Assembly (NCBI GenBank): GCA_017539105.1 | Contig: JAFYHQ010000020.1 | Span: 1-64,000, forward strand | Length of the DNA: 64,000 nucleotides | Source of the DNA: Erysipelotrichaceae bacterium | GTDB lineage: Bacteria > Bacillota_I > Bacilli_A > Erysipelotrichales > Erysipelotrichaceae | Direction of reading: 5' to 3' | Shown here: piece after piece, positions 1 to 64,000 of the stretch | Numbering within the stretch: position 1 is the first letter of the stretch | Layout of the letters: each line of letters begins with the position of its first letter | The notes under the pieces: generated by a model | Seen by the model: the letters and a program-made list of their open reading frames with translations, nothing else | Database searches by the model: none | What the model was told of the DNA's origin: nothing | Position numbers and translations under genes: made by a program

Positions 1-140
1 ACGATGCGGTACTGTGGGCATACTCCACAGGCATCACCACAGGAGTAAACAACAATACACAGTTCGGTGTGGGACAGAACTGCGTCAGGGGAATGGTGGT
101 GACATTCCTCAAGAGATACAAAGACGCATATCCGGATTAG
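1..140 (+). CDS. C-terminal end of a secreted surface protein (SLH-like repeat)
   Basis: Only the last 45 codons lie in the window (first full codon at 3, TAG at 138-140). The visible protein has the pattern AVLWAYSTGITTGV followed by C-x-RG-x-VVTFLKRY. This matches the closing S-layer-homology-like repeat (AVxWAxxxGIT...CTRGQxVTFLYR) of many secreted Firmicutes proteins. The repeat normally anchors or decorates the cell surface. The rest of the protein lies before the window, so its main function cannot be stated. Confidence 0.6.
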   Translation, partial: DAVLWAYSTGITTGVNNNTQFGVGQNCVRGMVVTFLKRYKDAYPD

Positions 141-160
141 ATATTGATCATCAGCATAAA

Positions 161-197
161 AAAACATCAGACTGCTAAGGCAGTCTGATGTTTTGTT
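161..197. terminator. Bidirectional intrinsic terminator
   Basis: A 12-bp perfect stem (ACATCAGACTGC at 164-175 with its complement at 180-191) closes a TAAG loop. It is flanked by an A-run on the left and a T-run on the right, so it can end both the surface-protein gene and the convergent ung gene. Confidence 0.9.
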
Positions 198-214
198 TTA
201 ATTGATACACACAA

Positions 215-883
215 TCACCGGATCTGCCAGTCGATTGGTGTCAGACCATTCTGTACCAGAAAGTTGTTTGTCTTGGAAAAAGGTCTGGAACCAAAGAAAC
301 CATTATATGCGCTCAAAGGAGATGGATGCGGCGATTCAATAATCAAGTGCTTCGGATTTGTGATGAATGACTTCTTGCTGCGTGCATTAGCCCCCCAAAG
401 AATGAAGACAACTGGTTCTTCTTTTTCATTCAGTTTCTGAATGATCGTATCTGTCAGGATCTCCCAGCCCTGTCCTTTATGAGAATTGGCGCGATGTTCC
501 TCTACCGTAAGCGAAGTGTTAAGAAGCAGTACGCCCTGTTTTGCCCAATAGACAAGCTGACCGTGATTCGGGATCGTGCAGCCCAGATCGTCATGAAGTT
601 CCTGATAAATGTTTACGAGGGACGGAGGGATCTGGATTCCTTTCGGAACCGAAAAAGCCAGACCCTGCGCCTGTCCTTTCTCATGATAGGGATCCTGTCC
701 GAGAATGACCGCTTTCACTTCATGATAAGGTGTCAGACGTAATGCGTTATAGATGTTCCTGGCCTCAGGATAGATCGTTTTGTGAGAATATTCTTCATTC
801 AGAAAACTGCGCAGTTTCTGATAGTATGGCTTATCGAATTCTTCTCCTATGATCTCATCCCAGTCATTGCCGATCATTTTCAT
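215..883 (-). CDS. ung: Uracil-DNA glycosylase, family 1
   Basis: Removes uracil from DNA to start base-excision repair. The 222-residue length is typical. The water-activating motif GQDPYH, followed by GQAQGLAFSV, is present, as is the C-terminal HPSPLSAYNGFFGSRPFS minor-groove and catalytic-His loop. The start at 883 (MKMIGNDW) has no Shine-Dalgarno. A TATAAT read on this strand (895 to 890) ends six bases before the ATG, so the mRNA is predicted to be leaderless. The gene is divergent from folC with only 22 bp between start codons and ends at a shared bidirectional terminator. Confidence 0.96.
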   Translation of the reverse strand: MKMIGNDWDEIIGEEFDKPYYQKLRSFLNEEYSHKTIYPEARNIYNALRLTPYHEVKAVILGQDPYHEKGQAQGLAFSVPKGIQIPPSLVNIYQELHDDLGCTIPNHGQLVYWAKQGVLLLNTSLTVEEHRANSHKGQGWEILTDTIIQKLNEKEEPVVFILWGANARSKKSFITNPKHLIIESPHPSPLSAYNGFFGSRPFSKTNNFLVQNGLTPIDWQIR

Positions 884-889
884 GAATTC

Positions 890-899
890 ATTATATAAT
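890..899. promoter_or_regulatory. Palindromic divergent -10 box for leaderless ung and folC
   Basis: ATTATATAAT at 890-899 is its own reverse complement and contains a TATAAT on each strand (894-899 forward, 895-890 reverse). Placing +1 seven bases after the last -10 base gives position 906 forward and 883 reverse. These are exactly the A of the folC and ung ATG codons. No good -35 was seen on either side. Confidence 0.7.
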
Positions 900-905
900 A
901 TTTAT

Positions 906-2108
906 ATGTTTACAGATATTCAGGAAGCCATTAAATGGCTGATAAAAAGAAGAAACAGCAACTATTCGTTTGAACACTTCAAAGAAGTCTGTCACAAGAT
1001 CGGCGATCCGCAGAATCATCTGTACCAGATCCATGTGGCGGGAACCGATGGGAAAGGTTCGACAGTCAGCTATCTGGCGGCATTGTTAAGATCACAGGGA
1101 TATAAAGTCGGAACTTTTACTTCGCCTCATTATCTGACGCATCTGGATCGTATCCGTATCGATGATGTACCGATTCCCGAAGATATCTTTTTATCCATCC
1201 TGAATGAGGGACTTCCTTTCTATCTGGAAAACGATCTGTCGATGTTTGAGATCGATTATCTGATCATGTGCCGTTATTTCAAGGAATCGCGGGTCGATGT
1301 CGCAGTCGTTGAAACAGGGCTGGGAGGACGTCTGGATTCGACGAATGTCGTAGATAATACGAAACTGTCGATCATTACGACGATCGGCTATGATCACATG
1401 GATCGATTGGGAAATACCTTGGCAGAAATATGTCGGGAAAAATGTGGCATCATCAAAGATGATTCCAGGATACTGATCGGGCATCTCGATGAAGAGTGCA
1501 GAAAGATCGTGGAAGACTGTGCATCGCAACATCACAGTGTTTTCTATGAACTGGGAGATTATACGGATCTGGGCGATCGCCGTTTCCGTTTCCATGACAG
1601 GGAATTTCAGCTGAACAGCTACGCTTCTTATCAGATCCATAACGCTTCTCTGGCTCTGTATGCCCTGGAGATCATCAGCAAGGATCTCCGTTTCCAGATC
1701 GATTATTCTAAAGCGAAAGAAGCTCTATCCTCTGCTGTCTGGCATGGCCGTTTCGAGATCGTCAAAGAAAAACCGAGAGTCATCATCGATGGCGCGCATA
1801 ATATTCATGGAGTCGAAGCGCTGGTCCAATCTTTTGACCGATTCACCGGAAGCAAATGCATCGTATTCTCCGCACTGAAACGGAAAGACTTCCATCCGAT
1901 GAGCGAAATGCTGAAGGAACACTGCGATCGACTGGTGATTACTACCTTCGACAACAAAGAAGCGATCAGCCACGAAGATCTGCTTCAGTACGACTATGAT
2001 CCATCCTATGAACATGCGATCGATGAAGCCATAAAGAACTACGACAATATCCTGATCTGCGGCTCTTTATATTTCCTGAGCGATGTTGTAAGTAATTATA
2101 AATTTTAA
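906..2108 (+). CDS. folC: Bifunctional folylpolyglutamate/dihydrofolate synthase
   Basis: Adds glutamate to folates, and possibly to dihydropteroate. The P-loop GTDGKGST lies near residue 43, followed by TFTSPH and the Mur-ligase-like ETGLGGRLDSTN motif. The C-terminal domain contains IIDGAHN, diagnostic of FolC. The start at 906 (MFTDIQEAIKWL) is chosen because family homology begins there; an upstream ATG at 849 would run through ung. There is no Shine-Dalgarno, and the TATAAT at 894-899 predicts a leaderless message. At 400 residues it is slightly short for the family but carries all key motifs. udp follows after 32 bp. Confidence 0.93.
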   Translation: MFTDIQEAIKWLIKRRNSNYSFEHFKEVCHKIGDPQNHLYQIHVAGTDGKGSTVSYLAALLRSQGYKVGTFTSPHYLTHLDRIRIDDVPIPEDIFLSILNEGLPFYLENDLSMFEIDYLIMCRYFKESRVDVAVVETGLGGRLDSTNVVDNTKLSIITTIGYDHMDRLGNTLAEICREKCGIIKDDSRILIGHLDEECRKIVEDCASQHHSVFYELGDYTDLGDRRFRFHDREFQLNSYASYQIHNASLALYALEIISKDLRFQIDYSKAKEALSSAVWHGRFEIVKEKPRVIIDGAHNIHGVEALVQSFDRFTGSKCIVFSALKRKDFHPMSEMLKEHCDRLVITTFDNKEAISHEDLLQYDYDPSYEHAIDEAIKNYDNILICGSLYFLSDVVSNYKF

Positions 2109-2140
2109 TAAAATGAATCTATAGATAAGGAGACGATAAT

Positions 2141-2929
2141 ATGATCGATTATTCTCAGAATGAGGGGAAACAGTACCATATCGGTACCAGCAAAGATGAT
2201 GTAGGCAAATATGTGATCTTGCCGGGAGACCCGGGCAGATGCGCCAAGATCGCTCAATATTTTGATAACCCTGTCAAAGTGGGACAGAACAGGGAATATG
2301 TGACTTATACAGGCTATCTCGATGGCACGAAAGTGTCTGTCTGTTCGACCGGCATCGGCGGTCCGAGCGCTTCGATCGCTTTGGAAGAGTTGGTCATGAA
2401 CGGATGTCATACGTTCATCCGTATCGGTACCTGCGGAGGCATGCAGCTGGATGTCATGTCCGGCGATGTCATGGTTTCGACCGCTTCCATCCGTATGGAA
2501 GGTACGACCAGAGAATATGCTCCGATCGAATTCCCGGCAGTTGCCAATCTGGATGTCACGAACGCCCTGATCGCTGCCTGCAGGAAGCTGAATATGTCTT
2601 ACAAGGTCGGTGTGACCCAGTCCAAGGATTCCTTCTATGGCCAGCATCGTCCGGAAACGCTTCCAAATGGCGATGAACTGCTGAGAAAATGGAAAGCCTG
2701 GCTAGCGCTTGACTGCAAGGCTTCGGAAATGGAAAGTGCCGCTTTGTTTATCGTCGGACAGTATCTGAAAGTCAGAGTCGGTTCCTGCTTCCTGGTTGTC
2801 GCAAATCAGGAGAGAGCCGCAGCCGGTCTGGAGAATCCGCAGGTCCATGATACCGATGGCGCGATCAGAGTCGCTGTCGAAGCGCTGAGAGAACTGATTG
2901 CCGCGGATAAAGAAGCAGAAAACCAGTAA
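2141..2929 (+). CDS. udp: Uridine phosphorylase
   Basis: Cleaves uridine with phosphate to uracil and ribose-1-phosphate in pyrimidine salvage (PNP/UDP phosphorylase family, 262 residues). The phosphate-binding VILPGDPGR, the [14 protein letters not shown] segment and RIGTCGGMQ are clear. The EMESAALF motif contacts ribose. A good ribosome site (AAGGAGACGATAAT) precedes the ATG. It is followed after 3 bp by a membrane-protein gene, suggesting a transcriptional unit running to 4224. Confidence 0.95.
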
Positions 2930-2932
2930 ATA

Positions 2933-3574
2933 ATGAAACCGAAAAAATATATTGTTCAAGCCCTGTATGCTTTCACAATATATTTTTTATTATCCGAGAT
3001 ATTGAAACAGTTCCTGCTGTTTCAGGAAAACGGATCCTATGACTGGTGGCATTTTCCCTTCCAGCTTTGTTCGATGCCGCTCTATGATCTGCCACTATAC
3101 CTGTATTTCAAAAAAAGGAATCACAAGCTTGCGAAAGCGATCGCGACGTTCATGACGGTTTATGGAACCTTGGGAGGGTTCATCGTCTTTCTGGATACCT
3201 CCGGTATGCATTTCACAAATCCTTTCCTGACGTTCAACAGCTTTCTCTGGCATATCATGATGGCCGTCCTATCGGTTTTCCTGTATCGGAATGTTGAAAC
3301 GGACTTTTCTTGGAAAGGCTATCGCAATGTATGCGGGATCTATCTGGTCCACGCGGTTATCGCTACGATCCTGAATGTGACATTGCGATATTATGGGACC
3401 ATAGACATGTTTTATATTTCACCATACGAAAAGATGAATCAGATCGTTTTCAAAGAGATCGGTGAAACGATCGGCAACAGCAATGTGATCATTCTATATA
3501 TTCTTGTGTCGCTGCTTGGAGGAGGGATTGTGATGTACCTGTATCATTTTCTGGAAAGGGAAAAGGAATGCTGA
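2933..3574 (+). CDS. YwaF-like integral membrane protein
   Basis: A 213-residue protein with about six hydrophobic segments starting near residues 8, 70, 90, 135 and 180. The motif WWHFPFQLCSMPLY resembles the PFHLCS signature of the YwaF/TIGR02206 membrane family. A clearer member of that family occurs at 53362-54099 in this window. The biochemical role of the family is not known. The start lies 3 bp after the udp stop without an obvious ribosome site, so translation is probably coupled. The family assignment is by motif only. Confidence 0.6.
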   Translation: MKPKKYIVQALYAFTIYFLLSEILKQFLLFQENGSYDWWHFPFQLCSMPLYDLPLYLYFKKRNHKLAKAIATFMTVYGTLGGFIVFLDTSGMHFTNPFLTFNSFLWHIMMAVLSVFLYRNVETDFSWKGYRNVCGIYLVHAVIATILNVTLRYYGTIDMFYISPYEKMNQIVFKEIGETIGNSNVIILYILVSLLGGGIVMYLYHFLEREKEC

Positions 3575-4224
3575 AGCGGTTTAAAGAAAGAAGCGGTATC
3601 TATATCGCCGATATCGCAGGACAGGATCGTCTGGCTTATTCCCTGTCATCGAATGTCGACTTCTATGATCTGTCCAAGTGGCCAAAGAATGAAACCTGTC
3701 CGGGCATGATCTTGCGTTTCTTTGATTTGGAAAACGGAGAAGTCTGTCAGCCTTTTGAAAAGAAAGATGATGTGATCTATGGCAATGTCCTTTATCTAGA
3801 AGGATACTGCTGGTTCCTGCAGGCAGACCGTCAGACCGGAAAGATCACGCTCTATCGCTATCTTCCTGCATCCGTTCCCGAAGCAGTCACATCTTTCTCC
3901 ATGGACGAAATCGATGCATACAATCTGTCTGTCATGGGCAATCAGGTCCATGTGACCAGCCAGGACTGTGACAAATTTTGCTGCTACTATCCGGAAGCAT
4001 TCTCTTTTCCGATCGGCAATCATGAGACTGCCGTCTTCATCGATGATGGCAAGGTCTATCTGGAAAACTGGATCGAAGAAGGCTGGGACAATGAAAACAA
4101 CTGTGCAAGCAAAGACTATCGCTTCTATGATGAAGTCATCATCCGGGACTTCAAAGGGAATATCCTATCCAAAGAAACAGGCACATTGTATCAGTCTCGC
4201 GATGGAGGCTGGTGGATCGGATAA
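3568..4224 (+). CDS. Hypothetical soluble protein
   Basis: A 218-residue protein with no signal peptide or membrane segment. It is rich in aromatic residues and acidic turns, with recurring strand-turn patterns (YLEGYCWFLQADRQTG, AVFIDDGKVYLENW) that suggest an all-beta, possibly propeller-like fold. I do not recognise the family. Its ATG overlaps the previous stop by 7 bp, so it is the third gene of the udp unit and probably translationally coupled. The tRNA-Arg gene on the other strand lies just beyond its stop. Confidence 0.65.
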   Translation: MLKRFKERSGIYIADIAGQDRLAYSLSSNVDFYDLSKWPKNETCPGMILRFFDLENGEVCQPFEKKDDVIYGNVLYLEGYCWFLQADRQTGKITLYRYLPASVPEAVTSFSMDEIDAYNLSVMGNQVHVTSQDCDKFCCYYPEAFSFPIGNHETAVFIDDGKVYLENWIEEGWDNENNCASKDYRFYDEVIIRDFKGNILSKETGTLYQSRDGGWWIG

Positions 4225-4232
4225 TAAAAAAA

Positions 4233-4309
4233 TGGCCTCGACGAGCGGATTCGAACCGCTGACCTTCCGCTTAGGAGGCGGATGCTCTATCCTGCTGAGC
4301 TACGTCGAG
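4233..4309 (-). tRNA. tRNA-Arg (anticodon CCT)
   Basis: Read on the minus strand this folds into a 77-base cloverleaf. The acceptor CTCGACG pairs with CGTCGAG, the D-arm is GCTCAGCAGGATAGAGC, and the anticodon stem TCCGC/GCGGA closes loop CTCCTAA. The T-arm is AGCGG-TTCGAAT-CCGCT, with discriminator G and an encoded CCA. The anticodon CCT is at 4273-4275 (plus coordinates) and decodes AGG. The seven T residues directly after the CCA may form the terminator. Confidence 0.96.
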
Positions 4310-4321
4310 AACTCCACTACC

Positions 4322-4350
4322 ATTTTAAAAGTAAACGGAAATAAAGACAA
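4322..4350 (-). promoter_or_regulatory. Promoter of tRNA-Arg
   Basis: On the minus strand a -35 TTGTCT (4350-4345) and a -10 TAAAAT (4327-4322) are 17 bp apart. The predicted start near 4315 is about six bases before the mature tRNA. Confidence 0.7.
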
Positions 4351-4364
4351 GATGTTTATAAGTT

Positions 4365-4373
4365 TGATATAAT
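4365..4373 (+). promoter_or_regulatory. Extended -10 promoter of the asp23-fakA operon
   Basis: TGATATAAT at 4365-4373 is a perfect extended -10 (TGn-TATAAT). No convincing -35 was found. The start near 4380 leaves a 17-base leader carrying the GGAGG ribosome site. Confidence 0.65.
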
Positions 4374-4396
4374 ATATAAGTTAATTGGAGGTCACT

Positions 4397-4756
4397 ATGC
4401 CTATTAATAAGATAACCGGTAAAGGACAGATCAAGATATCAGATAATGCGATTGCTACATTGGCGGGAACGACTGTCAATGAATGTTACGGCGTGGTTGG
4501 CGTCGTATCGAAGAACTATCTGAAAGACGGATATTCGACTTTGCTGAAGAAAGAGAACTATTCCAAGGGAATCGTCGTCAAGAACGACAAGACCGGTCTG
4601 AATGTGGATGTCTATGTGATCATCAGTTATGGGGTCAAGATCTCCGAAGTCGTGACCGGCTTGCAGCAGAGAGTCAAGTATGTCTTGGAGAAATCATTGA
4701 ATATGGATGTGAATTCCATCAACGTTCACGTAGAAGGAATCAAAGTCAATGGATAG
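4397..4756 (+). CDS. Asp23/Gls24 family envelope stress protein (YloU-like)
   Basis: A 119-residue protein of the Asp23/Gls24 family. These small membrane-associated proteins are linked to envelope stress and are typically encoded just before FakA (yloU-yloV in Bacillus). Family features include GQIKISDNAIATLAGTTV at the N-terminus and GLNVDVYVIISYGVKI in the middle. The start at 4397 is fixed by TTGGAGGTCACT-ATG; an upstream TTG would overlap the ribosome site. Its last codons overlap fakA by 8 bp. Confidence 0.9.
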   Translation: MPINKITGKGQIKISDNAIATLAGTTVNECYGVVGVVSKNYLKDGYSTLLKKENYSKGIVVKNDKTGLNVDVYVIISYGVKISEVVTGLQQRVKYVLEKSLNMDVNSINVHVEGIKVNG

Positions 4757-6419
4757 GATCAATGTCATCGATTTCAAAGGCATGCTGAAATCCGCCTGCG
4801 CAAATCTGGAAAACCACGCAGATGAGATCAATACCCTGAACGTGTTCCCGGTACCGGATGGAGATACCGGAACGAATATGTCCATGACTTTTAGCAATGG
4901 TTATGCTGAGGCAATGAAATGCAACAGTGACAGCGTTTCAGATGTTGCCAAGGCTTTTTCAAAAGGCTTATTGATGGGTGCCAGAGGCAACTCGGGTGTC
5001 ATTACTTCACAGATTTTTAGAGGCTTCTATCAGCACATCGATGGAAAAGAATATATCGATACCGCGGATGTCGCCCAGGCTTTTGAAAATGGCGCAAGAG
5101 TGGCCTATAAAGCTATCATGAAACCGGTCGAAGGAACGATCCTCACGGTCATCCGGGAAGCTTCCTGGTATGCGAATCACGACTATGAGATCGAACCATT
5201 CGATCTGAATACCTATTTTAAGAAACTGTGCCAGTATGCCGATGAATCGTTACAGAGAACTCCGGATTATCTTCCGGTCCTGAAGGAAGTCGGTGTCGTC
5301 GATTCAGGCGGTACGGGTCTGTTAAGGATCATTGAAGGCATCAGGAATTTCCTGGAAGGCCATCCGGATGAATTCTCTCAGGCAAAGAAAGAGACTGCGG
5401 TCAATCCTGCGTTGCTTCTGGAGAATGAAGAATTCGGCTACTGTACGGAATTCATCATCCGTCTGAATGATGATCTGGTCAAGAAGTTCGATGACAAGAT
5501 CCTGAGGCAGAAACTTACCGATATGGGCGGAGAATCGCTGGTCGTGGTAAAGGATGACGATCTGGTCAAGGTGCATGTCCATACGTTGAAACCGGGAGAT
5601 GCTTTGAATATCGGCCAGCGCTATGGCGAGTTCCTGAAGCTGAAGATCGAGAATATGCAGGAGCAGCATTCGACGATCATCGAGAGCGCAAGAGGGCAGG
5701 AAAAAGAAGAAGAGCCTGTCAAGGAGGAACCTGTGCCGGAAGCGCCGAAGCAGCCGAAGAAATATGGCATCGTAACGGTAGCGGCTGGGGAAGGCATCAC
5801 CAAGCTATTCTATGACATGAATGCGGATAAAGTCATTTCCGGAGGACAGACGATGAATCCTTCCACGGAAGATTTTGTCAAGGTCATCGAGGAACTGGAT
5901 TACTGCGATCATATCTTCATCTTCCCGAACAATTCCAATATCATTCTGGCTGCCAAGCAGGCGCAGAATGTCTTAAGCGACCGCAAGATCACGGTCATGG
6001 AGACAAAATCGGTTCAGGCCGGATTGTCTGCCGTAGGCATGTTCGATATCAATATGGAACCGGATCAGCTGATCGAGAGTCTGCAGGAAGTTATCGACAA
6101 TGTAGATGCGATCAGTATCACATATGCGATCAAGGATACGACTTATGAAGGCATTGAAGTCCGGAAAGACGACTTCATGGCTATCTCCAGGAAGGGGATC
6201 CTGACTTCCGGAAAGAACCGCAAGATCGTGCTCTACCGTCTGTTGGACCAGCTGTTCCATGATCCTGAAAAAGAACTGCTGACCATCATCTATGGCGAAG
6301 ATGTGGATGAAAAAGAAATCAAGGAAGTCGATAAATACATCAGCGACAATTCCGACTTCGATTATGAGATCATCAACGGCGGCCAGCCGGTCTACAGTTA
6401 TCTGATCTCTCTGGAATGA
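4749..6419 (+). CDS. fakA: Fatty acid kinase, ATP-binding subunit (DAK2 domain)
   Basis: FakA phosphorylates fatty acids held by a FakB carrier protein, feeding them into membrane lipid synthesis. The N-terminal DAK2 domain has the Mg-ATP motif NVFPVPDGDTGTNM (near residues 27-40) and MGARGNSGVI. A Glu/Pro/Lys-rich linker near residue 320 separates it from a C-terminal domain resembling DhaK/DegV, ending near residue 556. This is the usual length and fusion for YloV proteins. No fakB is present in the window. The next gene starts 1 bp after its stop. Confidence 0.92.
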   Translation: MDRINVIDFKGMLKSACANLENHADEINTLNVFPVPDGDTGTNMSMTFSNGYAEAMKCNSDSVSDVAKAFSKGLLMGARGNSGVITSQIFRGFYQHIDGKEYIDTADVAQAFENGARVAYKAIMKPVEGTILTVIREASWYANHDYEIEPFDLNTYFKKLCQYADESLQRTPDYLPVLKEVGVVDSGGTGLLRIIEGIRNFLEGHPDEFSQAKKETAVNPALLLENEEFGYCTEFIIRLNDDLVKKFDDKILRQKLTDMGGESLVVVKDDDLVKVHVHTLKPGDALNIGQRYGEFLKLKIENMQEQHSTIIESARGQEKEEEPVKEEPVPEAPKQPKKYGIVTVAAGEGITKLFYDMNADKVISGGQTMNPSTEDFVKVIEELDYCDHIFIFPNNSNIILAAKQAQNVLSDRKITVMETKSVQAGLSAVGMFDINMEPDQLIESLQEVIDNVDAISITYAIKDTTYEGIEVRKDDFMAISRKGILTSGKNRKIVLYRLLDQLFHDPEKELLTIIYGEDVDEKEIKEVDKYISDNSDFDYEIINGGQPVYSYLISLE

Positions 6420-6420
6420 A

Positions 6421-6978
6421 ATGGATATCGATATCGATACATTAGACGTTCAACTGAATTGGCCGATCATCGGCCGCTTGAAAGACGACTTGTATCCCTA
6501 TGAGGGATATGATCATATAAGATATACTGCCAGAGGCCTGATTGAAAACAGCAAAGGCCAGTTCGTTTTCCTGCATATCGAAGGAGAAGATCTTTTTGGC
6601 GTGCGCGATCATCTGGAAACCTGCGGGGGCGGACTGGAAGAGAATGAAACATTGGATGACGCTCTGGCAAGAGAAGTCCGGGAAGAACTGGGTCATGAGA
6701 TCCATGGGATCGAACTGATCGGGTCCATCATCGATGCCTACAATCTCATCCATCGGATCACGTTGTCTACTTTCTTTCATGCCTATATCGATGAACAGGA
6801 AGTATCCACACATCGTACGGAAGAGGAACAGATCCTGATCAAGGAGGTCGTCTGTCTGGATCCTTTGGCTGCCTTGGATCGTCTGGAACATCATGCGATC
6901 CATGGCGTGGATAAGCTTGTCCAGCGAAGGGATGCATTGGCACTGCGCTATTATCTGAAATGTAAAGGTTTACTGTAA
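6421..6978 (+). CDS. Nudix hydrolase
   Basis: A 185-residue Nudix-fold pyrophosphohydrolase. The Nudix box runs G-x5-E-x7-REVREELG around residues 71-93, with the metal-binding REVREE helix intact. The substrate cannot be read from sequence. It lies between fakA (1 bp upstream) and an ADP-ribosylglycohydrolase (12 bp downstream), which makes ADP-ribose or a related nucleoside diphosphate a reasonable guess. No strong Shine-Dalgarno is seen; coupling with fakA is likely. Confidence 0.85.
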   Translation: MDIDIDTLDVQLNWPIIGRLKDDLYPYEGYDHIRYTARGLIENSKGQFVFLHIEGEDLFGVRDHLETCGGGLEENETLDDALAREVREELGHEIHGIELIGSIIDAYNLIHRITLSTFFHAYIDEQEVSTHRTEEEQILIKEVVCLDPLAALDRLEHHAIHGVDKLVQRRDALALRYYLKCKGLL

Positions 6979-6990
6979 AGGAGTTTTGTT

Positions 6991-7767
6991 ATGTACGGAG
7001 CAATCATTGGCGATATCGTCGGTTCCCGTTTCGAATGGGACAATATCCTGACAAAAAAATTCGATCTGTTTACAGATCATTGTTTTTTTACGGATGATTC
7101 CGTGATGACGATCGCGGTAGGCAAAGCGCTGCATGAGTCCAGGAAGCAGAACTATGCGGATCTGAACGATCAGCTGGTCTACTGGATGCATAAAATAGGG
7201 AAGAGATATCCCGACTGCGGTTACGGAGGCCATTTCTATTACTGGATGTTTCATGATGATGCGGAACCTTACAATTCTTTTGGCAACGGCAGCGCCATGA
7301 GAACGTCCTATTGCGCGCAGATCGCGGAATCATTGGAGGAAGCGCTGTATCTGGCAGAGAAGTGTGCGGCTGTCACCCATAATCATCCGGAAGGGATCAA
7401 GGGAGCGCAGGCGGTTACAGCATGTATCTGGCTGGCAAAAGAAGGAAAGAGTCAGGAAGAGATACGCTGCTATGTCCGTGAACACTATTACGACATGGAT
7501 TTCACTCTGGATGGGATCCGGAAGAGCTACCGTTTCGATGTGACCTGTCAGGGCTCCGTGCCTCAAGCCATCGAGGCATTCCTGGAAGCTGTTTCGTTCG
7601 AAGACGCGATCCGCAATGCGATCTCCATCGGTGGGGATTCCGATACGATCGCGGCCATCACCGGTCCCATTGCGGAAGCATATTTCGGAATTCCTGAAGG
7701 ATTCATTCAGGAAGCCGACTCTTATCTGGATGACTATCTGAAAAAGATCGTTCATACAATACTATAA
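6991..7767 (+). CDS. ADP-ribosylglycohydrolase family protein
   Basis: DraG/ARH-fold hydrolases remove ADP-ribose from proteins, nucleic acids or small molecules. The N-terminal MYGAIIGDIVGSRFEW and FTDDSVMT (first metal-ligand cluster) and the C-terminal GGDSDTIAAITGPIAEAY (second cluster) define the dinuclear-metal site. The 258-residue length is typical. AAAGGAG precedes the ATG. It is probably co-transcribed with the Nudix gene and the M48 protease 11 bp downstream. No ADP-ribosyltransferase is visible in the window. Confidence 0.92.
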   Translation: MYGAIIGDIVGSRFEWDNILTKKFDLFTDHCFFTDDSVMTIAVGKALHESRKQNYADLNDQLVYWMHKIGKRYPDCGYGGHFYYWMFHDDAEPYNSFGNGSAMRTSYCAQIAESLEEALYLAEKCAAVTHNHPEGIKGAQAVTACIWLAKEGKSQEEIRCYVREHYYDMDFTLDGIRKSYRFDVTCQGSVPQAIEAFLEAVSFEDAIRNAISIGGDSDTIAAITGPIAEAYFGIPEGFIQEADSYLDDYLKKIVHTIL

Positions 7768-7778
7768 GGAGGTATCCT

Positions 7779-9128
7779 ATGTCTTTGAATTATAATATCT
7801 TTCTGCACGAAACCGATAAGAATGCGCTGAACGCTTTGAAATCCATTCCGGGTTTCACACAGCTGCTGAAATCGTACATGAAAGTGTGGAACGAAAAATT
7901 CTTCTATATGCAGAATATGTCCACGCTGGTACATATCACCGATCAGCAGCTAAGCAAATACAAAGACATGCTGATACCGATCTGCAGGAAGCTGGACATC
8001 GAAGTACCGGATCTGTTCCTGCAGCTGAATCCATATCCGAATTCCTATACGAGCGGAGATACGAAACCATTCATCGTAATGACATCCGGATTGCTGGAAA
8101 CCTTGCCGGATAGGCTGATTCCGACCATTCTGGCGCATGAATGCGGGCATATCGCCTGTCACCATGTTCTGTACCGTACGATGGGCCAGATGATCCTGAA
8201 TGGCGCTCTGTTTACATTGCTGGGGAAGGGAGTCAGCGCCTTGCTGACACAACCGATACGGGCAGCCTTCTACTATTGGATGCGCTGCAGTGAATTTTCG
8301 GCAGACCGGGCAGCCGTTCTCTATGACGGTTCCCCCGATAACATGATGGAAGTCTGTGCAAGACTGGCCGGTTTCAGCAAAGCGATCGATGAACCGATCA
8401 ATATGGAAGCCTTCATGCAGCAGGCGGAAGAATATCGCAAGCTGGTCAACGAGAATGCCGTAAACAAAACGATGGAATTCATGGCCTTCGGCTACAGTAC
8501 CCATCCGCTGAATGCGGTCAGAGCCTATGAAGCATCTGTATGGGCTTCTTCTGAACAGTTCACGAAAGCCGTAAACTATTGCGAAGCCTATCAGCGCGGC
8601 GACGCTTCTTTCGAAATCCCTTTGTTCTATAATGAAAAACACTATCTGAATCGTAATTATCAGGAAGTGCTGAAAGAACTCGAGGAACAGGGACTGAAAG
8701 CTACTTCGGTCCGTTCCAAGGATAAGAACGGAACGTTCAAAGAAGGAGGTGTCACATCTGTCAGCATCGATGATTCCCATAGCTATAAAGAAGACGACTG
8801 GGTCAGGACCGACGCGAAAGTCGAGGTCGCATACTATCAGCCTCTGACAGACGAAGAAATCGCCCGTGAACATCCGGGTCAGGTATGCATGCCGGAGAAT
8901 TACATCTATTATATCGGTAAGGACTACAAGGAAGTCGAGATGGAACTGATGAAAACCGGTCTGGCAGACATTACAACGATCCCGCAGAAAGATATCAGAA
9001 AAGAGAACGATCGCGCATTGCACAGAGTATCCGCCCTGCGGATCGATGGCAAAACAAAATTCAGCAAGGGCGACTGGTTCGATATCGCATCCGATGCGGT
9101 CATCATCTATCACGAAATGGCCGACTGA
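7779..9128 (+). CDS. M48-family metalloprotease with two C-terminal PASTA-like repeats
   Basis: The zinc motif HECGH (residues near 119-123, in AHECGHIACHH) and the third ligand region SEFSADRAA place it in peptidase family M48. Unlike HtpX it has no clear transmembrane hairpin; one modest hydrophobic stretch follows the active site (near 135-155). After residue 280 come two related repeats, each beginning N/DYxEVxxEL and ending in a KxxDW plus V-I/A-YY/H strand. They resemble the PASTA-like ligand-binding units seen in several Firmicutes proteins. AAGGAGG sets the start. The unit ends at the hairpin at 9139. Confidence 0.85.
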   Translation: MSLNYNIFLHETDKNALNALKSIPGFTQLLKSYMKVWNEKFFYMQNMSTLVHITDQQLSKYKDMLIPICRKLDIEVPDLFLQLNPYPNSYTSGDTKPFIVMTSGLLETLPDRLIPTILAHECGHIACHHVLYRTMGQMILNGALFTLLGKGVSALLTQPIRAAFYYWMRCSEFSADRAAVLYDGSPDNMMEVCARLAGFSKAIDEPINMEAFMQQAEEYRKLVNENAVNKTMEFMAFGYSTHPLNAVRAYEASVWASSEQFTKAVNYCEAYQRGDASFEIPLFYNEKHYLNRNYQEVLKELEEQGLKATSVRSKDKNGTFKEGGVTSVSIDDSHSYKEDDWVRTDAKVEVAYYQPLTDEEIAREHPGQVCMPENYIYYIGKDYKEVEMELMKTGLADITTIPQKDIRKENDRALHRVSALRIDGKTKFSKGDWFDIASDAVIIYHEMAD

Positions 9129-9138
9129 ATCAAAAGAA

Positions 9139-9170
9139 AAGGATCTGCTTAGTTCGCAGATCCTTCTTTT
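9139..9170. terminator. Bidirectional terminator overlapping the end of the acyl-CoA synthetase gene
   Basis: Perfect 10-bp stem AAGGATCTGC (9139-9148) / GCAGATCCTT (9156-9165) with a 7-base loop. The stop codon of the minus-strand gene (9149-9151) lies in the loop. A T-rich stretch follows on both sides. Confidence 0.85.
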
Positions 9171-10945
9171 TCTTCCTCAGCTTTGATCTTGTTCAGTTCT
9201 TCTTCTTCCAGGACGCGGTAGGCTACCTTGCCGACCAGCGTCTTAGGCATGTCTTCTCTGAACTCGATATCATATGGTAATGCATATTTTGCCATGTATT
9301 TCTTGCAGTGAGCCATGATATCGGCCTTGACCTGTTCGCTTGGTTCGATGCCAGGTTTCAAGGTAACGAATGCCTTGACTTTCTGCATCCTGTATGGATC
9401 CGGTACGCCGATGACGCAGGACATCTGCACATCCTCGTGCGCATCCAGGATATTTTCCAGCTGTGCAGGATAAATATTGTATCCGGAAGAGATGATCATT
9501 CTCTTAGATCTTCCCTTGAAGTAGATGAATCCTTCTTCATCCATGATACCCAGATCTCCAGTATAGACCCAAGTCAGGCCGTCGACAGGAGATTTCCGTA
9601 ACGTAAGATCGGTCTCCTCCTTGTTGTTCCAGTAACGATCCATGACGGTCGGACCGGCCAGAAGGATCTCGCCTTCCGTTCCATAAGGAACCTCGTTATC
9701 CGTATCCGGTTCCACGATCTTGATGAACGTATCCGGGAACGGAATGCCGATGGAACCTTCCTTGTACATGAACGGCGGAGTCAGGCAGCAGGCTGTCACG
9801 GTTTCGGTCGTTCCATAGCCTTCTCTGACCTGAATCGTCGCATGATGATCCAGCAGGAAGTGGTCGAATTTCTTCTTCAGTTCAATGGACAGCGAGTCTC
9901 CTCCGGAGAAAACGCCTTTCAGGAAGGAAAGATCCTTGCCTTCCATCGAAGAGATTCTTAATAATGCTTCAAACAGTGTAGGAACACCGGCGATGAAGTT
10001 GCACTTGTATTTGACGATCTGTTTCGCATAAGATTTTGCGGTAAAACGAGGAATCAGGATGCAACGACCGCCATTCGCCAGCATCGAGTGGATGCAGACA
10101 CCAAGACCGAAGCCGTGGAACAGCGGCATCGCCGCCAGCATCTTGTCGCCATGACGGTACATCGGGTTGGTTGCCACGATCTGTCCTGCCAGAGCGTTGA
10201 AGTTTCTATTTGTCAGTACGATTCCCTTGGTCGTACCCGTGGTTCCGCCGGAATACAGGATGACAGCCGGATCATCCGCATTTCTTTCTTTACGGTAGTT
10301 GTAGAAGCCGCTCTTGGCCAGATTCATGAACTGGTTCCAGCGGATGACCGGAGCGTCTTCCGGAATCTTCTTGATTTTCCTGCCTTCCGTAAGCATATAT
10401 CCCGCCCGGATCGGACGCGAGAGTTCATCCTTGATCGAAGCGATGATAATATTGATCACATTGGTGTTTTCTCTGATCCGTTCGAATTTGTCATAGAACT
10501 GATCCAAAGTGACTGCTACGACCGAATTGGACATATTGAGATAGTTCTCGATCTCTTTTTCTGCCGATAACGGATGGATCATGTTCGCGATCGCACCGAT
10601 CCGGTTGACTGCGTAGAACAGGAAGATCGCCTGCGGGCAGTTCGGCATCGCGATCGTGACGCAGTCATTCTCTCTGACGCCGATCGTGCGCAAAGCGCGT
10701 GCGCATTTGTCGATTTCTTCGACCATTCTGCGGAAGGTCGTAGATCTGCCCATGAAATCGAAGGCAATGGATGTCGGATATTTCTTAGCCATTTCTTCGA
10801 TCGCATCAGCCATCGATCCATCGAAATATTCCAGCGTCAACGGTATCTCACTTTGCTCAGAAGCTTTTGCCCAAGGGATCCTTTCAGTGATCGGGGTATC
10901 AAAAGCCTGTGCAGTTTTCGTCGTTTTTTCTTTTTTGTCTGCCAT
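9149..10945 (-). CDS. AMP-forming acyl-CoA synthetase (fatty acid-CoA ligase-like)
   Basis: ANL-superfamily enzyme of 598 residues that activates a carboxylic acid via acyl-AMP. Core motifs are all present: the P-loop-like YSGGTTGTTKG, the GYGTTET adenylate motif, YTGDLG, the hinge FKGRSKRMIISSGYNIYP and a C-terminal KTLVGKVAYR with the catalytic Lys. The substrate is probably a fatty acid. The start at 10945 (MADKKEK) is supported by AAAGGAGCTTAT-ATG; an earlier in-frame codon at 10963 lies upstream of that site. The gene is monocistronic and divergent from ligA. Confidence 0.92.
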   Translation of the reverse strand: MADKKEKTTKTAQAFDTPITERIPWAKASEQSEIPLTLEYFDGSMADAIEEMAKKYPTSIAFDFMGRSTTFRRMVEEIDKCARALRTIGVRENDCVTIAMPNCPQAIFLFYAVNRIGAIANMIHPLSAEKEIENYLNMSNSVVAVTLDQFYDKFERIRENTNVINIIIASIKDELSRPIRAGYMLTEGRKIKKIPEDAPVIRWNQFMNLAKSGFYNYRKERNADDPAVILYSGGTTGTTKGIVLTNRNFNALAGQIVATNPMYRHGDKMLAAMPLFHGFGLGVCIHSMLANGGRCILIPRFTAKSYAKQIVKYKCNFIAGVPTLFEALLRISSMEGKDLSFLKGVFSGGDSLSIELKKKFDHFLLDHHATIQVREGYGTTETVTACCLTPPFMYKEGSIGIPFPDTFIKIVEPDTDNEVPYGTEGEILLAGPTVMDRYWNNKEETDLTLRKSPVDGLTWVYTGDLGIMDEEGFIYFKGRSKRMIISSGYNIYPAQLENILDAHEDVQMSCVIGVPDPYRMQKVKAFVTLKPGIEPSEQVKADIMAHCKKYMAKYALPYDIEFREDMPKTLVGKVAYRVLEEEELNKIKAEEEKEGSAN

Positions 10946-10972
10946 ATAAGCTCCTTTTATCAAAACATAACA

Positions 10973-10978
10973 ATTATA
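10973..10978 (-). promoter_or_regulatory. -10 box of the acyl-CoA synthetase gene
   Basis: TATAAT on the minus strand (10978-10973). A weak TTACTT lies 17 bp upstream. The start near 10966 gives a leader of about 20 bases with a Shine-Dalgarno. Confidence 0.5.
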
Positions 10979-11096
10979 ACCTATTATTTATTAAAAAGTA
11001 AGTAAGAATAGTTTAAACCGAAGAACCCATACGGGACGATCCTTTCTTTGACGTATCGATGGAAACGGCGATTGTTCATCCAAAGTTTTCCAATAA

Positions 11097-13088
<1,992 letters not shown>

Positions 13089-13092
13089 TATG

Positions 13093-13101
13093 TGATAGAA
13101 T
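13093..13101 (+). promoter_or_regulatory. Extended -10 upstream of the membrane-anchored protein gene
   Basis: TGATAGAAT (TGn-TAGAAT) just after the ligA stop. The predicted start near 13108 lies about 10 bases before the next gene's ATG. The leader includes a short GGAG. Confidence 0.5.
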
Positions 13102-13117
13102 ATCTTATGGAGTATTT

Positions 13118-13762
13118 ATGAGCGAAATCAAACAGACCAAAACAAAGAAAAAGAAGAAAAGATTATCGAAATCCGCGCTGATCCTGATCATCGGTACGAT
13201 TATTATCGCTATCCCGGTCATCGCTTTTCTGACGATCTTGGGCATTTCAGCACTGCAGACCGGTTCGCCGCGCGAAGGATCGCGTTTCGATGCCGATCTG
13301 GATCCGGCAATCACGGAACAGGCAGTCGCTTCATTGAAAACGGATCTGGAATCGATCGGTTCCGTGGATAGCGTCGAAGTCGTCTTATCCGAAGGACAGT
13401 TAAGGATCTTTATCGATACCAGAGACAGTTTGTCCGAAGAGGAAGTCGATTCCATCGTTACCTCCGCCTACAACAAGGTCAACAGTGCTTTGCCTGTCAA
13501 TACCTACTTTACCGCTACCGATTCCAAGAGGATGTACGATCTGCAGATCAATGTCTATACGACAGCGGAAGCAAGCCCGATCGGTGCGGAGAATTCAAGA
13601 CAGTATAAGCTGCTGCATAAGAATTCCATGGAAGAAACATACAGCATCGATGATATGGCTCATCCGAAAGATCCGGCCCTGGCTGCCGAACTGGAGGGCC
13701 TGACCCCGGAAGCTCAAGAGGTTCCGGAAGAAGAAACTTCTGAAGAAGGTTCAGGCGATTAA
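13118..13762 (+). CDS. Hypothetical membrane-anchored extracytoplasmic protein
   Basis: A 214-residue protein. A very Lys-rich cytoplasmic start (residues 5-20) precedes one membrane helix (about 20-45). Next is an acidic extracytoplasmic domain with alternating strands (VDSVEVVLSEGQLRIFI, YDLQINVYT), then a Glu-rich tail after residue 195. I do not recognise the family. The orientation is type II (N-in). It may be co-expressed with ligA or use its own extended -10. Its stop codon overlaps the base of a terminator. Confidence 0.75.
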   Translation: MSEIKQTKTKKKKKRLSKSALILIIGTIIIAIPVIAFLTILGISALQTGSPREGSRFDADLDPAITEQAVASLKTDLESIGSVDSVEVVLSEGQLRIFIDTRDSLSEEEVDSIVTSAYNKVNSALPVNTYFTATDSKRMYDLQINVYTTAEASPIGAENSRQYKLLHKNSMEETYSIDDMAHPKDPALAAELEGLTPEAQEVPEEETSEEGSGD

Positions 13763-13786
13763 CTTCATGGAAACATGAAGTTTTTT
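13761..13786 (+). terminator. Intrinsic terminator
   Basis: Stem AACTTCATG (13761-13769) / CATGAAGTT (13774-13782), GAAA loop, T-run to 13786. The stop codon of the preceding gene (13760-13762) overlaps the stem base. The next start codon is only 5 bases past the T-run. Confidence 0.9.
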
Positions 13787-13791
13787 ATTAT

Positions 13792-15069
13792 ATGAAAAAC
13801 GATATCGTAAGATGCGAATGTGTGGATATGGCCATCGATGGCTCCGGGATCGCCAAATGCGGAGATTTGGTGGTTTTCGTCAAGGAAATGATCAAAGGCG
13901 AAATCGCAAACGTCAGGATCACGAAAGAGAAGAAATCTTACAGCTATGGGATCATCGATGAATTGATCGAAGCATCTCCTGAAAGAGTGGCATCGGATTG
14001 TCCGATCGCATACAAATGCGGGGGTTGCGATTTCAGGCATATCAGCTATGATTATCAGTTGAAACTGAAGAAAGAGATCCTCACAAACATTCTGAAGCCA
14101 TTTGAGGTCCTGGACATCGTTCCTGATGAAGTCCACTACTATTACCGCAACAAGGTCCAAATCCCTTACAGAGACGCTAAAATGGGCTTCTACCGCAAAT
14201 ATTCCAACGACATCGTAGAATTCGATGACTGCCTGATTGAATCCAGGACAGCGAACCAGATCATCAAAGATTTGAAAGAACTGCTGAAAGAGTATCCACA
14301 GGCGGAAAAGATTCGTCACATTCTGATCAAACAGAATCATACGCAGGATGAAACGATGCTGGGATTCATTGCCTATGAGAAGATCGATCAGACTGAAATC
14401 ATAAACACCCTGGTGAAAAAGTATCCTTCGATCTGTTCCGTCATTCTGAATATCAATGAGAAAGAAACCAACGTCATCCTGGGAGAAGAAGAGATCCTGC
14501 TTTATGGAAAACCTTATATCATGGACGAATTCTATGGAATCAGCGTAAAGGTCTCCTTGAAATCCTTTTATCAGGTGAATTACAGACAGATGCTGAAACT
14601 GTATGAACTGATCCGGGAACTGTCCGGATGCAATGAAAACAGCAGGGTGCTCGATCTGTATTGCGGGATCGGTACGATCTCTTTGTTTATGGCAAAATCT
14701 GCCAGACAGGTTACCGGGGTCGAGATCGTCAAGGAAGCCGTATTGAATGCGGTAGACAATGCATTGAACAATGGGATTGGAAATGTTGACTTCGTCCTGG
14801 CGGATGCTTCCAAAGGAATGGACCATTACCTCAAAGACAAAGACATCGTCATCGTCGATCCGCCTCGCAAAGGACTCTCAAACGAGCTGATCGATTCCCT
14901 GATTCAAAATAAGACAGAAAGGATCGTCTACGTTTCATGCAATCCTCAGACTTTGGCAAGAGATCTCAAACTGTTTGAGAAAGACTATCATATCAGTGAG
15001 ATCCATCCTGTCGATATGTTTCCATATACGATCCATTGCGAATGCGTGGTGCGTCTGGATAAGAAATGA
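13792..15069 (+). CDS. rlmD: 23S rRNA (uracil-C5)-methyltransferase, RlmD/RlmCD type (copy 1)
   Basis: Methylates uracil C5 in 23S rRNA using SAM. The order is an N-terminal TRAM/OB domain (residues 1-60), a 4Fe-4S motif C-x5-C-x2-C (CPIAYKCGGC) with a fourth Cys in FDDCLIES, and a Rossmann SAM domain (DLYCGIGTISL from residue 288). Then come DPPRKGLS and the catalytic YVSCNP with Cys383. This is the most canonical of three tandem paralogs. The start is unusual: ATG lies 5 bases beyond the preceding terminator, with no Shine-Dalgarno and no correctly placed -10. Another in-frame ATG at 13828 would shorten the TRAM domain. Confidence 0.9.
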   Translation: MKNDIVRCECVDMAIDGSGIAKCGDLVVFVKEMIKGEIANVRITKEKKSYSYGIIDELIEASPERVASDCPIAYKCGGCDFRHISYDYQLKLKKEILTNILKPFEVLDIVPDEVHYYYRNKVQIPYRDAKMGFYRKYSNDIVEFDDCLIESRTANQIIKDLKELLKEYPQAEKIRHILIKQNHTQDETMLGFIAYEKIDQTEIINTLVKKYPSICSVILNINEKETNVILGEEEILLYGKPYIMDEFYGISVKVSLKSFYQVNYRQMLKLYELIRELSGCNENSRVLDLYCGIGTISLFMAKSARQVTGVEIVKEAVLNAVDNALNNGIGNVDFVLADASKGMDHYLKDKDIVIVDPPRKGLSNELIDSLIQNKTERIVYVSCNPQTLARDLKLFEKDYHISEIHPVDMFPYTIHCECVVRLDKK

Positions 15070-16211
15070 AAGAAAAAAAGATCTGTCCCTATCACGAATA
15101 CTGCGGAGCTTGCACAAAGCAAGGTCTTTCTTATGCGAAACAGCTGGAATGGAAACAGAATAAAATCAACAGGCTCTTTCAGAAGATCCATGAAGTAAAA
15201 ACGATCATCGGGACCGATGATCCTTATCATTACCGGAACAAGGCACAGATCAGTTTCGGTTATGATGACAGGCATCATATCATTGCGGGAAACTATGTGG
15301 AATCGACGCATATCATCGTGCCGATCGAGGAATGCCAGCTGGTCGATCCAAAGGCGAATGCGATCTTTCAGACGATCCTGAAACTTGCAAAGAAGTATCA
15401 CTTGTCTGTATTTGATGAGAGAAAGCTATCCGGTTTCCTGCGTCATGTGCTGATAAGAAACAGTCATGACGATACCGAGATCATGGTGGTGTTTGTCACA
15501 GGAACGGACCGTTTCCCTCATAAGAAAGAAATCATCACAGAGCTCACTGACAGACATCCTGCGATCGTTTCCATCATTCAGAATATCAACCGGCGTCATA
15601 CCAGCATGATTCTGGGAAACCATTCTTTTACGCTTTACGGAAAGGATCATATCACGGATGAATTTTGCGGTTACCGCTTCAAGCTGTCCTGCAGTTCGTT
15701 CTATCAGATCAATCATGCCCAGACGGAAAAACTCTATGAACATGCGTTAAAGATGGCAAAGATCAGAAAGACAGATACGGTTCTGGATACCTACTGCGGC
15801 ATTGGAACGATAGGCATCATCGCTTCGAAAGAAGCAGGGAAGGTGATCGGTGTGGAACTGAATAAGCAGGCCGTCAAGGATGCCATCAGCAATGCCAAGG
15901 ATAATAAAGTCAATAATATCTATTTCTACCAGGAAGATGCAGGCACCTTTATGGACAAATATCAGGATGAAGTCGATGTGCTCATCATGGACCCTCCTCG
16001 TTCCGGCAGTGATTTCCGTTTCTTAAGCGCAGTCAACCGCCTTTCTCCGGAACGGATCGTCTATATCTCCTGCGAGCCTGAGACCCAGGTCAGAGATCTG
16101 AAATACCTGTTAAAAAAGAATTACAAGATCACCGATGTGCAGCCTTTCGATCTGTTTCCTTTCACGGACCATATCGAAAATGTCTGTGTATTGAAAAGAG
16201 AAAAACGCTGA
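15066..16211 (+). CDS. RlmD/TrmA-family RNA (uracil-C5)-methyltransferase, copy 2, lacking the TRAM domain
   Basis: A 381-residue paralog that starts directly at the 4Fe-4S region (CPYHEYCGAC, fourth Cys in EECQLVD) and so lacks the RNA-binding TRAM domain. The SAM motif DTYCGIGTIGI and DPPRSGSD are intact. The catalytic loop reads YISCEP (Cys336) instead of the usual SCNP, so the nucleophile is kept but the next residue is changed. It overlaps copy 1 by ATGA, implying coupled translation. Its target RNA cannot be inferred; a different uracil from copy 1 is plausible. Confidence 0.88.
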   Translation: MKEKKICPYHEYCGACTKQGLSYAKQLEWKQNKINRLFQKIHEVKTIIGTDDPYHYRNKAQISFGYDDRHHIIAGNYVESTHIIVPIEECQLVDPKANAIFQTILKLAKKYHLSVFDERKLSGFLRHVLIRNSHDDTEIMVVFVTGTDRFPHKKEIITELTDRHPAIVSIIQNINRRHTSMILGNHSFTLYGKDHITDEFCGYRFKLSCSSFYQINHAQTEKLYEHALKMAKIRKTDTVLDTYCGIGTIGIIASKEAGKVIGVELNKQAVKDAISNAKDNKVNNIYFYQEDAGTFMDKYQDEVDVLIMDPPRSGSDFRFLSAVNRLSPERIVYISCEPETQVRDLKYLLKKNYKITDVQPFDLFPFTDHIENVCVLKREKR

Positions 16212-16214
16212 GAT

Positions 16215-17615
16215 ATGAAAACAAGGATCATGAAGTATGGCATCAATGGGGAAGGGATCGCTTATGTGAAACGTAAGCCTGTTTTCGTGCCGTTGTGCAT
16301 CAAAGAGGAAGTCGTTGATCTGGAAATCACCGAAATGAACGAGCGCTATGGAAGAGGTATCGTCAGGAAGATCATCGAAAAGAGCCCTCAGAGGATCAAA
16401 GCGACCTGTCCTTACCAGAAAGACTGCGGTTCCTGTGTGATGATGCATATGAGCGAAATAGAACAGAACCAGGCCAAGAAAGAGATCCTGAAAGAAGCAT
16501 TGCAGAAGTATGCGGACTATGATGGGGAAGTCCCGGATCTGATCCGGACCAATGAGTTCTATTATCGGAATAAATGCAGTCTGGCTTTCGGTCTTTTTCA
16601 TGGGAAACTGGTCAATGTCATGTATCAGAACGATTCCCATAAGAATGTCTATATCAATGAATGCGTGATTCATGAGAAGGGATTGGAGAGAATCAGGAAA
16701 GAGATCCTGAAAGTCCTGAACAAACATCAATGCGAGCTTTATGATAAAAAGAATTCCAAGGGTTACCGCTATCTGATGATTCGCGGCATCGAGAAAGAAT
16801 ATCAGGTCGTCCTGGTGACAGGAAAAGAAGAGATCCCATCGTCGATCATCGATGAGATCATGAAGATCAAGGGTGTCGTGTCCTTGTATCAGGGAATCAA
16901 TACGGAACGGAATGCCTTGAGTATGATTCCCGAGGATCTGCATCTTCTGAAAGGGAAAGAAGCGATCGATTTCGAATTGCTGGGGCTGAAACTGCAGCTC
17001 AAGCCATCAAGTTTCTTCCAGCTGAATACTAGAACGGCAGAGAAACTCTATGAGACGGTCATAGAGGAAGCGGGAGAAAAGAATGGGCTGATCGTGGAAG
17101 CCTATTCCGGGATCGGCGTGATGGGGCTTATATTAAGCAGAAAAGCCATGAAAGTGGTCTGTATCGACACTGGTAAAAGTTCCATCAGAGATGGACAGAC
17201 GATTGCGCAAGAGAATTATATCGGTAATATTGAATATCGCTGCGAAGATGCCTCGAAAGCCTTGAAACAGATCGTAAAGAAAGAGAAGATCGACTGTCTG
17301 GTCGTCGATCCTCCGCGTGTCGGTCTCAGCAAGGATCTGCTTCAGACGTTGAACAGTCATCCTGCCGATAAGATCATCTATGTGTCCTGCAATCCTGCCA
17401 CGTTAGCCAAGGATCTGGATGTATTGAAGAAGAACTATGAAATAGAGAAGATCCTGCCTTTCGATATGTTCCCCCAGACCCAGCATGTGGAGACGGTATG
17501 CTGCTTGTACCACCAAAAGAAAGACTTCATTTCAGTGCCTTATGAGCCGAAGAATGCGGACTATCTGAAAAAAGATGAAAGTGATGAACAAATCGAGTTT
17601 TGCGGAGAAGAATAA
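16215..17615 (+). CDS. RlmD/TrmA-family RNA (uracil-C5)-methyltransferase, copy 3
   Basis: A 466-residue paralog with a TRAM-like N-terminus (MKTRIMKYGINGEGIAYV), 4Fe-4S motif CPYQKDCGSC with fourth Cys in INECVIHE, DPPRVGLS and the catalytic YVSCNP (Cys392). The SAM motif reads EAYSGIGVMGL, with Ser replacing the common Cys. A charged 45-residue tail after HVETVCCLY is not part of the core fold. It begins 3 bp after copy 2, and the double-GNAT gene starts immediately after its stop. It is probably active, on a substrate I cannot name. Confidence 0.88.
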   Translation: MKTRIMKYGINGEGIAYVKRKPVFVPLCIKEEVVDLEITEMNERYGRGIVRKIIEKSPQRIKATCPYQKDCGSCVMMHMSEIEQNQAKKEILKEALQKYADYDGEVPDLIRTNEFYYRNKCSLAFGLFHGKLVNVMYQNDSHKNVYINECVIHEKGLERIRKEILKVLNKHQCELYDKKNSKGYRYLMIRGIEKEYQVVLVTGKEEIPSSIIDEIMKIKGVVSLYQGINTERNALSMIPEDLHLLKGKEAIDFELLGLKLQLKPSSFFQLNTRTAEKLYETVIEEAGEKNGLIVEAYSGIGVMGLILSRKAMKVVCIDTGKSSIRDGQTIAQENYIGNIEYRCEDASKALKQIVKKEKIDCLVVDPPRVGLSKDLLQTLNSHPADKIIYVSCNPATLAKDLDVLKKNYEIEKILPFDMFPQTQHVETVCCLYHQKKDFISVPYEPKNADYLKKDESDEQIEFCGEE

Positions 17616-18479
17616 ATGGATTATAGAATCGAGAATCTGACAAAAGAAGATGCCGAATATATCGGCAAAAAGATCAATGAAATCGTGCCGCATGAAGTGG
17701 ACGCAGATGAAGAAGAATTTGTTCTTAAAGTTGAGAATGAAAACGGTGAGATCATCGGCGGATGCATCGCAGAGGCATACGAATACCACTGGTCGAGAGT
17801 TTTGCTTGAAGAGCTTTGGGTGGATGAATGCTATCGCCATCAGGGGATCGGCTCTATGATCATCCGCGAGGTCGAACGTATTGCAAGAGAGAAGGGCTGT
17901 CGGGTCGTCACGCTCGGCACCGCCAGCTATATGGCCAGGCCGTTCTATGAAAAACACGGCTACACGGTTTTTACAACACTGAAAAAGGCAAACGGCTATA
18001 TCGATTATTCATTGGTCAAGTACCTTGACAAGGACACGTCAAACTATGTGCCGACAAACAACAGCGGTACGTGGTTCAAGGTTTCCCTCGGCAATGAGGA
18101 CGACGCGGATGCTATACAAGACGGCCTTGACAAATATGACGAAGCCTACGAGCCGAAATACGAAAATGTTGGTTTTTATAAGAAACTTGTGGATAAAGAC
18201 GGCAGGTTTGCGGCAGGCGTGATTGCGGACGTGAACAAAGATGCATATGGCTTCGTTGAGGCACTGTTTGTGGAAGAGCTGCTCAAAAATCAGGGTTTGG
18301 GCACATATCTTTTGAAGGAAGTGGAAAAACAGGCAAAAGAAAACGGCGCTTCCATGATTTTGACAAGCGCAGGCGACTGGAATGTTGATTTCTTTAAGAA
18401 GAATGGCTATCTGGTCAGAGGCGAACTCAAAGATGTTCCCAAAGGACACGACTGCTACGAGCTCTTCAAGAATATCTGA
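17616..18479 (+). CDS. Double GNAT-family N-acetyltransferase
   Basis: A 287-residue protein with two GNAT folds. In the first (residues 1-145) the acetyl-CoA loop reads HQGIGSMII and the exit strand ARPFYEKHGY. In the second (150-287) the loop reads NQGLGTYLL and the end is VDFFKKNGYL. Such proteins acetylate small amines or protein N-termini; the substrate is unknown. ATG follows the previous TAA without a gap. By eye, codon choice (more GAC, GGC and AAC than neighbours) differs from the flanking genes. A decayed methyltransferase fragment follows, consistent with acquired DNA. Confidence 0.85.
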   Translation: MDYRIENLTKEDAEYIGKKINEIVPHEVDADEEEFVLKVENENGEIIGGCIAEAYEYHWSRVLLEELWVDECYRHQGIGSMIIREVERIAREKGCRVVTLGTASYMARPFYEKHGYTVFTTLKKANGYIDYSLVKYLDKDTSNYVPTNNSGTWFKVSLGNEDDADAIQDGLDKYDEAYEPKYENVGFYKKLVDKDGRFAAGVIADVNKDAYGFVEALFVEELLKNQGLGTYLLKEVEKQAKENGASMILTSAGDWNVDFFKKNGYLVRGELKDVPKGHDCYELFKNI

Positions 18480-18483
18480 AGCA

Positions 18484-18759
18484 AAGGACCATTACTTCCT
18501 AAGTGTCGATTTATTCCGCAGTTGACTGTTTATGGAGACGGTTGTCCAGCTTTCCAAGGGAAACATATCGAGTGAGAAGATCCGCGTGGAATTCAATCTG
18601 GAAGACATGGATATGTCTGGGTTCCGGCAAGGAGCTACATATGAAGAGATCCAGGAGTGGGTGCAGGAGAAATACGGTTTCCATGTGACACACCAGTCTG
18701 AACACTATGACGTTGAAATACGAGATTCTGAAGCTGCTGGTAAAAGCCGTGAATATTAA
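18484..18759 (+). pseudogene. Decayed C-terminal fragment of a fourth RlmD-family methyltransferase
   Basis: In one frame the sequence reads VDLFRS-stop-LFMETVVQLSKG (from 18505, stop at 18523-18525). This matches position for position the VDMFPxTxHVETVVLLSK end of RlmD-family enzymes. It continues with EKIRVEFNLEDMDMSGF and ATYEEIQEWVQEKYGFHVTH. That segment resembles the C-terminal extension common on clostridial RumA/RlmD proteins, which normally runs on to a Pro/Lys-rich end. Here it loses similarity after VTH and stops at 18759. The in-frame stop and missing N-terminus mark it as a remnant. I could not identify the sequence from 18760 to 18860. Confidence 0.6.
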
Positions 18760-18883
18760 GAAAATGTGGACCGGTATGAGTACGGAAGAGCTTTCTTCGG
18801 CTATCTGGGACCGGTAGTAAAAGACCGCGGAGAACGCAAGGGTACGGTAGAATACATCTAAATCGATCTTATACATACAAAAG

Positions 18884-18912
18884 AAATGACCGGTTAACCG
18901 GTCATTTATATT
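18884..18912. terminator. Bidirectional terminator
   Basis: Perfect 10-bp stem AAATGACCGG (18884-18893) / CCGGTCATTT (18898-18907) with TTAA loop, flanked by A-rich and T-rich sequence. It lies between the methyltransferase/GNAT operon and the convergent zinc-ribbon gene. Confidence 0.85.
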
Positions 18913-18928
18913 TCAATGTTCTGTTAAT

Positions 18929-20524
18929 TCAATCAAAACCGAATGCGGTCAGATAAACCATGACGATAAAGGAAAGGATTCCGAACCACACAGCCAGGGA
19001 CAGCGGCGGAACGAATAAGGCTTTCAATATATCCTTCAGCATTCCTTTCTTGAGTCTGAATTCATGTTTCTTGCGGTAGCGTTTCAGCCTGCCGTTATCC
19101 TGATACAGATAGATCCAGGGATTGTCATGCAGTTCCACGATCCCGAATTTCAGCAGATAGATCGGAACCACCGGAACAAAAATACAGAACCAGACCCCTG
19201 AACCTCTCAGATCCAGACGCTTGAAATCGAAGCCGTTCACGAACAGGGCTATGATCACCGGAAGGAACAGTGTCACGAAACACAGAAGAATGATTTCGAT
19301 GACACGCAAAGGAGTCGTAAACTTCAGTACGACGGGCTGTTCTTCATTTCCGATCTTCTCGAAGAAGACCGGGTCGGCGATCCTGTGTTCTTCTTTCTGC
19401 TTTTCCGATGTGAAGATTTTTCTGCCTGAAGATACCGCAAAACTGTTATGTACCGTATCGCTGTACAGACACAACGTGACGATGATGAAGAAGATCGCCA
19501 GGATGCCTGTGACATAGAGACTGGAAAAAAGATCCTTGCTGAAAAGATAGATGACAGCACAGATGGCTGCGGAAAAGGCGATGGTCGCCAGGATCGCCTT
19601 GAGCCACCATGGCAGGAAATAGTAATGGGAGTCTTTCAGAGCTCTTACGCTGACTTTTCCGGTCTGACCGTTGACGGCAGCCATCAGCTCGCCATTCGTA
19701 AAATAATAGACAGGCAGAAGCACAGGCAGACGGATCGCACCGCTCACATCGGAAGAGATGTCGACTTTATCTGTTTCCAGGACTTTCTGAATCGAAGACT
19801 CATAAACGGAAGAAGATTCTTTTCTTGCACGTTCTTCCAATGCCTTGTCATTGATGTCGGCGATCTTGACACGCTGTCCGGCGATATAGCCGAAATCAAA
19901 CGGTGCCAGTTCATCGATGTCGTAAGGTTCCATCCCATCCAGAAACAGGTTATCTAGCTGTTTCGATCGGTTGATGAACTCATCTTCCAGGAAACCTTCA
20001 CAGTAATAGATTCTGGAACCATCCATACGGTCCGCAGACAGATGCACGGGACCTCTGATCAGTTCATATGGAAGATAGAAACCTTTCAATTCATCGATAT
20101 GCTTCAGAAGCTGTCTCGCTTCCGCTTTTCCCTTATTTGAATCACACCAGTTCCGCAGTTTTTCTTTCGCTTCATCCGGAGTGATACGGAATGGAATGAC
20201 GGATTCCGGCATATTATCGGTATGCAGGTACTCGCTTCGGACCAGGCTCTTCCCACAGAACGGGCAGGTCGACAAGGCTTCGTTCTCTTCGATCACGATT
20301 TCTGTTCCGCAGCCATCGCAAAGCGTATGAAAAAGTTTGAAATCCTTCAAAGAATCCCTGATCTTTTCCCTTTGTATCTTACGGAACCCCTGTTTCTGTT
20401 CCACGGCTTCGCTGATTTCGACTCTGCTTTGACAGTAGCCGCACAGATAACGCTGGCTTGGAATGTCGAAACGGGCAGGAGCGCCACAATTGGGACAGTA
20501 GATGGCTGCTATTTTCTGGTCCAT
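18929..20524 (-). CDS. Zinc-ribbon membrane protein, paralog of the 41386-42426 protein
   Basis: A 531-residue protein. Two N-terminal zinc ribbons use CPNCG...CGYC and CDGCG...CPFC. A cytoplasmic domain with the PFRITPDEAKEKLRNW and GFYLPYELI motifs follows, the same order as in the shorter zinc-ribbon protein of the YdjGHI-like operon. After residue 300 there are about five membrane segments. The shorter paralog has one. Function is unknown; the family is associated with membrane-stress operons. The gene is monocistronic, convergent with the GNAT operon and divergent from the histidine kinase. Confidence 0.75.
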   Translation of the reverse strand: MDQKIAAIYCPNCGAPARFDIPSQRYLCGYCQSRVEISEAVEQKQGFRKIQREKIRDSLKDFKLFHTLCDGCGTEIVIEENEALSTCPFCGKSLVRSEYLHTDNMPESVIPFRITPDEAKEKLRNWCDSNKGKAEARQLLKHIDELKGFYLPYELIRGPVHLSADRMDGSRIYYCEGFLEDEFINRSKQLDNLFLDGMEPYDIDELAPFDFGYIAGQRVKIADINDKALEERARKESSSVYESSIQKVLETDKVDISSDVSGAIRLPVLLPVYYFTNGELMAAVNGQTGKVSVRALKDSHYYFLPWWLKAILATIAFSAAICAVIYLFSKDLFSSLYVTGILAIFFIIVTLCLYSDTVHNSFAVSSGRKIFTSEKQKEEHRIADPVFFEKIGNEEQPVVLKFTTPLRVIEIILLCFVTLFLPVIIALFVNGFDFKRLDLRGSGVWFCIFVPVVPIYLLKFGIVELHDNPWIYLYQDNGRLKRYRKKHEFRLKKGMLKDILKALFVPPLSLAVWFGILSFIVMVYLTAFGFD

Positions 20525-20586
20525 AGGTTTTCCTTTATAAACCCATTATCGCTGAAAACAAAGAAAAAAACCATCCTGAAACGCAT

Positions 20587-20615
20587 TTGGAGAAATGGCT
20601 GATTTTGGTTATCAT
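20587..20615 (+). promoter_or_regulatory. Promoter of the hybrid histidine kinase operon
   Basis: TTGGAG (20587-20592), 17-bp spacer, TATCAT (20610-20615). The predicted start near 20622 gives a leader of about 70 bases with AAGAGG before the ATG. Confidence 0.55.
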
Positions 20616-20693
20616 AGAAGTAGAATTATCATGCATTAAGAATCATAGAGATAAGAATGAATCACGTCTCAGCAATGAATAAGAGGTATCCGC

Positions 20694-23600
20694 ATGTTTA
20701 ACAAGAAATTCGAACTGAATGAAGAAACGATGTCGATCGTGGAAGAAATCGGCTCGCATATGCCGGGCGGTTTCTTTATCTATAAAGCAGAGAAACCGGA
20801 AGAACTGCTCTACGCGAACAAAGAAGTTCTGAATATCTTTGGCTGCAAAGACCTTGCGGAATTCAAAGAACTGACCGGCTATACCTTCAAAGGCATGCTT
20901 CATCCGGAAGACTATGCCCTGGTCGAAGCATCGATCGATGACCAGATCGCCAAGAATGACGACAATCTGGATTATGTCGAATATCGGATCATCCGCAAGG
21001 ATGGGACCGTACGCTGGGTCGATGATTACGGACATTACGCGGAAACGGAAACCTATGGCGGGATCTATTATGTCTTTATTTCCGATATCACAGAAAAACG
21101 GGAAAAACGGATCAGCGATGTCGCGACCCGGCAGGCTGTCATTGAAGCTTTGAGTGAATCGTATCATACCGTGTGGATGATCAACGATGTCGAAACAGAG
21201 AGTTTTTCACTATACAGCGGGGATCTGGTTGGGGATACGGTCCATGCCGCTCCGATCGAGGATGCTTTGACGAAAATGAAATACTCCCAGGCCAAGGATT
21301 ACTATATTCAGACGATGGTAGCGGAAAAGGACAGGGAACGTCTGCTGGAGGAACTGGATATCAGGCATATCGTCGAGCGTCTTTCCAGAAAGCCTCAGTA
21401 CAATATCAACTATCTGCGTCTGATGGATGATGGAAGCGAACGTTATTTCCGTATCGAGTTTGCACGTGTAAACATGCCGAATGGAAAGATGGGTGTCGTG
21501 TGCGGTTTCAAAGATGTGGATGATGATGTCAGGGAAGGCCAGGCGATGCAACGGGCCATCCAGGAAGGAAAGAAGGCTGAAGAAGAGAAAGCGCGGCTGA
21601 TGCAGGAAGTGCAGTCTGCTGCCAAACTGGCCGATCTGATGGCGTCTGTCGCATCTTTGCTTTCGAACATGCCTGCCATGAGTTTTTCCAAGGATGTGGA
21701 AACCGGACGCTATCTTGCCTGCAACCAGGCATTTGCGGACTATGCGCAGAAAGCTTCTCCGGATGATGTCGTCGGTTTGACGGACTATGAACTGTTTGAC
21801 AGGCAGTTCGCGGATCAATTCGTCGCAGATGACAAAAAAGCGATTGCGATGGATGAACCATACATCTACTTTGAAGACGTCCCGGATGCCGCAGGCAATA
21901 TGCGTTATCTGCAGACGACCAAGCTGAAGTTTACCGACAGCAACGGAAAGCTCTGTACCTTAGGCATGTGCGTCGATGTCACGGAAATGAGCCGGGCCAA
22001 AGCCGCGGAAGTCGAAGCGAGAGTCAAGCAGCAGGAGCTGGAAGAGAAACTGGCTTTGCATAATCAGCTGATCGAACAGGAAAAGAGCCGCGAGCAGCAG
22101 AATAAGCTGATCACCGCTTTGGCTTCAGACTACTGGAGCGTCTATTATCTGGAACTGGATAAGAATGAAGGCGTGTGCTACCAGTCGCATGCGGATGTCG
22201 ATAACGGGTTTAAAGTAGGAGAACATTTCAAATACCTGGAATCGGTCACCGCCTATGCGAATCAATACATTACCGATGCCTATCGGGAAGAATTCCTGCG
22301 TTTCGTACAGCCGGAGGCGATCAAAGAAAAACTGAAAGATCAGCGGGTCATCTCCTATCGTTATATGGTCAACCGTCATGGCAGGGAATCTTATGAAATG
22401 GTCAAATTTGCCGGCGTCAGACATCCGGAGGATCGCGATGATCATCTGGTGCATTCCGTCGGTGCCTGCTTTACCAATGTCGATCTGGAAACGCGCAAAT
22501 CGCTCGCCCAGAGTCAGGCTTTGAGCGACGCCTTGGAAACGGCGGAACAGGCCAGCAAAGCTAAGACCACTTTCCTTTCCAACATGTCTCATGAGATCCG
22601 TACTCCGATGAATGCGATCATCGGCTTGAATAATATCGCTTTGAATGATCCGGAAGTCACGGACAAAGCGAAAGAATATTTCACGAAGATCGATGCTTCC
22701 GCAAAACACCTATTAAGCATCATCAACGATATCCTGGATATGTCACGGATCGAATCGGGTAGAATGATCATCCGGAATGAAGAGTTTTCTTTCTCAAAGG
22801 TACTGGAACAGGTCAATACGATCATCAGCGGCCAGTGCCGGGACAAGGGGATCCATTATGAGTGCAGGATCCATGGCAAGATCGATGATCATTATATCGG
22901 GGATGATATGAAACTGCGTCAGGTTCTGATCAATATTCTGGGCAACGCAGTGAAATTTACGGAAAGCGGAGGGAATGTTACCTTCACGATCGATGAGATC
23001 GCCCGTTTCGATAAGAAAGCGACGCTGCGCTTTACGATCAAAGACAACGGCATCGGCATGAGCAAGGAGTATCTGCCGAAACTGTTTGAAGCCTTCTCTC
23101 AGGAAAACGCTTCGACTGCGCACAATCTGGGCAGTACCGGACTGGGCATGCCGATAACGAAGAACATCGTGGAACTGATGAATGGCAATATCGGGGTCGA
23201 AAGCGAGAAGGGTGTCGGTTCCACATTTACCGTTACCTTGACTTTTGAAGAGTCTGCCAGAAATGATTCCGATCGAGGTCCGCACGATTTCGATCCGAAT
23301 GAGATCAGTGTTCTGGTCATCGACGATGATCCGATCGCCTGCGAACATGCGCGTCTGACACTTGCCCAGGTAGGGGTCAGCTGCGATATTGCGGAATCCG
23401 GTCCTCAGGCTCTGGATATGGTTCGGATGCATCATCTGAGAAGAACGGATTATCATCTGATCCTGGTCGACTGGAAGATGCCGGACATGGATGGCGTGGA
23501 AACGACCAGACAGATCCGGGAGATCGTAGGCAGCGATACGCCGATCATCATTCTGACTTCCTACAACTGGGATGATATCGTCGATGAAGCGACACAGGCA

Positions 23601-24095
23601 GGGGTGGACAGTTTCGTGCCGAAACCGCTGTTTGCGGGAACGGTGCTGGATGAATTCAAGGAAGCGTTCAAGAAGAAGAACGAGCTTCTGTTTGCCAGCA
23701 AAGCCGATCTGAAAGGACGTCGCATCCTGCTGGCGGAAGACGTGCAGATCAATGCCGAGATCATGCTGATGGTATTGAATGCCAGAGAGATCGAAGCGGA
23801 GCTGGCAGAGAACGGTCAGCTGGCGCTGGATATGTTCGTTTCTCATCCGGAAGGATATTATGACGCGATCTTGATGGATATGCGTATGCCGGTCATGGAT
23901 GGACTGGAGGCGACTAGAAGGATACGGGCTTTCGACCGCAGGGATGCCAAAGAGATTCCGATCATCGCCTTGACCGCCAACGCATTCGATGAAGATGTGC
24001 AACGCAGCCTGCAGGCCGGTCTGAATGCTCACTTAAGCAAGCCGATCGATGCCGATTCGCTGTTTGGCACTTTGGAGAGTCTGATCCGGGATTAA
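20694..24095 (+). CDS. Hybrid sensor histidine kinase with PAS-like domains and two receiver domains
   Basis: An 1133-residue soluble kinase without membrane segments. Four sensor modules are seen: PAS at about 18-130, PAS-like at 150-280, PAS at 320-435 and PAS-like at 470-605. A helical linker leads to HisKA with phospho-acceptor His633 (MSHEIRTPMNAI) and HATPase_c (about 735-855, G-rich GSTGLGMPI). Two receivers follow, with phospho-acceptors Asp926 (LILVDWKMPDMDG) and Asp1062 (AILMDMRMPVMDG). There is no HPt or DNA-binding output, so a separate partner is needed. The cytosolic PAS array suggests an intracellular or redox cue. The YdcF-like gene follows after 6 bp. Confidence 0.93.
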   Translation: MFNKKFELNEETMSIVEEIGSHMPGGFFIYKAEKPEELLYANKEVLNIFGCKDLAEFKELTGYTFKGMLHPEDYALVEASIDDQIAKNDDNLDYVEYRIIRKDGTVRWVDDYGHYAETETYGGIYYVFISDITEKREKRISDVATRQAVIEALSESYHTVWMINDVETESFSLYSGDLVGDTVHAAPIEDALTKMKYSQAKDYYIQTMVAEKDRERLLEELDIRHIVERLSRKPQYNINYLRLMDDGSERYFRIEFARVNMPNGKMGVVCGFKDVDDDVREGQAMQRAIQEGKKAEEEKARLMQEVQSAAKLADLMASVASLLSNMPAMSFSKDVETGRYLACNQAFADYAQKASPDDVVGLTDYELFDRQFADQFVADDKKAIAMDEPYIYFEDVPDAAGNMRYLQTTKLKFTDSNGKLCTLGMCVDVTEMSRAKAAEVEARVKQQELEEKLALHNQLIEQEKSREQQNKLITALASDYWSVYYLELDKNEGVCYQSHADVDNGFKVGEHFKYLESVTAYANQYITDAYREEFLRFVQPEAIKEKLKDQRVISYRYMVNRHGRESYEMVKFAGVRHPEDRDDHLVHSVGACFTNVDLETRKSLAQSQALSDALETAEQASKAKTTFLSNMSHEIRTPMNAIIGLNNIALNDPEVTDKAKEYFTKIDASAKHLLSIINDILDMSRIESGRMIIRNEEFSFSKVLEQVNTIISGQCRDKGIHYECRIHGKIDDHYIGDDMKLRQVLINILGNAVKFTESGGNVTFTIDEIARFDKKATLRFTIKDNGIGMSKEYLPKLFEAFSQENASTAHNLGSTGLGMPITKNIVELMNGNIGVESEKGVGSTFTVTLTFEESARNDSDRGPHDFDPNEISVLVIDDDPIACEHARLTLAQVGVSCDIAESGPQALDMVRMHHLRRTDYHLILVDWKMPDMDGVETTRQIREIVGSDTPIIILTSYNWDDIVDEATQAGVDSFVPKPLFAGTVLDEFKEAFKKKNELLFASKADLKGRRILLAEDVQINAEIMLMVLNAREIEAELAENGQLALDMFVSHPEGYYDAILMDMRMPVMDGLEATRRIRAFDRRDAKEIPIIALTANAFDEDVQRSLQAGLNAHLSKPIDADSLFGTLESLIRD

Positions 24096-24101
24096 ACGCA
24101 T

Positions 24102-25589
24102 ATGAAAAATTTGTTGAAAAGGATCTTTGATCCGAATGATAAGAAAGCATTCCTGGTCACAGCGGTCCTGCTGTTCCTTTTCTGTGTTGCTGTTATTATT
24201 GTCAGAGGAAATACCTATACCTGCCGCATTCCCAACTATAAGCATTTCGATGATATCGATCAGTATGTCATAACGATCGATCAGGATCAGCCGGTCATTG
24301 AAGTCATAGACAGCTCTTTGCATTATGATTATCTTGATGTGAAAGTCAAAGCGATCTCTCCGGGCAGTGTCTATCTGAATGCGAAAGATCCGGAAGGAAA
24401 CAACTGGATCATCCACCTCTTTGTGTTTTCACCGGGGGTGATCTGCCGCGATACGTTTTTCGGAGACTGCACGGGAGATGAAATCATACCGATAACGATG
24501 TTTATCATCCTGGCGATCATGCTGATCAGGCTGATCCGCAAGTATAAGAACGAATATCAGGAAGATCCTTACCATTACCGCAATATCCGCGATCTGGGTC
24601 TGATCATTTTTCTGAGTTTCTTCCTGATTGATCAGATCGGTTCTGTTTTCCATTACTATGGCCTGATCGATACGATCTATTCCATCATCAATTCGGCATC
24701 CGGTTTTGCGATCATTTTATTGCCGATCGCTTTCGTGGTTTTCGTTCTGGTGTCACTCAGCAATCTTCAGCTGATGAGAAAAGAAGGAAGAAACTGGCGG
24801 AACATGCTGGGGTGCATTCTCGGGATCCTGGTCTGTGTCGGTACATTGCTGCCGATGATCATCAGCGATATCCTGCAATGGCGCTCGGATATTATCGACG
24901 TTCATGATATGCAGGGTGCAGGTTTATATATCGAACTGTTTGTCGAGAATGCGGTATTTCTGATCATCGCTTATCTGGAATGTATCCTTCTGGCAACAAT
25001 TGTTTCCGCAATCGCTGCCGCCAGGCATATTCCTGATTATGACAAGGACTATATCATGATCCTGGGCTGCCAGATCAATGAGGACGGTTCCCTGACTCCG
25101 CTGTTAAAAGGAAGAGCGGATCGGGCCATCGAATTCGCAAAGATGCAGAAACAGAACGAAGGAAAAGACATTGTTTTCGTTCCTTCGGGAGGACAGGGTT
25201 CCGACGAAGTCATGCCGGAAGGGCAGGCGATCCGCAATTATCTGATCAGCCAGGGAATTCCTGAGGAGCATATCATCGTGGAAGACCGTTCCTTGAATAC
25301 GAAGGAGAACTTCCGTTATTCCATGGAACGGATCAACGAAAAAGATCCGAAGATCGCTTTCTCTACTACCAACTACCATGTCTTCCGGGCAGGAGCGATC
25401 GCTTCGATGCAGGGAATCAGAGCCGAAGGCATCGGCAGTACGACAAAGGCTTATTTCTGGATCAATGCTTTTATCAGGGAATATATCGCGACACTGTTTG
25501 CGGAACGAAAGACGCATCTGAAAATCATCGGTTTATTGCTGATGATCGTCATTGCAATGATCTATATCTACTATCTGGCGAACAGCTGA
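24102..25589 (+). CDS. YdcF/ElyC-family (DUF218) membrane protein
   Basis: A 495-residue protein. One N-terminal helix (about 20-38) precedes an extracytoplasmic beta domain (40-115), then five or six membrane helices. Next is a DUF218 domain starting near residue 315 (MILGCQINEDGSLTPLLKGRADRA) with PSGGQG, EDRSLNT and STTNYHVFRAG. The ElyC/SanA/YdcF family is linked to envelope integrity and polyisoprenoid-lipid metabolism, but its reaction is not firmly known. A final helix ends the protein. It starts 6 bp after the kinase stop, so the two are likely co-transcribed. Confidence 0.87.
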   Translation: MKNLLKRIFDPNDKKAFLVTAVLLFLFCVAVIIVRGNTYTCRIPNYKHFDDIDQYVITIDQDQPVIEVIDSSLHYDYLDVKVKAISPGSVYLNAKDPEGNNWIIHLFVFSPGVICRDTFFGDCTGDEIIPITMFIILAIMLIRLIRKYKNEYQEDPYHYRNIRDLGLIIFLSFFLIDQIGSVFHYYGLIDTIYSIINSASGFAIILLPIAFVVFVLVSLSNLQLMRKEGRNWRNMLGCILGILVCVGTLLPMIISDILQWRSDIIDVHDMQGAGLYIELFVENAVFLIIAYLECILLATIVSAIAAARHIPDYDKDYIMILGCQINEDGSLTPLLKGRADRAIEFAKMQKQNEGKDIVFVPSGGQGSDEVMPEGQAIRNYLISQGIPEEHIIVEDRSLNTKENFRYSMERINEKDPKIAFSTTNYHVFRAGAIASMQGIRAEGIGSTTKAYFWINAFIREYIATLFAERKTHLKIIGLLLMIVIAMIYIYYLANS

Positions 25590-25606
25590 TTTAAGAGGGA
25601 AACACT

Positions 25607-26767
25607 ATGGATATCAGAAAAGAATGTGAAAGGATCTATGAGGATGTCGTAACGCTTCGCAGGAAGCTGCATCAGCATCCCGAGATCGGGATGGAACTGA
25701 AGGAAACATCCGATATTGTCTGCAGCGAATTGGATAAGCTGGGTGTGCCATACAGACGCCTGGGAGATTCGGGAATCATCGCTGAGATCAAAGGAGAGAA
25801 GCAAGAGAGTTCCCATATCGTGATGCTCAGGGCGGATATGGATGCCTTGAATATCACGGAAGAGACGGGACTGCCTTTTGCCAGCCTGAACAAAGGAAAG
25901 ATGCATGCCTGCGGTCATGATATGCATACCGCGATGCTTCTGGGAACGGCAAGAATCCTGAGTGAAAACAAAAAAGATTTCAAGGGAACTGCGAGACTGC
26001 TATTTCAGGCTGCCGAAGAGATATCCGATGGCGCTTTGTTTCTGATTGAGAACGGTGCGCTGGAAGGCGTTGAAGCAGGAATGGGGATCCATATGGACCC
26101 GTTTGCGGAAACAGGCACGATCAATGCGAAACCGGGACCGGACTGGGCAGCAGTCGACCGTTTCGTGATCACCGTCAAAGGCAAGGGCGGACATGGGGCT
26201 CTGCCTCATGAAAACTGCGACGCCATCGTTGCCGCCTGCAATATCGTAACGAACCTGCAGACCTTGGTCTCAAGAGAAACCGATCCGATGCAGTCTCTGG
26301 TCGTGACGGTAGGTTCTTTTCATGCAGGGACTTCCTACAATATCATTGCGGAAACCGCAGTCATCGAAGGAACCTGCCGCTGTTTCGATCCGGAAACCTA
26401 TGAAAAGATCCCTTCCATGTTGGAAAGGATTTCCGTCAACACAGCTGCCGCATTGAAATGCAGCGCAGAACTGACATTGGAACGTCTGATCCGGCCATTG
26501 GTCAACGATGAAAAGATGTATGAACGCTTAAAGAGATCTGCCGTCAAAGTATTGGACAATGAGAACGATTTCCAGCTGGCGAAACCGGCCATGCTGGGAG
26601 AAGATTTTGCGGAATACGCCGATCGCGTTCCATGCGTTTTTGCTCATCTTGGCGCAAGCGGAGAATATCCGTTGCATAGCAGCCATCTCGTTTTTGATGA
26701 AAAAGCGATGCTGACAGGTATGGCGTGTGAGCTGCAGTTTGTCATCGATTCTCTGGAAGAAGCTTGA
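25607..26767 (+). CDS. M20-family amidohydrolase (aminoacylase-like)
   Basis: A 386-residue dinuclear-metal hydrolase of the IAA-amino-acid hydrolase/N-acyl-amino-acid group (M20D). It probably releases an amino acid from an N-acyl conjugate. Metal ligands are in ACGHDMHTAM, QAAEE, GIHMDP and the final SSHLVFDE. The dimerisation (lid) domain starts around residue 180 (VKGKGGHGALPHENCDA). The ribosome site is AAGAGGG. It follows the YdcF-like gene after 17 bp. The exact substrate is unknown. Confidence 0.92.
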   Translation: MDIRKECERIYEDVVTLRRKLHQHPEIGMELKETSDIVCSELDKLGVPYRRLGDSGIIAEIKGEKQESSHIVMLRADMDALNITEETGLPFASLNKGKMHACGHDMHTAMLLGTARILSENKKDFKGTARLLFQAAEEISDGALFLIENGALEGVEAGMGIHMDPFAETGTINAKPGPDWAAVDRFVITVKGKGGHGALPHENCDAIVAACNIVTNLQTLVSRETDPMQSLVVTVGSFHAGTSYNIIAETAVIEGTCRCFDPETYEKIPSMLERISVNTAAALKCSAELTLERLIRPLVNDEKMYERLKRSAVKVLDNENDFQLAKPAMLGEDFAEYADRVPCVFAHLGASGEYPLHSSHLVFDEKAMLTGMACELQFVIDSLEEA

Positions 26768-26792
26768 ATATCCTTCAAGTGCCGTCTATAAT
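26764..26792 (+). promoter_or_regulatory. Promoter of the S24 regulator gene
   Basis: TTGAAT (26764-26769), 17-bp spacer, TATAAT (26787-26792). The -35 overlaps the stop codon of the preceding amidohydrolase. The start is near 26799. Confidence 0.75.
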
Positions 26793-26809
26793 TGAATTGA
26801 GGTATCTTT

Positions 26810-27400
26810 ATGGAATTCAAAGACAATCTTCGTTACTTAAGAAAAGTCAATAAAATGTCTCAGGATGAGCTGGCGGATAAGCTTGGCTACAAGTCTTTTA
26901 CGACCGTACAGAAATGGGAAGACGGAACGGCTTTTCCGCGTGTCAGTACCTTGAACAGGATGGCGGAGATCTTCGATATCGATGTCGATCATCTGCTGAA
27001 TGTCAATATCCGTGCCAGCCAGGTGGCGGTGCCGATCCTTGGGGAAGTCAAAGCGGGCTACGATCTGTATGCCAATGAGGATATCTATGGGTTCGAATAC
27101 TGCGATAACCGCGAATATGGACCGGGAGAGTATTACTATCTGAAAGTCAAAGGCGATTCGATGATCGATGAAAGGATCGGCGAAGGGGATATCGTCTATG
27201 TAAGGAAGCAGAATTATCTGGACAACAAGGATATGGGCGTTTTCCTTCTGGATAACAACGAAGTCACGATCAAGCGGGCGATCTTCAATAAGAACAGCAT
27301 TACTTTGAAAGCGGCCAATCCGGCCTATCCTGACCGCCGTTACGATCTGGATGAAGTAAAGATTTTAGGTAAAGTCCTCCACAACAAGGTGCTGTTCTGA
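26810..27400 (+). CDS. LexA/HdiR-like transcriptional regulator (XRE HTH plus S24 self-cleavage domain)
   Basis: A 196-residue repressor. The Cro/CI-type helix-turn-helix spans residues 5-62 (MSQDELADKLG, TTVQKWEDG). An S24 peptidase domain follows, with predicted cleavage at Ala82-Gly83, Ser117 in KGDSMID and Lys155 in TIKRAIF. These positions match the LexA arrangement almost residue for residue. It should be inactivated by RecA-stimulated self-cleavage. There is no prophage around it, so it may be a chromosomal SOS or stress regulator. The small membrane gene overlaps its stop by one base. Confidence 0.9.
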   Translation: MEFKDNLRYLRKVNKMSQDELADKLGYKSFTTVQKWEDGTAFPRVSTLNRMAEIFDIDVDHLLNVNIRASQVAVPILGEVKAGYDLYANEDIYGFEYCDNREYGPGEYYYLKVKGDSMIDERIGEGDIVYVRKQNYLDNKDMGVFLLDNNEVTIKRAIFNKNSITLKAANPAYPDRRYDLDEVKILGKVLHNKVLF

Positions 27401-27639
27401 TGGGAAAGAAGACATTGCCTTATATCGGCTTATGTACCGGAATGTATCTTCTGCTTGGCGCGTTCGAGATCTTTCTTTGTAAGCCGTTGATCGATTTCAT
27501 CGGATTCGGATACAGGACGCATCTGATCGTATTTCTGTTATTATTGCTTCTAGTCGATCCGCTGATCGTCCGTTATGTGGCAGATAAAACGAAATACGGC
27601 CAGAACAAGGAAATCAGACAGGAAGGTGAACTGCTATAG
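27400..27639 (+). CDS. Small membrane protein co-transcribed with the S24 regulator
   Basis: A 79-residue protein with two membrane helices (about 8-29 and 41-62) and a basic, polar C-terminus. The ATG overlaps the regulator's TGA by one base (TGATG), so expression is coupled. By analogy with small membrane proteins of SOS operons it could affect division or membrane potential, but no family is recognised. Its stop codon sits in the loop of a terminator. Confidence 0.7.
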   Translation: MGKKTLPYIGLCTGMYLLLGAFEIFLCKPLIDFIGFGYRTHLIVFLLLLLLVDPLIVRYVADKTKYGQNKEIRQEGELL

Positions 27640-27651
27640 TCACCTTTTTTT
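27623..27651 (+). terminator. Intrinsic terminator containing the upstream stop codon
   Basis: Stem AAGGTGA (27623-27629) / TCACCTT (27640-27646), 10-base loop holding the TAG at 27637-27639, then a T-run. Confidence 0.85.
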
Positions 27652-27657
27652 ATTTCA

Positions 27658-27666
27658 TGATAAAAT
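27658..27666 (+). promoter_or_regulatory. Extended -10 of near-leaderless murG
   Basis: TGATAAAAT (TGn-TAAAAT). The -10 ends seven bases before the murG ATG (27674), so +1 is at 27673 or 27674. No Shine-Dalgarno. Confidence 0.6.
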
Positions 27667-27673
27667 AGGTGTT

Positions 27674-28732
27674 ATGAAAATCGTGATCGTAGCCGGAGGA
27701 TCGGGAGGACATATCTATCCTGCTTTATCGCTGGCGAATGCTTTGAAAGAACGGGGACATGAACTGCTGTTTATCGGTTCCAACGACCGGATGGAAAAAG
27801 ACGTGATTCCTGCGGCAGGTTTTGATTATATCGGGCTGGATGTTTTAACGACCCGCGGAGGTGTCGTACAGAAGATTCGCAGCGTTCTTTCATTGTTTTC
27901 TGCCTATCGCAAATGTCTGAAACTCTTGAAAGGCTACGATATGGCGATCGGTTTCGGAAACTATATTTCCGTGCCCGTCATGGAAGCTGCGATCAAGCTG
28001 GGATTAAAGACGGTCATTCATGAACAGAACTCGTTTGTCGGCCGGGCGAATCGGATGCTGGATCAGAAAGTCGATCTGATCATCGGCTCTTATAAAGAAA
28101 ACCTGAAACAGTTCAAGAATCCGAATATCCGTATTTTAGGCAATCCGCAGTCATCCAGGGCTTATGATCTGCCGAAGGATAAGAACGTATTGAAAGAACT
28201 GGGGCTGGATCCCGATATGAAAACGGTAGTCATCTTCATGGGATCTTTAGGTTCTTCCAGCGTTCATGAGAAACTGCAGGAATATTTCGATCTTTTCGAT
28301 GGTACCTATCAGATCGTTTATGCGACCGGAGCATCCCATATCGATGAAGTCGAAGAGCGTTTCCTGCATAAAGATCACCTGAAGATCTATGAACGGATCG
28401 ATGGCGTTCAAGTCATGAATAATTCCGATCTGATCATCTCCAGAGCCGGAGCGACGACTTTGGCCGAGATCCAGGCCATCGGCATTCCATCCATCCTGAT
28501 TCCATCGCCATATGTGCCAAACAATCACCAGTACTACAATGGAAAAGCACTGGTTGATGAGGATGCGGCGATCATGATCGAAGAAAAAGAATTGAACGGA
28601 AAACGATTGAATGATATAGTGAATGGGCTGATTCATGATGAGAAACGGCTTAAGACCATGGGAGAAAACGCCAGAAAAACAGGTAATCCCAAGGTGCTTG
28701 ATGATATGATTGAGGAAATAGAGAACTTATGA
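27674..28732 (+). CDS. murG: UDP-GlcNAc:undecaprenyl-PP-MurNAc-pentapeptide GlcNAc transferase
   Basis: Makes lipid II from lipid I at the cytoplasmic membrane face (GT28 family, 352 residues). The N-terminal GGSGGHIYPALSLA loop, HEQNSFVGRANR, and the C-terminal SRAGATTLAEI and PSPYVPNNHQYYN motifs are diagnostic. The start at 27674 (MKIVIVAGG) lies directly after an extended -10 and lacks a ribosome site. A longer frame from 27575 would run through the previous gene and terminator. It overlaps murB by 4 bp (ATGA). Confidence 0.96.
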   Translation: MKIVIVAGGSGGHIYPALSLANALKERGHELLFIGSNDRMEKDVIPAAGFDYIGLDVLTTRGGVVQKIRSVLSLFSAYRKCLKLLKGYDMAIGFGNYISVPVMEAAIKLGLKTVIHEQNSFVGRANRMLDQKVDLIIGSYKENLKQFKNPNIRILGNPQSSRAYDLPKDKNVLKELGLDPDMKTVVIFMGSLGSSSVHEKLQEYFDLFDGTYQIVYATGASHIDEVEERFLHKDHLKIYERIDGVQVMNNSDLIISRAGATTLAEIQAIGIPSILIPSPYVPNNHQYYNGKALVDEDAAIMIEEKELNGKRLNDIVNGLIHDEKRLKTMGENARKTGNPKVLDDMIEEIENL

Positions 28733-29616
28733 TCAAAGACTTTCTGCAGCAGCATGGCTCTTACCATGACGACTGCAGCTTCAAAGAACTGACAACGATT
28801 AAAATGGGTGGACACATCCGGCATTTTGTGTTGCCTTATAACGTGGAAGATGTCAAGGAGATCGTCTATTACCTCAAGCGGAATCATATTCCGTTCAAAG
28901 TCATAGGCAACGGTTCGAATCTGATCTGCGGGGAATCGGAATATGATGGCGTGGTTCTCTGTCTGAAAAATCTGAACAGTTATGAGATCCGCAACGATGA
29001 AGTCTATGTGGAAGCAGGCGTAATGGCGCCGCAGCTGGCTGCCATACTTGCCAGACAGGGATTAAGCTGTCTGGAATTCGCTTCAGGCATCCCGGGCTGC
29101 ATCGGAGGGCTGGTCTATATGAATGCCGGAGCTTACCGCAGCGAAATGGCAAACGTGATCAAACGCGTTCTGGTGCTGAAGGATGATGAATTCATCTGGA
29201 TGAACAACGAGGAACTGCAGTTCTCTTACCGCCATTCCTTGTTCCATGATCATCCGCATTGGGTGATCCTTGCGGCAGAACTGAAACTGGTCAGAAAACC
29301 GATGGAAGAGATCGAAGAACTGATGGCAGATCGACTGAAAAGACGCAAAGAGACCCAGCCCCTGGATAAACCGAGCGCCGGTTCCTGTTTCCGCAATCCC
29401 GATGACGGCTATGCCTGGAAACTGATCGATGGCATCGGCTACCGCGGCTATCACATCAACGATGTCAGCGTTTCCGATAAACATTCCAATTTCATCATCA
29501 ACAATGGCAACGGTTCTGCGCAGGATTATCTGCAGATCGCCTACGAGATACAAGACAAAGTCAAAGAGAAGTATGACATCAGACTGGTCATGGAAGTTGA
29601 GAAATTCAATTGTTAG
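28729..29616 (+). CDS. murB: UDP-N-acetylenolpyruvoylglucosamine reductase
   Basis: FAD enzyme that reduces UDP-GlcNAc-enolpyruvate to UDP-MurNAc. The 295-residue length fits type II MurB. The FAD-binding VIGNGSNLI and the GIPGCIGGLVYMNAGAY loop are clear. SAGSCFRNP supplies the catalytic Ser, and LVMEVEKF near the end the catalytic Glu. Coupled to murG by ATGA overlap and followed by divIB, as in many dcw clusters. Confidence 0.96.
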   Translation: MIKDFLQQHGSYHDDCSFKELTTIKMGGHIRHFVLPYNVEDVKEIVYYLKRNHIPFKVIGNGSNLICGESEYDGVVLCLKNLNSYEIRNDEVYVEAGVMAPQLAAILARQGLSCLEFASGIPGCIGGLVYMNAGAYRSEMANVIKRVLVLKDDEFIWMNNEELQFSYRHSLFHDHPHWVILAAELKLVRKPMEEIEELMADRLKRRKETQPLDKPSAGSCFRNPDDGYAWKLIDGIGYRGYHINDVSVSDKHSNFIINNGNGSAQDYLQIAYEIQDKVKEKYDIRLVMEVEKFNC

Positions 29617-30428
29617 GGAAAGAAGAGATATTAAAGAAGAATGTGCTGCTGGATCTGAGAAAGAAGCGCAAGCAGCAAAGCAGGTTTGATCGAGCGAAGA
29701 GTCGCTCTTTCCTTTTTAGTATTGTTTTGGGATTCAGTATCATCGTTTTAATATACTTTTTAAGTTCGGTTTCCAATATCTATCGGATCGTAGCCAATGG
29801 GAACCGTTATCTGAAAGAAGAAGATATCATTGCGATGAGCGGACTGACGACAAAGGACAAGTTCCTGCTGGTGTTTCCAAAAATCTATGAGAAAAAGATC
29901 ATGGCCGATCCTTTGGTCGAATCAGCCAGGATCTTCAAGAAAGACGGACGGCTGATCGATATCGAAGTCAAAGAAAAAAAGATGCTGGCTTATATGCAAG
30001 AAGCGGATGGCTACAGCGTATTGCTGGAAGACGGAGAACGGCTGGGTACGCAGGATCATCCTTATCTGATCGATCATGTGCCTTATCTGGATGGATTCAG
30101 CGAAGAGGAAATCGAACTGATCGTCAAGAATCTGAGGGATTGCGATCAGGGAACGATCAATGAGATCTCGGAGATGCATCCATATCCGGATCTGAAGTAT
30201 CAGAATGTCCAACTGGTCATGCGGGATGGCAACTATATTTTCACTTCGGCCTATGGCTTGCCTATCCTGAATCATTACCATGACATGAAATCGAGCTACG
30301 TAAAAGATACGCAGATCTGTTACTATTTCGAGGATATTTCCGGGAACGCGTATTCTTCTGCCTGTCCCTGGGAAAAGGAAGAGCCTCTAGAAGAGATCAC
30401 GGAAATTGACGATGAAGAGGATGAATAA
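29610..30428 (+). CDS. divIB: Cell-division protein DivIB/FtsQ
   Basis: Bitopic divisome protein that bridges FtsL/DivIC with the septal synthase. A basic cytoplasmic segment (RKKRKQQSRFDRAKSR) precedes one membrane helix (about 32-55). The POTRA domain (IYRIVANGNRYLKEEDIIAMSG) and the beta domain (DPLVESARIFKKDGRLIDIEVKE) follow, then an acidic tail. The start is uncertain. TTG at 29610 overlaps murB by 7 bp but has no clear ribosome site; GTG at 29643 is an alternative that keeps all domains. Confidence 0.88.
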   Translation: MLGKEEILKKNVLLDLRKKRKQQSRFDRAKSRSFLFSIVLGFSIIVLIYFLSSVSNIYRIVANGNRYLKEEDIIAMSGLTTKDKFLLVFPKIYEKKIMADPLVESARIFKKDGRLIDIEVKEKKMLAYMQEADGYSVLLEDGERLGTQDHPYLIDHVPYLDGFSEEEIELIVKNLRDCDQGTINEISEMHPYPDLKYQNVQLVMRDGNYIFTSAYGLPILNHYHDMKSSYVKDTQICYYFEDISGNAYSSACPWEKEEPLEEITEIDDEEDE

Positions 30429-30434
30429 TAATAT
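30406..30434 (+). promoter_or_regulatory. Promoter of rubrerythrin
   Basis: TTGACG (30406-30411), 17-bp spacer, TAATAT (30429-30434). The -35 lies inside the end of divIB. Confidence 0.6.
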
Positions 30435-30476
30435 ATAGTTAAGAGCGATAGAAATCATTTGCAAAGGAGGAATAAT

Positions 30477-31016
30477 ATGGCAAATAAATACGCTGGTACG
30501 AAAACCGAAGAAAACCTGAAGGCTGCTTTCGCGGGCGAGTCTCAGGCCAGAAACAAGTACACTTATTTTGCGTCTAAGGCGAAAAAAGAAGGGTATGAGC
30601 AGATCGCTGCGCTTTTCTTAAAAACCGCTGAGAACGAAAAAGAACACGCCAAACTGTGGTTCAAGGAACTGGATGGTATCGGAACGACAGCCGAAAACCT
30701 CGCTGCTGCTGCCGATGGCGAAAACTATGAATGGACCGACATGTATGAAGACTTTGCGAAGACCGCTCAGGAAGAGGGTTTCCCGGAACTGGCTGCCCGT
30801 TTCAGACTGGTTGGCGCAATCGAGAAGCATCATGAAGAAAGATACAGAGCTTTGCTGAAGAATGTCGAAGCACAGGAAGTCTTCAAGAAATCCGAAGTCA
30901 AGGTATGGGAATGCCGCAACTGCGGACATATCGTGGTAGGCGAAAAAGCGCCGGAGATCTGCCCGACTTGCCAGCATCCGCAGTCTTACTTCGAAGTCAA
31001 CGCGGAGAACTACTAA
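30477..31016 (+). CDS. rbr: Rubrerythrin
   Basis: Non-haem di-iron peroxidase that reduces hydrogen peroxide in anaerobes. The ferritin-like helices carry the ligands ([41 protein letters not shown]). A C-terminal rubredoxin-like domain has CRNCG and CPTCQ. 179 residues. The start at 30477 (MANKYAGT) is fixed by AAAGGAGGAATAAT-ATG. Monocistronic, with its own promoter and a strong terminator. Its presence points to an anaerobic, oxygen-exposed lifestyle. Confidence 0.96.
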
Positions 31017-31042
31017 AAAATAGGCCTAAGCCTATTTTTTTT
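31015..31042. terminator. Bidirectional terminator overlapping the rbr and murI stop codons
   Basis: Stem AAAAAATAGGC (31015-31025) / GCCTATTTTTT (31030-31040) with CTAA loop. The rbr TAA (31014-31016) and the minus-strand murI TAG (31032-31034) both lie within it. Confidence 0.9.
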
Positions 31043-31808
31043 GTAATCTGATATCCGGAATGATCTTGGCAGCGATCTGATCCAGATGTTGTGAACAGGA
31101 ACTGCTGAGATAGATATCTTTTCCTTTCCATCTGCTTAATCGATGGGATCCTGTCAGGATCTCTTTCAATTCCTGCACTACCGTACGGGAAGAAGAAACG
31201 ATCTTAACATCAGGCATCTTTTCCTGAACAAGATCATAAAGCAGGTCATAATGGGTACAGCCGAGAATGACCGTATCCGCTTCGCATTGACGCGCTTCTT
31301 CCAGATACTTGTCGATGCTTCTATCAAGAAGTTCATCATATCCGATGAATCTTCCTTCTTCGATCAGAGGAACCAGATCCGGACATGGGATCGCTGTCAC
31401 GGCGATCTCTTCATCGAGTTCCTTGATCTGTTTCTGATAAGATCCCGATAATACGGTCGCTTTGGTCGCCAGGACCGCAATCTTTTTATTTTTCGTCTGT
31501 TTCACAGCTTCTTCTGCCGCTGCCTTGATGACGCCTGATACAGGAATCTCATAGCTTTGTTTCAAAAGATCTCCGGCAATGGAATCCGAAGTATTGCAGG
31601 CAATGACCAGAGCCTTGAGATCATATTCATTCAGTATGGAAGCGTTATGTCTGGAAAAAGCAACGATTTCTTCCGGTGTCTTATCGCCATACGGCATATT
31701 CGCGGCATCCGCAAAAAAGACGATATTCTCTTTCGGCATTTCCGAAAGTATCGCTTTGACGACGGTCAGACCGCCTAATCCCGAATCAAAGACTCCAATA
31801 CGTTTCAT
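31032..31808 (-). CDS. murI: Glutamate racemase
   Basis: Interconverts L- and D-glutamate, supplying D-Glu for peptidoglycan. The two catalytic cysteines are Cys71 (IACNTSD) and Cys184 (LGCTHYD). The N-terminal GVFDSGLGGLTVV is diagnostic. 258 residues. Its start overlaps the murD stop by 4 bp, so the pathway neighbours MurD (adds D-Glu) and MurI (makes D-Glu) are translated together. Confidence 0.97.
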   Translation of the reverse strand: MKRIGVFDSGLGGLTVVKAILSEMPKENIVFFADAANMPYGDKTPEEIVAFSRHNASILNEYDLKALVIACNTSDSIAGDLLKQSYEIPVSGVIKAAAEEAVKQTKNKKIAVLATKATVLSGSYQKQIKELDEEIAVTAIPCPDLVPLIEEGRFIGYDELLDRSIDKYLEEARQCEADTVILGCTHYDLLYDLVQEKMPDVKIVSSSRTVVQELKEILTGSHRLSRWKGKDIYLSSSCSQHLDQIAAKIIPDIRLQKK

Positions 31809-33142
31809 AAAGAATTCACCAGCTCCTTGAAATGTCTGCCTCTCTGTTCATATCCCGTGTACTGATCGAAACTGGAAGTGGTCGGAGACAGCAGGACGAT
31901 ATCTCCCGGAACGGCCATTTTCTGCGCTTCATGGACGGCCTGAACCAGGTCTTCCACGATCAGAGGATCTTCGCATAAATCTCTGGCGATCCTTGGTCCG
32001 GAAAGGCCGTAGCCGATGATCTTCTTGACACAGCCCAGATGTTCCCTTAAAGGCGTGACATCCAGTCCCTTCTCAAAACCGCCGACCAGCAGGATCACGT
32101 TCCTGTCGAACGCATCCAGCGCTGTCATCGTCGCATCGACATTGGTTCCCTTGGAATCGTTGTAGTAGCACACACCATTGAATTCCCGTACGAACTCGAT
32201 GCGATGTTCGACTCCTTTGAAATGAGCGATCGTATCGACGATCGTTTCATTATCGATGCCCAGTGCCTTGGCGATCATGATCGAAACCAGGATATTCTGC
32301 TGATTGTGTCTGCCTACCAGGGTGATCGCATCCAGAGGCAGTACTTTTTCTTCGTTCACATACATGCATCCGTCTTTGATGCAGCCATAGGTATCATCTT
32401 TATCTAATGAGAATGTCTGTATCTTGCAATGGATCGGATATTTATCCGTATATTCTTTCAGCGTTTCATCATCGGCATTCAAAAGGAAAAGATCTTTCTC
32501 CTTCATATTGCGATAGACTTCGGTTTTTGATTTGTAGTAGTTGTGTAAGGAACCCATGGTCTCCAGATGATCGGGGCTCAGATTGATGATGATCGCGATC
32601 TCGGGACGGAAACGGTCGATATCGACCAGCTGATGGTTGGAGATCTCCAGCGAGATATAGTAACCGCTGTTGTGCATCAGATCGTGTTCGAGAACGAGTT
32701 CACATAATGGCGTGCCGATATTGCCGCCGACCAGGGCTTTTTCTTTGAATGCCGCTTTCAGCAGTTCATAGACGATGGTCGTCGTCGTGGTCTTGCCGTT
32801 GCTACCGGTGATGGCGATATAATGCTGAGGCATCGATACGTCATATGCCAACTCGATTTCTGTGATGATCGGAATCTTCCTTTCTTCCAGCCGTTTGACG
32901 ATCGGCGAGACCGGAGGAACGCCCGGATTCTTGATCACCAGGTCATAGTCTTTCTCGAATACCGACATATCCTGGTCATAGACTGTCACGCCCATGTCCT
33001 GCAGTTGTTTCTTTTCTTCTTCGTTCGGTTCTTTCCTTTCCGATAAAAAAAGCTTTGCACCAAGCGTATGCAAGACTCTCAAGGCCGCCATTCCCGACCT
33101 GGCCAAACCGATGACCAGTACTTTCTTGTTCCTGTAATCCAT
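31805..33142 (-). CDS. murD: UDP-N-acetylmuramoyl-L-alanine:D-glutamate ligase
   Basis: ATP-dependent ligase adding D-glutamate to UDP-MurNAc-L-Ala. The P-loop ITGSNGKTTTTT, the EISNHQL segment, NLSPDHLE, YYNDSKGTN and the C-terminal LLSPTTSSFDQY motif are all present. The start at 33142 is preferred over an in-frame GTG at 33145. The -10 (TAGAAT, 33154-33149) ends six bases before this ATG and predicts a leaderless message beginning with AUG. Upstream gene of the murD-murI pair; divergent from the DUF1934 gene. Confidence 0.95.
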   Translation of the reverse strand: MDYRNKKVLVIGLARSGMAALRVLHTLGAKLFLSERKEPNEEEKKQLQDMGVTVYDQDMSVFEKDYDLVIKNPGVPPVSPIVKRLEERKIPIITEIELAYDVSMPQHYIAITGSNGKTTTTTIVYELLKAAFKEKALVGGNIGTPLCELVLEHDLMHNSGYYISLEISNHQLVDIDRFRPEIAIIINLSPDHLETMGSLHNYYKSKTEVYRNMKEKDLFLLNADDETLKEYTDKYPIHCKIQTFSLDKDDTYGCIKDGCMYVNEEKVLPLDAITLVGRHNQQNILVSIMIAKALGIDNETIVDTIAHFKGVEHRIEFVREFNGVCYYNDSKGTNVDATMTALDAFDRNVILLVGGFEKGLDVTPLREHLGCVKKIIGYGLSGPRIARDLCEDPLIVEDLVQAVHEAQKMAVPGDIVLLSPTTSSFDQYTGYEQRGRHFKELVNSL

Positions 33143-33148
33143 CACCTA

Positions 33149-33157
33149 ATTCTAACA
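33149..33157 (-). promoter_or_regulatory. Extended -10 for leaderless murD
   Basis: On the minus strand TGTTAGAAT (33157-33149), six bases before ATG. Predicted +1 is the A at 33142. No strong -35. Confidence 0.65.
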
Positions 33158-33164
33158 TTTATTG

Positions 33165-33195
33165 TTGACTTTAGGAAACCTTTGAGCTTTAATAT
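33165..33195 (+). promoter_or_regulatory. Promoter of DUF1934-rpoE, probably leaderless
   Basis: TTGACT (33165-33170), 19-bp spacer, TAATAT (33190-33195), with the ATG at 33201. No Shine-Dalgarno. +1 falls within one or two bases of the start codon. The 19-bp spacer is long, so confidence is limited. Confidence 0.45.
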
Positions 33196-33200
33196 AAGCT

Positions 33201-33539
33201 ATGACTGCAGCAGTAACCTTGAAAGATTCGAATACAGGAACGGAAGACAAAGTATTAATCGAAGAGATCGAAGACCGCAACTGTTTCACCTATACCGACA
33301 ATGAATCATGCAACTGTGAATTATGCATCTATGAAGACGGATTATGTTTTTTCCGTCAATGCGAAGATCATCTGCTGGAGCTTCATCTGAAAGATGATGC
33401 TTACGCTTCGATCACGACAGAAGAGGGAGTATTGAAATTTGTTGCAAAAGTAGTTGATTTTCAGAATTATAATGATATATTAGTAATGCGCTACATCGTG
33501 AATGATGAGGCAAAAACAATAGAAATCAGATATTATTAG
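33201..33539 (+). CDS. DUF1934-like small beta-barrel protein
   Basis: A 112-residue protein of alternating strands, ending ILVMRYIVNDEAKTIEIRYY. Length, strand pattern and position before rpoE suggest the DUF1934 (YwiB) family, predicted lipocalin-like barrels of unknown function. Four Cys cluster in residues 33-52 (NCFTY, CNCELC), which is unusual for so small a cytosolic protein. The rpoE gene follows after 12 bp. No ribosome site precedes the ATG. Confidence 0.6.
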   Translation: MTAAVTLKDSNTGTEDKVLIEEIEDRNCFTYTDNESCNCELCIYEDGLCFFRQCEDHLLELHLKDDAYASITTEEGVLKFVAKVVDFQNYNDILVMRYIVNDEAKTIEIRYY

Positions 33540-33551
33540 GAGTACTATCAT

Positions 33552-33872
33552 ATGACAACAAGATCTATGGCAGACATTGCTTACGATATTTTAAAAAGAA
33601 AGAAAAGAGCGGTCCAGTTCATCAAGATGTGGGATGAAGTCGCCAAGACTTCCGGCTATGGCAATGACCATGTCGCTCAGTTCTATTCCGATCTGACCTT
33701 CGATCCCCGTTTTGTCTGTCTCAAGGACAACAAATGGGATCTCGTGGAGCGTCGCAAGTTCGACGAATCGCATATCGATATCTCCAAGATCGAGCTGGAA
33801 GATGATGAATCGGAAGAAACGGATGAGGAGAACGAAATCATCTCGGATGCGGAGAATGAATATGACTCTTAA
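33552..33872 (+). CDS. rpoE: DNA-directed RNA polymerase delta subunit
   Basis: Firmicutes-specific RNA polymerase subunit that aids enzyme recycling and transcription specificity. The globular HARE-HTH domain (MADIAYDILKRKKRAVQF, FYSDLTFDPRFVCLKDNKWDL) spans residues 1-72. A highly acidic tail of about 35 residues follows, somewhat shorter than the Bacillus tail. The ribosome site is AGGAG. The TAA stop lies in the loop of the terminator. Confidence 0.92.
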   Translation: MTTRSMADIAYDILKRKKRAVQFIKMWDEVAKTSGYGNDHVAQFYSDLTFDPRFVCLKDNKWDLVERRKFDESHIDISKIELEDDESEETDEENEIISDAENEYDS

Positions 33873-33885
33873 GAGTCATTTTTTT
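33862..33885 (+). terminator. Intrinsic terminator of rpoE with the stop codon in the loop
   Basis: Stem ATGACTC (33862-33868) / GAGTCAT (33873-33879), TTAA loop holding the stop (33870-33872), T7 run. The next promoter's -10 begins 4 bases after the T-run. Confidence 0.85.
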
Positions 33886-33888
33886 ATA

Positions 33889-33894
33889 TATAAT
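33889..33894 (+). promoter_or_regulatory. -10 for the leaderless HAD phosphatase gene
   Basis: TATAAT ends six bases before the ATG at 33901. Predicted +1 is the A of ATG. No Shine-Dalgarno. Confidence 0.65.
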
Positions 33895-33900
33895 AGAACT

Positions 33901-34524
33901 ATGAAGTATGTGATATTCGATTTCAATGGAACGGTTCTGGACGATACGATGGTCTGTATCGAGGCGGAGAATGAGACGATGAAACACTTCGGTCTGGATC
34001 GGGAGCCTTTGACACTGGAAGAATATCGCAAGATCTTTACGTTTCCTGTGAAGAATTATTATGAAGCCGTGGGTTTCGACTGGTCAAAGAACTCTTATGA
34101 AGAAGTCGGAGCCTACTGGTTTTCCTGTTATCGGAGATTTCGGAATGACTATACGGTCCATGAGGGTGTGATCGACATCCTGAAAGAGAATCATCTAAAA
34201 GGCTATCAGAATATCCTGTTGAGCGCTTCCAGCAAAGATGCTTTACTGGAACAGCTGGATGAACTGGGGATCAGAGAATATTTCGATGAAGTGCTGGGGA
34301 TCGATAATATCTATGCGGAATCAAAAACGGAAATCGCCTTGAACTGGATCAGGGACAAGGATCCGAAAGAGTGTCTGATGATCGGAGATACTTTGCATGA
34401 TCTGGAAACGGCCAAAGAAATGAATGTGCGCTGCATCCTTGTGGCAAACGGCCATCAGGATAAAGAGATATTGCTGCAGGAAACGGAAGATGTCGTAGAT
34501 GATATCAGGGAGATCGAACTATGA
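33901..34524 (+). CDS. HAD-family hydrolase with DFNGT motif
   Basis: A 207-residue HAD-like phosphatase resembling phosphoglycolate phosphatases. Motif I reads FDFNGTVLDD: the nucleophile Asp is present but the usual second Asp (DxD) is Asn. Motif II is ILLSASSK and motif III/IV is MIGDTLHDLETA. The cap domain is helical. The start at 33901 fits homology and a leaderless promoter; an upstream frame from 33712 would run through rpoE. It overlaps ispF by 4 bp (ATGA). Substrate unknown. Confidence 0.88.
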   Translation: MKYVIFDFNGTVLDDTMVCIEAENETMKHFGLDREPLTLEEYRKIFTFPVKNYYEAVGFDWSKNSYEEVGAYWFSCYRRFRNDYTVHEGVIDILKENHLKGYQNILLSASSKDALLEQLDELGIREYFDEVLGIDNIYAESKTEIALNWIRDKDPKECLMIGDTLHDLETAKEMNVRCILVANGHQDKEILLQETEDVVDDIREIEL

Positions 34525-34997
34525 GAATCGGACAGTCGAAAGATGTGCATCGTCTGGTGGAAGGAAGGAAACTGATCATCGGGGGCGTGGAGATCCCTTA
34601 TGAGAAGGGACTTTTGGGCCATTCCGATGCGGATGTGCTGCTTCATGCGATCATTGAAGCGTTGATCGGAGCGATGGGGTTGAAGGATATCGGGACCCAT
34701 TTTCCGGATACCGATCCGCGTTATGAAGGAATATCCTCGTTATTGCTGCTGGATAAGACTTATGAAATGCTTCAAGAGAACGGCTATGAGATCGTCAATC
34801 TGGATTCCCTGATCGTCATCGAACAGCCGAAGATGGCTCCGCACATCGATCAGATGCGTAAGAATATCGCTCAACATCTTCATATCGATGAAAGCAGAGT
34901 CAATGTCAAGGCCACCCGAGGCGAAGGCATGGGCTTTGTGGGAAACAAGGAAGGCGTCATGGCGGAATGTGTCTGCCTGATCGATGAAAAGAAATGA
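34521..34997 (+). CDS. ispF: 2-C-methyl-D-erythritol 2,4-cyclodiphosphate synthase
   Basis: Fifth enzyme of the MEP isoprenoid pathway. Zinc ligands lie in KDVHRL (D-x-H) and HSDADVLLHAI. The substrate-binding DIGTHFPDTDPRYEG and the C-terminal VKATRGEGMGFVG match the family. 158 residues. No ispD is adjacent, so the MEP genes are dispersed here. Translation is coupled to the HAD gene. Confidence 0.97.
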   Translation: MRIGQSKDVHRLVEGRKLIIGGVEIPYEKGLLGHSDADVLLHAIIEALIGAMGLKDIGTHFPDTDPRYEGISSLLLLDKTYEMLQENGYEIVNLDSLIVIEQPKMAPHIDQMRKNIAQHLHIDESRVNVKATRGEGMGFVGNKEGVMAECVCLIDEKK

Positions 34998-35001
34998 AGT
35001 C

Positions 35002-35010
35002 TGTTATAAT
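35002..35010 (+). promoter_or_regulatory. Extended -10 of desulfoferrodoxin
   Basis: TGTTATAAT (TGn-TATAAT) just after ispF. The start near 35017 gives a short leader with GAGGAG before the ATG at 35034. Confidence 0.65.
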
Positions 35011-35033
35011 GAAAGAAAGAGGAGTGTGAACGA

Positions 35034-35408
35034 ATGGAAATGAAATTTTATCGTTGCAAGAAATGCGGACAGATGGTAGCGATCGTGAAAAAGAAGGGTT
35101 GCCCGATCATGTGCTGCGGCGAACCTATGGAAGAGATCATTCCGGGAACGACGGATGCTGCCGTAGAGAAGCATGTACCGGTTTATGAAGTCAAAGACAA
35201 CAAGGTCTATGTGACTGTCGGTGAAGTCGAACATCCGATGCTGGCGGAACACTATATCGAATGGATCGCCATTCAGACGAAAAACGGCAATCAGCGTAAA
35301 GCGCTGAACCCGGAAGAGGAACCGAAGGCTGTTTTTGCGATCCTGGAAGATGATGAAGTCCTGGCGGTCTATGCGTACTGCAATCTGCATGGGCTCTGGA
35401 AAGCGTAA
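35034..35408 (+). CDS. dfx: Desulfoferrodoxin (superoxide reductase)
   Basis: Reduces superoxide to hydrogen peroxide. The N-terminal desulforedoxin-like centre I has Cys8, Cys11, Cys27 and Cys28. The catalytic centre II has EKHVP, HPM, HYIEW and the C-terminal CNLHGLWK (Cys plus His ligands). 124 residues, class I length. It complements rubrerythrin, which removes the peroxide formed. It has its own promoter and terminator. Confidence 0.96.
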   Translation: MEMKFYRCKKCGQMVAIVKKKGCPIMCCGEPMEEIIPGTTDAAVEKHVPVYEVKDNKVYVTVGEVEHPMLAEHYIEWIAIQTKNGNQRKALNPEEEPKAVFAILEDDEVLAVYAYCNLHGLWKA

Positions 35409-35437
35409 GAAGAGTCTTTTATCAAATCATGCTTAGG

Positions 35438-35465
35438 GGATACGGCAAATGCCGTATCCTTTTTT
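35438..35465 (+). terminator. Intrinsic terminator of desulfoferrodoxin
   Basis: Stem GGATACGGC (35438-35446) / GCCGTATCC (35451-35459), AAAT loop, T6 run. Confidence 0.92.
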
Positions 35466-35486
35466 ATCGCTCCGTTACTGATGATA

Positions 35487-35516
35487 TTGTCTTTTTGATG
35501 TCTCTAAAAATATAAT
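35487..35516 (+). promoter_or_regulatory. Promoter of corA
   Basis: TTGTCT (35487-35492), 18-bp spacer, TATAAT (35511-35516). The leader carries a strong GGGAGGTGGGG ribosome site. Confidence 0.7.
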
Positions 35517-35548
35517 AGTAATGTATATTTGCTCGGGAGGTGGGGATT

Positions 35549-36481
35549 ATGCTGAAGATATATCTGACAAAAGACGGAAAACTGGAAACGATCGACAAGC
35601 CGCAGAAGGGGTGTTGGATCAATCTTGTGCACCCCACGGAGAAAGAGCTTCTGGAAATCGAAGAGAAGTATCATATCGAACCTGACGACTTAAGAGCCGC
35701 ACTGGATGAAGAAGAAGCATCCCGTTTTACCAAAGAAGACGACTATACCCTGGTGCTGGTCGATATTCCTTCCATTGAAGAAAAGAATGGAAAGAACCGT
35801 TTTACCACGATCCCGATGGGTGTCATCGTCGCGAAAGAAGCGATCATCACGGTATGTCTGGAGAATACACCGGTTCTTCGTTTCAACGATAAGACAAGCA
35901 AGAACATCAATACCGGTATGAAAACAAGGATGCTGCTGCAGATCCTTCTGGAAGATGCCAAACTGTTTTTGAAATATCTGAGACAGATCAATAAAGAATC
36001 GGAACAGCTGGAGGAAAAACTCAAACGTTCCATCGAGAACCCGGTACTGCTGGAGATGATGGAACTGGGCAGAAGCCTGCTGTATTTCACCACTTCAATT
36101 AAAGGAAACAATGCCGTACTGGAAAAACTGAATAAAGTCAGTGCCATTACCAGGTATGAAGAAGATGAAGACCTGTTCGAAGATGTCATGATCGAATCGA
36201 AACAGGCAGGAGAGATGGCGGATACCTATTCCGGTGTCATCAACGGCATGATGGATGCGTATTCTTCGATCATTTCGAACAATATGAACGTGATCCAGAA
36301 ATTCATTGCGATCGCTGCCGTGGTCATTTCGATCCCCAGCATGGTGTTCGACGCCTATGGCATGAACATCGAAGGCGTGCCGTTCGAGAACTCTCCGATG
36401 GCGTTCCCGATCATCGTCATCCTGGCGCTGTTTGCTTCCTTCCTGGTCTATCAGTATTTTTCACGCAAGAGAATGTTCTAG
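35549..36481 (+). CDS. corA: CorA-family Mg2+/divalent cation channel
   Basis: A 310-residue channel. A large cytosolic funnel domain with a long helix (KLFLKYLRQINKESEQLEEKL) leads to two C-terminal helices. The YGMN selectivity motif stands at the end of the first (near residue 270), and the protein ends in a basic KRMF tail. The start at 35549 is set by GGGAGGTGGGGATT-ATG. A second CorA paralog lies at 61824-62741. The amidohydrolase gene follows after 9 bp. Confidence 0.92.
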   Translation: MLKIYLTKDGKLETIDKPQKGCWINLVHPTEKELLEIEEKYHIEPDDLRAALDEEEASRFTKEDDYTLVLVDIPSIEEKNGKNRFTTIPMGVIVAKEAIITVCLENTPVLRFNDKTSKNINTGMKTRMLLQILLEDAKLFLKYLRQINKESEQLEEKLKRSIENPVLLEMMELGRSLLYFTTSIKGNNAVLEKLNKVSAITRYEEDEDLFEDVMIESKQAGEMADTYSGVINGMMDAYSSIISNNMNVIQKFIAIAAVVISIPSMVFDAYGMNIEGVPFENSPMAFPIIVILALFASFLVYQYFSRKRMF

Positions 36482-36490
36482 GAGATCTCT

Positions 36491-37786
36491 ATGTCCATCC
36501 TGTTTAAACATGCCAAGATCCTGTTAAGAGGGGAAAACGACTACGAAGTCCTGGAAGATGCCTATCTGGGTGTGAAAGGACGTCTGATCGATCATATCGG
36601 TACAGAAAAGCCTGAGAAACATTACGATGAGGAAAAGGATTATACGGATAAGCTTCTGATGCCGGGACTGATCGATGCGCACAGTCATATTCCGATGGTT
36701 TTCCTGCGGGGGATCGCGGATGGTCTTCCTTTGGATAAATGGCTCAATGAACGGGTCTTCCCGATCGAAGCGAAACTCACAGCGGAACAGATCAGGGTAT
36801 CAAGCTATTATGCCATACTGGAACTTCTAGCTTGTGGCGTGACCTCCTTTACAGACATGTATTTCTTCCCGGAAGAGACTGCCCGGGCAGTCAGAGATTC
36901 GGGAATCAAAGCCAATCTGAACAAGTATATCCTTTGTTTCGATCCGGATCAGACGATCGAAGACAGCATGATCGGTTCATCGGTCGAATTCTTCGATCAA
37001 TACAACAATACCTGCGACGGACGGCTGAAAGTCGATTTCTCTATCCACGCGGAATATACGAACCAGTCGCATATCGTCAAAGCATATTCCCAAGAATGCA
37101 AGAAACACGATGCGATTATGCATATCCATCTGAGTGAATCCAGATCGGAAGTCGAGAAATGTATCGAAAAGTATCATCAGACGCCGGTGGAGTGGTTCGA
37201 ATCTTTGGGAACCTTTGAGAACCCGACCTGTGCCGCACATGTGGTATGGCCGATGAAGGATGATCTCAAGATCCTCAAGAAACATGATGTCTCAGTCATG
37301 CACAATCCTTCGAGTAACCTGATGATCGGCAGCGGCTTCGCTCCGATCAGAGAAATGCTGGATCTGGGCATCAATGTCGGTCTGGGTACGGATGGCACTG
37401 CTTCCAACAATAATCTGAACATGCTGGAGGAGATGCATCTGGCTTCGATCGTGCATAACGGCTATCATCTGGATGCGACCAATATCCTATCCTGTCAGGT
37501 CATCGATATGGCTACCAGGAATGGCGCCAAGCTTCAGGGACGTCCCGATACGGGAAGCCTTGAAACAGGAAAATGTGCCGATATCATCGCTTTGGATCTC
37601 AATAAGATCCATCTCTATCCGGTATTTGAATATCCTTCGATCATCACCAAATCCGCTCAGGGTTCCGATGTATGCATGACCATGGTCGATGGCAGGATCT
37701 TATACGAAAACGGAAACTATCTGACTCTGGATAAGGAAAAAATCATTCAGGAATTCAAAAAAGCTGTAAAAGACTTCTATGGATAA
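36491..37786 (+). CDS. Amidohydrolase, 5'-methylthioadenosine/S-adenosylhomocysteine deaminase-like
   Basis: A 431-residue TIM-barrel deaminase of the MtaD/SsnA group. Metal ligands: DAHSH, the HIHLSES His, CAAHVVW His and Asp in LGTDGTASNNN. These enzymes deaminate MTA, SAH or adenosine to the inosine analogue; chlorohydrolase-type relatives act on triazines, so the substrate is a family-level guess. Ribosome site AGGAGATCT. Likely co-transcribed with corA. Terminates at 37789. Confidence 0.88.
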   Translation: MSILFKHAKILLRGENDYEVLEDAYLGVKGRLIDHIGTEKPEKHYDEEKDYTDKLLMPGLIDAHSHIPMVFLRGIADGLPLDKWLNERVFPIEAKLTAEQIRVSSYYAILELLACGVTSFTDMYFFPEETARAVRDSGIKANLNKYILCFDPDQTIEDSMIGSSVEFFDQYNNTCDGRLKVDFSIHAEYTNQSHIVKAYSQECKKHDAIMHIHLSESRSEVEKCIEKYHQTPVEWFESLGTFENPTCAAHVVWPMKDDLKILKKHDVSVMHNPSSNLMIGSGFAPIREMLDLGINVGLGTDGTASNNNLNMLEEMHLASIVHNGYHLDATNILSCQVIDMATRNGAKLQGRPDTGSLETGKCADIIALDLNKIHLYPVFEYPSIITKSAQGSDVCMTMVDGRILYENGNYLTLDKEKIIQEFKKAVKDFYG

Positions 37787-37788
37787 AA

Positions 37789-37817
37789 AAATACGCAACC
37801 TCATGTTGCGTATTTTT
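37789..37817. terminator. Bidirectional terminator
   Basis: Stem AAATACGCAAC (37789-37799) / GTTGCGTATTT (37805-37815), CTCAT loop. Serves the amidohydrolase gene and the convergent methyltransferase gene. Confidence 0.9.
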
Positions 37818-37832
37818 CATCTGGATTCCTGT

Positions 37833-38465
37833 TTATGGAAGCACGATATCTTTCGGTTCTTTTCTGGCAACCAGGATATCCATACAATGAAGATGAGGAA
37901 CTCCCGAGGAATGGCATTCGAAGATCGTTTCATCGATCCTTTCGAATTTCCAGTCCGGATAGTAGGTAAACATCTTTCCTGAAGGCCACAGCTGTTCATA
38001 TCTGTCCCAGTCCGGAGGTAGAGGGATGAAAGGCTTGTCAACGAAGACGTTGAACCAGTTGAGGCCGTTCGCTTTCGTCATCTTCTGAACCTTTTCAAAG
38101 AAAGCGGGGATCTTATCCGTATCAAGATACTGTATCGTGCCTGTGGAATAGATGATATCGAACATCTCATCGATTTCAAAATCATTGATATCCGCGATGA
38201 AAGCATTCACTTCGACACCGTTTTCTTTTGCCATCCGTTTCGTCTTGGCGATCCCGTTTTCCGTGATATCGAATGCTGTGACTTCATAGCCCTGTTTCGC
38301 CATGAACACCGCATCCTTTCCTTCTCCGCAGCCGATATCCAGGACTTTGATCCCTTCTGCAGGAGGAAGAAGCCGGATCAGTTCATGGCACAGATCTGCC
38401 GGTTCTGTCCCCCAGTAGTAATCTTCACATGCGTAATATTCTTCGTAATCTGTTTTGCTGCTCAT
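37833..38465 (-). CDS. TehB-like class I SAM-dependent methyltransferase
   Basis: A 210-residue Rossmann methyltransferase. The SAM motif is VLDIGCGEGKDAVFMA, followed by VTAFDITENGIAKT. The post-II segment FDIIYSTGTIQYL resembles the TehB/thiopurine-type group. Its substrate is unknown; small-molecule or tellurite methylation is typical of relatives. The mRNA is predicted to be leaderless because TATAAT (38477-38472) ends six bases before the ATG and there is no ribosome site. Divergent from the VTC operon. Confidence 0.82.
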   Translation of the reverse strand: MSSKTDYEEYYACEDYYWGTEPADLCHELIRLLPPAEGIKVLDIGCGEGKDAVFMAKQGYEVTAFDITENGIAKTKRMAKENGVEVNAFIADINDFEIDEMFDIIYSTGTIQYLDTDKIPAFFEKVQKMTKANGLNWFNVFVDKPFIPLPPDWDRYEQLWPSGKMFTYYPDWKFERIDETIFECHSSGVPHLHCMDILVARKEPKDIVLP

Positions 38466-38471
38466 GGTTAT

Positions 38472-38477
38472 ATTATA
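38472..38477 (-). promoter_or_regulatory. -10 for the leaderless methyltransferase gene
   Basis: TATAAT on the minus strand (38477-38472). Predicted +1 is 38465, the A of ATG. Confidence 0.65.
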
Positions 38478-38495
38478 TTATTTGTTCGTAAAAGA

Positions 38496-38538
38496 TTCAC
38501 GAAATCTTCAGGAAAAGTTCACGCTTTTCCGTTATATT
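38496..38538 (+). promoter_or_regulatory. Three direct repeats with 11-bp period and -10 box of the VTC operon (PhoB-type site)
   Basis: TTCACG (38496-38501), TTCAGG (38507-38512) and TTCACG (38518-38523) are separated by A-rich 5-bp spacers. Nine bases later comes TATATT (38533-38538). The boxes replace a -35, as at promoters activated by PhoB/OmpR-family response regulators. The same boxes at the same distance occur before htrA (52317-52348). A perfect inverted repeat GGAAAAG/CTTTTCC (38511-38530) overlaps the last two boxes. Confidence 0.6.
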
Positions 38539-38562
38539 TTTAAGTGAAAGGAGGTACTGCTT

Positions 38563-39240
38563 ATGAATGAGACGTTCCAGCGATCCGAAAAAAAGTATCT
38601 GCTGAGCATGGACCAGTATGAAACGATCCTGCATCTGCTCGAAAGATACATTCAGCCGGATCACTACCATCACAGCGATCTCAGGTCGATCTACTATGAT
38701 ACGGATCGTTACGAACTGATCCGCAGATCGATCGAAAAACCCTTGTACAAAGAGAAGCTGCGGATCCGCAGCTATGGAAACCTGAAAGAGGATGACCTGG
38801 TCTATGTCGAATTCAAGAAAAAGTATGATGGCATCGTCTATAAGCGAAGAACGAAAACGCCTTATGGACAAGCCCTGAAAGACATCTACGGCAGCGACTT
38901 CCTTGACTCTCAGGTAGGAAACGAGATCCGCTACGCCCTGCAGCATTACGATCCGCTTTCGCCGAAGATCTATATCGGAACCTCAAGGTCTTCCTTTATC
39001 GGAAAAGAAAATGAAAAACTGAGGATCACCTTCGATACCGATATCCGTTACCGGATGAAAAATCTGTCGCTTGAAAAGAAGCTTGAAGACAAGCTTCTGA
39101 CGGATCAGATCGTGATGGAACTGAAGATCCCCGAGGCCATGCCTCTGTGGCTGAGTTCCATTCTTGATGAAGTCCATGCCTATCCCAGAGGCTTCTCCAA
39201 AGTGGGAACTGCCTTTTTAAAAGAAATCAAAGGAGAATAA
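38563..39240 (+). CDS. VTC-domain (polyphosphate polymerase-like) protein
   Basis: A 225-residue VTC domain. This is the tunnel-fold catalytic domain known from yeast Vtc4, which makes polyphosphate from ATP. Tunnel residues are visible: RSEKKYLL, SIYYDT, EKLRIRSYG, VYVEFKKKYDGIVYKRR, LRITFDTDIRYR, IVMELKI and FSKVGTA. Bacterial copies stand alone, usually beside DUF4956 and a surface or CotH-like protein, as here. Ribosome site AAAGGAGG. It could make polyphosphate or phosphorylate another substrate. Confidence 0.9.
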   Translation: MNETFQRSEKKYLLSMDQYETILHLLERYIQPDHYHHSDLRSIYYDTDRYELIRRSIEKPLYKEKLRIRSYGNLKEDDLVYVEFKKKYDGIVYKRRTKTPYGQALKDIYGSDFLDSQVGNEIRYALQHYDPLSPKIYIGTSRSSFIGKENEKLRITFDTDIRYRMKNLSLEKKLEDKLLTDQIVMELKIPEAMPLWLSSILDEVHAYPRGFSKVGTAFLKEIKGE

Positions 39241-39244
39241 CAAT

Positions 39245-39919
39245 ATGAGTAACTTATTTGGATCAATATTCAATGGAACACTGACCGTCGGTCTGTTCCT
39301 GCTGGCAGTGATCGTCAGCATCGTGCTGGGCTTGCTACTGTCACTGGCATTTATGTACAGAAATACCTATACGAAGTCATTCATCAGCGCATTGGTGCTG
39401 GTCCCGGCCATCGAGACTGTTGTGATCATGCTGGTGAACGATCATATCGGTGTGGGCTTATCCGTAGCAGGTTCGTTTGCTCTGATCCGTTTCCGTTCCG
39501 TAAAAGGCAACGCCAAGGAACTGACGGCGATCTTCCTGGCCATGACCATCGGCATCATATGCGGTACGGGCTATGTGATGCTGGCGGCATTGTATACCGT
39601 TCTGCTTTGCGCAGTCATGTTCGGATTGGAAGCTTTGAACTTCGGCAAGATATCCGAAAATGAAAGATATCTGAAAATCACGATCCCGGAATCGCTGAAT
39701 TACGATGAAGTATTCGAGGATATCCTGGGCAGATATACCGACAGGCATGAACTGGTATCAATCAAGACACTGACATTGGGTTCTCTGTTTAGGGTCGAGT
39801 ATGTGATCACGATGAAAGATCCGAAACAGCTGAAGAAAATGATCGATGAACTGCGTACCAGAAACGGCAATCTGGAAATCATGTGTGCCAAAGCTTCCGT
39901 CAGCAGGGAAGAATTATGA
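39245..39919 (+). CDS. DUF4956 membrane protein
   Basis: A 224-residue protein with three to four membrane helices (about 15-40, 47-65, 98-115, 118-135). The conserved SVAGSFALIRFRSVKGNAKE loop of DUF4956 follows helix 2. A cytosolic alpha/beta tail ends near 224. Its partner genes are almost always a VTC domain and a secreted or spore-coat-like protein, suggesting a membrane-anchored polymer system. It lies 4 bp after the VTC gene and overlaps the next gene by ATGA. Molecular function not known. Confidence 0.88.
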   Translation: MSNLFGSIFNGTLTVGLFLLAVIVSIVLGLLLSLAFMYRNTYTKSFISALVLVPAIETVVIMLVNDHIGVGLSVAGSFALIRFRSVKGNAKELTAIFLAMTIGIICGTGYVMLAALYTVLLCAVMFGLEALNFGKISENERYLKITIPESLNYDEVFEDILGRYTDRHELVSIKTLTLGSLFRVEYVITMKDPKQLKKMIDELRTRNGNLEIMCAKASVSREEL

Positions 39920-41292
39920 TGAAAAAAGCAAAGATCTTATTGCTGGCACTGTGTCTGCTGACAGGATGCAATGCCGTGATCTCTGAAGCCGATCTGTCAG
40001 AAGACATGGATCTTGATATCAAGGATCAGGATTATTCCTATGAACTGAATGGTTCGACTTATATACAGCTGGGAAATGAAGATGTCTATATCAGCGAAGA
40101 GGGCACTTATATCCTGGAGGGTACGCTGAATGGCAGCGTCATCGTTGAAGTATCCAAGGATGAAAAGGTGCATCTGGTACTGAACAATGTCGATATCGAT
40201 GCCGGAGATTTTGCGGGAATCTATATCGTTGAAGCCGATGAAGTTATCATCAGTCTTCCGGAAGGAAGCGTGAATGCGATCAGCGACAGCGGTACCTATA
40301 CGCAGATCGATGGCAATGATGTGGATGCCCTGATCTTCTCGAAAGCGGATCTGACGATCGAAGGAAGCGGCGCATTGCATCTGTCTTCCGCAGATAACCA
40401 CGGAATCGTTTCCAAGGATGATCTGATCATCGACGGAGGAACATATGTGATCGATGTGGCAGGAAAGGCGTTGTGCGGCAAAGACTGCGTCAAGATCGCG
40501 GATGGATCCTTTGATCTCACTTCTTTGAAAGATGCGATTTCTTCCGATAATGAAGAAGATGAAGAAAGAGGCTATATCTATATCAGCGATGGTGACTTTA
40601 CGATACAGTCAGGCGCGGATGGGATCTATGCGTACCGGTTGCTACAGATCGATGGCGGAACATTTCATATCGTTACCAGCAAAGGTGGTTCTGCGGATTC
40701 CTTCAAGGCTTTGAAATCGGACATGGAGATCATCCTCAATGGCGGAACTTTCACGATCAGTACGATCGATGATGGGATCCACTCCGATGGCGATATCCTG
40801 ATTGCGGGAGGAACGTATGAGATCGATTCTTCCGATGACGGGATCCATGCGGATGGCAAGGTCCAGATCGACAATGGAACCATGAACATCACAGCCAGAG
40901 AAGGCATCGAAGCGACTTATATACAGATCAATGACGGAACAATCTCTATCAGCGCTTCCGATGACGGCATGAATGCGACAAAACAGTCCAACAGTTACGC
41001 TTCGATTATCGAGATCAATGGTGGCAATATCACGATCGTCATGGGACAGGGCGATACGGATGGACTGGATGCCAATGGCAGCATCTATATCAATGGCGGT
41101 ATCTTGGATATCACGGGACAGTTCCCGTTTGATTACGACAATATCGCAGAACATAATGGCGGTACGATCATCGTCAATGGTGTCGAAACCGACGAGATCA
41201 CCAACCAGTTCGGAGGCGGTTTCCCTGGCATGCCGGGAGGGAATACGGATGGACCTCCGGAAGGCGGGAATCCGTTTGGCGGCAATCATTGA
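39916..41292 (+). CDS. Beta-helix surface lipoprotein (Cthe_2159/DUF4353-like, carbohydrate-binding)
   Basis: A 458-residue lipoprotein: MMKKAKILLLALCLLTGC gives a type II signal with lipobox LLTGC. The mature part is built of short repeats (GDFTIQSGADGIYA, GTYEIDSSDDGIHADG, GTISISASDDGMNA) typical of a right-handed parallel beta helix. This is the Ca-dependent acidic-polysaccharide-binding fold of Cthe_2159. It ends in a Gly/Pro/Asn-rich tail. The start at 39916 gives ATGA overlap with DUF4956; 39919 is also possible. Third gene of the VTC operon. Confidence 0.88.
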   Translation: MMKKAKILLLALCLLTGCNAVISEADLSEDMDLDIKDQDYSYELNGSTYIQLGNEDVYISEEGTYILEGTLNGSVIVEVSKDEKVHLVLNNVDIDAGDFAGIYIVEADEVIISLPEGSVNAISDSGTYTQIDGNDVDALIFSKADLTIEGSGALHLSSADNHGIVSKDDLIIDGGTYVIDVAGKALCGKDCVKIADGSFDLTSLKDAISSDNEEDEERGYIYISDGDFTIQSGADGIYAYRLLQIDGGTFHIVTSKGGSADSFKALKSDMEIILNGGTFTISTIDDGIHSDGDILIAGGTYEIDSSDDGIHADGKVQIDNGTMNITAREGIEATYIQINDGTISISASDDGMNATKQSNSYASIIEINGGNITIVMGQGDTDGLDANGSIYINGGILDITGQFPFDYDNIAEHNGGTIIVNGVETDEITNQFGGGFPGMPGGNTDGPPEGGNPFGGNH

Positions 41293-41331
41293 TGACACAG
41301 AGAAGGAATGGGAGACCATTTCTTTTCTTTG

Positions 41332-41360
41332 TTGTGTACATAGGGAGATTTTATTATAAT
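41332..41360 (+). promoter_or_regulatory. Promoter of the YdjGHI-like operon
   Basis: TTGTGT (41332-41337), 17-bp spacer, TATAAT (41355-41360). The start is near 41367, then GAAAGGAGGG. Confidence 0.7.
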
Positions 41361-41385
41361 TTATGTGGAAGAAAGGAGGGAAGCA

Positions 41386-42426
41386 ATGAGCGAATTAAAG
41401 ACCTTCAAATGTCCCAATTGCGACGGACGTCTGGAATTCGATACAGAATCTCAGCAGCTGAAATGTCCGTATTGCGATGGCAAATTCGATCCTGCCGTTT
41501 TTGATGAAGGACAGGATTATGTCGTCAATAATGAGAAGTGGGAAGATGGCCAGTATCTGGTTTATTCCTGCAAATCCTGCGGCGGTACGATCATGGCGGA
41601 TGAGGATACGGCTGCGGATAGCTGTCCGTATTGCGGGAATCCGATCGTGGTAAAGGGGAATGTTTCCGGTGATTTCAAGCCAAAGAAGATCATTCCTTTC
41701 AAATATGACAAAGAGAAAGCTAAAGAAGAGTTCAAGAAACACCTTCATGGCAAGATCCTGCTTCCCAAAGCGTTCCGCAGTGAAGCGACATTCGATGAGA
41801 TCAAAGGCATCTATGTGCCTTTCTGGGTCTTCGATGGCACAGCCAATGCGCAGATGTGGTACAATGCGACCCGCAGGCATTTCTGGCGCGAAGGCGATTA
41901 TGATGTAACGGAAACGGAATTCTATAAACTGTATCGTTCCGGCCGCGTTTCTTTCAAGAGCGTTCCGGTCAATGCTTCGGCAAAGATGGATAGCACCTTG
42001 GTGGAATCCGTCGAGCCTTTCGACTACAAGGAAGCCAAAGATTTCAATGACAACTATTTTGCCGGATTCTATGCGGATCGTTACAGCAAGGATGTGAATG
42101 CTTCCCGAAAGCTGGCAAACGATCGTATCGTCAATTCGACCGAAAGCATGTTTGCGTCGACCACAACGAATTTTGATACCTGTACGCCGGCAGGCAGCGA
42201 TATCCGCGTCTACAACGGAAAACAGGAGTATGTCATGTATCCTATGTGGCTGCTGAATGTGAAATACAAGGATAAGAACTATGCGTTTGCGATGAACGGC
42301 GAAACCGGCAAGTTCATCGGCGATCTTCCGATCGACGAGATGAAATATCGTTTCATCATGCTGGGGATCTTTCTGATTGTCACGCTGGTACTGACCGTGA
42401 TCCAGTTCTTTGCGATGAGAGGGTAG
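41386..42426 (+). CDS. Zinc-ribbon membrane protein (YdjG-like)
   Basis: A 346-residue protein. The N-terminal TFIIB-type zinc ribbon (CPNCDG...CPYCDG) is followed by a second one (CKSCGG...CPYCGN). A cytosolic domain with IIPFKYDKEKAKEEF and IYVPFWVFDG leads to one C-terminal helix (about 320-342). Bacillus YdjG has this architecture and helps recruit PspA to the membrane during stress. First gene of a three-gene operon; the start is fixed by GAAAGGAGGGAAGCA-ATG. A larger paralog is at 18929-20524. Confidence 0.85.
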   Translation: MSELKTFKCPNCDGRLEFDTESQQLKCPYCDGKFDPAVFDEGQDYVVNNEKWEDGQYLVYSCKSCGGTIMADEDTAADSCPYCGNPIVVKGNVSGDFKPKKIIPFKYDKEKAKEEFKKHLHGKILLPKAFRSEATFDEIKGIYVPFWVFDGTANAQMWYNATRRHFWREGDYDVTETEFYKLYRSGRVSFKSVPVNASAKMDSTLVESVEPFDYKEAKDFNDNYFAGFYADRYSKDVNASRKLANDRIVNSTESMFASTTTNFDTCTPAGSDIRVYNGKQEYVMYPMWLLNVKYKDKNYAFAMNGETGKFIGDLPIDEMKYRFIMLGIFLIVTLVLTVIQFFAMRG

Positions 42427-42429
42427 GCT

Positions 42430-43635
42430 ATGAAAAAGATTTTAACGATACTGTTTACTCTTTTATTGATAAGTTTCAGTGTGTCTCATGTCAGAGCCGA
42501 TGAGGAGCATCTTTTTCTGGGTGAATCCGGTTATTATCTGACGGAAGAGGAATACCGTGAACTGAATGATGATCTCAGATATATCGAAGACAATTACGAT
42601 ATCGGGATCTATATCGGTGTCGGTATACAGACAAACAATGCGCAGTCTTATGCGTATGAAGTCATGCAAGAAACCGGGTATGCTCCGGAAAAGGTCGTGC
42701 TGATCGTCGATGACAAGGGATCTTACGGACTTGCCGCAGAGGGTTCCTGTACGGATCTGATCTATGCTGATGAGGTCGATCTATGGACAAAATACGCTCT
42801 GGCAACGACTTATTATGACGGAATCAAAGATTTCTATCAGGCTTGCGTGAAGATCATCAACGGGCAGACCTATCAGACAAATGTCCCGCAGGTATCGAAT
42901 GATGTCAAGATCTATGATGCCGCAGGCTTGCTGACGGATTCGGAACGCAATGATCTGCAGATCCGTTTGAAGAAGATCTCCGAGGAACAGAATATGGATG
43001 TGGTCGTCGTCACGGCAGATGCGACCGATGGCATGTGGATCAATGATTATGCCGATGATTTCTATGACTACAACGGCTACAAGGATAACGGGCTCTTGCT
43101 TCTGATCGTCATGGATGACAGCTCTTGGTATGTTTCCACCAAAGGCAAGGGAATCGATTATTTCACGGATTATGGCATTGATCTTATCATCGATGAGATG
43201 ATGGGCGATCTGTCGAAGGGACATTTCTATGAAGCGTTCAATACGTTTGCCGATCAGACGGAATACTATATCAAAGAAGCGAAAAACGGTCATATCATCG
43301 ATATCAATACCGATCCGGTTCCTAAGAAAAAGAAAGAATTCGGTGCCTTGAATGTCGGTATTTCAACGTTCGTTGCAGCGCTGTCATCGCTATTCAGTTC
43401 TCTGTTCCTGAGAGGACAGATGAAATCAACGAAACGTCAGCGTTTCGCGAACAGCTATCTTGTGGACAACAGTTTCCATCTGAATGGCTATTCGGATTAT
43501 CTGGTGGATCGCAAGATCAGCCGTCATTACAATCCTCCGCAGCAGACGCAGTCAGGCGGCAGTTCCGGAGGCGGTTCGATCACGCATACGTCATCAAGTG
43601 GTTCTAGTCATGGTGGTCATGGCGGTCACTTTTAA
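42430..43635 (+). CDS. TPM-domain membrane protein (YdjH-like)
   Basis: A 401-residue protein with a cleavable signal (residues 1-23). Two TPM-like alpha/beta domains follow: an N-terminal degenerate one (25-140) and a typical one (155-285; IYDAAGLLTDSERNDLQIRL, DNGLLLLIVMDDSSWYV). One membrane segment lies near 315-330. The cytosolic tail is rich in Gly, Ser and His (ends SHGGHGGHF). It corresponds to YdjH in the Bacillus pspA-ydjGHI operon, where YdjG and YdjH act together. It starts 3 bp after the zinc-ribbon gene. Confidence 0.85.
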   Translation: MKKILTILFTLLLISFSVSHVRADEEHLFLGESGYYLTEEEYRELNDDLRYIEDNYDIGIYIGVGIQTNNAQSYAYEVMQETGYAPEKVVLIVDDKGSYGLAAEGSCTDLIYADEVDLWTKYALATTYYDGIKDFYQACVKIINGQTYQTNVPQVSNDVKIYDAAGLLTDSERNDLQIRLKKISEEQNMDVVVVTADATDGMWINDYADDFYDYNGYKDNGLLLLIVMDDSSWYVSTKGKGIDYFTDYGIDLIIDEMMGDLSKGHFYEAFNTFADQTEYYIKEAKNGHIIDINTDPVPKKKKEFGALNVGISTFVAALSSLFSSLFLRGQMKSTKRQRFANSYLVDNSFHLNGYSDYLVDRKISRHYNPPQQTQSGGSSGGGSITHTSSSGSSHGGHGGHF

Positions 43636-43669
43636 TAGATGAAAATTAAATCAAAGGAGGTTAAAACAT

Positions 43670-44737
43670 ATGGGTTTAATTAAAGCAGTTGTCGGTTCGG
43701 TCGTTGGTACATTATCCGATAGTTGGAAAGACTATTTCGTCTGCGATTCATTGGATAATAATACTTTAATGGTCAAGGGAACCAAAAGAGGATACAGCGG
43801 ATCAGATGAAGTGATCACGAATGGTTCGGGCATCGTCGTCAATGACGGACAGTGCGCACTGGTTGTCGAGAACGGCAACGTTCTGGAAGTAGCGGCAGAA
43901 CCTGGTCAGTATACGTTTGATTCCAGTATTTCTCCGACCATTTTCGATGGCGGCATGGATGGCATCCGCAAGACATTCGAAGATGCGTTAGAAAGATTCT
44001 CCTATGGCGGCGACGTTAACAAGTCGCAGCGTGTCTACTATGTCAATACCAAAGAGATCATGGGCAACATGTATGGCACAGCTACCCCGATTCCATTCCG
44101 TGTCGTCGATCATAATATCGGTCTGGATGTGGATGTCGCAGTCAGAATGAACGGCGAATATACGTTCCGTATCGCAAATCCTTTGACGTTCTATCAGAAG
44201 GTCGCGGGAAATAAGGCAGATCGTTTCACGAAAGATGAACTTCTGTCGATCATGAAGGCAGAAATGATGGATAAGCTCAATCCTGCTTTCTCGAGGATTT
44301 CTCAGCTTGGTATCCGTTATTCCGAACTGCCTGCGCACACAGCGGAGCTGAAAGAAGTACTGGCTCAGGAACTGAATGCGAAATGGCTGGAAGACAGAGG
44401 CATCGAATTCGTCAATATCGCTGTCAATTCCGTAACGATTCCGGATGAGGATGAAAGAAAGATCCGGGATCTGCAGATGGCTGCCGTCAACAAGGACAAG
44501 GAAATGGCCAATGCGACACTCGTATCCGCAGCTGCGGATGCCATGAGAGATGCCGCAAACAACGCCAATGGCGCCACGACCGGTTTCATGGGTGTCAATA
44601 TGGCCCAGAATGTCGCTTCCGGACTGATGCAGAATACGCAAAGCGGTGATGCTTCCGGCGGTTACTGCCCGTTCTGCGGAAAACCAGTTCCGGTAGGAGC
44701 GAATTTTTGCCCGAGCTGCGGCAAACAGCTGAACTAA
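43670..44737 (+). CDS. SPFH-domain protein with C-terminal zinc ribbon (YdjI-like)
   Basis: A 355-residue SPFH/flotillin-like protein. The SPFH core runs from about 30 to 270 (VVENGNVLEVAAEPGQYTF, FVNIAVNSVTIPDEDERKI). A short helical, Ala-rich segment follows, then a zinc ribbon ending the protein (CPFCGK, CPSCGK). Bacillus YdjI has the same order. It probably scaffolds a membrane-stress complex. Ribosome site AAAGGAGG. Last gene of the operon; no pspA gene is present nearby. Confidence 0.88.
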   Translation: MGLIKAVVGSVVGTLSDSWKDYFVCDSLDNNTLMVKGTKRGYSGSDEVITNGSGIVVNDGQCALVVENGNVLEVAAEPGQYTFDSSISPTIFDGGMDGIRKTFEDALERFSYGGDVNKSQRVYYVNTKEIMGNMYGTATPIPFRVVDHNIGLDVDVAVRMNGEYTFRIANPLTFYQKVAGNKADRFTKDELLSIMKAEMMDKLNPAFSRISQLGIRYSELPAHTAELKEVLAQELNAKWLEDRGIEFVNIAVNSVTIPDEDERKIRDLQMAAVNKDKEMANATLVSAAADAMRDAANNANGATTGFMGVNMAQNVASGLMQNTQSGDASGGYCPFCGKPVPVGANFCPSCGKQLN

Positions 44738-44757
44738 GCCGAACAGAAAATGAACCA

Positions 44758-44785
44758 AAGCCTATCTGAAACGATAGGCTTTTTT
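44758..44785 (+). terminator. Intrinsic terminator of the YdjGHI-like operon
   Basis: Stem AAGCCTATC (44758-44766) / GATAGGCTT (44773-44781), loop TGAAAC, T-run. Confidence 0.9.
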
Positions 44786-44826
44786 ATTGAATTTCATATG
44801 ATTTTTATCTATTGAAGACAAATATT

Positions 44827-44835
44827 TGTTATGAT
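44827..44835 (+). promoter_or_regulatory. Extended -10 of the Na/Pi cotransporter gene
   Basis: TGTTATGAT (TGn-TATGAT). The predicted start at 44842 leaves only three bases before ATG (44845). No Shine-Dalgarno. Confidence 0.5.
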
Positions 44836-44844
44836 TAATACAGA

Positions 44845-46464
44845 ATGAAATTTACGGATATTCTTGCAGTCTTAAGCGGTCTGGCTATCTTCCTGTATGG
44901 CATGGAGGTCATGGGAAGCGGTTTTAAGCATATGGCCGGAGGAAAACTGCAGGATTTCCTCGAAAAACTTACGAAAAAACCAATTGTGGCATTGCTGTCA
45001 GGTATGCTGGTAACAGCCCTTGTACAGTCCTCCGGTGCGACCACCAGCATGCTGGTGAGTTTTGTGAATGCCGGTATCATGAAAGTGTCACAGACCGTCT
45101 ATGTCATTCTTGGCAGCAATATCGGTACAACGATCACCGGTCACCTTATGGCTTTGGATGTAGGACTGGTTGCGCCTTTCCTGGCTTTCATCGGCGTCTG
45201 TCTGATCATGTTTGTAAAGCAGGATAAGCTCAATGCGATCGGAGAGATCATGATGGGTCTCGGCTTCATTTTCATCGGCATGGATACGATGTCCGGCGGT
45301 CTGAAACCTTTAGGCAATTCGCCATTCTTCCTGAATCTCTTATCGAACATGCAGAATCCGTTGTTCGGTATCCTGGTAGGCTTCGTTCTGACAACCATCG
45401 TTCAGTCTTCCAGTGCCTCATTAGGTATCATCCAGTCTCTGGCCAAAAGCAATCTTGTAGGAATCAAAGACGTCATGTTCTTTAACCTAGGGCAGAATAT
45501 CGGTTCCTGTACGACAGCGATGCTGGCATCCCTCAGCTTCAACCGTGATGCCAAGCGCGTATCGATCATCAATTTTACGTTCAATATCGTCAATGCGATA
45601 CTGTTCACAGTCTTATATTCTTTCCTGCCGTTCGATAAGTGGTATCAGATGATTGCACCGGGCAGCGTCGTCAAACAGATCGCCTGGATGCATACGATCA
45701 CCAACGTCATCACTTCGACGCTGTGTTTCCCGATTGCCAGACTGCTGGCTAAGATTGCTTATCTGATCATTCCTGATCAAGGAACGGAAAAGAAGCTGCA
45801 ACCGGAAGTCATGCAGGCTGCCAATATTGAAAACAATACGGCGTTCAATATTTTCGGTATCAACATCGAAATCAGCAATATGTTCGATCTGGTCGAAACC
45901 AGCATACAGAAGAGTCTCATGTCGATCCTGGAACACAATTCCGTGCTTGATGAAGTCAGCAGGAACGAGGATGAAGTAAACAAGATCAATAACGGCATTT
46001 CCCGCAACCTTCTGTTGCTTATGGCCAGCAATACGAACATGCAGGAATCCAGACAGGCAGGGAAGCTTTTCTCGATCAATGTGGATCTGGAAAGGATGTC
46101 GGACCATGCCCTGAATATCGCTCAGGCAGGAGACGATCTTGTGCAGAGAGATGTTTCTTTTTCCGTTCAGACGCATGATGAACTGTATGAACTGACGGGA
46201 ACGGTCTTGGACAGTCTGCATCTGATCAATACGTTCATTCAGACAGGGGATGCGACTCTGATGAAGCAGATCAACGAGAACGAGGATAAGCTGGATGAGC
46301 TTTGTTTCAGATATCGGGAAGTGGAGATCGATCGGATGAAGAATTCGACAGAAGCCGCGGAATCCGGCGTCATCTATACGGAACTGCTGATCGATATCGA
46401 AAGGATAGGAGATCATATCCTCAATGTCGCCGAGAGTCTGTGCGAGAGCTACGAGGATCAGTGA
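44845..46464 (+). CDS. Na+/phosphate cotransporter (NptA family) with PhoU-like tail
   Basis: A 539-residue PNaS-family transporter. Two inverted repeats carry LVQSSGATTSM (near residue 55) and IVQSSSASLGI (near 190), the QSS signature of Na/Pi symporters. About eight membrane helices lie before residue 320. The cytosolic C-terminus (360-539) is a PhoU-like helical domain with two D-x-ERxxDH motifs (NVDLERMSDH, DIERIGDHI). It imports phosphate, and possibly regulates itself through the PhoU part. Near-leaderless start. tRNA-His follows. Confidence 0.93.
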   Translation: MKFTDILAVLSGLAIFLYGMEVMGSGFKHMAGGKLQDFLEKLTKKPIVALLSGMLVTALVQSSGATTSMLVSFVNAGIMKVSQTVYVILGSNIGTTITGHLMALDVGLVAPFLAFIGVCLIMFVKQDKLNAIGEIMMGLGFIFIGMDTMSGGLKPLGNSPFFLNLLSNMQNPLFGILVGFVLTTIVQSSSASLGIIQSLAKSNLVGIKDVMFFNLGQNIGSCTTAMLASLSFNRDAKRVSIINFTFNIVNAILFTVLYSFLPFDKWYQMIAPGSVVKQIAWMHTITNVITSTLCFPIARLLAKIAYLIIPDQGTEKKLQPEVMQAANIENNTAFNIFGINIEISNMFDLVETSIQKSLMSILEHNSVLDEVSRNEDEVNKINNGISRNLLLLMASNTNMQESRQAGKLFSINVDLERMSDHALNIAQAGDDLVQRDVSFSVQTHDELYELTGTVLDSLHLINTFIQTGDATLMKQINENEDKLDELCFRYREVEIDRMKNSTEAAESGVIYTELLIDIERIGDHILNVAESLCESYEDQ

Positions 46465-46494
46465 TTGAAAATGATTTTATTGTTGTGATAGAAT
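46465..46494 (+). promoter_or_regulatory. Promoter of tRNA-His
   Basis: TTGAAA (46465-46470), 18-bp spacer, TAGAAT (46489-46494) with TGA immediately before it (extended -10). +1 near 46501 is six bases before the tRNA. Confidence 0.75.
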
Positions 46495-46506
46495 ATATAA
46501 GCACAT

Positions 46507-46585
46507 GGCGGACGTGGTGAAGTTGGTTAACACTCTGGATTGTGGCTCCAGCATTGCGTGGGTTCGAGTCCCATCGTTCGCCCCA
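46507..46585 (+). tRNA. tRNA-His (anticodon GTG)
   Basis: A 79-base cloverleaf. The acceptor GCGGACG pairs with CGTTCGC (one G-U), and the encoded extra G (G-1 at 46507) faces C73, the identity element of tRNA-His. Anticodon stem CTGGA/TCCAG, loop TTGTGGC, anticodon GTG at 46542-46544, T-arm with TTCGAGT, encoded CCA. Single-gene unit. Confidence 0.97.
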
Positions 46586-46596
46586 GTTGGTAAATG

Positions 46597-46621
46597 AAAA
46601 GCACAGATTTCTGTGCTTTTT
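46597..46621 (+). terminator. Intrinsic terminator of tRNA-His
   Basis: Stem AAAAGCACAG (46597-46606) / CTGTGCTTTT (46611-46620), loop ATTT, T-rich tail. Confidence 0.9.
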
Positions 46622-46645
46622 GTTTGTTTATGATAGATCGTTTTA

Positions 46646-47464
46646 TCAGATTTCGATCACCAGGCCGACATGAAGCTGATGAAGCCTGTTTCCCAGTTTC
46701 TGCTGCAGCAGGTCATAGGCGTGTTCCTTGGTGCAGTGTCCCGTGCAGATGTAGCCGAGTCCCGTTTCTTGCAGATTATCTGCGACAAGGTCGATCTCTT
46801 GATCCGTCTTGTTGAACAGATGGAAGCCGCCGATATAGCCATAGATCTTCTGATCAGGGAAGGTCTTTCTGATCTCGTTGATGATATTGACGACGCCCCC
46901 GTGGGAGCAGGAATTGATGATCAGCAGTCCCTGATCCGTTTCCAGTACCAGACTCTGTTCGTGAGAGAAATCATCCACTATCCAGCCATTTGCCGTCTTG
47001 CGGTACATGCTTTCACGCCTGCCGATCGCGGAGAGTCCTTCCGTTTTATGAGGGATGAGATACGCTCCATCCATCAGTCTGTAATCTCCGGAAACGATCT
47101 CGATGCGATCCGCATATTGTTCCATCATTTTCTTGGGGATTCCGATATATTTATGAAAGATCCATTTTTTGGAGTAACAGTCCGCTTCTGTCGTTTCTCT
47201 GACATAGAATTTCGCATCTGCGTTGTTTTCAAAGAATGCAGGCATCCCGTTGGCGTGATCATAGTGCGCATGGCTGAGTGTCGCATAATTGACATCTTTC
47301 ACATCGAAACCCAGTTCTTTCATATTATGAAGGAACAGATCCGATGCTCCGGCATCCACAAGGATCTTATTGCCGCGATATTCGATCAGCAGGCAAAGGC
47401 CCCATTCTCCTGAGAGTGTCTCATTTTGGATATTGTCGCTGATCACGGTGATTTTCGTTTCCAT
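46646..47464 (-). CDS. Metallo-beta-lactamase-fold hydrolase (DHPS-like group)
   Basis: A 272-residue MBL-fold protein. The zinc motif is SHAHYDHANG (HxHxDH). Later ligands lie in NSCSHGG and GGFHLF, and a C-terminal TGHCTKEHAY. The opening TVISDNIQNE plus GLCLLIEY matches the group annotated as dihydropteroate-synthase-like or RFA-P synthase-like MBL proteins, whose real substrates are mostly unknown. The start at 47464 is preferred over 47491. AAGAAGGAAAC precedes it, and the upstream ATG lies inside the -10 box. Confidence 0.85.
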   Translation of the reverse strand: METKITVISDNIQNETLSGEWGLCLLIEYRGNKILVDAGASDLFLHNMKELGFDVKDVNYATLSHAHYDHANGMPAFFENNADAKFYVRETTEADCYSKKWIFHKYIGIPKKMMEQYADRIEIVSGDYRLMDGAYLIPHKTEGLSAIGRRESMYRKTANGWIVDDFSHEQSLVLETDQGLLIINSCSHGGVVNIINEIRKTFPDQKIYGYIGGFHLFNKTDQEIDLVADNLQETGLGYICTGHCTKEHAYDLLQQKLGNRLHQLHVGLVIEI

Positions 47465-47489
47465 AGTCGTTTCCTTCTTTGCTGTTTCC

Positions 47490-47495
47490 ATTATA
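47490..47495 (-). promoter_or_regulatory. -10 box of the MBL hydrolase gene
   Basis: TATAAT on the minus strand (47495-47490). +1 is near 47483, giving a leader of about 19 bases with a ribosome site. Confidence 0.55.
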
Positions 47496-47545
47496 GCAGG
47501 CATTTTCATCTCTGATATCGCAAGGTTTATTAACGGAAAAGGGAA

Positions 47546-47554
47546 TGTTAGAAT
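47546..47554 (+). promoter_or_regulatory. Extended -10 for the leaderless YgjP-like gene
   Basis: TGTTAGAAT, with the -10 ending six bases before ATG (47561). Identical in sequence to the murD box. Predicted +1 is the A of ATG. Confidence 0.68.
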
Positions 47555-47560
47555 TGATTT

Positions 47561-48238
47561 ATGATCGAAATCAAGGGGATCCGTTTCGATGTCGAGATCG
47601 AACATAAGAACATCCGTCACATGTATATGCGTCTGAAAGGAAACAAGATCTGTGTCAGCGCGCCTTTGCTGATGCCGAAATATCTGGTATATCAGTTCAT
47701 CGAAGGAAAACGGGACTGGGTCTATCATACCTATCAGAGGCTGCAGACAAGGAAAGAAGCATCGCATGTCTATGACGGCGGGAATCTTTTTTATGTATAT
47801 GGAGAGCCCTTTGAGCTGATCTATCAGGAAAGCAGCCGCAACAGCGTCAAAGTCGCACAGAAGCAGATCTTTCTATACGGTCCCGATAAAGAAAAAGCCG
47901 TAAAATACCTCTACAGGCATTTTAATGCCGATCTTTTAAAGAAAGCGCAGGAATACTTCTATCAGTACCAGAGAAGCATTCTGATCAGCTACGGCTATCT
48001 GAAAACGCCTGAATTAAGAGCCCGTACGATGACCTCCAAATGGGGCGTCTGTTACACCGCCAAAGACCGCATCTGCATCAGTTCCTACCTGATCCATTTC
48101 CCTCTGGACTGTCTGGAATACATCATGGTCCATGAGATGACTCACTTTATCATTCCCAACCATTCCAAGCGGTTCTACCAGATCGTCGGAAGCAATCTTC
48201 CGGACTACAAACAGATCCGGAAAAAACTCAAAGGATGA
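47561..48238 (+). CDS. YgjP-like metallopeptidase (M48-related, DUF45)
   Basis: A 225-residue cytosolic protein of the YgjP/DUF45 family, predicted zinc peptidases. The zinc motif is HEMTHFIIPNHSKRFY (HExxH plus a downstream His). Upstream SKWGVCYTAKDRICISSYLI is the conserved SxWGxC strand. The N-terminal ribosome-toxin-like strand reads NIRHMYMRL. The physiological substrate is unknown. No Shine-Dalgarno; predicted leaderless. Divergent from the MBL gene. Confidence 0.87.
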   Translation: MIEIKGIRFDVEIEHKNIRHMYMRLKGNKICVSAPLLMPKYLVYQFIEGKRDWVYHTYQRLQTRKEASHVYDGGNLFYVYGEPFELIYQESSRNSVKVAQKQIFLYGPDKEKAVKYLYRHFNADLLKKAQEYFYQYQRSILISYGYLKTPELRARTMTSKWGVCYTAKDRICISSYLIHFPLDCLEYIMVHEMTHFIIPNHSKRFYQIVGSNLPDYKQIRKKLKG

Positions 48239-48261
48239 AAACAGTTACATAGTCTTTTGAC

Positions 48262-48291
48262 TTGAAACGATATGTGTTTAATTGATACAAT
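48262..48291 (+). promoter_or_regulatory. Promoter of the small element before the ankyrin gene
   Basis: TTGAAA (48262-48267), 18-bp spacer, TACAAT (48286-48291) preceded by TGA (extended -10). Predicted +1 is near 48298. Confidence 0.65.
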
Positions 48292-48310
48292 TATCCTAGA
48301 TAGGATCAAT

Positions 48311-48385
48311 ATGAAAAGATTCGATAATAAGAGAAATACGATCTTAGGGGTAAATGACGCTTTACTTGTGATAAATAAAAAATGA
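48311..48385 (+). CDS. Possible 24-residue peptide (leader peptide or small protein)
   Basis: ATG at 48311 with AGGA five bases upstream, 24 codons, TGA at 48383-48385. The peptide begins MKRFDNKRN, has a short hydrophobic stretch (ILGV, ALLVI) and ends NKK. Net charge is positive. The ORF ends 8 bases before the terminator hairpin, as in leader-peptide attenuators, but there is no run of regulatory codons. It could be chance. Confidence 0.3.
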   Translation: MKRFDNKRNTILGVNDALLVINKK

Positions 48386-48392
48386 TCTTTTC

Positions 48393-48420
48393 AGGTGGAC
48401 GTTTTAGCGTTCACTTTTTT
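48393..48420 (+). terminator. Intrinsic terminator upstream of the ankyrin gene
   Basis: Stem GTGGACG (48395-48401) / CGTTCAC (48408-48414) with one G-U, loop TTTTAG, T6. The ankyrin ribosome site follows 12 bases later, so readthrough or antitermination would be needed to express it from the 48298 start. Confidence 0.75.
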
Positions 48421-48446
48421 ATTCGTTTGATAAGGAGGCTATGGCA

Positions 48447-49121
48447 ATGGATCAAACACTGAACGATGCACTGTTGGATGCATGCAGCAGCGGGAAACTG
48501 GGTTTAGTCAAAGAGCTGATCGAACAGGGGGCTGATGTCAATCATAAGAATGGTGATGGCAGGACATGTCTGATGCGTGCATCGAAAAGAGGGTATCTGG
48601 AAATCGTAGAACAGCTGATCGCGCATGGAGCAGATGTCAGAGCGCGGGACAAAAACAATGATACAGCGCTTATGGGAGCAGCCAAGCATGGCTATCGCGA
48701 GATCTGTGAGAAGCTGGTAGAAGCAGGAAGCGAAGTCAATGCGCATGACAACAGCGGCAGGACTTCCCTGATGCGGGCGGCTTTCTTGGGTGAAACGGGA
48801 GTCGTTCAGTATCTGGCGGAAGCGGGAGCGGATCTGGATGCCGTAGATGAAAAGGGACGTACTGCACTGATGGATGCCGTCCTGGCCTTCAAGGTCGATG
48901 TGATCCATTACCTGCTCACGAAGAAAGCAAACATCGATGCCAGAGACAATGAAGGCTGTACCTGCTTGATGAGAGCCAGCTATGGGGGATATAATGATTT
49001 AGTCAGATTCCTGTTACAGCGAGGCGCCGATAAGACGATCAAAGACAATGCCGGCAGAATTGCCGTGGAATATGTAAGAGATAGCGAGAATCAGGAATTA
49101 ATCGATTTATTAAAGGAATAA
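48447..49121 (+). CDS. Ankyrin-repeat protein
   Basis: A 224-residue protein made almost only of six 33-residue ankyrin repeats (G-ADVNHKNGDGRTCLMRA and variants). It has no signal peptide or membrane helix, so it is a cytosolic protein-binding scaffold; the partner is unknown. ATG at 48447 is preferred to 48441 because AAGGAGG lies only two bases before 48441 but eight before 48447. The EF-G paralog follows after 10 bp, so the two are probably co-expressed. Confidence 0.9.
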   Translation: MDQTLNDALLDACSSGKLGLVKELIEQGADVNHKNGDGRTCLMRASKRGYLEIVEQLIAHGADVRARDKNNDTALMGAAKHGYREICEKLVEAGSEVNAHDNSGRTSLMRAAFLGETGVVQYLAEAGADLDAVDEKGRTALMDAVLAFKVDVIHYLLTKKANIDARDNEGCTCLMRASYGGYNDLVRFLLQRGADKTIKDNAGRIAVEYVRDSENQELIDLLKE

Positions 49122-49131
49122 GGGGAAATAT

Positions 49132-51144
49132 ATGAAAGAATACTTATCAAAAGATGTAAGAAACGTTGCGTTGCTGGGACATTCCGGTTCCGGTAAATCT
49201 GCTTTTGTCGAAGCTGCTTTGTATCTGACGAAAGCGATCGATCGTATGGGCAAGACAGTGGATGGAACTTCATCCATGGACTTTGATGCGGAAGAAATAA
49301 AGAGAGGTCTTTCCGTATATACGGCATTGGCTCCGATCGAGTGGAAAAATACCAAGATCAATTTCATCGATACGCCGGGTTATCTGGATTATGAGGGTGA
49401 AAAGGTTTCCGGTGCTGCTGTTGCCGATCTGGCGGTGATCGTTGTATCTGCAAAAGAAGGCATCGAATCAGGCACAGAAAGCGCAGTCAAACTGTGCAAG
49501 AAGAATAATCTTCCTATCGTTTTCTTCATCAACAAGATCGATGATGACAATGCGAATTTCGAAAATACTGTCAATGATCTGAGAAACAAGTTCGGATCTT
49601 CTGTCGTTCCGTTTGAAGTTCCGACCATGGATGGCAAGAAGATGACCGGTTCCGTCAAGGTTCTCGAAGATACTTCCAATCCGCATTATGATCAGATTTC
49701 CGAAGCGATCGCTTCCGCTGATGATGCACTGATGGAGAAATTCTTCGAAGGCGAAGCATTCACGCCGGAAGAGACAGCGAAAGGCTTGAAGCTTGCATTG
49801 GTTTCAGGCGATGTGAAACCGGTATTTGCGGGCAGTTCCACCAATTCGCAGGGAATCGAGCAGCTTCTGGATTTCATCAAAGAAAACGCTCCGGTTTACG
49901 TGGAAAAAGGAACGGTCAAAGACAGCAAGGGTACCGAGCTGAAAACCGATGACAGCGAATCCTTTTCCGGTCTGGTATTCAAGACGGTCGTCGATGCGTT
50001 CGTCGGCAAGATCAGTTATATCAAAGTCATGTCAGGTGTCCTGTCCATGACTACGCCTTTATACAACTCCAAGAAGGATACGGCAGATAAAGCCGGCGGT
50101 CTGTTCATCATTTGCGGCAAGCAGCAGCTTCCGATCGAGAAAGTCCATACCGGTGATATCGGCGCGCTGACGAAACTGCAGGCAACCGAAACAAATGATA
50201 CGCTATGCGTCAAAGAAAAACAGGTCGTGTTCGCAGATATCGAATATCCGCGTCCGATGCTGGGTGTCGCAGTATCTCCTAAGACCAAAGACGATGAAGA
50301 CAAGATGTCCGATGCGCTGAAGAAAGTACTGGTTGAAGACAAGTCCTTGAATTTCGTACGTAATGCGGAAACAGGCGAACAGGTATTGTATGCCGTAGGC
50401 GATCAGCAGATCGATGTCATCGTCAACAAGATGAAGTCAAGATACAAGGTCGAAGTCGAACTGAAAGAACCGAAAGTCCAGTACCGTGAGACGATCCGCG
50501 GCAAGTCCGAGGTTCAGGGCAAGTATAAGAAACAGAACGGTGGCGCAGGCCAGTTTGGCGATGTCTGGGTCAGATTCGAACCGAATCCGGATTCTGAAGA
50601 TCTCGTATTCGCAGAAGAAATCTTTGGCGGCGCTGTTCCGAAGAACTTCTTCCCATCGGTTGAAACCGGTTTGAGAAACTGCATGGCCAAGGGTCCTCTG
50701 GCGGGATGCAAAGTCGTCAATGTCAAAGCGACACTGTATGATGGTTCCTACCATCCGGTAGACTCCAAGCCGAACTCTTTCGAAGCAGCCGCAAGACTGG
50801 CATTCAAGGCCGGTATCCCGAAGGCAAATCCGATCCTTCTTGAACCGATCGGCAAGGTCACGGTCATCTGTCCGGAAGAATATACCGGTGATATCATCGG
50901 CGACTTCAACAAGCGTCGTGGCATGATCCTGGATACAGGTTCCGCCGATGCGGGCGAAGCCAAGATCGAAGCGGAAGTACCGATGGCAGAAATGATGAAG
51001 TATGCGACGGAGCTCCGTTCCATGACCAAGGGCAGAGGTACTTATGTCATCGATTTCGACCGTTATGAACCTGCTCCGCAGAACGTGACGGACAAAGTCG
51101 TTGCCGCTACCGCTGCTGAAAGAAAAGACGAAGATGATGATTAA
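49132..51144 (+). CDS. EF-G paralog (FusA2-type translational GTPase)
   Basis: A 670-residue five-domain EF-G-like GTPase. The P-loop is GHSGSGKS (residues 16-23) instead of the AHVDAGKT of canonical EF-G, and switch II reads DTPGYLDYEG rather than DTPGHVD. G4 is NKID. Domain IV-like and C-terminal sequences (GGAGQFGDVWV, GKVTVICPEEYTGDIIGDFNKRRG, PMAEMMKYATELRSMTKGRG) are conserved. Such divergent copies usually are not the main translocase, and their role is uncertain. Ribosome site AAGGGGAAA. The main fusA must lie elsewhere. Confidence 0.88.
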   Translation: MKEYLSKDVRNVALLGHSGSGKSAFVEAALYLTKAIDRMGKTVDGTSSMDFDAEEIKRGLSVYTALAPIEWKNTKINFIDTPGYLDYEGEKVSGAAVADLAVIVVSAKEGIESGTESAVKLCKKNNLPIVFFINKIDDDNANFENTVNDLRNKFGSSVVPFEVPTMDGKKMTGSVKVLEDTSNPHYDQISEAIASADDALMEKFFEGEAFTPEETAKGLKLALVSGDVKPVFAGSSTNSQGIEQLLDFIKENAPVYVEKGTVKDSKGTELKTDDSESFSGLVFKTVVDAFVGKISYIKVMSGVLSMTTPLYNSKKDTADKAGGLFIICGKQQLPIEKVHTGDIGALTKLQATETNDTLCVKEKQVVFADIEYPRPMLGVAVSPKTKDDEDKMSDALKKVLVEDKSLNFVRNAETGEQVLYAVGDQQIDVIVNKMKSRYKVEVELKEPKVQYRETIRGKSEVQGKYKKQNGGAGQFGDVWVRFEPNPDSEDLVFAEEIFGGAVPKNFFPSVETGLRNCMAKGPLAGCKVVNVKATLYDGSYHPVDSKPNSFEAAARLAFKAGIPKANPILLEPIGKVTVICPEEYTGDIIGDFNKRRGMILDTGSADAGEAKIEAEVPMAEMMKYATELRSMTKGRGTYVIDFDRYEPAPQNVTDKVVAATAAERKDEDDD

Positions 51145-51170
51145 AGACGGGTATGAACCCGTCTTTTTTT
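51143..51170 (+). terminator. Intrinsic terminator of the EF-G paralog gene
   Basis: Stem AAAGACGGGT (51143-51152) / ACCCGTCTTT (51157-51166), ATGA loop, T-run. The TAA stop (51142-51144) overlaps the stem base. Confidence 0.9.
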
Positions 51171-51192
51171 TAAAATGTTTTAGATGGTCGCC

Positions 51193-52296
51193 TTATCTTG
51201 AACTTGCCTGAAGCGTCACTTCGAAGTGAAGTTCCTCATCGTTCCTCAGGATCGTGACATCGACTTTGTCTCCGACAGCTTTTCCATCCAGGACTTTCGA
51301 GAGATCGGCATAGGTTTCGATCGCGTGATCATCGATTGCAATGATCGCGTCGTTCGCCTGGATGCCGGCAGCATCTGCGCTTCCGCCTTCGATGACTTCC
51401 GAGATCAGTACGCCTTTGGAACTGTAATACGAACTGGAAGTATAGACTCTGACACCTAAGGCTGCCCTGTCTTTCACATAGCCGTTCTGAATCAGCTCAT
51501 CAACGACTCTGACAACGGTGTTTGCCGGGATGGCATAGCCCATGCCTTCGACGGTCGTAGTCATGGAAGAAGACTTCTTCGCGTTGACGATGCCGATCAG
51601 ATTGCCGTTGATATCGAACAGACCTCCGCCTGAATTGCCTTCATTGACTGCCGCATTGGTCTGAATGACCGACATATAGACATTATTGATATAGATCTCT
51701 TTCTCCAAAGCGGAAACGATGCCGTTGGAGCAGGAAATGCCTAAACCTAACGGATTGCCGATCGCGATCACATCCTGGCCAAGCATCAGCTGATCCGAAT
51801 CCACAAACAATGCGAACGGCAGATTCTCTTTATCGATCTTCAGTACGGCCAGATCGGTTCTTGCATCATAACCGACCAGTCTTGCGCCGACGACTTCTCC
51901 CGTATAGAGTTTCACCTGTATCGTGTTTTCATCCGTGAGGCCATCGATCACATGTTCGTTGGTGACGATATAGCCATCGGAAGAGAAGATGACACCGGAA
52001 CCGGTCGAAGTCGAAGTCGTGGTTCCGCCTCCGAAGATGAAATATCCGCCGCCCATGGATGTTTCGACTTTGCAGCTGATTTCAACCACGGTATTGTAAG
52101 CTTTCTCGATCGCTTTGGTGTAATCGGTTTTTTCGATATTCGTATATTCTACTTCGTTCAGGATGACGTTATCTTGCGTTTCCGTAACGTTGCGGACATT
52201 GCGGTCATAATAGGATAATACGCCGAATGTTCCGATTCCTGAACCCAGTAAGGCTACCAGAAACAATATGATAAGAGATTTAACGTTTATTTTCAT
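51193..52296 (-). CDS. htrA: HtrA/DegP-type membrane-anchored serine protease
   Basis: Envelope quality-control protease and chaperone. One N-terminal helix (about 7-29) anchors it. The trypsin-like domain has triad His115 (TNEHVIDG), Asp148 (ARTDLAVLKI) and Ser222 (EGNSGGGLF). One C-terminal PDZ domain (about 285-365) follows. 367 residues. The start at 52296 is fixed by GGAGGTGAGGAGT-ATG; the upstream ATG at 52311 lies within the ribosome-site region. Its promoter has the same repeated TTCA boxes as the VTC operon. Confidence 0.95.
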   Translation of the reverse strand: MKINVKSLIILFLVALLGSGIGTFGVLSYYDRNVRNVTETQDNVILNEVEYTNIEKTDYTKAIEKAYNTVVEISCKVETSMGGGYFIFGGGTTTSTSTGSGVIFSSDGYIVTNEHVIDGLTDENTIQVKLYTGEVVGARLVGYDARTDLAVLKIDKENLPFALFVDSDQLMLGQDVIAIGNPLGLGISCSNGIVSALEKEIYINNVYMSVIQTNAAVNEGNSGGGLFDINGNLIGIVNAKKSSSMTTTVEGMGYAIPANTVVRVVDELIQNGYVKDRAALGVRVYTSSSYYSSKGVLISEVIEGGSADAAGIQANDAIIAIDDHAIETYADLSKVLDGKAVGDKVDVTILRNDEELHFEVTLQASSR

Positions 52297-52316
52297 ACTC
52301 CTCACCTCCATGAAAT

Positions 52317-52348
52317 ACTATAGAACCGGAATGTGAACTTTAACTGAA
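52317..52348 (-). promoter_or_regulatory. Direct-repeat activator site and -10 of htrA (PhoB-type)
   Basis: On the minus strand: TTCAGT (52348-52343), five bases TAAAG, TTCACA (52337-52332), nine bases, then -10 TATAGT (52322-52317). Box sequence, 11-bp period and nine-base gap equal those of the VTC operon promoter. +1 is near 52310. Confidence 0.6.
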
Positions 52349-52372
52349 TTTTCTAAAAACCCATAAAAGTTA

Positions 52373-52378
52373 TATAAT
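52373..52378 (+). promoter_or_regulatory. -10 for the leaderless CPBP protease gene
   Basis: TATAAT ends six bases before the ATG (52385). No Shine-Dalgarno. Predicted +1 is the A of ATG. Confidence 0.65.
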
Positions 52379-52384
52379 TTTCAT

Positions 52385-53305
52385 ATGAGCAACATCAAGG
52401 GCAAAAGAATCAGCCGCAAGACCGCAGTCAGACATTTCAATATCGTAGGAACCTTGCTGACGGTCTATACCTTGTTTGTGCTGGTCATTCCTTTTGTCTT
52501 TCATTATTATCTGGTCAGTACGGATTCAGATATCCTGAAGGATACTTTCCTGTATTTCGGGATTTATTTTATTGTGATCGTTTTCGGTACGGTGATTCCA
52601 TTCTGGCTGATGCGTAAATTCTTTCAGATCCCGTTAAGGCTGATCAATACGAAAATACGGACGACGTTCGTCAACCTTTTTGTGCAGACGATCGTCTTTT
52701 TTACGATCTGCATCGTTTCCACTTATGTATCGAATATCCTGTTTGCGTATTTCGGATTGGAAGGGAAACTGATCAGCAGCATCGGTTTAAGCTATGATGC
52801 GGGTTACCTGGATAATCTGCTTTACGTATTCATGCTAGTGATCGTAACGCCGATGATCGAGGAATATGCGTTCAGAGGCGTATTGCTTAGCGTTTTAGGA
52901 AGATATGGAAAGAATTTCGGATTGTATGCCAGCGCGGTCGTCTTCGCTTTTGCGCATGTGCATTTTGCCGAATATCTGCCGGCATTCTGCATGGGCGTCC
53001 TGTTGGGAAAGACCGCTTTGCGTTATCGCAGCATCGGTCCGACGATCATCATTCATATCCTGTTCAACGTTCTGATCTATTCTTTATGCGTCATCCCGTC
53101 TTCGATTGCCGGGTATATGGCTTACGGTCTGGCAGGCGTTTTCGTCATCAGTATCTACCTGTATATCTCCGGACGTTATGAACGGGTCTATGTGCAGAAA
53201 CTGAATTCCGCCAGCAATACTTATCTTTTATTCTTCAGCTGTTTCATGGTGATACTCAGCCTGATGCTGATGATATTGCAGACGATTTTTTCTCTATTTA
53301 TATAA
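52385..53305 (+). CDS. CPBP-family intramembrane glutamic protease (Rce1/CAAX-like)
   Basis: A 306-residue protein with about eight membrane helices. Catalytic motifs: EEYAFRG (EExxxR), FAFAHVHF (FxxxH) and HILFNVL (HxxxN). Bacterial CPBP proteases are linked to membrane-protein processing, peptide immunity or pheromone maturation; no peptide substrate gene is adjacent. Predicted leaderless mRNA. Divergent from htrA, sharing a short promoter region of 88 bp. Confidence 0.9.
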   Translation: MSNIKGKRISRKTAVRHFNIVGTLLTVYTLFVLVIPFVFHYYLVSTDSDILKDTFLYFGIYFIVIVFGTVIPFWLMRKFFQIPLRLINTKIRTTFVNLFVQTIVFFTICIVSTYVSNILFAYFGLEGKLISSIGLSYDAGYLDNLLYVFMLVIVTPMIEEYAFRGVLLSVLGRYGKNFGLYASAVVFAFAHVHFAEYLPAFCMGVLLGKTALRYRSIGPTIIIHILFNVLIYSLCVIPSSIAGYMAYGLAGVFVISIYLYISGRYERVYVQKLNSASNTYLLFFSCFMVILSLMLMILQTIFSLFI

Positions 53306-53361
53306 ATTTTTCATATAATAACAGTAGATATATTTTAATAGATATTTAAGAGGTAATATTT

Positions 53362-54099
53362 ATGGATGAGTTCTGGTATACTCCTACAACGATGCGTGAA
53401 ATCAAAGGAAACGGCTATCAGGCATTTAAGATGTTCGGCCCGACTTATTTTTTCTGGCTGATCCTTCTTGTGTTGGCTTGCGTTTGGGGAAAGATTTTCT
53501 TTCCGAAGATGAGCCAGGAAAAACGGCACAAAGTCTATGTCATTCTGACCTGGATGATGCTGATCGATGAGATCGCCAAATATGTCATGACGATACTGAC
53601 GCACCAGTTCGAATGGCAGCTTCTGCCGTTCCATCTGTGTTCCATCAATATCTTTGTCTGCTTGTGGCATACGCTTCATCCGACGGAAACCGCAAAGGAA
53701 GCATTATATTCCGTCTGCATTCCTGCTGGTCTGGTTGCTTTGCTGTCGCCGAACTGGATCTGCCTGCCATTGTTCAATTTCATGCACATCCATTCCGCTT
53801 TGATGCATGTGCTGCTGATCTTATATCCGGTGCTGATCTTATGCGAAGGCTACCGTCCGAATCCGAAAAATATCCTTAAGGTACTGGCTTATCTGGTATG
53901 CGCTGCCGGTGTCGCTTTCATAGTCAACAGCCTGGTGGGAACGAATTTCTTCTTCTTAAGAGGCCACAACAATAATCCGGCACTGATGCTGATAAGCAAT
54001 ATTTTCGGCAAGTTCTATCTGGCAGGACTGATCGTTCTGGTACTGATCGTTCTGTTCCTGATGTATCTTCCTTGGCTGTTCAATAGAAAAACGGCGTAA
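53362..54099 (+). CDS. YwaF-like (TIGR02206) integral membrane protein
   Basis: A 245-residue protein with about seven membrane helices. The signature WQLLPFHLCSINIF, the FNFMHIHSALMHVLLI segment and a final NFFFLRGHNNNPAL match the TIGR02206/YwaF family, whose function is not known. Ribosome site AAGAGGTAATATTT. A more divergent relative is at 2933-3574. The GAF-ABC ATPase gene starts 5 bp downstream, so it may be the first gene of that transporter operon. Confidence 0.82.
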   Translation: MDEFWYTPTTMREIKGNGYQAFKMFGPTYFFWLILLVLACVWGKIFFPKMSQEKRHKVYVILTWMMLIDEIAKYVMTILTHQFEWQLLPFHLCSINIFVCLWHTLHPTETAKEALYSVCIPAGLVALLSPNWICLPLFNFMHIHSALMHVLLILYPVLILCEGYRPNPKNILKVLAYLVCAAGVAFIVNSLVGTNFFFLRGHNNNPALMLISNIFGKFYLAGLIVLVLIVLFLMYLPWLFNRKTA

Positions 54100-54104
54100 T
54101 CATT

Positions 54105-55289
54105 ATGACATCTGCAGAAATCTTATGGCGCGTGGTCGAAGACCTGCATGCCAACAATCAGTTTGAAGAAGTCTTAAGTAATACACTTACGGTTTTTGAG
54201 GATGCTTTCAAAGTCAAAAGCGCTTCCTGCTGGGTCACGGATAAGAAGAGCCATCGCATCTATGTGATCGCCAATACGGGAGAAGTGGATTTCACCGGTT
54301 ACAGTGTGGACTATGGCGAAGGGATCGTCGGGAAAGCGACGGTAGAAGGCCGTACACTGACGGATGAAGATCCGGATGTCATGATCAGCGATGATGAAAA
54401 ACATTTTATCGAAGGTCATTGCATGGCAGTGCCGTTGCATTCGCCTTATGGAAACTATGGCGCTATCCTTTTAAGCAACCGTGCGAGTCGATTTACTTCG
54501 GAAGAAATCAAGATCTGTGAAAATATCGCCTCTTTGATCGCTTTGGATCTGGAAGAAAAAGATACGTTCTCTTTCGATGACAACCGGAAGGTCATTCTTT
54601 CCTTGCGAGGCGTCATCAAGGAATTCATGTCCGGAGAAGAGATCCGCAGGATCCTGAAAGGAATCGATCTGGATATCTATGAGAAAGAACTTTTGGTCGT
54701 ATTAGGCGAGTCAGGATGCGGCAAATCGACGATGCTGAATATCATCGGCGGCATGGATGAACTGACACAGGGGCAGATGCTGGTGGAGGGAAAAGATTTT
54801 TCCCATCCGAGTGAGAAAGAACTGACAGATTATCGCAGGGACTATATCGGCTATATCTTCCAGTCATACAATCTGATGCCGAATCTGAACGCTTTGGAAA
54901 ATATCGAATTTATCGCAGAGATCGCTAAAAATCCTCTGGATTCCGAGGAAGCTTTGGAACAGGTCGGTCTGGCAGATCGCTGGAACCGTTATCCTTCTTC
55001 GATGTCAGGCGGCCAGCAGCAGCGTGTCTGTATCGCGCGTGCTATCGTCAAGGATCCGATGATCATTCTGGCGGATGAGCCGACTGCGGCTTTGGATTTC
55101 GTGACTGGCCAGGGCGTTCTGAAAGTCATTGAAAAGATCGTCAGGGAACGCGGCAAAACGGTCATCATGGTTACCCACAACGTAGAGATCGCCAAGATGG
55201 CGGATCGTGTCATAAAACTGAAGAACGGCAAGATTTCAAGCGTACGAATCAACCATCATCCTTTGCATGCGGAGGATCTGTCCTGGTAG
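54105..55289 (+). CDS. ABC transporter ATPase (MacB/LolD type) with N-terminal GAF domain
   Basis: A 394-residue fusion. Residues 1-155 form a GAF sensor (SASCWVTDKKSHRIYVIA, YGEGIVGKATVEGRT, MAVPLHSPYGNYGAILLSN). Residues 165-390 are an ABC ATPase of the lipoprotein/macrolide-export class: Walker A GESGCGKST (near 201), MSGGQQQR signature, Walker B IILADEPTAALD, H-loop MVTHN. LolD/MacB ATPases usually have no extra domain, so direct gating by a small ligand is suggested. It pairs with the FtsX-like permease 3 bp downstream. Confidence 0.9.
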   Translation: MTSAEILWRVVEDLHANNQFEEVLSNTLTVFEDAFKVKSASCWVTDKKSHRIYVIANTGEVDFTGYSVDYGEGIVGKATVEGRTLTDEDPDVMISDDEKHFIEGHCMAVPLHSPYGNYGAILLSNRASRFTSEEIKICENIASLIALDLEEKDTFSFDDNRKVILSLRGVIKEFMSGEEIRRILKGIDLDIYEKELLVVLGESGCGKSTMLNIIGGMDELTQGQMLVEGKDFSHPSEKELTDYRRDYIGYIFQSYNLMPNLNALENIEFIAEIAKNPLDSEEALEQVGLADRWNRYPSSMSGGQQQRVCIARAIVKDPMIILADEPTAALDFVTGQGVLKVIEKIVRERGKTVIMVTHNVEIAKMADRVIKLKNGKISSVRINHHPLHAEDLSW

Positions 55290-55292
55290 TTT

Positions 55293-58200
55293 ATGAAAAA
55301 GACACAGCGTATCGATTCATTACGTAATATTCAGAAAAGGATCATATCCTTTTTATCAGTATGCATTATCGTCATGCTGGGAATCGGCGGTTTTTCGACT
55401 GCTCTTTTAGAGAACAACGGTATTCGTAATGGTGCGCTGGATTATTATGAGGAAGTCAATTTTAAAGATTTCGAACTGGTATCTTCCGCAGGCTTTACTG
55501 AAGAAGATCTGAAAAAAATAAAGGATCAGCCATATGTAGAAGATGTCGAAGGAGCGATCGTCGTTTCCGGTCAGCTAATCAGCGGAGAGAAACAGATCAA
55601 AGTCGAAATCGATTCGGTAACTGAAAGGATTTCAAAGCCTTATCTTTATGAAGGCATAAAGCCCACTGCTCCGGATGAATGTGCCATTTCGATCGATCTT
55701 GCCAGGAAACTGGATCTTTCGATCGGCAACACCGTCACCATCAGGATCACAAGCGTTTTCGATGAAGATGCTTTATATAATACATCGTTCCGGATCGTGG
55801 GAACCGTTACTCATCCGGATTATCTGCGTCAGGACTCGAAATATGTGGTTTTCCTGAACGAGAATGCCTTCGACAAATCATTGACCGATGACCGCTACAG
55901 CAAAGCGTATCTGAAAGTATCGATCGGCGATGAGACAGATGTTTTTTCGGATGAATATACTGCAAAAGCCGAAGAGATCTATCGGAAACTGTGCAGTCTT
56001 TCGGATGTTCTTTCCAAGGAACAGGAAGACAGCATAAAGAAAGAATTCATGGATGAATTCGAAGAAAAGAAAGCGGATGCGGAAAAACAGCTGGAGAATG
56101 CCAGGGAAAACATTGCCAGCGCGGAAGATGAGATCCTTTCCGGCAATTCGCAGCTTCAGGAAGCAATCGATGAACTGAATCGAAAAAAACAGGAAGCCGA
56201 AGCGGCGCTGGATCAGGCACGCGCCCAGATCGCATCAGGAGAGAGTGAACTGAGAGCTGCCAAGATCGAACTGGATCAGGGCGAAGCCGATTATGCCGAG
56301 AAGATGGGCTATTATGAAGCAGCGCAGAATCGTGTGAAAGAATATCGTGAATCGGCAGTAAAGCCTGCCGAGGAAGGAAGCAAGATCCTGGAAGCGTTCA
56401 GAGATCTGATCGAATGGGCGGATGAACAGGATGATCTGAATGAACCTGCAAGAAGCATGATCGAACTGCTGCGTAAATATATCGATGCTTCCGATCTGTT
56501 CAGGGAAGAGGTCCGTGTCGCTTATTTCAATGTGGCGGCTGCCGAACTGGCGATGGTGGACACGACAGAATATGAGGAACAGGCTAATCAGGAGATCGCG
56601 ATCGCCAGGGCTGTATTCATGCATAATGTGGATGGTCTGGTTATCAGCAATCTTGAAATCGATAAGATCATGGATCAGTTCGAAAGAATGATCGAAGATA
56701 TCGGATATGGAGAACATCTGAGTGAAGAACTGCTGCAAAGGATCCGCGAACTGATGCACGAGTATCACGATCTTCCGAACGATATACTGGCAGACCGGAT
56801 CGAAAAATTTGGTAAAACATGCGCGATCTATGACTGCATCGATACAGCAGAAGAAACACTTGCGGATATGAAAGAAGATTTTACAGACGCACGCAAGCGT
56901 CTTGACGATGGCTGGAAAGAATATGAAGAGGGCAAACAGAAGCTTGCGGATGCCAAGTGGGAACTGGAATATAATGAAATCAATCTGCAGCAGCAGTTTG
57001 CCGATGCGCAGAAACAGATCGATAACGCCAGAGAAAAGCTGATCTCAGGAGATAAACAGCTTGTCGATTACAAGCAGGAGTATGATGAGAAATACAACGA
57101 ATATGAAACACAGGTAAAGGATGCCCAGAAACAGATCGATGAAATCGAAGCCATATGGCTGGTTGAAGATCTGGATGCGAATATGGGTTATTTTGATCTG
57201 AAATCCAATTTCGATTCTGTCAGCAAGACCGGCATGGGCCTGGGTGTCTTGTTCCTGATCGTCGGAGCGATGGTCACGGCGTCGACTCTAATCATCATTA
57301 TCGATGACCAGCGCAAGCAGGTAGGTACGACCAAGGCATTCGGTTTCCATAACGGAGAAATCTTAGGAAAATATCTGGTTTTCGGCATTTCTGCCGCAAT
57401 CATCGGTTCATTATCCGGTGTCGTTCTGGCAAAGTTCCTGGCGAAATATGTCCTGAAGATCATGGATCGCTCGAATATGTATGCGTTCCGGATGGGTGAG
57501 CCGACGATATCGCCTGTCTATATCCTTATCGTCGTGCTGATTGCCGTTGCCATGTGTGTACTGGTAACGATCGCTGCCTGCAGCGGCCTGATCCGGACAC
57601 CGGCGGCTTTGCTGATGAAAGGAGAGATCCTGAAGAAGATCCGTAAAAAGAAAAACAGCGCAAGAAAACAGTCGCATAAATCACTGTATTCCCGTCTGAT
57701 CCTGCGTAACATGATCAACGATAAGGCGCGTGTGCTGGTAACGATTGCCATCATTGCGGGCAGCTGTCTGATCGTAGGTCTTGGTTTTACCATGAAGGAT
57801 GCGTTCGATGGCATGGTCACTCATCAGGTCAGCGATATCTATATCTATGATATCCGGGTCGATCTTCCGGAATCGCTGTCCGAAGAGAGCAGAGAGAAAG
57901 TAGAGAAGTATTTCTCTGATAATGATATCGATTATTCCCCGGCACGTTATGAATCGCGTCTGTACAGTGATAATGGTTCGATCACGGCATTGACGATGAT
58001 TACCGGAGATGATGATCTTGGCCGTTTCATCGGCATTCATGATCCGGAAACAAAGAAAGATGTCATATTGCCGAAGGATGGCGTACTGGCACAGCATCGT
58101 TTCCTTGAAGCGTTTGATTATGAAACGGGAGATGCGCTGAAGATGTATGACGATGGGCTGCATCTTACCGATGTACCGATTTCCGGTTCTTTCTATAACT

Positions 58201-58796
58201 ATTACGGACGTTACTTCATCAGTTCGTTTGAAGCATATGAAAAGATCTTCGGCACAGATGCGAGCATCAACGCCTACTATGTGAACCTGAATGGAAAGAA
58301 TGTTTCCCGATTTGAAGAAGACCTGTCCGAAATCAACAGCGATATCGGCTACGATACCCCGGATTCTTTCGTCTTGCGTACTTCTTCCATTTCTCAGATG
58401 TACAGCATCATCATCGTGATGATGATCGTGATCGCTATCATCCTTTCGTTCATGATCCTGATGAATATGACGAATATCTATATCAGCAAGAAGCGTAAGG
58501 AAGTCATCATCATGCGAATCAATGGATTCAGCTACAAAGATACGATCATCTATCTGATCCGTGAAACGATCCTGACAACGATTCTGGGCATCCTGTTTGG
58601 CATCGTTCTGGGCTATTTTCTGGCACCGCTGCTGATTTCCTTCTGTCAGTCGGCAGACAACCAGTTCATCACGGCATTCAATTTCAGAGCCTGGGCGATC
58701 GCTTCCGGAATCGAGATCCTGTTCGCATTCATCGTGAATCTGATCGCATACCGCAAGATCAGATCATTCAATATGCGCGAGATCACCGCATCATAG
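55293..58796 (+). CDS. Large FtsX-like ABC permease with coiled-coil extracytoplasmic domain
   Basis: An 1167-residue permease. TM1 (about 17-40) precedes a MacB-type domain (50-230). A long extracytoplasmic coiled coil (about 240-640) follows, rich in Ala, Glu, Lys and Gln, with heptads such as AEKQLENARENIASAEDE and QIDNAREKLISG. The first FtsX block (645-770) comes next, then a second half with TM at 805-830 and four-helix FtsX end (1037-1160). This mechanotransmission layout resembles Firmicutes exporters of lipids, peptides or hydrolase regulators; substrate unknown. Confidence 0.9.
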   Translation: MKKTQRIDSLRNIQKRIISFLSVCIIVMLGIGGFSTALLENNGIRNGALDYYEEVNFKDFELVSSAGFTEEDLKKIKDQPYVEDVEGAIVVSGQLISGEKQIKVEIDSVTERISKPYLYEGIKPTAPDECAISIDLARKLDLSIGNTVTIRITSVFDEDALYNTSFRIVGTVTHPDYLRQDSKYVVFLNENAFDKSLTDDRYSKAYLKVSIGDETDVFSDEYTAKAEEIYRKLCSLSDVLSKEQEDSIKKEFMDEFEEKKADAEKQLENARENIASAEDEILSGNSQLQEAIDELNRKKQEAEAALDQARAQIASGESELRAAKIELDQGEADYAEKMGYYEAAQNRVKEYRESAVKPAEEGSKILEAFRDLIEWADEQDDLNEPARSMIELLRKYIDASDLFREEVRVAYFNVAAAELAMVDTTEYEEQANQEIAIARAVFMHNVDGLVISNLEIDKIMDQFERMIEDIGYGEHLSEELLQRIRELMHEYHDLPNDILADRIEKFGKTCAIYDCIDTAEETLADMKEDFTDARKRLDDGWKEYEEGKQKLADAKWELEYNEINLQQQFADAQKQIDNAREKLISGDKQLVDYKQEYDEKYNEYETQVKDAQKQIDEIEAIWLVEDLDANMGYFDLKSNFDSVSKTGMGLGVLFLIVGAMVTASTLIIIIDDQRKQVGTTKAFGFHNGEILGKYLVFGISAAIIGSLSGVVLAKFLAKYVLKIMDRSNMYAFRMGEPTISPVYILIVVLIAVAMCVLVTIAACSGLIRTPAALLMKGEILKKIRKKKNSARKQSHKSLYSRLILRNMINDKARVLVTIAIIAGSCLIVGLGFTMKDAFDGMVTHQVSDIYIYDIRVDLPESLSEESREKVEKYFSDNDIDYSPARYESRLYSDNGSITALTMITGDDDLGRFIGIHDPETKKDVILPKDGVLAQHRFLEAFDYETGDALKMYDDGLHLTDVPISGSFYNYYGRYFISSFEAYEKIFGTDASINAYYVNLNGKNVSRFEEDLSEINSDIGYDTPDSFVLRTSSISQMYSIIIVMMIVIAIILSFMILMNMTNIYISKKRKEVIIMRINGFSYKDTIIYLIRETILTTILGILFGIVLGYFLAPLLISFCQSADNQFITAFNFRAWAIASGIEILFAFIVNLIAYRKIRSFNMREITAS

Positions 58797-58828
58797 GCAA
58801 TACTGACGGATTCAGGCAAAAGCATTTC

Positions 58829-58853
58829 AAAGATGACCTTGGTCATCTTTTCT
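58829..58853 (+). terminator. Intrinsic terminator of the GAF-ABC operon
   Basis: Stem AAAGATGAC (58829-58837) / GTCATCTTT (58842-58850), loop CTTG, T-rich tail. Confidence 0.85.
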
Positions 58854-58872
58854 TTCTATGGATACAGTGAAG

Positions 58873-58906
58873 TGATACAATGATTTTAGTTAGATAAAGC
58901 TAACTA
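58873..58906 (+). promoter_or_regulatory. Extended -10 with operator-like inverted repeat at the start site
   Basis: TGATACAAT (58873-58881) predicts +1 near 58888. An exact 7-bp inverted repeat TAGTTAG (58887-58893) / CTAACTA (58900-58906) with a 6-base centre begins at +1. It could be a MarR/TetR-type operator or a 5' mRNA hairpin. No regulator gene is adjacent. Confidence 0.5.
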
Positions 58907-58925
58907 TCGGAATAAAGGAGAGGAT

Positions 58926-59846
58926 ATGAAAGCGAAACGGTATTTTACAGTCGATGCGGATGGCTTCTATGGCGCATATTATCCTATCAGTGGTGCAGAT
59001 CACGCGTTTATCGCCATGCTTGGAGATGACATCGATGATCTGCTGGCTAAGACCGGAGTGAAATGGCTGCACGAGAGAGGATACAGCTGCCTGACCATGT
59101 CTCCGGCAAAAGCGGATTACGGGCATCATAACTATCCTTTGGAACGTTTCGAAAAAGCCATTGCTTTCCTCAAGGAACAAGGAAACAGAAAGATCGGCAT
59201 CATCGGCGCTTCTACGACAGGCATGCTGGCGTTGATCGCGGCATCCTATTATTCCGATATCACGATGACACTGGCATTCTCTCCAAGCGATTTTGTGATG
59301 GAAGGGTTCTATCGCGATGGCAAGGATGGCGCCACAGAACGTCCGGGGGATGGGGAATCGACAGTATCGCTTGATGGCAAGCCATTGCCTTATCTGCCAT
59401 TCGCTTACCGTCATCCGGAATACTGGCAAAAGATACAGGAAGAAAGCAAAGGAAGCGGGAATTTCATCAGTTCAATCCAACTCTTTGATGAAAGCGAAAA
59501 ACGTCATCCGCTTCAAGAAGAAGAAAAGATCAAAGTAGAAAAGATCCAGGGACATATCGTTCTTATCGGAGCTGAAGACGATGTCTTATGGGACACCTGC
59601 CGTTATATCCATCGGATGGAAGAACGTTTGTCTCAGATGGAACACAGCTGTACCTATGACACATTGTGTTACAGATATGGAACACATTTCATTTTCCCTG
59701 AAAGCATGCTGAAGATGATGCTGCCGATCGCTTCGAAGCTGATTCTCGGACTGATGTTCCGTTCCGCAAAGGAACATTCTCTTGAATGCAAAGAGACCAG
59801 GATCGATATCGAACGGAAACTGCAGCCGATCTTAAAGAACTGGTAA
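58926..59846 (+). CDS. Alpha/beta hydrolase of the BAAT/acyl-CoA thioesterase C-terminal type
   Basis: A 306-residue alpha/beta hydrolase. The nucleophile elbow reads GIIGASTTGMLAL (Gly-x-Ser-x-x-Gly rather than G-x-S-x-G). The acid is in GAEDDVLWDT and the His in YRYGTHFIFP. Order and spacing resemble the catalytic domain of bile-acid-CoA:amino-acid acyltransferase/acyl-CoA thioesterases. Substrate unknown. Ribosome site AAAGGAGAGG. Monocistronic, with an operator-like palindrome at its start site. Confidence 0.75.
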   Translation: MKAKRYFTVDADGFYGAYYPISGADHAFIAMLGDDIDDLLAKTGVKWLHERGYSCLTMSPAKADYGHHNYPLERFEKAIAFLKEQGNRKIGIIGASTTGMLALIAASYYSDITMTLAFSPSDFVMEGFYRDGKDGATERPGDGESTVSLDGKPLPYLPFAYRHPEYWQKIQEESKGSGNFISSIQLFDESEKRHPLQEEEKIKVEKIQGHIVLIGAEDDVLWDTCRYIHRMEERLSQMEHSCTYDTLCYRYGTHFIFPESMLKMMLPIASKLILGLMFRSAKEHSLECKETRIDIERKLQPILKNW

Positions 59847-59860
59847 CTGCTTATCTCTTT

Positions 59861-59889
59861 TTGACAAAGGTTTTCTCATAAGGTAAAGT
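59861..59889 (+). promoter_or_regulatory. Promoter of the VanY-like lipoprotein gene
   Basis: Consensus -35 TTGACA (59861-59866), 17-bp spacer, TAAAGT (59884-59889). +1 near 59896 leaves a 137-base leader. Confidence 0.75.
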
Positions 59890-59895
59890 TGAAAT

Positions 59896-60032
59896 ATAGA
59901 AGATAAGGTTTGTGACTCGCTCTTTGAGGCTTATCCTTGAAACAAATACTTTTTCAGATGTTTTAGGAACGGATCAAAGAGTTTTTGTTAGAGTAGAAGA
60001 TTATTTCACGAAAAGTGAAAGAGGGGAGATTT
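59896..60032 (+). other. Long 5' leader of the VanY-like gene
   Basis: The leader holds two possible hairpins: GATAAG (59902-59907) with CTTATC near 59930, and TTTCAC/GTGAAA (around 60004-60020), which ends just before the GAGGGGAG ribosome site and could mask it. No known riboswitch is recognised. Confidence 0.35.
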
Positions 60033-61025
60033 ATGAGAAAACTGACGATTGTCGCATTGACGGTGTTGCTGGGTTTGCTGGTGATCGGCGGATGCGCGCA
60101 AAAAAACAAAGATTATGATCTGGATTATCTTGTTCTGGTGAACAAGCTGAATCCGCTGCCGGATGACTGGGAAGACAAGATCAGGACCGTAAGTTTTACC
60201 AATACGGTAGGAAACAATGTCGAAGTGGAAGAACGGGCTTATGAAGCATATCTGAAACTGAAGAAGGATCTTAAGAAACAAGGCATCTATGTCGATCTGG
60301 ATTCCGCAAGAAGAAGCATTGCGGAGCAGCAGCAGATCATTGACGACTTTACCGAACAGTATGGCGCGGATTATACGGAAAAGGTCGTTGCGAAACCGGG
60401 ATTGTCCGAGCATCATACCGGACTGGCATTGGATCTGTATCTGATTATCGATGGTGTCAATGTGGATGAAAACGAAGACATGATGCAGTATCCGGATATC
60501 TGGGAAGTGATCCATGAAAAACTGGACGATTATGGTTTCATCCTCCGTTATCTGCCGGAAAAGGAACATATCACCGGTTATGCCTATGAACCGTGGCATA
60601 TCCGTTATGTGAATGACAAGGAGATCGCAAAAGAAATCATGGATAAAGGTATCACATTAGAGGGTTATCTCGGTGCAGTGAATGAAACGGAGGTCAGCCT
60701 TGATTATGACAAATCAGTTTTGTATACCAAAGCGGAACTGGATGAAGTCTTTACCAGGATCAAATGTCAGTTTGCTTCGTGGGAAGGCGTGGAACTGCAT
60801 GCGCTTCGCTATGCAGGCGATACCTGCAACAATGATGCGAATCTGGCTTGGGTGAATTCATTGGAAGGTAAAAACTTCAGTAGGATCATTGAGGTTTTCA
60901 GCGATTTCCATACGCCGAAAGAAGGTTATGGCACCTTGGAACCTGACAAGGATTATCAGGATTACCAGTGGTGGCTGGCTTGCGGCGAAGACGGAGACTG
61001 GGATATCGTCAGTTTCGGTTACTGA
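60033..61025 (+). CDS. VanY-type D-Ala-D-Ala carboxypeptidase lipoprotein
   Basis: A 330-residue lipoprotein. The signal ends in lipobox VIGGC (residues near 18-22). The M15B peptidase domain (about 45-210) has zinc ligands in SEHHTGLALDL (SxHxxGxxxD) and EPWHIRY. It trims peptidoglycan stem peptides outside the membrane. An extra C-terminal domain (about 220-330, many Trp and Cys) is of unknown type. The start at 60033 is set by GAGGGGAGATTT-ATG. The PrsW gene follows after 15 bp. Confidence 0.9.
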   Translation: MRKLTIVALTVLLGLLVIGGCAQKNKDYDLDYLVLVNKLNPLPDDWEDKIRTVSFTNTVGNNVEVEERAYEAYLKLKKDLKKQGIYVDLDSARRSIAEQQQIIDDFTEQYGADYTEKVVAKPGLSEHHTGLALDLYLIIDGVNVDENEDMMQYPDIWEVIHEKLDDYGFILRYLPEKEHITGYAYEPWHIRYVNDKEIAKEIMDKGITLEGYLGAVNETEVSLDYDKSVLYTKAELDEVFTRIKCQFASWEGVELHALRYAGDTCNNDANLAWVNSLEGKNFSRIIEVFSDFHTPKEGYGTLEPDKDYQDYQWWLACGEDGDWDIVSFGY

Positions 61026-61040
61026 TAAGGAGGAATCATC

Positions 61041-61760
61041 ATGGCTGTTATGGTTGCAGTAGCTCTTCTATCTTTTATTCCTTCGATCCTGTTGTTTCTG
61101 TTTCTTAGAAACAACAGAAAGGATGACGAGACATATCGCAAGGATTGCGTGTCTCTTTTAGGCAAAGGTCTTCTGATCTGTACGCTCGTTCTGCTTGGCG
61201 ATCTGGCTTTAAAGATTCCTTGGAACATGATCGGCATCGGGAAGAAATATCCTCTTCTCAATGAGATATTCAACTGTTTCGTCATCAATGCTTTAATCGA
61301 AGAAGGCGCCAAATTCCTGACCGCAAATAAGTATATTAAGAAAGACATGTCCAAGACTTCCAGACTGGATGTGATTTCCTTCCTGGTTATCGCTGCCTTG
61401 TCTTTCGGTCTTCTGGAAGATATCGTCTATGCTTTTAATACAAATATCGGTCAGATCATTCTCAGAGGGATACTGATGGGGCATGTTCCTTATGCGATGC
61501 TGACAGGCCAGCTCTATGGCAAAGGGATCGCTGAAAAGAAGAAATGGCTTGGCGTTCTGGGTTTCATTCTGTCCGTTCTTCTGCATGGCACCTACAATCT
61601 GATGCTGAAAGAAGATATGCCTGACTGGTCGGCATTCGTTGTCGTAACGGAAACGGCTTTGGAATTCATTTATATGATCTGCATGATCTTCTTTATCCGC
61701 AAGAAAAGAAACGATCCGGAATACAATCGTCCGATCTTTACCGGAATTCAAGAAGCATAA
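61041..61760 (+). CDS. PrsW-family intramembrane protease
   Basis: A 239-residue membrane protein with about seven helices. Conserved motifs are EEGAKF, FGLLEDIVYAF, GHVPYAMLTGQLYG and LHGTYN, the glutamic-protease signature shared with CPBP enzymes. Bacillus PrsW cleaves the anti-sigma factor RsiW; no sigma or anti-sigma gene is nearby, so the target is unknown. Strong AAGGAGGAATC ribosome site. Probably co-transcribed with the VanY-like gene. Confidence 0.9.
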   Translation: MAVMVAVALLSFIPSILLFLFLRNNRKDDETYRKDCVSLLGKGLLICTLVLLGDLALKIPWNMIGIGKKYPLLNEIFNCFVINALIEEGAKFLTANKYIKKDMSKTSRLDVISFLVIAALSFGLLEDIVYAFNTNIGQIILRGILMGHVPYAMLTGQLYGKGIAEKKKWLGVLGFILSVLLHGTYNLMLKEDMPDWSAFVVVTETALEFIYMICMIFFIRKKRNDPEYNRPIFTGIQEA

Positions 61761-61768
61761 TCAGACAG

Positions 61769-61794
61769 GCGGTCCTGAAAAGGGCCGCTTTTTT
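61769..61794 (+). terminator. Intrinsic terminator of the VanY-PrsW unit
   Basis: Stem GCGGTCCT (61769-61776) / AGGGCCGC (61781-61788) with one G-U, GAAA tetraloop, T6. Confidence 0.9.
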
Positions 61795-61795
61795 C

Positions 61796-61804
61796 TGTTA
61801 TACT
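61796..61804 (+). promoter_or_regulatory. Extended -10 of the second CorA gene
   Basis: TGTTATACT (TGn-TATACT) right after the terminator. +1 is near 61811, then AGAGGAA. Confidence 0.5.
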
Positions 61805-61823
61805 AGTTTCAGAGGAAATGAAT

Positions 61824-62741
61824 ATGTACTATCTGATCGAACAGACACTGAAAGAAGTCGGGAAAGAAGAATATAAGAAAAGCAGGAAACACTTTGTTGC
61901 GGTTTTCAACAGGAAAGAATGGGAAACCGGAAAAGAAGAGTTTCCGTTTTCAAATGAAATCGATAATGAACTCAATGAGATGCTGACAACAAAAGCCAGC
62001 GTCAATTATGATTCGTTATCAGGTACTTTTTCGATTCCTGACCGTATGGATATGGATAACGACGATTACTGTTTCGCGTTCGCTTTGAATCAGAAGGGGA
62101 TCGTTTTTGTGGATGACAGCGGTTATGTGAAGAACGCGGTCGATACGATCATCCGGACCAAGAAATGGAATGCTCCGAGTCTGGAGAGGTTTATCTATGA
62201 CTTTCTGGATCATATCGTGAAGGATGATCTGCGGGTCATGGAAAAATATGAGAAAGAGCTGGATGAAATGGAAGCCAAGATCCAGAATGACGATAAAGAT
62301 ATTTCTCTGAATGAAGCGAACTATGTCCGCAGCGCGATCCGCTATCTGCTGGTTCATTATGAGCAGCTCATGGATCTTTCCCAGGAACTGGATGAAAACG
62401 AGAATGGTTTCTTTAATGAAAAAAATCTCAAGTATTTCCGTTCCTACATGAACCGTTTGGACCGCTTATACAACAATGCGGCGTCCTTAAGGGATTACTC
62501 GATACAGATCCGTGATTTCCATCGCGAATCGATCGCGGTCAAACAGAACAATATCATGACGCTTCTGACGGTTGTTACAAGCGTATTTATGCCGCTGACT
62601 CTGATCACCGGCTGGTATGGCATGAACTTCAAATACATGCCGGAACTGAATCAGCAGATCGCTTATCCGCTGGTATTTGTCGTATGTATCGTCATTGTGG
62701 TCATATCTTTGTTGTATTTCAAGAAAAAGAAATGGTTATAA
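61824..62741 (+). CDS. CorA-family divalent cation channel, second copy
   Basis: A 305-residue paralog of the 35549 CorA. A cytosolic domain with long helices (EKYEKELDEMEAKI, YLLVHYEQLMDLSQEL) precedes two C-terminal helices. The WYGMN selectivity motif is at the end of the first; the tail is KKKKWL. ATG at 61824 is preferred to 61818 because AGAGG is only three bases from the earlier codon. Two CorA copies suggest different metals or conditions. A membrane-protein gene follows after 16 bp. Confidence 0.9.
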   Translation: MYYLIEQTLKEVGKEEYKKSRKHFVAVFNRKEWETGKEEFPFSNEIDNELNEMLTTKASVNYDSLSGTFSIPDRMDMDNDDYCFAFALNQKGIVFVDDSGYVKNAVDTIIRTKKWNAPSLERFIYDFLDHIVKDDLRVMEKYEKELDEMEAKIQNDDKDISLNEANYVRSAIRYLLVHYEQLMDLSQELDENENGFFNEKNLKYFRSYMNRLDRLYNNAASLRDYSIQIRDFHRESIAVKQNNIMTLLTVVTSVFMPLTLITGWYGMNFKYMPELNQQIAYPLVFVVCIVIVVISLLYFKKKKWL

Positions 62742-62757
62742 ATAAAGGGGATGGAAT

Positions 62758-63447
62758 ATGCGTGAATTGTTGATTAATACAATGGCGCCTATGCTGTGGG
62801 CCATGACATTCTTTGATGCCATAGCGATTTATTTCATGATAAAAGAATTCAAAAATAAATGCGTAGATCCTTTGCCTCTGCTGACAGGAATCTTATGCGT
62901 GGGCTTGTTTTATGATTCCTTGATCCTGTCATGTGGCTGTTTCTTGCAGTATGGGACGCTGTTTCATCATCTGAGCCAGATGCGCTATATCCTGCATTGC
63001 ACGCTGATACCATTGCTGTTTCCGATCTGTGCCTACTCACTGACAGAGAATAAAAAGGTTATCAGGATCGTCTGGGTCTTGTCTGTTATCATCATGATCC
63101 TGGGCTTTGCCGGAGGACTTATGGTCATCACGGAGCCGAGAACCGTAGGACTGATTAAACGATATGCGACTTCTGATTTTACCGGAAAGTTCTCAAGTAC
63201 GCTGACTTCTCTGCTGGATACGGTACCGGTATTTATCATGATCGGGATTGGCGTTTATTTGTGGATCAGAAAGAAGAATTCGAACATGTTTCTGTCGGGA
63301 TTCTTCATGCTGCTGTTTACTTTGATAGGAATCTTTTTAGGCAAGGATCCTTCGGGGGATCGGAGCCAGAGCCTTATGTTCTATATCAGCATGTATGGAG
63401 AAGCGCTGATGGTATTCTTCCTCTGGCGTTTCATCCGAAAGAAATAA
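62758..63447 (+). CDS. Hypothetical polytopic membrane protein
   Basis: A 229-residue protein with six or seven hydrophobic helices. It has a Cys-rich segment SCGCF near residue 62 and a basic end (FIRKK). I do not recognise the family. Strong AAAGGGGATGG ribosome site. Likely co-transcribed with the second CorA gene, ending at a terminator. Confidence 0.75.
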   Translation: MRELLINTMAPMLWAMTFFDAIAIYFMIKEFKNKCVDPLPLLTGILCVGLFYDSLILSCGCFLQYGTLFHHLSQMRYILHCTLIPLLFPICAYSLTENKKVIRIVWVLSVIIMILGFAGGLMVITEPRTVGLIKRYATSDFTGKFSSTLTSLLDTVPVFIMIGIGVYLWIRKKNSNMFLSGFFMLLFTLIGIFLGKDPSGDRSQSLMFYISMYGEALMVFFLWRFIRKK

Positions 63448-63457
63448 CACTTACAAA

Positions 63458-63480
63458 AAAAGCCCTATACGGGCTTTTAA
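63458..63480. terminator. Bidirectional terminator
   Basis: Stem AAAAGCCC (63458-63465) / GGGCTTTT (63471-63478), loop TATAC, A-run on the left and T-run on the right. Lies between convergent genes. Confidence 0.85.
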
Positions 63481-63506
63481 AATGTTTTTTATCAAACGAT
63501 GCAGAT

Positions 63507-64000
63507 TCACGAAATGATCCTTGCCAGAAATTGTCTGGTCCTCTCATTCTTCGGATGAATGAAGATCTCGGAAGGCATCCCTTCTTCCAGAATGATGCCA
63601 TCATCCATGAAAATGACTTTATCTGAAACATCCTGAGCAAATTTCATCTCATGGGTCACGATGATCATTGTCATGTCTTCTTCTGCCAGTTCTTTGATGA
63701 CATTCAGCACTTCTCCGACCATTTCCGGATCAAGAGCGGAAGTCGGTTCATCAAACAGCAGGATCTCTGGATCCATGCACAGTGCCCGTGCGATGGCCAC
63801 ACGCTGCTTCTGTCCTCCGGATAAAGTGGATGGATAGGCGTGAATGAATTCGGCAAGACCGACTTTTTCCAGCTGCCTGATCGCTTCCTGTCTGGCCTCT
63901 TCTTTGCTTTTTTTCAGCACTTTTATCTGCGCCAGCATGCAGTTGTCCAAGACATTCATATTATTGAAGAGATTGAACTGCTGAAAGACCATTCCCACTT
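63507..64000 (-). CDS. Amino-acid ABC transporter ATPase, GlnQ/HisP type (5' end beyond window)
   Basis: The C-terminal 164 residues of a polar amino acid importer ATPase. The Q-loop (VFQQFNLF), signature LSGGQKQR, Walker [15 protein letters not shown] and H-loop VTHEM are present. The end ([11 protein letters not shown]) is typical of GlnQ/GltL. Walker A and the start lie past position 64000, so this is a fragment of the window rather than a broken gene. Permease and binding-protein genes are expected upstream, outside the window. Confidence 0.93.

Follow-up and report, generated by a model that had tools for sequence, protein, structure and literature searches.

The 3' end of an RlmD-family methyltransferase gene in an Erysipelotrichaceae bacterium very probably serves as a site-specific landing pad for one-gene units, the gene being the last (copy C) of three ancient paralogs gathered behind ligA. 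The window, a stretch of 64,000 nucleotides of contig JAFYHQ010000020.1, contains these paralogs (copies A, B and C), a unit with a double-GNAT gene inserted in copy C, and the former tail of copy C downstream of that unit (Table 1).

Table 1. Coordinates, in the window, of the methyltransferase cluster and the unit inserted into it.
Feature	Position	Strand	Basis or remark
ligA	11112..13088	+	TIGR00575, 834 bits; heads the neighbourhood ligA, small membrane protein, rlmD-A
Copy A	13792..15069	+	RlmD-family m5U methyltransferase with TRAM domain and RlmCD-like specificity residues, 425 aa
Copy B	15066..16211	+	RlmD-family methyltransferase without TRAM, from a clade found order-wide, 381 aa
Copy C, whole ORF	16215-17615	+	466 aa
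Body of copy C as far as the insertion point after HV; contains TRAM, Fe-S and methyltransferase domain	16215..17489	+	TIGR00479, junction sequence
Left arm of insertion site, within copy C	17460..17489	+	TTCGATATGTTCC, 30 nt preceding GAGAC
Inserted unit (replacement tail, double-GNAT gene, 3' arm)	17490..18534	+	1045 bp; homologous unit in L167 and L110/L144
Replacement C-terminal tail from unit (ETVCCLYHQKKDFISVPYEPKNADYLKK...)	17490..17615	+	about 75 nt of DNA conserved at 108 sites
Cargo, 287-aa protein with two GNAT domains	17616..18479	+	PF00583 in two stretches; 89% identical in L167
3' arm of unit	18505..18534	+	GTCGATTTATTCC, 30 nt preceding second GAGAC, mimics the rlmD arm
Former tail of copy C, now displaced (ETVVQLSKGNISSEKIRVEF...YGFHVTH) and truncated after VTH	18535..18693	+	rejoined frame; G017 match
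Nitroreductase-like gene, 3' remnant	18789..18907	+	blastn 80% over 120 bp, E 5e-26; L051 ORF 7990-8532

The unit inserted in copy C

The insertion lies exactly between HV and ETV of copy C, at the GAGAC that holds the codon of the catalytic general base, the Glu of HVETV (E443; PMC6235398). The direct repeat GAGACGGT is present at both junctions, and the tail has been exchanged; a repeat search in 17300-18900 missed the 8-nt core, which was too short for it. The start codon of the GNAT cargo follows immediately 3' of the stop codon of the replacement tail. No recombinase was found in the unit, in which the GNAT gene stands alone between the sites, so that it carries no serine integrase; relaxase and conjugation genes were likewise absent from the 1045 bp, which has space for a single cargo ORF. 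The unit occurs in three contexts, as it was also found in L167 (92% identity) and L110/L144 (82%), where homology begins at the first GAGAC and stops within about 10-20 nt beyond the second. L167 belongs to an unrelated member of the Clostridiales; there the unit lies inside rlmD and the flanks rejoin to a normal RlmD end. The GARAC core is absent from copy A, which ends in HCECVVRLDKK (codons CATTGCGAATGCGTG), and from copy B, which ends in HIENV (codons CATATCGAAAATGTC).

The preliminary description had read 18484-18759, with its in-frame stop, as the decayed end of a fourth family member. An RlmD-family end is indeed present, but its homology starts at 18535 and stops near 18693, and it belongs to copy C. 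The stop (TAG at 18523) lies upstream of this homology, in the 3' arm of the unit, which by chance translates as SVDLFRS, stop, LFM. The fragment shares 54% identity with the fused tail of copy C in G017, and copy C up to 17489 joined to 18535 onward reads as an uninterrupted RlmD C-terminus (...FPQTQHVETVVQLSKGN...). Judged from these reading frames, the fragment is the original tail of copy C itself, pushed downstream by the unit. A fourth tandem paralog, which the alignment of the fragment with RlmD-family ends and its place just downstream of three copies might suggest, has next to no probability and is ruled out by the junctions: no remnant of an enzyme body lies upstream of the fragment, its homology begins exactly at GAGAC, the codon where copy C changes to the foreign tail, the rejoined frame gives a single continuous RlmD end, and 21 other sites show an equivalent tail displacement. 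The nitroreductase-like gene farther downstream is intact in the sister genome G005; its remainder is deleted here.

In the mechanism that we propose, a circular one-gene unit consisting of a tail, a cargo gene and a 3' end resembling the left arm would recombine into the conserved GAGAC between HV and ETV. The unit would restore the Glu codon and bring a new in-frame tail to copy C, and the double-GNAT cargo would land directly behind the host gene, positioned for co-expression. The old tail of copy C would be shoved downstream and decay there. Units of the same kind, with dozens of cargos, are found in many rlmD genes of Bacillota from the ruminant gut and can be stacked head to tail. A rumA-targeting large serine recombinase, supplied in trans, would be the likeliest catalyst.

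Related units at other sites and their possible origin

The 75-nt tail element was found at 108 sites on 103 contigs, mainly in ruminant-gut MAGs, and related units lie in rlmD genes across several families of ruminant-gut bacteria (Bacillota). The GAGAC boundary is sharp: about 75 nt are conserved rightward, and at sites unattached to rlmD there is almost no information leftward. The element is fused in frame with an rlmD body at 50 of 109 sites. About 40 cargo families (clusters) follow this one tail; GNATs and an AadA-like adenylyltransferase were seen among the cargos. Displaced native-type tails were detected on the same strand in 21 cases, compared with 1 on the reverse-strand control, and the first ORF after the site was on the same strand in 55 cases and on the opposite strand in 4.

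A PNPOx unit of 578 bp recurs in several contexts at about 98-99% identity; on its 3' side comes the next unit in some cases and, in others, one of several different short native RlmD tails, each ending in a stop codon (ETVVLLSHHKEK, ETAALLSR and ETAVLMIKK). Some units are lined up head to tail in arrays, at most four one-gene units long (L216 and L203 have four sites each), with a spacing of mostly 432-969 bp; most of the data come from draft MAGs, in which contigs frequently break off at the repeats, so that array lengths and the hosts of short contigs are uncertain. At L207, L226, L130 and L154/L174, the unit ends are decayed and the core is missing. That the tail came from a plasmid or phage was rejected: plasmid and phage collections gave no match, and the one contig matched in a viral collection has an orphan tail with a GNAT-like gene behind it.

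Large serine recombinases (PF00239+PF07508+PF13408) adjoin or overlap the sites in L144, L153, L222 and L180, and the L156 site has a recombinase-like C-terminal remnant. Recombinases stand beside few sites only, and those that do are not all of one subfamily. PF07508 had one match in this genome, which was weak and on a different contig. ICEs and IMEs that enter rumA by a single serine integrase and swap its 3' end are already known, in streptococci and as CTn5 of C. difficile (PMC4701971, PMC5704250). The unit could be a CIME: an ICE or IME whose own serine integrase had once placed it in rumA/rlmD would since have been stripped to its cargo, and arrays would have formed by accretion. This reading, with which recombinase genes terminating in or at the same rlmD site are consistent, is possible but on balance improbable: single-ORF units of 432-969 bp, near-identical in unrelated hosts behind different upstream DNA, look mobile as such, and decay to identical ends independently in each host is unlikely. 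We infer that the units themselves are mobile, through circular intermediates, although several of them may descend from shrunken ICEs or IMEs and not be independently mobile.

Ordinary homologous recombination is very unlikely to have shuffled tails and cargo among rlmD genes with similar 3' ends. The 75-nt tail is similar enough among units to recombine, but a unit and the displaced native tail share just about 8-9 nt (GAGACGGT), for example in L167, and the boundaries fall at a single fixed nucleotide. The anatomy of the arrays (one-gene units, a single orientation and a common site) would fit a true integron, but this very unlikely reading was rejected: its tyrosine integrase, IntI, was found above the NCBIfam cut-off (TIGR02249) in 0 of 57 genomes of the family, and, unlike attC sites, five of the sites here folded no better than shuffled DNA (z -0.9 to +1.2).

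The three methyltransferase paralogs

The three tandem RlmD/TrmA-family genes of the preliminary description were borne out by their ORFs and by profile searches. TIGR00479 (RlmD/RumA family, COG2265; curated cut-off, 183.55 bits) scored 354 bits for A, 345 for B and 290 for C, and all three matched PF05958, of which the whole assembly contains no further protein. The residue check agreed with that description as well: the Fe-S cysteines, DPPR and the nucleophile Cys are present in every copy, as is the general base Glu; SCNP occurs in A and C and SCEP in B; YCGIG occurs in A and B and YSGIG in C; B has no TRAM domain, and C has a tail, which was found to be long.

At the specificity positions F145, Q162 and N249 of RlmCD of S. 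pneumoniae (SP_1029) and YefA of B. subtilis, copy A has F, E and N, B has N, V and S, and C has M, H and A. Copy A, which shares the family and the catalytic residues of these enzymes and is the only one of the three to retain F145 and N249, looks RlmCD-like, although Q162 is replaced by E. B and C differ at all three positions and are without the U747-specificity residues, while their catalytic residues are retained. The three copies are predicted to be 23S rRNA m5U methyltransferases with different targets. TrmFO is encoded in the genome, so tRNA U54 has no need of A, B or C, and a tRNA role by default for one copy was set aside.

In the phylogenetic tree, A, B and C are ancient, order-wide paralogs and not recent tandem duplicates, which rules out tandem duplication as their source. 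B and C fall in separate clades, each also found in the other family of the order (support for the clade of B, 100/99). Relatives normally carry three copies, mostly at separate loci, contrary to the expectation of one or two in Firmicutes; in Acholeplasma, another lineage, at least three YfjO-like COG2265 paralogs of unknown function have been described, one group of them TRAM-less (PMC7226160), whereas the present genes lie side by side in two species. Complete A-B-C contiguity was observed in this genome and one sister species only; the order ligA, small membrane protein, rlmD-A is repeated in L121 and L112. Because three copies are usual in relatives, mostly at separate loci, and contiguity occurs in two species only, the cluster is a late gathering.

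An operon of three had been read as a sign of specialisation. Divergent specialisation is plausible from the sequences, since B and C form separate clades also found in the other family and A alone has F145 and N249. That the three enzymes are instead redundant or partly inactive is rather unlikely. Presumed C orthologs in the order's other family have lost F281, Q283, D381 and often E443, but A, B and C of this genome retain all four residues and the catalytic Cys.

Comparison with known systems

The units resemble the rumA-targeting ICEs and IMEs in their target gene, the short direct repeat, the 3'-end exchange that gives rumA a new C-terminus and the integrase gene whose 3' end is at the attachment site. 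Unlike those elements, they lack genes for a recombinase or for transfer, carry a single cargo gene each, are stacked in arrays and recur in many taxa. SCC elements of staphylococci offer a further parallel in their serine recombinases, their stacking and their insertion at the end of rlmH, itself a gene for an rRNA methyltransferase, but they span tens of kilobases with ccr genes, compared with about 0.4-1 kb here. With integrons, which are known mainly from Gram-negative bacteria, the units share one-ORF cassettes in one orientation, a common recombination site, an upstream gene possibly driving the cargo and array growth; they differ in having neither IntI nor a foldable attC, in their housekeeping-gene anchor and in a serine recombinase as candidate catalyst. 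A literature search on cassette arrays at rlmD/rumA found only ICE, IME and prophage insertions; integron-like arrays at rlmD, made of cassettes without a recombinase, do not appear to have been described.

We give an even chance to the broader proposal that the units constitute an integron-like gene-capture platform of gut Bacillota based on large serine recombinases, in which recombinase-less cassettes enter the catalytic-Glu codon of rlmD, each adding a new tail that is expected to preserve methyltransferase activity, and build growing arrays expressed from the rlmD operon. If so, this would be an overlooked route of one-gene transfer between families of ruminant-gut Bacillota, with GNATs and an AadA-like adenylyltransferase among the genes carried. 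The anchor of the cassettes would be a housekeeping gene, at a codon that is not easily changed, and the precise, short attachment site is open to direct testing. The proposal would also account for isolated RlmD C-terminal fragments like the one first noted downstream of copy C.

Paralog history and likely targets

The three consecutive RlmD-family (COG2265) genes A, B and C all exceeded the TIGR00479 cut-off and matched PF05958, and for each of them RlmCD of S. pneumoniae was the closest solved relative. No further PF05958 protein was found in the assembly (2.09 Mb, 48 contigs, ~89% complete). The reading frames of A and B share 4 nt, 3 nt separate B from C, and a double-GNAT gene begins immediately after the stop of C, so the block reads as a putative single operon.

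Three long RlmD-family genes are present in nearly all of 40 related genomes, mostly at separate loci. In several members of the genus A and B lie next to each other, and all three are contiguous only in the window genome and one sister species, G005 (proteins 84 to 92% identical). In a tree of 88 proteins, where the E. coli references sat on long branches and their placement was unsure, A fell in a genus clade, B in a TRAM-less clade covering both families of the order and C in another clade (support 100/99 each); the other family's counterpart of A grouped with S. pneumoniae RlmCD (96/84). These clades and the usual separate loci indicate that A, B and C are old paralogs, gathered into one place later. 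By description, the YfjO-like proteins of Acholeplasma, three paralogs with one TRAM-less group, are a published precedent for such a set (PMC7226160).

The RlmCD structure paper (PMC6235398) served as the reference for a residue comparison, and the residue details that the preliminary description had listed for the three copies proved correct. The catalytic F281, Q283, D381 and E443 are intact in A, B and C. Copy A keeps F145 and N249, with Q162 changed to E; the same positions (145, 249, 162) are N, S and V in copy B and M, A and H in copy C. TrmFO is present in the genome, so tRNA m5U54 is covered. Copy A is predicted to make m5U1939 and perhaps also m5U747. The presumed copy-C orthologs of the order's other family (L253 to L262, L265, L267, L269 and L270) have lost F281, Q283, D381 and mostly E443, and therefore look like inactive or repurposed methyltransferases.

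The unit set into copy C

Between HV and ETV, copy C is interrupted by a unit made up of a replacement rlmD tail, a cargo gene and a 3' arm. The fragment behind it, previously taken for the decayed end of a fourth methyltransferase, is the displaced native C-terminus of copy C.

Features of the methyltransferase block and the inserted unit
Feature	Position	Description
Copy A	13792-15069	RlmD-family, complete gene
Copy B	15066-16211	RlmD-family, complete gene
Copy C	16215-17615	RlmD-family, complete gene
Window unit	GAGAC 17490 to GAGAC 18535	1045 bp
P0004	18532-18756	matches C-terminal extension of the G017 copy C (L057), 54%
Displaced tail	18535-18693	former C-terminus of copy C
Nitroreductase-like gene	18789-18907	3' end only; 80% over 120 bp to G005

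The unit recurs at 92% over 1056 bp in L167 (Clostridiales RUG14416), where it adjoins a long gene resembling dnaE, and at 82% in L110/L144. Homology begins at the first GAGAC and stops no more than ~10 to 20 nt beyond the second, and the flanks are unrelated. The cargo proteins of the window and L167 are 89% identical, and joining the L167 flanks without the unit gives a normal RlmD end, DMFPRCGHVETVVLMSRKDT and a stop. A second unit, 578 bp long, carries a PNPOx-like gene and is ~98 to 99% identical across several contexts. Behind it stands another unit in L138 and L203, whereas L149, L143/L156 and L184 have short native tails there that differ from one another. Unit ends were unclean, with the core absent, in L207, L226, L130 and L154/L174.

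A scan for displaced tails (GARAC, then a short ET..-stop reading frame) detected them downstream of 21 sites, compared to 1 on the reverse strand. The motif GTYGAYHTRTTYC lies ~30 nt before the core at most displaced tails and at both window junctions; rlmD itself has the same motif there.

At the corresponding place in G005, copy C is accompanied by a different GNAT gene and by a nitroreductase-like gene that is intact, and comparison of the two genomes suggests cassette turnover between close species. At this locus (L051, 8532-10608) a copy C tail of like kind precedes the other cargo, a RimJ-like GNAT, and the 3' arm ends in CATGTG without a tail behind it. Tails of ~100 aa (e.g., ATYEEIQ...EKYGF.VT.LNIA...) occur on RlmD copies of different kinds (C-termini in L013, L017, L057 and L247; displaced tail of the window) and as orphans, i.e., without an rlmD body (L058, G025 contig 5). 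Because of this recurrence, they may represent a second mobile tail family.

Distribution, arrays and cargo

The tail of copy C, ETVCCLYHQKKDFISVPYEPKNADYLKK, also occurs in other genomes as an orphan flanked by unrelated genes. Among 315 genomes of the order, a degenerate DNA pattern built on this tail detected 28 sites, in 23 genomes; among named genomes it detected 108, on 103 contigs. These counts are lower bounds for one tail family, fixed by the pattern, and other families such as the ATYEEIQ type were seen outside them. Among the record titles listed, the sources were mostly MAGs from ruminant digestive tracts, and the hosts were assigned to Erysipelotrichaceae, Lachnospiraceae, Oscillospiraceae, Mogibacterium and other Clostridia. 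The only match in a viral collection (L232, IMG/VR contig 3300021431_000268) consists of an orphan tail with a GNAT-like gene behind it.

Aligned at GAGAC, the sites are conserved for ~75 nt rightward. Leftward, the adjoining DNA is at some sites the 3' end of an rlmD body (DMFP...HV) and at the others unrelated, sharing next to no information. With a better classifier, 50 of 109 sites, the window included, formed an in-frame fusion with an rlmD body, and 41 of the 47 long fused bodies were of TRAM length.

The first ORF was on the same strand at 55 sites and on the opposite strand at 4, a median of 125 nt past GAGAC. Cargo from the 70 sites with a readable first ORF fell into 40 clusters at 50% identity, and several clusters occur both rlmD-fused and as orphans; Pfam names include PNPOx, glyoxalase, GNAT, methyltransferase, DUF3795, AadA_C and alpha/beta hydrolase. 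Two or more same-strand sites were found at 14 loci, mostly 432 to 969 bp apart. Four stand in a row in L216 (glyoxalase, GNAT, methyltransferase and another ORF), and L203 also has four, one overlooked by the scan owing to a 1-nt deletion. As most genomes are draft MAGs whose contigs often stop at these repeats, the hosts of short contigs and the array lengths are uncertain. Many MAG contigs end at most ~150 nt from a tail element (e.g., G219:C56, G247:C76, G277:C23, G284:C88 and G308:C81), suggesting that assemblies broke at a multi-copy repeat.

An array on G003 contig 59 (L053/L161, 97-2020) carries a resistance-like cargo: its small genes begin with those for an adenylyltransferase with an AadA_C domain and for an alpha/beta hydrolase, and a tail element follows each gene. 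In L060:5748-7580 (G012), copy C and a GNAT-like cargo gene form one reading frame that encodes a fusion of 610 aa, as would result from loss of the stop that separates tail from cargo.

Insertion site and proposed mechanism

The general base of RlmCD is E443 (PMC6235398), and by alignment the GAG of GAGAC is its codon. The codons that hold the site are therefore ones the enzyme can hardly do without, and the unit must restore the Glu. Among the RlmD copies of the window genome only C has the GARAC core; A has GAATGC and B GAAAAT.

Large serine recombinase genes (PF00239, PF07508, PF13408) terminate at the site or within it in L144, L153, L222 and L180, as does a recombinase-like C-terminal remnant in L156. 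These endings match the published account of ICEs that target rumA, where rumA and the integrase gene swap 3' parts (PMC4701971). From the endings and this match we infer that a large serine recombinase would act in trans on small circles. The tail swaps are unlikely to stem from homologous recombination, because the unit and the displaced tail have only ~8 to 9 nt in common, and an integron is likewise unlikely. Directly upstream of a tail and double-GNAT unit, L144 (1520-4903; G217 contig 23) has a tandem pair of large serine recombinase genes that differ from each other; this locus is possibly an autonomous relative.

That ICEs, IMEs and prophages insert at rumA/rlmD is already known (rumA-targeting ICEs, PMC4701971), as is the accretion of decayed elements (CIMEs). 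No description of recombinase-less one-gene cassettes and arrays at rlmD was found in the literature, most subscription journals lying outside the search. There is a fair chance that these rlmD cassettes and arrays deserve a category of their own.
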